From: a virus
Direction: 5' to 3' (one strand)
Length of the DNA: 23,965 bases
IMG/VR virus record: IMGVR_UViG_3300027816_000401
Location: 1-23,965 of that record
Part shown: in pieces, positions 1-23,965 of the stretch
Layout of the letters: every line of letters starts with the position of its first letter
Numbering within the stretch: position 1 is the stretch's first letter
The notes under the pieces: generated by a model
Seen by the model: only the letters and a program-made list of their open reading frames with translations
What the model was told of the DNA's origin: nothing
Databases searched by the model: none
Made by a program: the position numbers and the translations under genes

Positions 1-1
1 T

Positions 2-598
2 GATGCCATTAAGAATGTGGAACTGGCAAAGAGAATGGGTGTGGTGTGCAAACTCAATTATGCATTGAGCAGTGGACCTCCGGTAAAATTTAAAAACATT
101 GTAATGGGACAAGAGGGTCGACCATATATGTTATCAAAAATATATGAAATCTATGTTGACATATGGAAAAAGAATCTTGCACCTTGGGAATATAACACAA
201 CACAAATGATAAAGCGATTGAGTGAAGGCAATACAACTTGCCCACAAAATCGAAACTGCGATTCAGGAATCAGAACGTTACAACCAAGTGGAGATTATTA
301 TAGTTGTGGTGCATTTGGTGATGACAACCTCTATAAGATAGATTTCGAAAAGGAAATGTCTGGTAAGAAAATATTTCCTTTAAAATACCAACCAGAACTA
401 CAGAGCCTAAAGCAATCTTGTTTTACCTGCCCCATGTTTGAGATATGCAATGGTTGCAAAAAGACAATTAAAGATTTGAAAGATTATAATATGGTGGAAG
501 ATCATTGCTTCAGAATGAAAAAGATTGCACCTGATATCATAGAAGCCAATGGATTAACCGGTATTTTAGAACCAACACCGTATGTCAAAGAATATTAA
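2..598 (+). CDS. Radical SAM/SPASM protein, C-terminal part (5' end outside window)
   Basis: The reading frame is open to the left edge of the window, so the N-terminus, including any CxxxCxxC radical SAM cluster, is missing. What remains carries a clear SPASM-type auxiliary iron-sulfur pattern. Counting from the GTG codon at base 17, there is Cys81-x10-Gly-x4-Cys97, then Cys135-x2-Cys138-x5-Cys144-x2-Cys147, then Cys164. This closely matches the family pattern C-x9-15-G-x4-C, C-x2-C-x5-C-x3-C, C, apart from one residue in the last spacing. SPASM radical SAM enzymes normally modify peptides or proteins (crosslinks, sulfatase maturation), so a peptide or protein substrate is a reasonable guess, but none is visible. 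The gene overlaps the next by 17 bases, indicating one operon with the genes up to 3147. The domain call is good; the substrate is unknown. Confidence 0.75.
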   Translation, partial: DAIKNVELAKRMGVVCKLNYALSSGPPVKFKNIVMGQEGRPYMLSKIYEIYVDIWKKNLAPWEYNTTQMIKRLSEGNTTCPQNRNCDSGIRTLQPSGDYYSCGAFGDDNLYKIDFEKEMSGKKIFPLKYQPELQSLKQSCFTCPMFEICNGCKKTIKDLKDYNMVEDHCFRMKKIAPDIIEANGLTGILEPTPYVKEY

Positions 599-1286
599 TA
601 CACTGGCTCCCAGTTCATATCAAATAAAAGTTGATGTAAAAGCTTATGCGGAAGACCGAATCGACTATGAGAAAGCCATAAAATATAGATGCCCAAATTT
701 TTTACACAAGAATGGAAAAATATACGCATCAAAGGTTGGTGAACCCTATGTAGCCGTGACGGTTAGCCCATATCATATAAATTTTCAGTCTCAGATAGAA
801 GAACCTGTTTGGCCAGTTATAAAAGGATTAGTTGACAAAGGTTATTTACCAGTAAGTAGTTGTGGTGGACATACGGATCCTTGGTGGGAATATTATTTTA
901 TGATTGCGGTTGGTACAGAAGAACAGGTTGAAGAAATTACAAATGCATTCAACAATGTTCCGAACACACACATAGATGTTTATCACAGTGTCGCTAACGT
1001 ACACCAATACTACGAACACGGCAAATTTAAGTATCGACCTCTAGAGGAGTTGGAAGGAACAAACAAAGGTGAATGTCGTGATTTAAATATTTTATTGAAT
1101 AGAAACTATTCAAACTATTTTTTCATTAGAGTCAGATTCAAACACGAAACATTTGCACTCATTTTTAATACTTTCAATATTTTTGCGCCACACTTCTTTC
1201 ATAAACGAGAAATTGAAGAGTTTGATTTGTGGAAAAAGAATCTTTTGAATTATGTAGAGAACAAAATTGAATACTTTTATGGATAA
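582..1286 (+). CDS. Unknown protein with SSCGGH motif
   Basis: 234 residues, starting at an ATG that overlaps the end of the upstream radical SAM gene. I do not recognise a named family. The most distinctive part is Ser92-Ser93-Cys94-Gly95-Gly96-His97 after a helix-like stretch ending in KGYLP. This resembles the S-C-x-G-H signature seen in several phage hypothetical proteins, and loosely the Ser/Cys-rich motif of TYW3-like tRNA-modification proteins. The following region has alternating hydrophobic residues and EEQVEEI-type helices, which suggests a compact alpha/beta fold. No signal peptide or membrane helix is evident. Its position between two radical SAM genes, with overlaps on both sides, argues that it works with them, but that is inference from context only. 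Confidence 0.7.
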   Translation: MSKNINTLAPSSYQIKVDVKAYAEDRIDYEKAIKYRCPNFLHKNGKIYASKVGEPYVAVTVSPYHINFQSQIEEPVWPVIKGLVDKGYLPVSSCGGHTDPWWEYYFMIAVGTEEQVEEITNAFNNVPNTHIDVYHSVANVHQYYEHGKFKYRPLEELEGTNKGECRDLNILLNRNYSNYFFIRVRFKHETFALIFNTFNIFAPHFFHKREIEEFDLWKKNLLNYVENKIEYFYG

Positions 1287-2199
1287 ACCAATTACTGTTT
1301 CAGTCAATCCAAGTTACTTCTGCAACTTCAGGTGTGACTTTTGTTATCTGACAGAAGAACAGTTGTCCGACCAAAAGAAAATAGAACTGGAAAAACTGGA
1401 TGACTTACTGTCTCAGATACCCAACATAGAACACATCGACTTGTATGGTGGTGAAATTGGTGCGTTAAAGAAAGACTATTTCTATGGGCTTAAAGACACC
1501 ATTCGAAAACATTATGATGGTAAAATTAACATCATCACAAACTATTCTATGTTGCATGAGGGGTTTTATGAAGATGATTTCTATCTGAGTGTCAGTTACG
1601 ATTGGGATGCAAGGGAAAAGTCGGATCGTGTCTATCAAAATATGTTGATGAGCCCAGTACCAATAGCGGTACTGGTTCTTGCCAGCCCTAAAGTCATAGA
1701 GATGGATGTGGATGAATTGATTATGAGCATGAATCTTTGCAACAGTGTGAAGAGTGTGGAGATAAAACCATACAGTGACAATCAAGCCAATCAACACAGA
1801 GTTACACATAAAGACTATGAAGGGTTTGTGAAACGTTGGATAGAAAGCCCAATACAAAAGAATTTCGAATTCATTAATGAGTACTATTTGGAAGATGTAT
1901 TGGATGGTAACAGAAATGCATTTAGTGACGACCATATCTACATTACACCCAATGGTAAGTTTGCCGTTCTGGAGTTTGATCTAAACGACAACGAATACTT
2001 CTTGGAATTGGATAGTTGGGACGATTACATTGCCTGGACCAAAAAAGAAAAGAAAAGTAATGTCAGTGATATCTGTAGGAGTTGTGAGTTTTATGGTAAG
2101 TGCCTGACGGAACACTATCGTTATGTGAAGGATCTAAATAATAGTTGTAATGGTTATAAATTTTTAATAGAGTGGTATCGTGAACGACTGGAAAATTAG
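1279..2199 (+). CDS. Radical SAM protein with a reduced SPASM-like C-terminus
   Basis: 306 residues from the ATG at 1279. An in-frame TTG at 1267 is less likely. The cluster-binding motif Cys15-x3-Cys19-x2-Cys22 is intact, and Gly57-Gly58-Glu59 matches the SAM-binding GGE motif. The C-terminus keeps C-x2-C-x5-C and a further Cys, as in the second half of a SPASM domain. The first half (C-x9-15-G-x4-C) lacks its cysteines: the PNGK turn is present but no Cys follows. So one auxiliary cluster at most is expected. At about 300 residues it is shorter than typical SPASM enzymes. The start overlaps the stop of the SSCGGH gene by 8 bases, and its own end overlaps the next gene. The radical SAM assignment is strong; the reaction is unknown, with peptide or protein modification the best guess. 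Confidence 0.85.
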   Translation: MDKPITVSVNPSYFCNFRCDFCYLTEEQLSDQKKIELEKLDDLLSQIPNIEHIDLYGGEIGALKKDYFYGLKDTIRKHYDGKINIITNYSMLHEGFYEDDFYLSVSYDWDAREKSDRVYQNMLMSPVPIAVLVLASPKVIEMDVDELIMSMNLCNSVKSVEIKPYSDNQANQHRVTHKDYEGFVKRWIESPIQKNFEFINEYYLEDVLDGNRNAFSDDHIYITPNGKFAVLEFDLNDNEYFLELDSWDDYIAWTKKEKKSNVSDICRSCEFYGKCLTEHYRYVKDLNNSCNGYKFLIEWYRERLEN

Positions 2200-2578
2200 A
2201 CAAGAAATATATCACAGACTGAACACAGATTTCGATGATGATTTAAACACCAAAGAAGTTGAGTTTTCAGATGAGATAGTGAATAATGCCATTCGATATT
2301 TCACGGAACGAGATATTGGATGGATTTATCCAGCCAAGAGTTACATGGTTGGCATATGTTATGCACGTTGGTTGTCTGAATACTTTGGTGGTAATCCAAT
2401 AGAATACCTGGACGAACAAGACTTACTCCACGGAAACGATCCTTATTTTAAAAAGTACAGTATGGACAAAGAAGTCTATGATGAAATAATGATCAAGATC
2501 AATCACTGGAGTTTTGATGAATCTGCCGGTATGGTACCAGATGTAAAAAGTTATTTTATGAAAGAATTTATGTTATGA
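2180..2578 (+). CDS. Small acidic unknown protein
   Basis: 132 residues, with a GTG start at 2180 inside the end of the upstream radical SAM gene. The stop overlaps the next ATG (ATGA), which is typical of translational coupling. The protein is acidic and rich in aromatic residues, with WIYPAKSYMVG followed by ARWLSEYFGG as its most distinctive parts. It has no cysteine cluster and no membrane segment. I do not recognise a family. Its place between a radical SAM gene and an oxygenase-like gene makes an accessory or substrate-recruiting role possible, but there is no direct sign of one. Confidence 0.7.
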   Translation: MNDWKIRQEIYHRLNTDFDDDLNTKEVEFSDEIVNNAIRYFTERDIGWIYPAKSYMVGICYARWLSEYFGGNPIEYLDEQDLLHGNDPYFKKYSMDKEVYDEIMIKINHWSFDESAGMVPDVKSYFMKEFML

Positions 2579-3147
2579 TTCAAAATCTTTGGCCAACACC
2601 ATTTTTAAAAACAAAATTTTCCGAAGAAAATAAAAATAATTTACTGAATCACTTTCTAACCAAGTATGATTTCTTTAATTCATCTGGTGATTTCAGTAAT
2701 ATAAATGTTTTGGATGATGAATCTGAAATAATTCAAAGCTTTAATAACAATGAAGTTATTCCACTGTTTGACAATTTTTTAAAAGAGAGTCTGGGTAAAG
2801 GAATTTCTTGTTGGAAAGATTATAGATTGAAGGGCTGGTTAACTGGAACAGGCAAAAATTATGGTTCACATCTGCACAACCATAAAGGTTGTAATATTTC
2901 AGCTGTATTTTATATTTTTTGTGAAGAAGTTGACGTTGGTGGTCAAATATATTTCACAGATCCAAGGCAGAATTCAAACAGAGGTTATGATAATCAGTTT
3001 TCTCCTTGGTTTGAACCACTATCTTTCACACCAAAAAGTGGAGATGTTGTGATTTTTCCAAGTTTTTTGTATCATTATGTTGCAACCTATAGAGGAAATA
3101 TCAGAATAGCTATGCCTGTTGACCTTTTCCTCTGGACAAATGAGTGA
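2575..3147 (+). CDS. 2-oxoglutarate/Fe(II) oxygenase-like protein
   Basis: 190 residues, starting at the ATG of an ATGA overlap. It resembles the short 2OG-Fe(II) oxygenases that are common in T4-like marine phages. Visible signs are a His-rich motif (His99-Leu-His101-Asn-His103) followed by a hydrophobic strand (SAVFYIF), a GGQIYFTDPR strand-turn, a PKSGDVVIFPS strand, the distal His167 (LYH), and Arg177 in RIAMPVDL, the usual place for the residue that binds 2-oxoglutarate. These fit a double-stranded beta-helix with two metal histidines; which of the three clustered histidines binds iron is not certain. Such enzymes hydroxylate proteins, nucleic acids or small molecules. It is the last gene of the enzyme operon and is followed by the longest gene-free gap in the window. 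Confidence 0.75.
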   Translation: MIQNLWPTPFLKTKFSEENKNNLLNHFLTKYDFFNSSGDFSNINVLDDESEIIQSFNNNEVIPLFDNFLKESLGKGISCWKDYRLKGWLTGTGKNYGSHLHNHKGCNISAVFYIFCEEVDVGGQIYFTDPRQNSNRGYDNQFSPWFEPLSFTPKSGDVVIFPSFLYHYVATYRGNIRIAMPVDLFLWTNE

Positions 3148-3231
3148 CGATAACATCAAAATGTCCTAAATATTTTAGTGTTTTCCACACATGATAAATA
3201 CCGATATAATAATAAAAGGTAGAAATAACTC
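3148..3231 (+). other. Intergenic gap between enzyme operon and virion genes
   Basis: 84 bases without a reading frame. It holds a weak inverted repeat (CTAAA-TAT-TTTAG, around 3162-3174), the promoter-like box GATAAATA, and AAAGG before the ATG at 3232. No convincing terminator with a GC stem and a T-run was seen. Confidence 0.5.
3193..3200 (+). promoter_or_regulatory. Late promoter-like box GATAAATA
   Basis: One base away from the T4 late consensus TATAAATA, 31 bases before the first virion gene. The same core (ATAAATA) recurs before five other gene groups in this window, which supports a real promoter function. It would drive the genes from 3232 to 4347. Confidence 0.55.
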
Positions 3232-3573
3232 ATGGCAGCAGGTTATCAAGAACTATTCATTGAGCAAGGCGCAGATTTCTCAACCTCCATCACATTGGAT
3301 GATGCAGATAGTGAACCCTTTGATCTAACTGGTTATCAAGCAAAGAGTCAGATAAAGAAGTCATACTACTCAACGAATGCGTCAGCTCAATTTACCATCA
3401 CCATTCCTACACCAGTGAATGGTGTACTAAGCATGTCTATAAGTGCAGCAAATACCGCAAACATATCTGCGGGAAGATATGTTTATGACGTTTTAATTAA
3501 GAACTCTAGCAATAATACTACCAGAGTTTTGGAAGGTATCGTCAATATTGTGCCACAAGTTACTAAATTTTAA
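3232..3573 (+). CDS. Small virion structural protein, immunoglobulin-like beta domain
   Basis: 113 residues with an AAAGG before the ATG. The sequence alternates short hydrophobic strands with polar turns. It includes a DLTGYQAKSQI strand-turn, a segment rich in Thr and Ser, and a C-terminal YDVLI...TRVLEGIVNIVPQVT pattern. This resembles the small beta-sandwich proteins (BppU N-terminal-like) found next to fibre genes in marine T4-like phages. It has no catalytic motif. It begins the virion block after the promoter-like box at 3193, with the next gene 9 bases downstream. A baseplate or fibre-attachment role is inferred from position. Confidence 0.65.
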   Translation: MAAGYQELFIEQGADFSTSITLDDADSEPFDLTGYQAKSQIKKSYYSTNASAQFTITIPTPVNGVLSMSISAANTANISAGRYVYDVLIKNSSNNTTRVLEGIVNIVPQVTKF

Positions 3574-3582
3574 AGGATAGAG

Positions 3583-4119
3583 ATGCCTACGGTAACTGTC
3601 ACACAACCAAATGTAATAAGAGTCAAAATTGATAGTCAACAGACTAGGGTTAGTACTATCAATTATGCAGCAACATCATTAAAGAATGATTCAGATGTAG
3701 ACATGACTGGTGCACTCACCGGTGATGTTCTTGTTTACGATGCTAATACACAAATTTTCAGTGCTAGAAGAATTGGTTCTGCAACACCAGTTACGGGAGC
3801 ATTGGTACCAACATCTACAAGAGCTTTCGACATTGGTACTACAACCAGAAGATTTAGAAGTCTGTATCTGAGTGGAAATACCATCGACCTTGACGGAACA
3901 CAAATGAAATCTGATGGAGCTAATGGCACAATAGCCTTTAGCGCGCCACCCACAGCAGAATTTCCAAATCCTATAGCGATTGTTATGACTCCACAAGGTG
4001 GTTTTGCACCAGTACAGACTGTCGGTGGCGAAATACCACCATCAATAAACATACAAAGCATTATAGCAAACACCTCGACCTACTTACAGTTCACAGGTGG
4101 TGATGCGGGGTTCTTTTAA
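3583..4119 (+). CDS. Virion protein with fibre-like C-terminal half
   Basis: 178 residues; AAGGA at 3573-3577 supports the ATG at 3583. The N-terminal third is a short strand-rich stretch (PTVTVTQPNVIRVKI). The middle contains the phrase VPTSTRAFDIGTTTRRFRSLYLSG, a pattern frequent in phage tail-fibre shafts where each unit ends in a strand such as LYLSGNTI. The protein ends GGDAGFF, a looser form of the DGG-x-F tail seen in three of the next genes. Its stop touches the ATG of the next gene with no gap. Function is inferred as tail-fibre or baseplate component. Confidence 0.65.
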   Translation: MPTVTVTQPNVIRVKIDSQQTRVSTINYAATSLKNDSDVDMTGALTGDVLVYDANTQIFSARRIGSATPVTGALVPTSTRAFDIGTTTRRFRSLYLSGNTIDLDGTQMKSDGANGTIAFSAPPTAEFPNPIAIVMTPQGGFAPVQTVGGEIPPSINIQSIIANTSTYLQFTGGDAGFF

Positions 4120-4347
4120 ATGGCATCGAATACAGTAATACAGATTTTAAGGTCATATTCAAACGTTGCGCCAACAACTTTGGCGGACGGTGAACTGGCC
4201 TATTCTTTTCTCGCAAATGCACTTTATATTGGTTCAAATACTGGTCAGGTCATATTAATTGGCGGATCAAGTTTTGCACAAAACGTTACGGTGGCGGTAG
4301 CAAACACATCAATTGAAACCTTAAATGCTGACGGTGGCGAATTTTAA
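4120..4347 (+). CDS. Short adaptor-type virion protein ending in DGGEF
   Basis: 75 residues, starting directly after the previous stop, so translation is likely coupled. The N-terminus matches the start of the next gene and of the gene at 6981: an xNTxIxIxxS segment, a loop, then LxxGELAYSxLxNxLYIG. This is like the N-terminal attachment domain of Mtd-type fibre proteins. Only that domain and a short strand remain, ending LNADGGEF. It may be a minimal adaptor or plug at the place where longer fibres dock, or a remnant of a longer fibre. I see no frameshift that would show decay. Confidence 0.65.
   Translation: MASNTVIQILRSYSNVAPTTLADGELAYSFLANALYIGSNTGQVILIGGSSFAQNVTVAVANTSIETLNADGGEF
4330..4344 (+). 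other. C-terminal DGGEF tag
   Basis: The last five residues of the 75-residue protein. The same tail (DGG-x-F) ends two of the following proteins, at 6282-6296 and 6959-6973. Confidence 0.6.
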
Positions 4348-4353
4348 TAAATA
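4346..4353 (+). promoter_or_regulatory. Late promoter-like box AATAAATA
   Basis: Overlaps the stop codon of the 75-residue gene and lies 44 bases before the next ATG. It matches the T4 late consensus at seven of eight positions. The rest of the 50-base gap carries only a weak ACAAT-AGG-ATTGT inverted repeat and the AAGGA ribosome binding site. Confidence 0.5.
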
Positions 4354-4397
4354 GACAATAGGATTGTTATAAAAAATCAACAAGAAGGACAATAATA

Positions 4398-6299
4398 ATG
4401 GCGAATACCTCGATTAAAATCAAACGCTCAACTACAACCAGTTCACCAGCCAGTCTGGCAGCTGGTGAGTTAGCGTATTCATACCTATCAAATACGATTT
4501 TCATCGGTTCGCCAGCTGGAACCGGTGTAGTTAACGTTGGTGGTCAATACTATACCAGTCAGGTTGATGCTGCAACCAATTTAAACACTGGTGGAACACT
4601 TGTTCGCCGTGATGCAAACGGTAATGCAGCGTTCGGTACCATTACCGCAACGACTATTAATGCCACTATTGAAGGTAATGCAAACTCCGCAACACAATTC
4701 CAGACCGATAGATATATCAATATCTCTGGTGGTGATGTGGTTGCAACCGCACAGTTGTATAATGGTACAGCTAACGCAACACTAAACGCATCACTATCCA
4801 CAGTCTCTGGTTTATCCGCTGGAACATACGGCGGCACTTCAACCGTACCTGTTGTTACTGTTGCTGCAAACGGCCGTATTATGGCCATTGCAAACTCTGC
4901 TGCCATTTCAACAACTCTGAACATTGTTGGTGATACTGGTACGGATGCTGTTGACCTTGCAACAGACACACTGGACTTTGAAGGTGGTTCTGGTGTTATA
5001 ACAGCTGTTACAAATAATAAAGTCTCTTATGCTGTCGATAATGCAACAGTACTGAGAACAAACACATCAATTTCGTTACAGTCAATTGACGGAAGTCTTG
5101 CAATTAGTGGTAACCTAGTTGTTCTGGGTAACACAACAACCATTAATGTTGAAACATTAAACATTTCTGACCCATTAATCTTCTTAGCTGCCAATAACTA
5201 TTCATCCGATGTTGTTGATATCGGTTTTGTTGGTAACTACAATGATGGCGCAGTAAGACACGCTGGTGTTATCAGACATGCAGGCACAAAAGAATTCTAT
5301 GTCTTTGATAACTATGATGGTGAACACCTAGACAACACCATCGATATTGCGAATACTAGTTTCCGTGTTGCAAACCTAAATGCAAACCTGATTTCTCAGT
5401 ATTCTAACGTTCAAACATTAAAAGTTACCACACTGGATGCAACCAGTCTGTCGTTAACAAATGACCTGAGTGTACCTAACGGCGGTACCGGTGCAAGTTC
5501 TTTCACCAACGGTGCAATTCTAGTTGGTGCAGGTACAGGTGCATTAACAACATTAGCAAACAGCACATACACCGCAACAGGTTCTGCTGGTGCTGCAAAG
5601 ACAGTCACTTCATTAACAGTTGATGCTTATGGTAGAACAACTGCTGCAACATTCGCCGATATATCTGGACTGACTGTTGCACAAGGCGGTACTGGTGTTA
5701 ATACATTCACTGCTGGTCAAGTTGTTGTTGGTGATGGAACCAACGGTCTAAAACAAATCGCGAACGTAACATATACACAAACTGGTACGTTAACAACTGC
5801 AAATACAGTTTCTGCAATCACTGTAGATGCTTATGGGCGTGTTAGTGCATTAACATCTTCAGCAATTGGTCTTGATGCAAATCAGATTGTTGGTGGTACA
5901 TTAACTGTAGGTAGAGGCGGTACAGGCGCATCATCATTCACCAGTGGCGCTCTGCTTGTTGGTAATGGTTCTGGTGCAATCAGTGAACTGGCCAACTCAA
6001 CATATACCGCAACAGGTTCTGCTGGTGCCGCAAAGACAGTTACTTCACTTACAGTCGATGCTTATGGTCGTGTAACTGCCGCAACATTTGCAGACATATC
6101 CGGTCTGACAGTTTCTCAAGGCGGTACAGGTGCATCAACATTCACCTCAAGCGGTATTGTTTACGGTAACGGAACTGGCGCACTGCAAGTTACAGCTGCA
6201 GCTGGTACCGCAGATCAGACATGGTCTAACCAGATATTAACGACGACAAATGCTGGTGTTCCGGTTTGGTCTTCTGCACTTGATGGGGGTCAATTCTAA
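4398..6299 (+). CDS. Tail-fibre-like structural protein with GGTG repeats
   Basis: 633 residues, with AAGGA at 4385-4389 before the ATG. Order of parts: residues 1-40 are the Mtd-like adaptor (LAAGELAYSYLSN); a shaft of Thr/Asn/Ala-rich strands follows; then a block of about 105 residues (bases about 5089-5400) that is also present in the gene at 8340; then four GGTG-x3-FT-x3-GxxxGxG units starting near bases 5480, 5680, 5915 and 6115. Between the units, one segment recurs twice with nearly the same protein sequence (from about 5560 and 5994). The protein ends SALDGGQF. It has no signal peptide, membrane segment or catalytic motif. It is inferred to be a long fibre or whisker-like structural protein; its exact place in the virion is not shown. 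Confidence 0.75.
   Translation: MANTSIKIKRSTTTSSPASLAAGELAYSYLSNTIFIGSPAGTGVVNVGGQYYTSQVDAATNLNTGGTLVRRDANGNAAFGTITATTINATIEGNANSATQFQTDRYINISGGDVVATAQLYNGTANATLNASLSTVSGLSAGTYGGTSTVPVVTVAANGRIMAIANSAAISTTLNIVGDTGTDAVDLATDTLDFEGGSGVITAVTNNKVSYAVDNATVLRTNTSISLQSIDGSLAISGNLVVLGNTTTINVETLNISDPLIFLAANNYSSDVVDIGFVGNYNDGAVRHAGVIRHAGTKEFYVFDNYDGEHLDNTIDIANTSFRVANLNANLISQYSNVQTLKVTTLDATSLSLTNDLSVPNGGTGASSFTNGAILVGAGTGALTTLANSTYTATGSAGAAKTVTSLTVDAYGRTTAATFADISGLTVAQGGTGVNTFTAGQVVVGDGTNGLKQIANVTYTQTGTLTTANTVSAITVDAYGRVSALTSSAIGLDANQIVGGTLTVGRGGTGASSFTSGALLVGNGSGAISELANSTYTATGSAGAAKTVTSLTVDAYGRVTAATFADISGLTVSQGGTGASTFTSSGIVYGNGTGALQVTAAAGTADQTWSNQILTTTNAGVPVWSSALDGGQF
5089..5400 (+). repeat. Shared fibre module, copy 1
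   Basis: About 104 residues containing ISGNLVVLGNT, DPLIFLAANN, IGFVGNYNDG and FRVANLNANLISQ. A diverged copy is in the gene at 8340 (about 9052-9365) with the same order of motifs. This indicates module exchange or duplication between fibre genes. Confidence 0.75.
5560..5693 (+). repeat. Internal repeat of GGTG fibre, first copy
   Basis: Encodes a segment running from the STYTATGSAGAAKTVTSL part to the next GGTG unit. A second copy at about 5994-6127 differs at many third codon positions but hardly in protein. Confidence 0.75.
5994..6127 (+). repeat. Internal repeat of GGTG fibre, second copy
   Basis: Partner of 5560-5693, offset by 434 bases. The protein differs at about two or three positions while the DNA carries more, mostly silent, changes. 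Confidence 0.75.
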
Positions 6300-6306
6300 C
6301 TGACTA

Positions 6307-6312
6307 TATAAT
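6307..6312 (+). promoter_or_regulatory. Possible TATAAT -10 box
   Basis: TATAAT in the 41-base gap before the coiled-coil gene. No good -35 box is evident at the right distance, so a sigma-70 promoter is only possible. AGGAG at 6330-6334 is the ribosome binding site for the ATG at 6341. Confidence 0.25.
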
Positions 6313-6340
6313 GTATGTTTCTTTATGATAGGAGATTGAA

Positions 6341-6976
6341 ATGGGAAATGAAAAGTATGTTAATTATTACATTGAGGTATTGACAACCACACTAAATGAT
6401 TGTGTCATTCGTAATGTGTCGATGCAAGCAAATGCAAAAATCACGGATGATGTTATTAAAGAACAAACTGAAAAGATCGAAAAACTTTCTGATGTAATTA
6501 GACAAAATGAAGAGGTCATCAAGAAGTTAACCGAAAATAAAACAGCTGGTGAAAATAACATCATCAATGATTTCAAAAATAAAGTTGCCGAAAGAGATGC
6601 TGATTTAGCAAGATTGACAAATCAACTTGCGGAACTGAATAACAAATATAGAGATTATGACAGCATCAAGAATCAAGCAACACACACTGACACATTTAAA
6701 GGTGAATTAATTAAAGCGAGAGAAGAAATTCTCCGTACAAGAAATGAAAATAAAAGTGTAATTGACGATTTGACTAAAAAACATGAGGAAGAAAAGTTGG
6801 AATTAAAAAAACAACTTGACGAACTCACCGCTAAAATTGAATATTTGCAATTAACTCCTGCTAGAAGAAAAAAAATTGACGAGCTAAATAAAGGAGCGTC
6901 TCCACTTCCTGTTGTTGAAGAAACACCAACAGTATCTGAAGATGAAAATGCAACAAAGGATGGCGGATCGTTTTAA
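6341..6976 (+). CDS. Coiled-coil virion protein ending in DGGSF
   Basis: 211 residues with a strong AGGAG six bases before the ATG. The N-terminus (NEKYVNYYIEVL...RNVSMQANAKIT) resembles a conserved protein of T4-like marine phages found beside fibre genes. Residues of about 35-170 are a long charged heptad-type helix rich in Glu, Lys, Leu and Asn, predicted to form a coiled coil. A Pro/Glu/Thr-rich linker follows, then the tail NATKDGGSF. It lacks the adaptor and strand repeats of its neighbours, so it is unrelated to them except for the tail. A shaft, whisker or assembly scaffold role is possible. The next gene starts four bases after its stop. Confidence 0.7.
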   Translation: MGNEKYVNYYIEVLTTTLNDCVIRNVSMQANAKITDDVIKEQTEKIEKLSDVIRQNEEVIKKLTENKTAGENNIINDFKNKVAERDADLARLTNQLAELNNKYRDYDSIKNQATHTDTFKGELIKAREEILRTRNENKSVIDDLTKKHEEEKLELKKQLDELTAKIEYLQLTPARRKKIDELNKGASPLPVVEETPTVSEDENATKDGGSF

Positions 6977-6980
6977 GTAA

Positions 6981-8303
6981 ATGTCAAACACATCGATACA
7001 GTTAAAGAAATCCGGGCAAACAGGTAATGTACCATCTTCACTATCACATGGTGAGGTGGCCATTAACTATGCCGATGGAAAACTGTATTACAAGAATGAC
7101 AGTAATGTAATATCTTACATTTCAAATCAGTTTTCTTTCGAGACAATTAACGTCGATGGATCACTGATACTGGCAACTTCTCCAACGGATACTTTAAATT
7201 TACATGCCGGTAATAATATATCATTTCAAGTCGATGGTATAAACAATAAAATTACCATTGATGCGAACACCGGTTCACTCGATCAAACAGCCAGAAACAC
7301 AGCCAATTCAGCAGGATCTTACGCCAACGCAGCTTTCTTACAGGCGAACGCTGCATACAACTTGGCGAACACAATCAGTGGAGGTTCTGTTGACGTATTT
7401 GCCAGAGACACTGCCAATGCGGCATTCGTACAGGCTAATGCTGCGTTCAGTGCGGCAAACACCGGTGGTTCTGGAACAGACCAAACAGCAAGAGATACTT
7501 CGAATGCGGCTTTTCTACAAGCCAATGCTGCATTCGCAGTAGCTAATACTGTTCCTGGTTTATATCTAGACACCTTCAAAGATTCTTTCACGGGAACCGG
7601 TGCATGTACAGAGTTCACATTATCATCTTCTGTATATTCTAGTAACTCAATTATTGTAAACATCAATGGTATATCTCAGTTACATTCCGCATATACTATT
7701 GCAAATGATGTAGTTACTTTTACCAGTGCGCCTGCAAACAATTCTAAAATTGAAGTTCAATTCTTAACAGGAAGAGTACATCTAAACTCATTTACTGGAA
7801 CTGGTGCTTGTACAGAGTTTTCTTTAAACAACTCAACAACAAGTAACACCGCGATTGTTAACATCAACGGTGTTTTGCAATTAAGTTCTGCGTATGATAT
7901 TTCGGGTAACACACTGATATTTACCAGTGCACCAGCCAATAATGCAATAATTGAAATTCAATACATGAGTGGTTCCGGTCCAACAATGTTGACGGAAACC
8001 ATGGAATATTGGGACACATTAACAGTTTCGAATGGTGATAGACGTTGGTATGCAAATAAAAACTTTAGAATTAGAAAAATAGATGCATTCTTAGTTACTG
8101 CACCAACAGGTTCTTCTGTTGAATTGAGAATAAATAAGAATGGAACACAGGCGTCCAATTTAAGTATATTGGCAAGCAACACGAATTCTTCAAACAACTT
8201 GAATATACTAATGTCTTACGGTGATTATATAACATTTGATGTTACACAAATTGGTAGTGGAACTCCAGGTTCAAAATTAACAATGATGTTCACTTATCAA
8301 TGA
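6981..8303 (+). CDS. Tail-fibre-like protein with adaptor, QANAAF repeats and two CTEF modules
   Basis: 440 residues. The first 35 are the Mtd-like adaptor (SHGEVAINYADGKLYYKN). Next comes a short strand region. At residues of about 95-195, three or four repeats have the pattern AR-x-TANxAFxQANAAFxxAN, probably a trimeric helical or mixed shaft. Two copies of a roughly 65-residue beta module (bases about 7584-7787 and 7788-7972) start with SFTGTGACTEF. The C-terminal 105 residues, from about MEYWDTL, form a beta-sandwich-like domain with RRWYANKNFRIRKI and NGTQASNLSIL, of a type seen at the ends of phage tail proteins. It starts four bases after the coiled-coil gene. It is probably a receptor-binding or accessory fibre protein. 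Confidence 0.75.
   Translation: MSNTSIQLKKSGQTGNVPSSLSHGEVAINYADGKLYYKNDSNVISYISNQFSFETINVDGSLILATSPTDTLNLHAGNNISFQVDGINNKITIDANTGSLDQTARNTANSAGSYANAAFLQANAAYNLANTISGGSVDVFARDTANAAFVQANAAFSAANTGGSGTDQTARDTSNAAFLQANAAFAVANTVPGLYLDTFKDSFTGTGACTEFTLSSSVYSSNSIIVNINGISQLHSAYTIANDVVTFTSAPANNSKIEVQFLTGRVHLNSFTGTGACTEFSLNNSTTSNTAIVNINGVLQLSSAYDISGNTLIFTSAPANNAIIEIQYMSGSGPTMLTETMEYWDTLTVSNGDRRWYANKNFRIRKIDAFLVTAPTGSSVELRINKNGTQASNLSILASNTNSSNNLNILMSYGDYITFDVTQIGSGTPGSKLTMMFTYQ
7584..7972 (+). repeat. Two tandem CTEF beta modules
   Basis: Two units of about 200 and 185 bases. Each has FTGTGACTEF, an NINGxxQLxSAY strand and a TSAPANNxxIEIQ strand. A third unit lies in the gene at 8340 (about 9870-10062). 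Confidence 0.75.
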
Positions 8304-8305
8304 TT

Positions 8306-8313
8306 AATAAATA
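8306..8313 (+). promoter_or_regulatory. Late promoter-like box AATAAATA
   Basis: Just after the upstream stop and 26 bases before the ATG at 8340; AGGA follows at 8326-8329. It has the same core as the other intergenic boxes and would serve the genes at 8340 and 10574. Confidence 0.5.
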
Positions 8314-8339
8314 TGGTTTTACAGTAGGAAAATATTTAA

Positions 8340-10562
8340 ATGCCATTAACAGTAATTGATCCAACAGGAATAGCCAATACTGGCAGTTTTACCTTTGGAA
8401 ATGTAACATCAAACAATGTTACAGCAAACACCTTCACTGGTGATGGTAGTCAATTATCCGGCGTTATTGATACTGTTGCCAGAAATACTGCAAACGCAGC
8501 ATTCCAAACAGCAAATTCCGGAACAGGTGCAGCATCAGCTGGATCTTACGCAAACTCTGCGTTTGAATCAGCAAACTCCGCTGGTATATACGCGAACTCG
8601 GCTTTCTTGGCTGCCAACACGGCAGATTCCAAAGCAGTTTCAGCAGGTTCTTATGCGAATTCGGCTTATAGTCAAGCAAATACCGCCACATCAGACGCTG
8701 CAACGGCAGATTCTAAAGCAGTAACAGCTGGATCATATGCCAACTCTGCGTATAACCAAGCCAATACTGCGACAACAAATGCAGCGACAGCAGATTCTAA
8801 GGCAGTATCAGCTGGTTCGTATGCCAATTCAGCTTTTCTGGCTGCCAATACAGCTGATGGTAAAGCAGTAACTTCTGGAGAATATGCCAACTCAGCATTT
8901 TCTGCCGCAAATACCGCGGATGGAAAAGCAGTAACATCCGGTTCGTATGCTAATGCAGCTTTCTTACATGCAAATGCTGCATACACCAGAGCTAATAACT
9001 CACTGAATGCAAACACAGGCGGCACAATAACAGGATCACTTACAATTTCTGGTGGTGATTTATCTGTTTCTGGTAATTTGGTTGTTTTTGGTAATACAAT
9101 TACACAAGATGCTACATCACTTAATATTGCCGATCCTTTAATTTTCCTTGCATCCAATAATGATGTTTCTGACGTTGTTGAAATTGGATTTGCGGCTACT
9201 TATTTTGATGGTGCCAATAGTAGACACACTGGTTTTTTCCGTGAAGCAAGTAATAAACAATATTACATTTTTGATAATTATTTACCAGAACCCGATGCAA
9301 ACTTAATTGACATAAATGATGCATCTTTTAGAGTTGCAACATTAAATGCAAACCTAGTTTCTCAGTCTATTACTTTAAATAATCAGAATTTAGGAACATT
9401 TGTAAACAACGCATACGCTGCAGCAAACACAGCCGATTCTAAAGCGACTTCAGCAGGTTCATATGCCAACTCGGCGTTTGACGTAGCAAACACAGCAGAT
9501 TCTAAGGCAGTATCAGCTGGTTCGTATGCCAACTCAGCATATACTCAGGCAAATACCGCTACAAATAATGCGGCTGGTGCATCACTATATGCTAATGGTG
9601 CCTTTGCACAAGCTAATGCTGCTTATGGAAGTCAAAATACTACAGGCACATATGCAAACTCGGCTTATACTCAAGCGAATACTGCCACCAATAATGCGGC
9701 TGGTGCATCACTATATGCGAACGGCGCATTCATTCAAGCTAATGCTGCATTCTTAAGAGCCAATACACCAGATGCTATAGCAAACTCAGCTGCATTGTAT
9801 GCTAATGCGGCCTTCTTGCAAGCCAATGCGGCTTTTGCTGCGGCTAATCTGGCAACGTCAAATGTCTACACATTTACTGGCACCGGTTCCTGTACATCAT
9901 TTACACTAAGTACAACAAATAATCCAAGCAGTAATACTATTATTGTAAACGTTGATGGTGTAATTCAACTGCACTCCGCATATAATGTTGCAGCGAATGT
10001 TATCGTTTTTACTGAAGCTCCGGCAAGTAATTCTGATATAGAAGTTCAGATCATAACTGGTGCATCAGGTTCACCAAACGCTTTAACTCTAGAACCACAA
10101 GTTAACACAACTAGTGGAACATCAGTAGTTTTATCAACCTCAATACCAAGTTGGGCAAAAAGAATAACTGTTAATTTTTATGAAATTTCTCTGAATGGAA
10201 CACAATTACCACTCATTCAGTTTGGAACAGGTGCAACACCAACATGGGTAACTTCAACAGTTTACGACTCAACAAGTGATAATTATGCTACAACTGCTGG
10301 ACCGGCTGTAGGTTCATCTTCGGGTTTTGTAATTGGTAGTACTAGTAGTGCAACTCAAGCACATAATGGTGCTTACACATTTACACTTCTCGGTTCCAAC
10401 AAATGGGTTGGCACTATGAATGGCAATATTGCAGGTGGCGGATCAGTTCTATTTGGTGGAGGTCGAGTAAATTTATCCGAACCAGTTACCGCTGTTAGAT
10501 TATTTTCAACTGGTGGCACCAACACATACGATTCTGGTATTGCATCCTTAATGTATGAATAA
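8340..10562 (+). CDS. Tail-fibre-like protein with Ala/Asn repeat shaft
   Basis: 740 residues. The N-terminus (DPTGIANTGSFTFG) is a second kind of adaptor, shared with the gene at 10574. Residues of about 45-220 and 355-510 are repeats of the form AGSYANSAFxxANTADSKAV, in alternating blocks of about 14-21 residues, giving a long Ala/Asn/Ser shaft likely to form a trimeric coil or fibre. Between them is the block shared with the gene at 4398 (bases about 9052-9365). After the second shaft is one CTEF-type module (9870-10062). The last 160 residues form a beta domain with the PSWAKRITVNF and LIQFGTG signs of a common phage fibre tip. It is probably a host-range fibre. The tip domain call is moderate; the shaft call is strong. 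Confidence 0.8.
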   Translation: MPLTVIDPTGIANTGSFTFGNVTSNNVTANTFTGDGSQLSGVIDTVARNTANAAFQTANSGTGAASAGSYANSAFESANSAGIYANSAFLAANTADSKAVSAGSYANSAYSQANTATSDAATADSKAVTAGSYANSAYNQANTATTNAATADSKAVSAGSYANSAFLAANTADGKAVTSGEYANSAFSAANTADGKAVTSGSYANAAFLHANAAYTRANNSLNANTGGTITGSLTISGGDLSVSGNLVVFGNTITQDATSLNIADPLIFLASNNDVSDVVEIGFAATYFDGANSRHTGFFREASNKQYYIFDNYLPEPDANLIDINDASFRVATLNANLVSQSITLNNQNLGTFVNNAYAAANTADSKATSAGSYANSAFDVANTADSKAVSAGSYANSAYTQANTATNNAAGASLYANGAFAQANAAYGSQNTTGTYANSAYTQANTATNNAAGASLYANGAFIQANAAFLRANTPDAIANSAALYANAAFLQANAAFAAANLATSNVYTFTGTGSCTSFTLSTTNNPSSNTIIVNVDGVIQLHSAYNVAANVIVFTEAPASNSDIEVQIITGASGSPNALTLEPQVNTTSGTSVVLSTSIPSWAKRITVNFYEISLNGTQLPLIQFGTGATPTWVTSTVYDSTSDNYATTAGPAVGSSSGFVIGSTSSATQAHNGAYTFTLLGSNKWVGTMNGNIAGGGSVLFGGGRVNLSEPVTAVRLFSTGGTNTYDSGIASLMYE
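8787..8827 (+). repeat. 41-base direct repeat, copy 1
   Basis: Identical to 9492-9532, 705 bases apart, in the two Ala/Asn shaft segments. An identical run of this length amid varied codons suggests recent exchange between the two segments. Confidence 0.8.
9052..9365 (+). repeat. Shared fibre module, copy 2
   Basis: Diverged copy of 5089-5400. It keeps SGNLVVFGNT, DPLIFLASNN, IGFAATYFDG and FRVATLNANLVSQ. Confidence 0.75.
9492..9532 (+). repeat. 41-base direct repeat, copy 2
   Basis: Partner of 8787-8827. Confidence 0.8.
9564..9718 (+). repeat. 126-base tandem repeat with 29-base identical cores
   Basis: The 29 bases from 9564 (AATAATGCGG...) recur exactly at 9690-9718, a step of 126 bases or 42 codons. 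The tandem unit corresponds to three of the roughly 14-residue ANSAY/QAN blocks. Confidence 0.75.
9870..10062 (+). repeat. CTEF-type beta module, third copy
   Basis: About 64 residues starting TFTGTGSCTSF, with the NVDGVIQLHSAY strand as in the copies at 7584-7972. It shows that the module moves between fibre genes. Confidence 0.7.
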
Positions 10563-10573
10563 GAAATAAAAAA

Positions 10574-11389
10574 ATGGCTTTAACACGAATCAAATCAACA
10601 GGAATTGCAAATACTCAGAGTTTTACACTGGGTGCAGCAAGTGTGACCGGAAACTTAACAGTTTCTTCCGTTACCGATTTGGGTAACGTAGGCAACGTTA
10701 AGATTACTGGCGGTGTGGCAGACTATGTTCTAAGAACAGATGGTTCGGGTAACCTTTCTTGGGTTGCTCAAACTGGTGGTGGCGGTGGTGCAGATCAGTA
10801 TGCAAGAGACACCGCAAATGCAGGATTCTTGCAAGCCAACTCTGCATACGATTCACAGAATACAACAGGCACATATGCAAACTCTGCTTATGGTCAAGCC
10901 AATAGTGCCGCTTTATATGCTAACGCAGCATTCATACAAGCCAATGCCGCATATGCTGCAGCTAATGCGGGAGGTGCAGGCACGGACCAATTTGCTAGAG
11001 ACACAGCCAACGCCGCATTCATACAAGCTAATGCCGCATTCATTCAAGCAAATACTGGCGGTGGAGGCGGAGGTGGTGTATCAAATAACGGTTCAACATT
11101 AAGTGGCACAATAACACCACTAGCAAACACATCAGAACAGTTTAATATATTAGGCATAACAGGTGACATTACAATAGCTGCACCAGCCGGAACTCCCTCC
11201 GATGGACAAAAACTTATCATAAGAATAAAAGATGCTGGAACTTCTGTGAACATTTCTTGGAATGTCATATATAGAACAATAGGAACATCTTTACCAACGA
11301 CAACAGTTCCTAACAAAACCGCATATATAGGATTCATATATAATACAGTTGATGTTGATTGGGATGCAGTTGCAATTTCTTTAGAATAA
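10574..11389 (+). CDS. Shorter tail-fibre-like protein with polyGly hinge
   Basis: 271 residues. It begins in the same way as the gene at 8340 (LTRIKSTGIANTQSFTLG). A short strand region follows, then Ala/Asn blocks (RDTANAxFxQANxAY) at residues of about 75-160, and a seven-glycine hinge (near base 11058). The C-terminal domain of about 100 residues has WNVIYRTIG, TTTVPNKTAYIGFIYN and DWDAVAISLE, a pattern common at the tips of phage tail proteins. The gap before the ATG is A-rich with no clear Shine-Dalgarno, so it may depend on translation of the gene 11 bases upstream. Probably a second fibre or fibre-cap protein. Confidence 0.75.
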   Translation: MALTRIKSTGIANTQSFTLGAASVTGNLTVSSVTDLGNVGNVKITGGVADYVLRTDGSGNLSWVAQTGGGGGADQYARDTANAGFLQANSAYDSQNTTGTYANSAYGQANSAALYANAAFIQANAAYAAANAGGAGTDQFARDTANAAFIQANAAFIQANTGGGGGGGVSNNGSTLSGTITPLANTSEQFNILGITGDITIAAPAGTPSDGQKLIIRIKDAGTSVNISWNVIYRTIGTSLPTTTVPNKTAYIGFIYNTVDVDWDAVAISLE

Positions 11390-11392
11390 ATA
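11385..11392 (+). promoter_or_regulatory. Late promoter-like box AATAAATA
   Basis: Overlaps the stop codon of the gene at 10574 and lies 15 bases before the ATG at 11408. It would serve the small gene and the giant adhesin. Such closeness leaves a very short leader. Confidence 0.45.
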
Positions 11393-11395
11393 ATT

Positions 11396-11401
11396 AGAGG
11401 G
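11396..11401 (+). promoter_or_regulatory. Ribosome binding site AGAGGG deciding the start at 11408
   Basis: Spaced six bases from the ATG at 11408. The in-frame TTG at 11402 directly abuts this site and could not use it, so ATG 11408 is preferred. Confidence 0.7.
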
Positions 11402-11407
11402 TTGAAC

Positions 11408-11632
11408 ATGGAAATCAGATTTACTTACGAAACAAAGTATGGTGCTTTTAGTGATGCTTTAATTCTTCCAGATGATCACACATTCACCGAGTCGGAACTA
11501 ACATCTATGAAAGAACAACGCAGAGATAATTGGGTTGCTTACATAGACAGCACTCAAGTTGATAATACCACAGAAGAAGTTTCAGAATCAACTGTTGAAG
11601 AAACTCCACAGGATACTGAGCCAACACCATAA
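11408..11632 (+). CDS. Small acidic protein beside the adhesin
   Basis: 74 residues from the ATG chosen by the AGAGGG site. The first two thirds (RFTYETKYGAFSDALILPDDHTFTESEL) resemble a small protein found between fibre genes in marine T4-like phages; the function there is not known to me. The C-terminus is a Thr/Glu/Pro-rich acidic tail. It has no membrane segment or cysteines. The giant adhesin starts 11 bases later with AGGA at 11634-11637, so the two are co-expressed. It may be an assembly factor or minor fibre part; that is a guess from position. Confidence 0.65.
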   Translation: MEIRFTYETKYGAFSDALILPDDHTFTESELTSMKEQRRDNWVAYIDSTQVDNTTEEVSESTVEETPQDTEPTP

Positions 11633-11643
11633 TAGGAAAATGA

Positions 11644-14600
11644 ATGGCAGATAGATATTGGGTAGGTGGAACAGGCACTTGGAACACAACTAGTACAACT
11701 AACTGGAGTGCAACCAGCGGTGGTGCAAGTGGTGCCAGCGTTCCTACTACAGCAGATAACGTAATCTTTGATCAGGCAGGTACATACACCGTCACAATGA
11801 TAGGTGCATTAGCCTGTCTCAACATAACGGTGAGTGCAGGCGTAGTTACTTTAAATGGATTCAACGACCCCGGTTTGACTGTCGCAGGAAGTTGGTCTAC
11901 CATAGCTGGCACTGTTTGGTCACAGGCAACTGGTATAATAGTAACATTTACTTCGACTACAGCTAGAACTATTACCAGTGGTGGTGTCCAATTTCCTGGC
12001 AGGTTTAATTTTAACGGTGCCGGCGGAACTTGGACTTTACAAGACAATATTTTCGTCGTGACATCAGTTAATCTTACAGCAGGAACTTTAGAACTAGGTT
12101 CATTCGTACTATCAACTCGTCGATTCTTTAGCGATGGTACAACAGCAAGAACAATAAACTTTGGTACCGGTAATATTACATTAGATAATAACTCAAGTTC
12201 TTCTACAACTATTTGGGGTACCAGCACAAATACCAATTTAACCATATCTGGTACACCTTTAGTTATAACTAAATGCTCTGGCGCGATTTCAACCACCACA
12301 ATGACGGTTAACACAGGTGCATTAAGTGAAGCTAATAGTATAAGTTTCCAATTAAATGATACTACAGGCTTTGGAAAAATTGAGTTTCCGGTCGGGAGCG
12401 TAGTTAGAAATTTAACACTTAACGGCAACATGCCTTTGAGTACGCCTTTTGGCATAACAATTTATGGAAATTACACTTATATATCAGGAACAATAACAGC
12501 TACTGCATATCCATGGACATTTGCTGGAACAAGTGGAACAAAAACTATAAGTACGGGTGCAGCAACTCACAATTTACCATTTACACTAGACGGTGCAGGC
12601 AGCACATTCTTATTAGACACCAACTTAACTTTAGGTGCAACCAGAGTATTGACGTTAACGAACGGCACATTTGATCAAAACGCAAAAACAATTACATCGG
12701 CAAATACCACAGTTGTTACCGGTTCTGTAACCGTAAATAATTTAAATATAAGTTCCCTTGTTCACACAAGTGGTACGTTAACGCTGGGTACTGCTGCGAC
12801 AGTTCTTTCAAGTTCATTTTCAGCAGGAACTTTACAACTAGGTTCATTCACACTAACGACACGTGTATTTTACAGCAGTGGTTCGGGAGTAAGAACATTA
12901 AACTTTGGTACCGGTAAAATTGTATTAAATTCTTCAACAACAAATACTATTTGGGATACCTCAACAATAACCAATTTAACCATATCTGGTACACCATTAG
13001 TTGAATGTATAGGCGGTGGCACTGGTGTCACCAAAATAATTAACACAGGTGCATTAAGTGAAGCTAATAGTATAAGTTTTAGTTTGTTGGAAACTACAGG
13101 CACAGTAACTTATACATTTACAGCCGGAAATAGAGTCAGAAACTTAGTTATTAATGGTGTTCAAACTATTAGTAACATTGCCATAACAATATTTGGTGCA
13201 TTAACACACACAACAACAAACGGCACAACAACGTTTACAGCTGGCGCAAACGCTTGGACATTTGGTGCAACCAGTGGTAGTTACAATATAACTCCAGCTA
13301 CAGTTTTTCAATTTCCATTAATATTTAACGGAATTGGTGGAACCTGGGTACTTCAAAGTAATTTAACAACGGCGAGTACCAGATCTATAACTTTTTCTAA
13401 CGGAACTGTTGACTTTAATAATCAAAGGATAACATCTGGTACCGGGCAAGTCAGTGTAAATAATGGAACTTCCGTAACAATTTTAAACGCATCAGATGAT
13501 CTTGGTTCCTACATCAATCACTCCGCAGGAACATTAGTATTAGGATCAAACTGTGCATTTCAAAGATATATTTTAAGTTCCGGCACTCTAAACTTAAACA
13601 ATTTTTCTTTGTCTTGCACAACAGGCACATCATTAGAAACCAATTTTGATGCTTCTGGTAGTTTAACCAGAACAATAAATTTCGGAACATCAGGAAATAT
13701 TAGAGTAATAAGAAATGCCGGAACAAACGGCGTAGTATGCAATATTAATAATACCGCAGGACTCACTATAAGTGGCACACCATTGGTGATAGTTGAAGGT
13801 AGTGGTGCGATCACTAGAACACTTGACATTGCCAGCGGATTCACACAAACAAATGCTATAAGCTTTCAATTAAATGCTACTGGTGGAACAGTAACTTTCA
13901 CATCATTGGCTAGAGTTGGAAATTTAACTGTTAATGGTACATTCACATTTACAGTCGGTGCACTATTCATTTTTGGAAGTTATACTTATGTTTCCGGAAC
14001 ATTAACCTCGTCAACCGCCAGTGAGGGATGGAACTTTGTTGCAACCAGTGGTTCCCACACCATAGATTTTGGCGGCGTTACGCACGATACAATTGTTAAC
14101 TTTGGAGTGAATGCTGTTAGTACCGCAGTTTATACATACAACTCAAATATTACCATAGGTGCAACGAAAGCTGTAAGGTACGATAGTGGAACATGGGATT
14201 TTAATAATAAAAATTTCTCAACGGGCGCAAGCGTAACATTTCAAAACCAGTCAATCACTTTTAGAAATACTGGTGGAACATCAATTAATTTCCCATTATC
14301 AATAACACATGGTTCTCAAGTAGCTGGTGCGTCAGTAACACTAGAAGCAAATTTAACTACAACAGGCACCTATTCATTAACAGGAAATCCTTGTAGACTA
14401 AACTTAGGTTCTTCTGTTTTAACAGCACAAATTTTCTCTAGTTCTGTGGGTAACGCACGTACACTGGACTTTGGTACAGGTAGAATAGATTTAACGGGAA
14501 ACAACGGAACAATATGGGACACAGGCACTATTGGTTCTATGGCATACGCCGGCACAGTTTATATCAGAAGTACATACACGGGTGCTGTGGGTACAAGAAC

Positions 14601-17600
14601 ATTTAATACTGGTGCAATGTCTGAAGCTGTTGCTGCAGGTTTTAACGTTGTCACTTCGGGTTCTAGTGGTGTTGTAATTGGTGCTTCATCCGATACTGTC
14701 GCATTAACTGGAGCTTTTAATAACTTCGACTTGACGGGTTTTACTGGAACCTTAAGTAATACACTACGTACAATATATGGTAACTTTACAATTCCCACAT
14801 CTGGTGGAACTTTAACTTCTGGTGCAAACGCTACGACTTTTAGTGGTGCTGGAACAGAATTAATTACAACAAACGGAAGAACTTTAGGCTTTCCTATTAC
14901 AGTTAACGGCACAGGCACAACAAGATTGGCTGGCGCATTGACACTAAGCAGCACACTAACAACTACATTAACTGCTGGAACATTAGACTTAAATGGATTC
15001 ACACTAACGACAGGTGCATTTTCCAGCAGTGGTTCGGGAGTAAGAACACTGGCATTTGGAACTGGTCAATTAGCTCTAGCATTAAACGGTGCTACAATAT
15101 TTACTGTTGAAACTGCAACCAACTTTTCAACCACAGGTACAGTCTATGTCAATAGTACATATACGGGTGCAACAGGCACAAGAACATTTGTTACTGGTTT
15201 CACACAAGCACAGGCAGCAGGTTATGATGTAAAAACATCAGGAACAACAGGCATTGTGATTGGTGCTTCGTCTGATATTGTAGCATTTACTGGAAATTTC
15301 AATGACTTTAACTTAACAAGTTTCACTGGAACCTTAAGCAATACAGCAAGAATATTGTATGGCAATTTAACTATTCCAGCCTCTGGTGGAACTTTAACTT
15401 CTGGCTCAAGTATTACAACATTAACACCCAATGGTACAAAAACAATTGATACAAATGGTAGATTATTAGATTTTCAATTTACCATAACTGCCGGAGCAGG
15501 AACAAGTACACTATTAAGTAACTTCACACTAGGTTCAACCAGAGAATTAACTTTAACTTCTGGAACTTTTGATTTAAACAATTTTGTTGCTAGCGCCGGA
15601 GGTTTTAGTTCTTCTAACAGTAATGCTAGAACATTAGCATTTGGAACCTCTGGTGAATTTAGATCATCGGCTAATGATCGTGTGATATGGGACACAACAA
15701 CTGCAACAAACTTTGTTTATACCGGCACACCTAAGATATTTGCATCATATGCTGGAGCCACAGGCCTGCGCCAATTTAATTTTGGTACTGGACTTGCAGA
15801 AGCATATGTATTCAATATTAAATTTGCGGCTACGGCTCAAACTGATGCTGTAACTATCGCAACATCAACAGATATCATATCAATCAGCGGAAACATTAAA
15901 GATTTAGATTTAACAAATAGTACAAATACTTTTGGAGCCAACCAAAGAACTATTTACGGTAATTTTACTGTACCAGCTGCAGGCGGTTCTTTATCATCAA
16001 CCACATTCGTAACAACATTTGCTGGCAGTTCCGGCACAAGTGTAATAACAACAAACGGAAGATCAATTCCTTTTCCATTTACATTTAACGGTGCAGGTAA
16101 AACATTCCAGTTAGCTGATGCATTAACATCAACACAAATACTGACACTGACTGCTGGTACTTTGGACTTAAACAATTTCATTTACACAGCACTTTCCCTT
16201 TCAAGCACAGGCACCGGTGTAAGATCAATTTCATTTGGAACAACGGGACAAATAACTGTTACTGGCAGTGTTATTGATATATTTGATTTCACCACTGCAA
16301 CAAACTTTACTTGGACAGGAACTCATAGAATATTTGCATCATATACTGGCTCTACGAGTAGTCGAACATGCAGATTTGGTACAATAAATGAAGCGTATAC
16401 ATTCAATATTAAATTTGCCTCTACGGCACAAGCTGATGCTTTAACATTTGCTCTCTCTACCGACAACTTAAACATGACAGGAAATATTAAAGATTTTGAT
16501 TTTAGAAATGCAACATGTAGTATTAGTGCAGAAGCTAGAACCGTCTATGGAAATTATACTCTACCAGCAACTGGCGGAACACTCACAGCAGGAAACTTGG
16601 TTGGTACGACAACAACATTTGCTGGCAGTTCCGGCACAAGTGTAATAACAACAAACGGAAGATCGATTCCTGTACCTATAGTTTTTAACGGTACAGGAAA
16701 AACATTTCAAATAGCTGGTGCAGTCACGGTGACATCAGGTTACAACCCTGCCGTAACATTAACTGCTGGCACTCTAGATTTAAACAATTTAACTTACACA
16801 ACAACAACATTTGCAAGCAGCGGCACTGGTGTTCGCTCCATTTTATTTGGTACAACTGGTCAAATAACTGTTACAAGCAGCAATGCAACACTAGTTGATA
16901 TTTCAACAGGTACTAATTTTAGTTGGACAGGAACTTCTAAGATAGTATCAACATACGCCAGTAGCGTTGGAACCAGAACATTCAACATTGGTAACACTGC
17001 TGCGATAGATTCTGCATATGCATTTGATGTGATTGTTGGAACAGGATCGGGTATCAACTTAAGCGCTAGTGCAACAGACATAGTAACTCTTACAGGCATA
17101 TTTAATAACGTTGATCTTCGAGGGTTTATAGGTATACTGTCAAATACTGCAAGATCCATTGCTGGTAATTTTTATATACCTTCAACCGGTGGAACATATA
17201 CAGCAGGCACATCAGTAACAACATTTATAGGTAACACATCCACATATATTGTTGACACCGCAACAAGAGTATTGGACTTTCCATTTACATTTAATGGTTC
17301 AGCTACTTGGAATATAGCAAACACTTTCACATCTGGATCTAGTACAACAGTTTCAACCAGAACACTCACACTAACTTCAGGTAACGTTTCTTTCGGTAGT
17401 GTTCAGATTAACTGTGGATTGTTCAGCAGTACCAACTCAAACGCAAGAAATTTGGATTTTGGTGCAAGCGGCAGAATATTATTGTTGAACAGTGTAACAT
17501 CAACACTTTGGGATACAACAATAGGTACCAATTTTACTTGGACAGGTAACTTTGATGTTGATTGTAACTTCACTGGAGCAATAACAAAGACAATTAACTT

Positions 17601-20600
17601 TGGTACGATTGCGGAAGCATATGCACCAAACGTAAAAGTTGCAACAGCTGGTACCGGATTCGGTCTAAACACCACATCAGCAACAGAATCGGTTGCATTA
17701 CTTGGAAATATGGGCAACCTAGACTTAACAAGTTTTGCTGGTACACTAACCCACGGTGCTCGAAACGTTTATGGTAACCTTACATTCCCACCCACTGGTG
17801 GCACTTTCACATCGGGTACAGTTGCAACAACACTTGCAGCTACATCAGGCACAGAGAGCATCACATACAACGGAAGAACAATTGATTTTCCATTAACGAT
17901 CAATGGAACAGGTGGAACATTTGTTGCAAACGGACCAATAAACATAGGTGCAACAAGAACCTTTACATTGCAAAACGGAACATTTAATTCGGCGTTTCAT
18001 TCTATTACTGCTAACAACATAACTATATCAACAGGAAATGTTGCGATAAGCAATGTTGTTGCTGCAAGTTATCCAATAGTACACACAAGTGGTAATTTGA
18101 CTTTAAGTTCTAACGTGTCCACCGGAAAATATACACTCGATTCAGGAAGTTTAAATTTAAACAATTTCGAATTAACCTGCAACAACTTTGTATCAGTAAC
18201 AACAACTCCAAGAGCTATAAATTTTGAAACAGGGAGATTAATAGTAAGCAACAGTTCTGGTGGAACAATATGGAACACCGGCACAATTACAAATCTTTCA
18301 ACAAGTGGTTCAGATAACGTAACTATTTCTTCTGGTGGAACTGCTGCAACAACAATAAATCCCGGTTCATTATCGGAAGCCAATTCAATAAACTTTAGTT
18401 TTCCGGCTGCAGGATCTTACAATTTGACAATAACATCAGGATCAGCAGTTAAAACACTGGACTTTAGAGGACCAGTTAGTGGTGGTTATGTTGGCACTTT
18501 AATAAATGGTAATAGAACTGTTTTTGGTGATTTTATAACTTCTACAGGAATGTCTTTGCAGGCAGGAGGAGGAACAACAACATTTGCAAATACATCTTCA
18601 GTTCAAAATATCGTAAGCAATGCGAAGACATTTGACTTTCCAATAACAATAGATGCTACTGGTGGAACAGTAAGGTTGCGTGACGCATTAACTATAGGAC
18701 CAACAAGAACAACAACATTGACTGCCGGCACACTTGACTTAAACGACTTCCTATTAGATACAACAAGTTTTTCTTCAACAAACTCAAACTTGAGATCAAT
18801 TGCATTTGCAAATACAGGAAGAATTCAATTAGCACCATCTACAGCTGTAACATTTTGGAATACAGGAACAACAACCAATTTCAGTCATACGGGTAATAGT
18901 AATATAAGAACAGTTAGCACAGGCGCAGTAACAAAAACAATCAACACTGGTACAATGAATGAAAGCCAGTCCATGAATTGGTTTTTAAATGATTCGGCCG
19001 GCACAATAGCTTTTACTTCAGGTAATGCTGTTAAAAATTTAGTTATTCAAGGAGCATTCACATTAACAAATATTCCCATGTCATTATATGGCAATTACAC
19101 ATATGTTACCGCAACAGCATTAACAGCTGGTACCAATGCATGGACATTTGCTGGAAATAACCAGACAATCAATACTGGTGGTTTGACGCATGATTTTCCA
19201 TGGACATTTGATAACACTGGCATATCGATATTATCTGCGGCCGCGACAATTGGATCAACGAGACAAACAACTTTAGCGAACGGTATTTTTGATTTAAATG
19301 GATTCAACTATACGACAGGAAGTTTCTTTACAAATCCAGGTAACAAAACATTACAATTCGATGGTTCAACACTGACAATTTCCGGTAGTGGTTTCAATAA
19401 TGCCAACAATACCGGATTTAGCACTATTGCTGGTTCAAATACTGGAACAATCAGTCTAACAAGCAGTTCAGCAAAAACTTTTGCAGGAAATAATGCAATT
19501 TATGTAGCCAATTTGAATCAGGGCGGAACTGGTGCACTCACTGTAACAGGTAACAATTCATTTAAAGACATTACTGCATCGATAACATCGTCTGCAAATA
19601 CAACTATTTTATTGACGGCTGGCACAACAACAACAGTAAATAATTTTACTTTAAGTGGTACAGCATCATTTGAACCAACACTGAATAGTACAGTAGAAGG
19701 TTCAAGAGCAATTATATTCCGCGCCACGGGTACAAATACAATTCATTCTGGTGCGGATTACATAATCTGTAGAAATATTGAATTCACTCCTTATTCTATT
19801 GATGGTTCCGATTATCTTCGTTGGTGGGTTGGGGCAAACTCCAGTAGTTTGAACAATAACAGAGGAGCAGTATTTCAAACATATGATGCAAACACTTCAC
19901 CAAAAGTTTATATCGTAGAAGCCAATACTGCTTGGACAGTTCCTGATGACTTTAACGTAAGCAACAATACAATACATATGTTTGGTGCCGGTGGTGCCGG
20001 TGCACCCGGTCTTGAACAATATGACACAACTAGACAAACACGCGGTGGCGGCGGTGGCGGCGGCGGTGGTTATACATTAATAACCAATTTATATGCTCAA
20101 AAAAATCAAAAAATTAATTTAGAAGTTGGTCTTGGGGGAAATGATTCACTTCAGGCGAATGGTGGAAACACAAAATTAATATCGTGGTATGGTGTTTATA
20201 ATGCCGGCGGCGGCCAAGGTGCAGGAAACGGATTAACAGGATTGAATAAATCGGCCGGCGGTGTTGGTGGATCCGGATTGACTTATAATGGAGGAACCGG
20301 AGGATCTGGATCTGTTAATGCAGGTTTAACTTACACATTTTCTGGTGGCGGCGGTGGCGCCGGCGCGGGTGGTCCACTTGGTAATGGAGGAAATGGTGGT
20401 AATGGTGCTGGTATTTCATCATCATTGAGTGATGAACCTAGTGCAGGCGGCGGAGGCGGCGGTAACGGTGGAGGAACTGCCGGATCTAATGGTATTGTTA
20501 CGAATGGTAGTACTCCCGGAACAGGTGGTTCAGGAGGTAACAACGCAATAGGTTTTGGACGTGGAATTGGAACCACAGGAAATCCTTCCTCACTAAGTTT

Positions 20601-20922
20601 TTCTGGTGGTGGTGGTGCCGGCGCAGGAAGTACCACATCAACAGGATCAGGAGATGGAAGTACAGGTATTGATGTATTAAATTCTTTCGGTGGAGGTTCC
20701 GGTTCTGGTGGCGGTGCATCAAAAGGTAACTCTATTAGTCGAAACACGGGAATTGCTGGAAATTATGGTGCCGGCGGTGGTGGCGGCGGTGCATCTAGAA
20801 GAAACGTTGCTACAACAACATATCTAGGTGATGGTTCAAGTGGTGCTAATGGTGGTATCATCATTGTTTACAAGCCATCAACAATACCTAGTTCTAACGG
20901 TTCATTCTTCTCAGTATTTTGA
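11644..20922 (+). CDS. Giant repeat adhesin with polyglycine tip (3092 residues)
   Basis: One uninterrupted frame of 9279 bases with AGGA at 11634-11637. The N-terminus (ADRYWVGGTGTWN) matches a start used by several phage surface proteins. About twelve related repeats follow. Their FGTG-like markers lie near bases 12156, 12901, 13675, 14464, 15048, 15636, 16230, 16842, 17454, 18220, 18801 and 19354. Each unit runs LxLNxFxL...FSSxxSxxRTLxFGTGxIxL...TIWDTxTxTNLTxxGTP, Thr/Ser-rich, suggesting beta-helix or beta-solenoid stacks. A TAWTVPDDF motif near base 19927 opens a tip of about 330 residues rich in Gly, including nine Gly in a row (20044-20070). This is like Gly-rich receptor-binding tips and gp38-type adhesins. 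Probably the main host-recognition fibre. No peptidase, lyase or chaperone motif was seen. Confidence 0.8.
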   Translation: MADRYWVGGTGTWNTTSTTNWSATSGGASGASVPTTADNVIFDQAGTYTVTMIGALACLNITVSAGVVTLNGFNDPGLTVAGSWSTIAGTVWSQATGIIVTFTSTTARTITSGGVQFPGRFNFNGAGGTWTLQDNIFVVTSVNLTAGTLELGSFVLSTRRFFSDGTTARTINFGTGNITLDNNSSSSTTIWGTSTNTNLTISGTPLVITKCSGAISTTTMTVNTGALSEANSISFQLNDTTGFGKIEFPVGSVVRNLTLNGNMPLSTPFGITIYGNYTYISGTITATAYPWTFAGTSGTKTISTGAATHNLPFTLDGAGSTFLLDTNLTLGATRVLTLTNGTFDQNAKTITSANTTVVTGSVTVNNLNISSLVHTSGTLTLGTAATVLSSSFSAGTLQLGSFTLTTRVFYSSGSGVRTLNFGTGKIVLNSSTTNTIWDTSTITNLTISGTPLVECIGGGTGVTKIINTGALSEANSISFSLLETTGTVTYTFTAGNRVRNLVINGVQTISNIAITIFGALTHTTTNGTTTFTAGANAWTFGATSGSYNITPATVFQFPLIFNGIGGTWVLQSNLTTASTRSITFSNGTVDFNNQRITSGTGQVSVNNGTSVTILNASDDLGSYINHSAGTLVLGSNCAFQRYILSSGTLNLNNFSLSCTTGTSLETNFDASGSLTRTINFGTSGNIRVIRNAGTNGVVCNINNTAGLTISGTPLVIVEGSGAITRTLDIASGFTQTNAISFQLNATGGTVTFTSLARVGNLTVNGTFTFTVGALFIFGSYTYVSGTLTSSTASEGWNFVATSGSHTIDFGGVTHDTIVNFGVNAVSTAVYTYNSNITIGATKAVRYDSGTWDFNNKNFSTGASVTFQNQSITFRNTGGTSINFPLSITHGSQVAGASVTLEANLTTTGTYSLTGNPCRLNLGSSVLTAQIFSSSVGNARTLDFGTGRIDLTGNNGTIWDTGTIGSMAYAGTVYIRSTYTGAVGTRTFNTGAMSEAVAAGFNVVTSGSSGVVIGASSDTVALTGAFNNFDLTGFTGTLSNTLRTIYGNFTIPTSGGTLTSGANATTFSGAGTELITTNGRTLGFPITVNGTGTTRLAGALTLSSTLTTTLTAGTLDLNGFTLTTGAFSSSGSGVRTLAFGTGQLALALNGATIFTVETATNFSTTGTVYVNSTYTGATGTRTFVTGFTQAQAAGYDVKTSGTTGIVIGASSDIVAFTGNFNDFNLTSFTGTLSNTARILYGNLTIPASGGTLTSGSSITTLTPNGTKTIDTNGRLLDFQFTITAGAGTSTLLSNFTLGSTRELTLTSGTFDLNNFVASAGGFSSSNSNARTLAFGTSGEFRSSANDRVIWDTTTATNFVYTGTPKIFASYAGATGLRQFNFGTGLAEAYVFNIKFAATAQTDAVTIATSTDIISISGNIKDLDLTNSTNTFGANQRTIYGNFTVPAAGGSLSSTTFVTTFAGSSGTSVITTNGRSIPFPFTFNGAGKTFQLADALTSTQILTLTAGTLDLNNFIYTALSLSSTGTGVRSISFGTTGQITVTGSVIDIFDFTTATNFTWTGTHRIFASYTGSTSSRTCRFGTINEAYTFNIKFASTAQADALTFALSTDNLNMTGNIKDFDFRNATCSISAEARTVYGNYTLPATGGTLTAGNLVGTTTTFAGSSGTSVITTNGRSIPVPIVFNGTGKTFQIAGAVTVTSGYNPAVTLTAGTLDLNNLTYTTTTFASSGTGVRSILFGTTGQITVTSSNATLVDISTGTNFSWTGTSKIVSTYASSVGTRTFNIGNTAAIDSAYAFDVIVGTGSGINLSASATDIVTLTGIFNNVDLRGFIGILSNTARSIAGNFYIPSTGGTYTAGTSVTTFIGNTSTYIVDTATRVLDFPFTFNGSATWNIANTFTSGSSTTVSTRTLTLTSGNVSFGSVQINCGLFSSTNSNARNLDFGASGRILLLNSVTSTLWDTTIGTNFTWTGNFDVDCNFTGAITKTINFGTIAEAYAPNVKVATAGTGFGLNTTSATESVALLGNMGNLDLTSFAGTLTHGARNVYGNLTFPPTGGTFTSGTVATTLAATSGTESITYNGRTIDFPLTINGTGGTFVANGPINIGATRTFTLQNGTFNSAFHSITANNITISTGNVAISNVVAASYPIVHTSGNLTLSSNVSTGKYTLDSGSLNLNNFELTCNNFVSVTTTPRAINFETGRLIVSNSSGGTIWNTGTITNLSTSGSDNVTISSGGTAATTINPGSLSEANSINFSFPAAGSYNLTITSGSAVKTLDFRGPVSGGYVGTLINGNRTVFGDFITSTGMSLQAGGGTTTFANTSSVQNIVSNAKTFDFPITIDATGGTVRLRDALTIGPTRTTTLTAGTLDLNDFLLDTTSFSSTNSNLRSIAFANTGRIQLAPSTAVTFWNTGTTTNFSHTGNSNIRTVSTGAVTKTINTGTMNESQSMNWFLNDSAGTIAFTSGNAVKNLVIQGAFTLTNIPMSLYGNYTYVTATALTAGTNAWTFAGNNQTINTGGLTHDFPWTFDNTGISILSAAATIGSTRQTTLANGIFDLNGFNYTTGSFFTNPGNKTLQFDGSTLTISGSGFNNANNTGFSTIAGSNTGTISLTSSSAKTFAGNNAIYVANLNQGGTGALTVTGNNSFKDITASITSSANTTILLTAGTTTTVNNFTLSGTASFEPTLNSTVEGSRAIIFRATGTNTIHSGADYIICRNIEFTPYSIDGSDYLRWWVGANSSSLNNNRGAVFQTYDANTSPKVYIVEANTAWTVPDDFNVSNNTIHMFGAGGAGAPGLEQYDTTRQTRGGGGGGGGGYTLITNLYAQKNQKINLEVGLGGNDSLQANGGNTKLISWYGVYNAGGGQGAGNGLTGLNKSAGGVGGSGLTYNGGTGGSGSVNAGLTYTFSGGGGGAGAGGPLGNGGNGGNGAGISSSLSDEPSAGGGGGGNGGGTAGSNGIVTNGSTPGTGGSGGNNAIGFGRGIGTTGNPSSLSFSGGGGAGAGSTTSTGSGDGSTGIDVLNSFGGGSGSGGGASKGNSISRNTGIAGNYGAGGGGGGASRRNVATTTYLGDGSSGANGGIIIVYKPSTIPSSNGSFFSVF
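12308..12347 (+). repeat. 40-base direct repeat, copy 1
   Basis: Identical to 13040-13079, 732 bases apart, in the first two adhesin repeats (NTGALSEANSISF). Confidence 0.8.
13040..13079 (+). repeat. 40-base direct repeat, copy 2
   Basis: Partner of 12308-12347. Confidence 0.8.
16011..16064 (+). repeat. 54-base direct repeat, copy 1
   Basis: Identical to 16611-16664, exactly 600 bases or 200 codons away, encoding TTFAGSSGTSVITTNGRS in two adjacent adhesin repeats. It is the longest exact repeat I found in the window. Confidence 0.85.
16611..16664 (+). repeat. 54-base direct repeat, copy 2
   Basis: Partner of 16011-16064. Confidence 0.85.
19978..20880 (+). other. Glycine-rich tip domain of the adhesin
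   Basis: About 300 residues with many GGxGG and GGGGG runs, separated by short linkers such as LTYTFS and NSFGG. Local DNA is GGT/GGC-rich, much higher in GC than its surroundings. The runs suggest a polyglycine II-type packed tip as in T-even gp38 and S16-like adhesins; this is by analogy only. Confidence 0.65.
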
Positions 20923-20926
20923 TGAA

Positions 20927-20934
20927 GATAAATA
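20927..20934 (+). promoter_or_regulatory. Late promoter-like box GATAAATA
   Basis: Lies 18 bases before the ATG of the gp13 gene, after the adhesin stop. It is followed by CCCTATAGGG and the GGGGG ribosome binding site at 20943-20947. The same seven-base core recurs at other gene starts here. Confidence 0.5.
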
Positions 20935-20935
20935 A

Positions 20936-20945
20936 CCCTATAGGG
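20936..20945 (+). promoter_or_regulatory. Palindrome CCCTATAGGG overlapping the gp13 ribosome binding site
   Basis: A perfect 10-base palindrome that includes the first three G of the Shine-Dalgarno. It could weakly pair in RNA, or be chance. Confidence 0.3.
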
Positions 20946-20952
20946 GGATATA

Positions 20953-21729
20953 ATGTCAGAACCAATTACAACCAGATCAAAATTCAAAGAATATTGCCTA
21001 AGACGTTTAGGTTTTCCTGTCATTGAAATCAACGTTGACGATGATCAAGTAGAAGACAGAATTGATGATGCACTACAATATTGGCAAGATTATCACTTTG
21101 ATGGCTTACAGAAAATATACTTCATCAAAAGAATTGATCAGACAGACATAAACAACAGATATCTGAATTTGGCTGAAGCCAGAGATTCTGCAAACAACCT
21201 TTCAGAAATAACTGGTGTAACCAGAATATTTCCAATGTATGACTCTCAGGCAACTATCACTATGTTTGACTTGAGATACCAGTTGCGTCTAAATGAATTG
21301 TATGACTTCACCTCTGCATCATACATCAACTATACAATGACAATGCAACACCTGCGTATGTTAGAACAACTTTTCACTGGTGAGGTTCCCATTCGTTACC
21401 AAAGACATATGCAGAAACTGTTTATTGATTGGGCTTGGGGATCTTCGCAAGTTCCTGTTGGTCAAGTTGTCATCATCGAGTGTTATGGTGTGATCAATCC
21501 TGATGCGTATGGTAGAGTCTGGAACGACCGTTGGTTGAAAGAGTATGCAACTGCACTCATCAAGAGAAGTTGGGGAAATAACCTGAAGAAGTTTGCCGGA
21601 GTTCAATTACCAGGCGGTGTCATATTGAATGGTGATAAGATTTATAACGAAGCCGTAGATGAAATTAAGTTGTTGGAAGCCGATATGGAAAAAAATTATG
21701 GCGGAATTTTAGACTGGTACATGAATTAA
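20953..21729 (+). CDS. 13: Neck protein, T4 gp13 homologue
   Basis: 258 residues, with GGGGG five bases before the ATG. It matches the gp13 family of T4-like phages in layout: an acidic N-terminal helix with EYCLRRLGFPVIEI and DDALQYWQDYHFDG, a central region of helices (MTMQHLRMLEQLF) and a C-terminal part with WAWGS, NPDAYGRVWNDRWLKEYATALIK and a Gly-rich loop (VQLPGGVILNG). With gp14 it completes the neck that joins the head to the tail. It is shorter than T4 gp13, as is usual in marine relatives. Its order with gp14 and gp15 is the T4 order, broken here by a homing endonuclease. It ends DWYMN, and the TAA is 62 bases before the endonuclease start. Confidence 0.85.
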   Translation: MSEPITTRSKFKEYCLRRLGFPVIEINVDDDQVEDRIDDALQYWQDYHFDGLQKIYFIKRIDQTDINNRYLNLAEARDSANNLSEITGVTRIFPMYDSQATITMFDLRYQLRLNELYDFTSASYINYTMTMQHLRMLEQLFTGEVPIRYQRHMQKLFIDWAWGSSQVPVGQVVIIECYGVINPDAYGRVWNDRWLKEYATALIKRSWGNNLKKFAGVQLPGGVILNGDKIYNEAVDEIKLLEADMEKNYGGILDWYMN

Positions 21730-21763
21730 GATACAATTCAAGTACCCCCAAAAAGTCCTTTTT

Positions 21764-21771
21764 TATAAATA
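21764..21771 (+). promoter_or_regulatory. Exact T4 late promoter TATAAATA
   Basis: A perfect match to the T4 late consensus, 20 bases before the endonuclease ATG. Transcription would be expected to start near 21777, giving a leader of only about 15 bases. It could also supply transcripts for gp14 and gp15. Confidence 0.65.
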
Positions 21772-21778
21772 CTTTTAT

Positions 21779-21783
21779 GGAGG
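21779..21783 (+). promoter_or_regulatory. Ribosome binding site GGAGG deciding the endonuclease start
   Basis: Ideal spacing of 8 bases to the ATG at 21792. The upstream ATG at 21777 overlaps this site and is rejected. Confidence 0.75.
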
Positions 21784-21791
21784 ACAAATCT

Positions 21792-22469
21792 ATGAAAGTA
21801 TATTGTATAGAAAACAAACTGAGTGGTAAAAAATATATCGGCATAACCAAAGGCACCATAGAAAGAAGATTTAAGAGACATATTGAAATTGCTAAGTATA
21901 AAGAAAAAAAACAACACTTACATAAAGCAATGATAAAATATGGCATAGAAAATTTCACAGTTTATGAATTGGATTTTGCCAACTCCAAAGAAGAATTATT
22001 TGAAAAAGAAAAGAATTGGATAAAAAAACTCGACACGAAAAATAATGGTTATAATGAAACTGATGGTGGTGAAGGAACTTGGGGTTGGAAACCATCACCA
22101 GAAAAACAAAAAATATTAAATGAAAAACAAAAAGAATTGTGGAAAGAAAATTTAAAACTAAGAGAAGAACACTCCAAAAAAGCTAAAGAACGATGGAATA
22201 GTTTGTCTGATTTTGAAAAAGAAAAAAGAAAATTAAATTTTTTAGAAGTGCGAAAACTTACATCAGGTTCCAAAGGCAAAACATGGAAGTTATCTGAAGA
22301 AACTAAATTAAAAATGAGTTGTTCAAAAAAAGGTTGGGTAATGACGGATGAAACAAGAAAAAAATTAAGTGAGATTGCAAAGAATAGAAAACCAAGAAAA
22401 CATTCACCAGAAACAATTCAGAAAATGAAAGAATCTGCTTTGAAAAGAACGCGAAAGATAGGTACCTAA
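21792..22469 (+). CDS. GIY-YIG homing endonuclease with NUMOD3-like repeats
   Basis: 225 residues. The N-terminal catalytic domain has Tyr4-Cys5-Ile6 (GIY strand), Tyr15-Ile16-Gly17 (YIG), the catalytic-type Arg26 in ERRFKRH and Glu73 in EKNWI, then an NGYNETDGG loop. After a charged helical linker come three NUMOD3-type DNA-binding segments, beginning KTWKLSEETKLKM, WVMTDETRKKL and KHSPETIQKM. It is Lys-rich and its DNA is A-rich compared with its neighbours, as expected for recent entry. Such free-standing endonucleases of T4-like phages cut a site in related phages that lack the gene and spread by repair. It sits between neck genes 13 and 14 and stops one base before the gp14 ATC. No group I intron core fits, because the frame is coding right up to gp14. 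Confidence 0.85.
   Translation: MKVYCIENKLSGKKYIGITKGTIERRFKRHIEIAKYKEKKQHLHKAMIKYGIENFTVYELDFANSKEELFEKEKNWIKKLDTKNNGYNETDGGEGTWGWKPSPEKQKILNEKQKELWKENLKLREEHSKKAKERWNSLSDFEKEKRKLNFLEVRKLTSGSKGKTWKLSEETKLKMSCSKKGWVMTDETRKKLSEIAKNRKPRKHSPETIQKMKESALKRTRKIGT
22460..22462 (+). promoter_or_regulatory. AGG core of a possible Shine-Dalgarno for gp14 at ATC 22471
   Basis: Lies inside the end of the endonuclease gene with an 8-base gap to ATC 22471. Spacing is good but the core is only three bases. Confidence 0.35.
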
Positions 22470-22470
22470 A

Positions 22471-23355
22471 ATCGCAACATCCGTTTATTTTAACAATTAC
22501 AACTCGATTGCAGAGCAACGGGTTGTTGAAGATTTGATAGTTGAATCTATTAAGATAATGGGATTTGATTCCTACTACTGCCCAATCTTCAATCAAGAAG
22601 ATAGAGATATACTGTATGGTGAAGATCCAATCAAGAAATTCAAGTCAGCATTTCCTGTTGAATTCTACCTTTCGAATGCTTTGGAATACATGGGCGACAA
22701 AGAGTTCTTTACCAAGTTTGGTTTAGAAATTCGAAACAATGCAAACGTCATCATTTCAAAGCGTTCTTTCTCTCAACGTGTACCACAAAACATATTTACA
22801 AGACCACGTGAGGGTGATTTGATTTATGTTCCGTTCTTAAATGGTACGGGTGAATTGTTTGAGATCAAATTTGTAAATCAAACAAAAGACTTCTTCACAC
22901 TTGGTCGCAAGATTCCGTTCTTCTATGAACTGGAACTTGAGAAGTTCAAGTATTCACAAGAAGTTATCGATACTGGTATAGCAGATATTGATGATGTTGT
23001 TACCCAGTCCAGTTACACAATCGATCTCACGGTTCGTAACGGAAACGCAAACAACTATTCACAAAAAGAAATTGTATTCCAGTCAGACGACAGAACACTT
23101 GCAAACGCATCCACGACAGCAACTGTACAAAACTGGAATGCATCATCAAATGTTCTAAGTGTGACAAACGTTTATGGTGAATTCACAGACAATGTTACAA
23201 TTATTGGTGCAACAAGTAATGCACAGTACATGCTAACATCTTATAATCCTTTGAAAGACAGTGTGCCAAACGAAAACTATGACAATATGTACATAGAAGA
23301 CCAGGCAAACAACATCATTGATTTTACGGAAATTAATCCGTTCGGAAAAATTTAA
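22471..23355 (+). CDS. 14: Neck protein, T4 gp14 homologue, with non-ATG (ATC?) start
   Basis: The frame, read from ATC 22471, gives 294 residues beginning IATSVYFNNY, then AEQRVVEDLIVESIKIMGFDSYYCP. This fits the gp14 family, where the first residues are typically M-A-T-x-VYF, so ATC stands where ATG is expected. The in-frame stop TAG at 22459 leaves only VPK before that Ile. The first common start codon in frame, TTG 22534, would drop 21 conserved residues. Later parts (ILYGEDP, PREGDLIYVPF, FFTLGRKIPF) also fit gp14. It overlaps the next gene at TAATG. With gp13 it forms the neck. The start is uncertain: an AUC start, a +1 frameshift at ACC UAA, the TTG start, or a sequence error are all possible. 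Confidence 0.75.
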   Translation: MATSVYFNNYNSIAEQRVVEDLIVESIKIMGFDSYYCPIFNQEDRDILYGEDPIKKFKSAFPVEFYLSNALEYMGDKEFFTKFGLEIRNNANVIISKRSFSQRVPQNIFTRPREGDLIYVPFLNGTGELFEIKFVNQTKDFFTLGRKIPFFYELELEKFKYSQEVIDTGIADIDDVVTQSSYTIDLTVRNGNANNYSQKEIVFQSDDRTLANASTTATVQNWNASSNVLSVTNVYGEFTDNVTIIGATSNAQYMLTSYNPLKDSVPNENYDNMYIEDQANNIIDFTEINPFGKI

Positions 23356-23965
23356 TGGCAGCAATTCAATACAATCGCATCATACGAAAAATTGTTGTTG
23401 GATTTGGCGACTTATTCAATAATATCACACTGGTGCGTTACGATTCAAATCAGGTAGAAAAGGAAAGATTCTTAATACCAATCGCATATGCTTCTAAAGA
23501 ACGATATGTGATGCGTCTGGAAGATGATCCAAATCTGGACAAGAAAGTTCAGATGGCTTTGCCTAGACTGTCATTTGAAATGACTGGGCTTTCTTACGAT
23601 AGTACCAGAAAACAAAATACAAACGTCAAGAATTTTGCTTCAGGTGCATCAGGTGCACTGTCACAATATAATCCAGTACCGTACAATTTTGACTTCAGTC
23701 TGTATTTGTATGTACGAAATATTGAAGATGCAACTCAGGTTATTGAACACATTGTACCTTATTTTACACCAGATTATACGGTGAAAATAAACATGATACC
23801 TGAAATGGGAATCGTGAAAGAAGTACCTGTGATTTTAAATTCTACAGACCACGAAATAGTTTATGAAGGTGATAGAGATCAAGCAACAAGAATGATCATC
23901 TGGACTTTAAGGTTCACTGTCAAAGGATTTATATTTGGTAAACAGACAGCAACAAATCTCATTAC
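23355..23965 (+). CDS. 15: Proximal tail sheath stabilizer, T4 gp15 homologue (3' cut)
   Basis: Starts at the ATG in the TAATG overlap with gp14 and runs off the window after about 203 codons. It begins MAAIQYNRIIRKIVVGFGDLF. Later segments include PIAYASKERYVMRLEDDPNL, LPRLSFEMTGLSYDSTRK, YNPVPYNFDFSLYLYV, IEHIVPYFTPDYTV, NSTDHEIVYEGDRDQATR and FTVKGFIFG. This series of motifs is that of the gp15 family, which stabilises the tail sheath and joins the tail to the neck. The C-terminus is outside the window. The gene order 13-14-15 agrees. Confidence 0.85.
   Translation, partial: MAAIQYNRIIRKIVVGFGDLFNNITLVRYDSNQVEKERFLIPIAYASKERYVMRLEDDPNLDKKVQMALPRLSFEMTGLSYDSTRKQNTNVKNFASGASGALSQYNPVPYNFDFSLYLYVRNIEDATQVIEHIVPYFTPDYTVKINMIPEMGIVKEVPVILNSTDHEIVYEGDRDQATRMIIWTLRFTVKGFIFGKQTATNLI

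Follow-up and report, generated by a model that had tools for sequence, protein, structure and literature searches.

How is gp14, an essential tail-neck gene, started in a phage in which its normal ATG has been lost beside an inserted selfish endonuclease gene? The locus that raises this question belongs to a 23,965-nt stretch of DNA (IMG/VR virus record IMGVR_UViG_3300027816_000401; the whole stretch is herein referred to as the window) from an uncultured, T4-like phage. A preliminary description of the sequence had pointed out an ATC where gp14 should carry its ATG, and had listed a rare AUC start reached by translational coupling, a +1 shift joining the endonuclease and gp14 frames, and a start at a downstream TTG as possible ways out. 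An AUC start is considered vanishingly rare and gene finders exclude AUU, AUC and AUA as starts; to our knowledge, the accepted cases of such starts amount to only a handful of bacterial genes.

The gp13-gp14 junction of the window

All features of the locus lie on the + strand. The gp13-type neck protein (head-tail adaptor Ad2; phrog_211, E 9e-41) is encoded at positions 20953-21729 and gp14 (head closure Hc2, T4_neck-protein) at 22471-23355, followed at 23355-23965 by a gp15-type tail sheath stabiliser that runs off the window and that we used as a control gene. The identity of gp14 follows from a match to PF11649 above the cut-off (3e-26), a match to phrog_460 (1e-67) and its position between the gp13 and gp15 homologues. 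From the gp13 stop to the gp14 start codon there is an insert of 741 nt (21730-22470), absent from relatives with ATG, which consists of a 62-nt leader with a putative T4-type late-promoter-like box (TATAAATA, 21764-21771) and a free-standing GIY-YIG homing-endonuclease gene with NUMOD3 (21792-22469; PF01541, 1e-9, and PF07460, 2e-7, both above cut-offs; phrog_314, 2e-32). Similar TATAAAT boxes occur in the leaders of other GIY-YIG relatives (L086, L118, L153, L290 and L314). The presence of both the catalytic domain and the NUMOD motif, at a position where close relatives (L009, L010, L011, L013) and many others carry no insert, identifies the insert as a GIY-YIG free-standing homing endonuclease, with a predicted ability to cleave insert-free alleles and to spread by homing. 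Its start is more likely ATG 21792 than ATG 21777, because the latter, although the first ATG, overlaps the likely Shine-Dalgarno sequence GGAGGA (21779-21784) that precedes ATG 21792; the N-termini of its relatives read MKVYCIENK or MKIYCIENK.

The coordinates given for this junction in the preliminary description proved correct. The endonuclease ends in ATA GGT ACC TAA, with the stop at 22467-22469, one nucleotide 5' of the ATC (22471-22473) that we propose as the gp14 start codon, and its last codons contain the AGG (22460-22462, 8 nt 5' of the ATC) that would serve as the core of the gp14 Shine-Dalgarno sequence; GTAGGNACCTAAAATY is conserved even where the sequences upstream of it are unrelated. 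Upstream, a TAG (22459-22461) closes the gp14 frame, which then runs GTA CCT AAA ATC GCA ACA TCC GTT TAT TTT (VPK-IATSVYF) without any ATG, GTG or TTG between the TAG and the ATC, so that the earliest conventional start in the frame is TTG 22534-22536, codon 22 of gp14.

The ATC indeed occupies the position of the ATG of relatives. The same four insert-free relatives, which are the nearest (91-94% protein identity), read ATG GCA ACC there, with the ATG directly behind the gp13 stop. Four more contigs (3300031951_003058, 3300032116_004737, 3300031758_002148 and 3300008107_004361) carry the identical ATC and flank, and ATC 22471 is therefore not a base-calling error. We give next to no chance to the possibility that the codon is a sequencing or assembly artefact, or that gp14 is dead. 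Starts of the ATH type (ATC, ATT or ATA) are found in metagenome assemblies only (16/16 cultured relatives inspected start gp14 with ATG, and a near-DNA search against cultured phages matched nothing); however, ATC recurs in five independent contigs of the window's clade, ATH starts occur in more than 60 distinct alleles, and gp14 is full length and conserved.

Start codons and coding constraint across gp14 alleles

Protein and pattern searches of viral contigs yielded 234 distinct gp14 loci with a placeable conserved start, at which the codon was ATG in 139, ATC in 39, ATT in 24, ATA in 6, TTG in 11 and GTG in 9; in the remaining six an ATG lies either one codon upstream or a few codons off, and apart from these no other codon was found at the conserved position. 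One locus (L381, ATC-ATG) was set aside as an ordinary ATG start, leaving 68 usable ATH alleles. The ATH set was gathered in part with patterns that required ATH, one of which also required an AGG-containing motif, whereas protein-only searches, which are free of pattern bias, gave ATH in 9/53, 3/70 and 5/48 distinct alleles. There is no conventional start within eight codons at 60 of the 234 loci. Over the whole set of loci gp15 starts with ATG in 225 of 226 cases, and 176 of 186 gp13 genes start conventionally (the others being truncated alignments); non-conventional starts are specific to gp14 as compared with its neighbours gp13 and gp15. The anomaly is neither unique to the window phage nor tied to its endonuclease, and ATH starts also occur behind spacers of 10-23 nt without any endonuclease.

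Upstream of the ATH codon these alleles have an in-frame stop at a distance of 1 to 27 codons, with no ATG, GTG or TTG between. Downstream, codons 2-21 are under purifying selection, with pN/pS of 0.143 (25 ATH alleles close to that of the window) and 0.034 (14 alleles from another clade), values like or below those of the rest of gp14. This selection leads us to reject the start at TTG 22534, for which the 21 upstream codons would have to be dispensable. That codon is the earliest conventional in-frame start and would be the choice of ORF callers, but a start there is highly improbable: the TTG is an ordinary Leu codon, just 12 of 25 comparable ATH alleles (and 18 of 44 ATG alleles) have TTG as codon 22, the position varies without pattern between TTG, TTA, CTN and Ile, and in several ATH alleles the first 44 codons contain no conventional start at all.

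The ATH alleles also have the stronger Shine-Dalgarno sequences, the median duplex energy being -7.8 kcal/mol for ATH and -2.9 for ATG (p 2.5e-22). Because one search pattern had demanded an AGG-containing motif, the test was repeated on ATH alleles that lack the shared motif (median -8.1, p 2e-13), and the contrast also persists when only alleles from the protein search (p 7e-8) or only displaced junctions (p 3e-4) are compared. The Shine-Dalgarno sequence of the window itself is moderate (-4.3 kcal/mol) and among the weakest of the ATH alleles. The gene thus has no upstream conventional start in frame, is constrained from the AUH codon on, and carries a well-spaced Shine-Dalgarno sequence, as a non-canonical AUH start should. 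The census, the gp13 and gp15 controls and the Shine-Dalgarno contrast place the observation well beyond chance. Among the options initially listed, it is the AUC start that these results and the selection strongly support, and AUC, or AUH more broadly, is almost certainly in long-term use in this one phage gene across dozens of related phages.

Displaced junctions, inserted elements and alternative routes to gp14

The gap between gp13 and gp14 is at most 4 nt in 130 of 152 ATG/GTG/TTG alleles as against 0 of 59 ATH alleles (741 nt in the window), and gaps above 400 nt, most of which contain an endonuclease ORF, belong to 28 ATH and 8 ATG alleles. The displaced junctions that go with ATH hold a GIY-YIG endonuclease, an HNH endonuclease or a short spacer, and ATH starts are found next to intact endonucleases (of two nuclease classes), next to decayed ones, or next to nothing more than a short spacer. 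On the gp14 tree there are at least 25 changes between ATH and conventional starts, a count that recombination can inflate. Of about 16 independent pairs with good support, about 14 combine ATH with a gap above 4 nt and none shows the reverse (p 1e-4), and ATH goes with a strong Shine-Dalgarno sequence in about 13.5 of 19 pairs (p 2e-4). ATH arose or was exchanged repeatedly on this tree, which rejects a recent single origin.

The suggestion that the endonuclease had entered at the very start codon holds as a rule. The HNH genes, whose profile matches lie just under the Pfam cut-off, start at the old ATG of gp14, 1 nt after the gp13 stop. Two GIY-YIG genes (L246 and L098) open with M/V-A-T-K/N, the first codons of gp14, after which gp14 resumes as I-A-T-N; by their sequences, these two elements have evidently captured the start of the neck gene. 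Several inserts share the tail QS..MK..W..RK.G[TGN]*, the codons of which form the Shine-Dalgarno sequence and are followed by TAA A ATH; elements of the window's type differ in having the 62-nt leader with the late-promoter-like box. We also observed that the C-terminal tails of HNH and GIY-YIG endonucleases of one site are similar (L025, L246, L098, L282 and L314), which suggests that nuclease domains may have been exchanged on a common DNA-binding end. An endonuclease at the site does not force ATH, since an HNH element is accompanied by a retained ATG, with an altered flank, in L067/L069, and L446 and L428 carry an HNH endonuclease at the gp13-gp14 site and likewise keep the gp14 ATG. These four loci constitute natural controls for the loss of ATG elsewhere.

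Loci that have lost the endonuclease frame by deletion or disruption still keep the motif and the ATH codon; in L050/L267, for example, the remnant measures 41 nt (T ATG AAA CAT AAA CAA GGA AGA AGA AAG GCA GGA ACC TAA A, then ATT). Retention of the Shine-Dalgarno sequence and AUH, the features that all these loci share, argues against both a +1 shift and an intron. In a +1 shift at ACC UAA A, a slip from ACC to CCU would yield an endonuclease-gp14 fusion, and indeed the site is conserved in many alleles and resembles slow-stop +1 sites, and the gp14 frame is +1 relative to that of the endonuclease. A programmed shift would, however, need the upstream frame always to run into the shift site, whereas L057, L071, L099, L136, L164 and L165 keep the motif without an ORF of at least 10 codons into the TAA (in L057 the upstream frame is gp14's own and ends at the TAG), and ATH clades such as L288, L237, L253 and L290 lack ACC UAA. 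A 230-aa fusion onto the neck protein is moreover implausible, and the conservation of ACC-UAA is accounted for by the endonuclease C-terminus together with the Shine-Dalgarno sequence. The evidence disfavours the shift, which we regard as improbable.

Group I intron splicing, or ribosome hopping, might instead join an upstream AUG to gp14, given that homing endonucleases are often intron-borne and that the HNH elements start at the old ATG. We consider such a route scarcely conceivable: no self-splicing core surrounds the gene, in that no Rfam group I match was found, the remnants that preserve the junction measure 16-66 nt and are too small for an intron core, and no AUG remains 5' in the window (TAA GATACAATT).

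A further possibility is strict termination-reinitiation, in which no ribosomes would use the AUC other than those coming directly from termination at the UAA 1 nt 5'. The stop lies exactly 1 nt before the ATH in nearly all endonuclease-bearing ATH alleles, HNH remnants with in-frame deletions (12, 63-68 and 66 codons) retain it, and coupling aided by a Shine-Dalgarno sequence is strong in E. coli (PMC2268962). Nevertheless, no ORF of at least 10 codons terminates within 70 nt in L270; for L136, L165 and L293 the closest stop is that of the upstream gene, 54-56 nt off, or merely that of an out-of-frame small ORF, 41 nt off; and in the L288 clade gp13 ends 10-11 nt away. A terminating ORF is thus found within 25 nt of the ATH in most alleles but not in all, and a strict dependence on reinitiation appears doubtful. 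As alleles without such an ORF exist, coupling may assist initiation but is not a general requirement; the coupling first envisaged for the window, where the endonuclease stop lies 1 nt 5', is plausible without being universal.

Proposed initiation at AUC and its parallels

We hold it to be very probable that gp14 initiates at AUC 22471, a remnant of the ancestral AUG, by means of the Shine-Dalgarno sequence in the endonuclease tail and probably with a hand-over of ribosomes. The position, conservation and selection at this codon, the stronger Shine-Dalgarno sequences, the specificity to gp14 and the repeated link with a displaced junction were all established computationally. From these we infer initiation at the AUC, its efficiency and the coupling as follows. 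A homing endonuclease gene would have entered behind the gp13 stop and ahead of codon 2 of gp14, removing the old start context, such that its final codons would now supply the Shine-Dalgarno sequence (AGG, 8 nt 5') and place a UAA 1 nt 5' of the AUC. This endonuclease-tail sequence would position the 30S subunit, ribosomes would probably be handed over from the endonuclease, and fMet-tRNA would accept the AUC despite the third-base mismatch, as at known AUU/AUC/AUA starts. The predicted product would begin fMet-Ala-Thr-Ser-Val-Tyr-Phe, with (M)ATSVYFNNYNSIAEQR as its N-terminal peptide. Since the T4 neck needs few copies of gp14, a lower output from AUC would be tolerable. Published codons of the AUH kind initiate weakly, and gp14 expression may therefore hinge on coupling. 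The arrangement is heritable, as AUC/AUU/AUA starts occur in many related uncultured T4-like phages. No phage IF3 homologue was found in four long relatives, and none of the Ile and Met tRNAs of two relatives resembles an initiator.

We tentatively propose that loss of the AUG may be part of the strategy of the element. An AUH codon would destroy the endonuclease target and make its carriers immune, the Shine-Dalgarno sequence in the tail would keep gp14 starting, the resulting dependence would retain the element or its scar, and AUH would persist as resistance. Part of the same tentative proposal is that two nuclease classes (HNH and GIY-YIG) with similar tails recurrently use the gp14-start site. 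It is possible that ATG is not regained because AUH protects from cleavage; alternatively, output may be tuned or a fixed cassette may recombine.

Unusual starts are known in a few host genes. The infC gene starts with ATT in E. coli and with ATC in Streptomyces, and sigR with GTC (PMC5472188); S. aureus has AUU and AUA starts that are conserved jointly with extended Shine-Dalgarno motifs and whose output is ~10-30% of that of AUG (PMC13009471). The verified non-canonical starts of infC (IF3; AUU/AUC/AUA), ccpN (AUA), cvfC1 (AUU) and sigR (GTC) would resemble that of gp14 in being conserved codons of the Ile type or similar with reduced output, and in having a strong or extended Shine-Dalgarno sequence, as the gp14 ATH alleles do (PMC5472188; PMC13009471). 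However, these are host regulatory genes, subject to IF3 feedback or regulation, whereas gp14 is an essential phage structural gene, and unlike theirs its start codon flips between ATG and ATH among relatives, alongside displacement of the junction by mobile elements. In T4, endonuclease insertions put the promoters of downstream essential genes inside the endonuclease gene, which favours its retention, and the seg and mob genes, like the insert of the window, are GIY-YIG or HNH genes situated between conserved late genes; for these the available part of the source describes displaced promoters only, whereas in the window the ribosome-binding site is in the endonuclease tail and the downstream start is ATH (PMC2988022). 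Coupling of the M13 geneV-geneVII type shares with gp14 a stop a few nucleotides before the start and a Shine-Dalgarno sequence that boosts reinitiation (PMC2268962), but the gp14 start is AUC, AUU or AUA and some gp14 alleles lack a close upstream terminating ORF. In the open-access literature we found no description of a phage neck gene that starts at AUH, nor of AUH starts linked to homing endonucleases. The more than 60 distinct natural AUH alleles of gp14, alongside ATG, GTG and TTG alleles of the same conserved structural gene, represent a natural experiment in how Shine-Dalgarno strength and coupling offset a weak start codon, and they link the evolution of start codons to homing endonucleases that insert at them.

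A genome-wide scan of the window and two relatives for genes that combine AUH with a Shine-Dalgarno sequence returned only gp14 and one other convincing gene, a 5'-3' exonuclease (phrog_107) with an apparent AUU start (L487:16188-17033, GACAGGTGATAAA-ATT). In G003, whose gp14 starts with ATA, the exonuclease gene reads GACAGGTGATAAA ATT ATT ATT GTA GAT TTC AAC CAA. Counted as distinct alleles, the exonuclease starts among relatives are ATG in 40, GTG in 5 and ATT in 7, and the Shine-Dalgarno sequence is strong in all seven ATT alleles (about -8.1) and mostly weak in sister ATG alleles. No insert was found at the exonuclease start, and displacement is therefore not the sole road to AUH starts. 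The exonuclease sequences support a broader occurrence of such starts, and many phage annotations probably misplace the start of gp14 and of at least one further gene, or miss these genes.

Two kinds of RNA gene were also observed in the relatives. One relative (G001) carries an array of 27 tRNA genes (L479:3506-9123) from which tRNA-Met is absent, and tmRNA genes are present in two long relatives (L474:10546-10962 and L481:7636-8024, on contigs of 156 kb and 155 kb, respectively). The L474 tmRNA matches the Rfam beta_tmRNA and permuted tmRNA families, which hints at a betaproteobacterial host.
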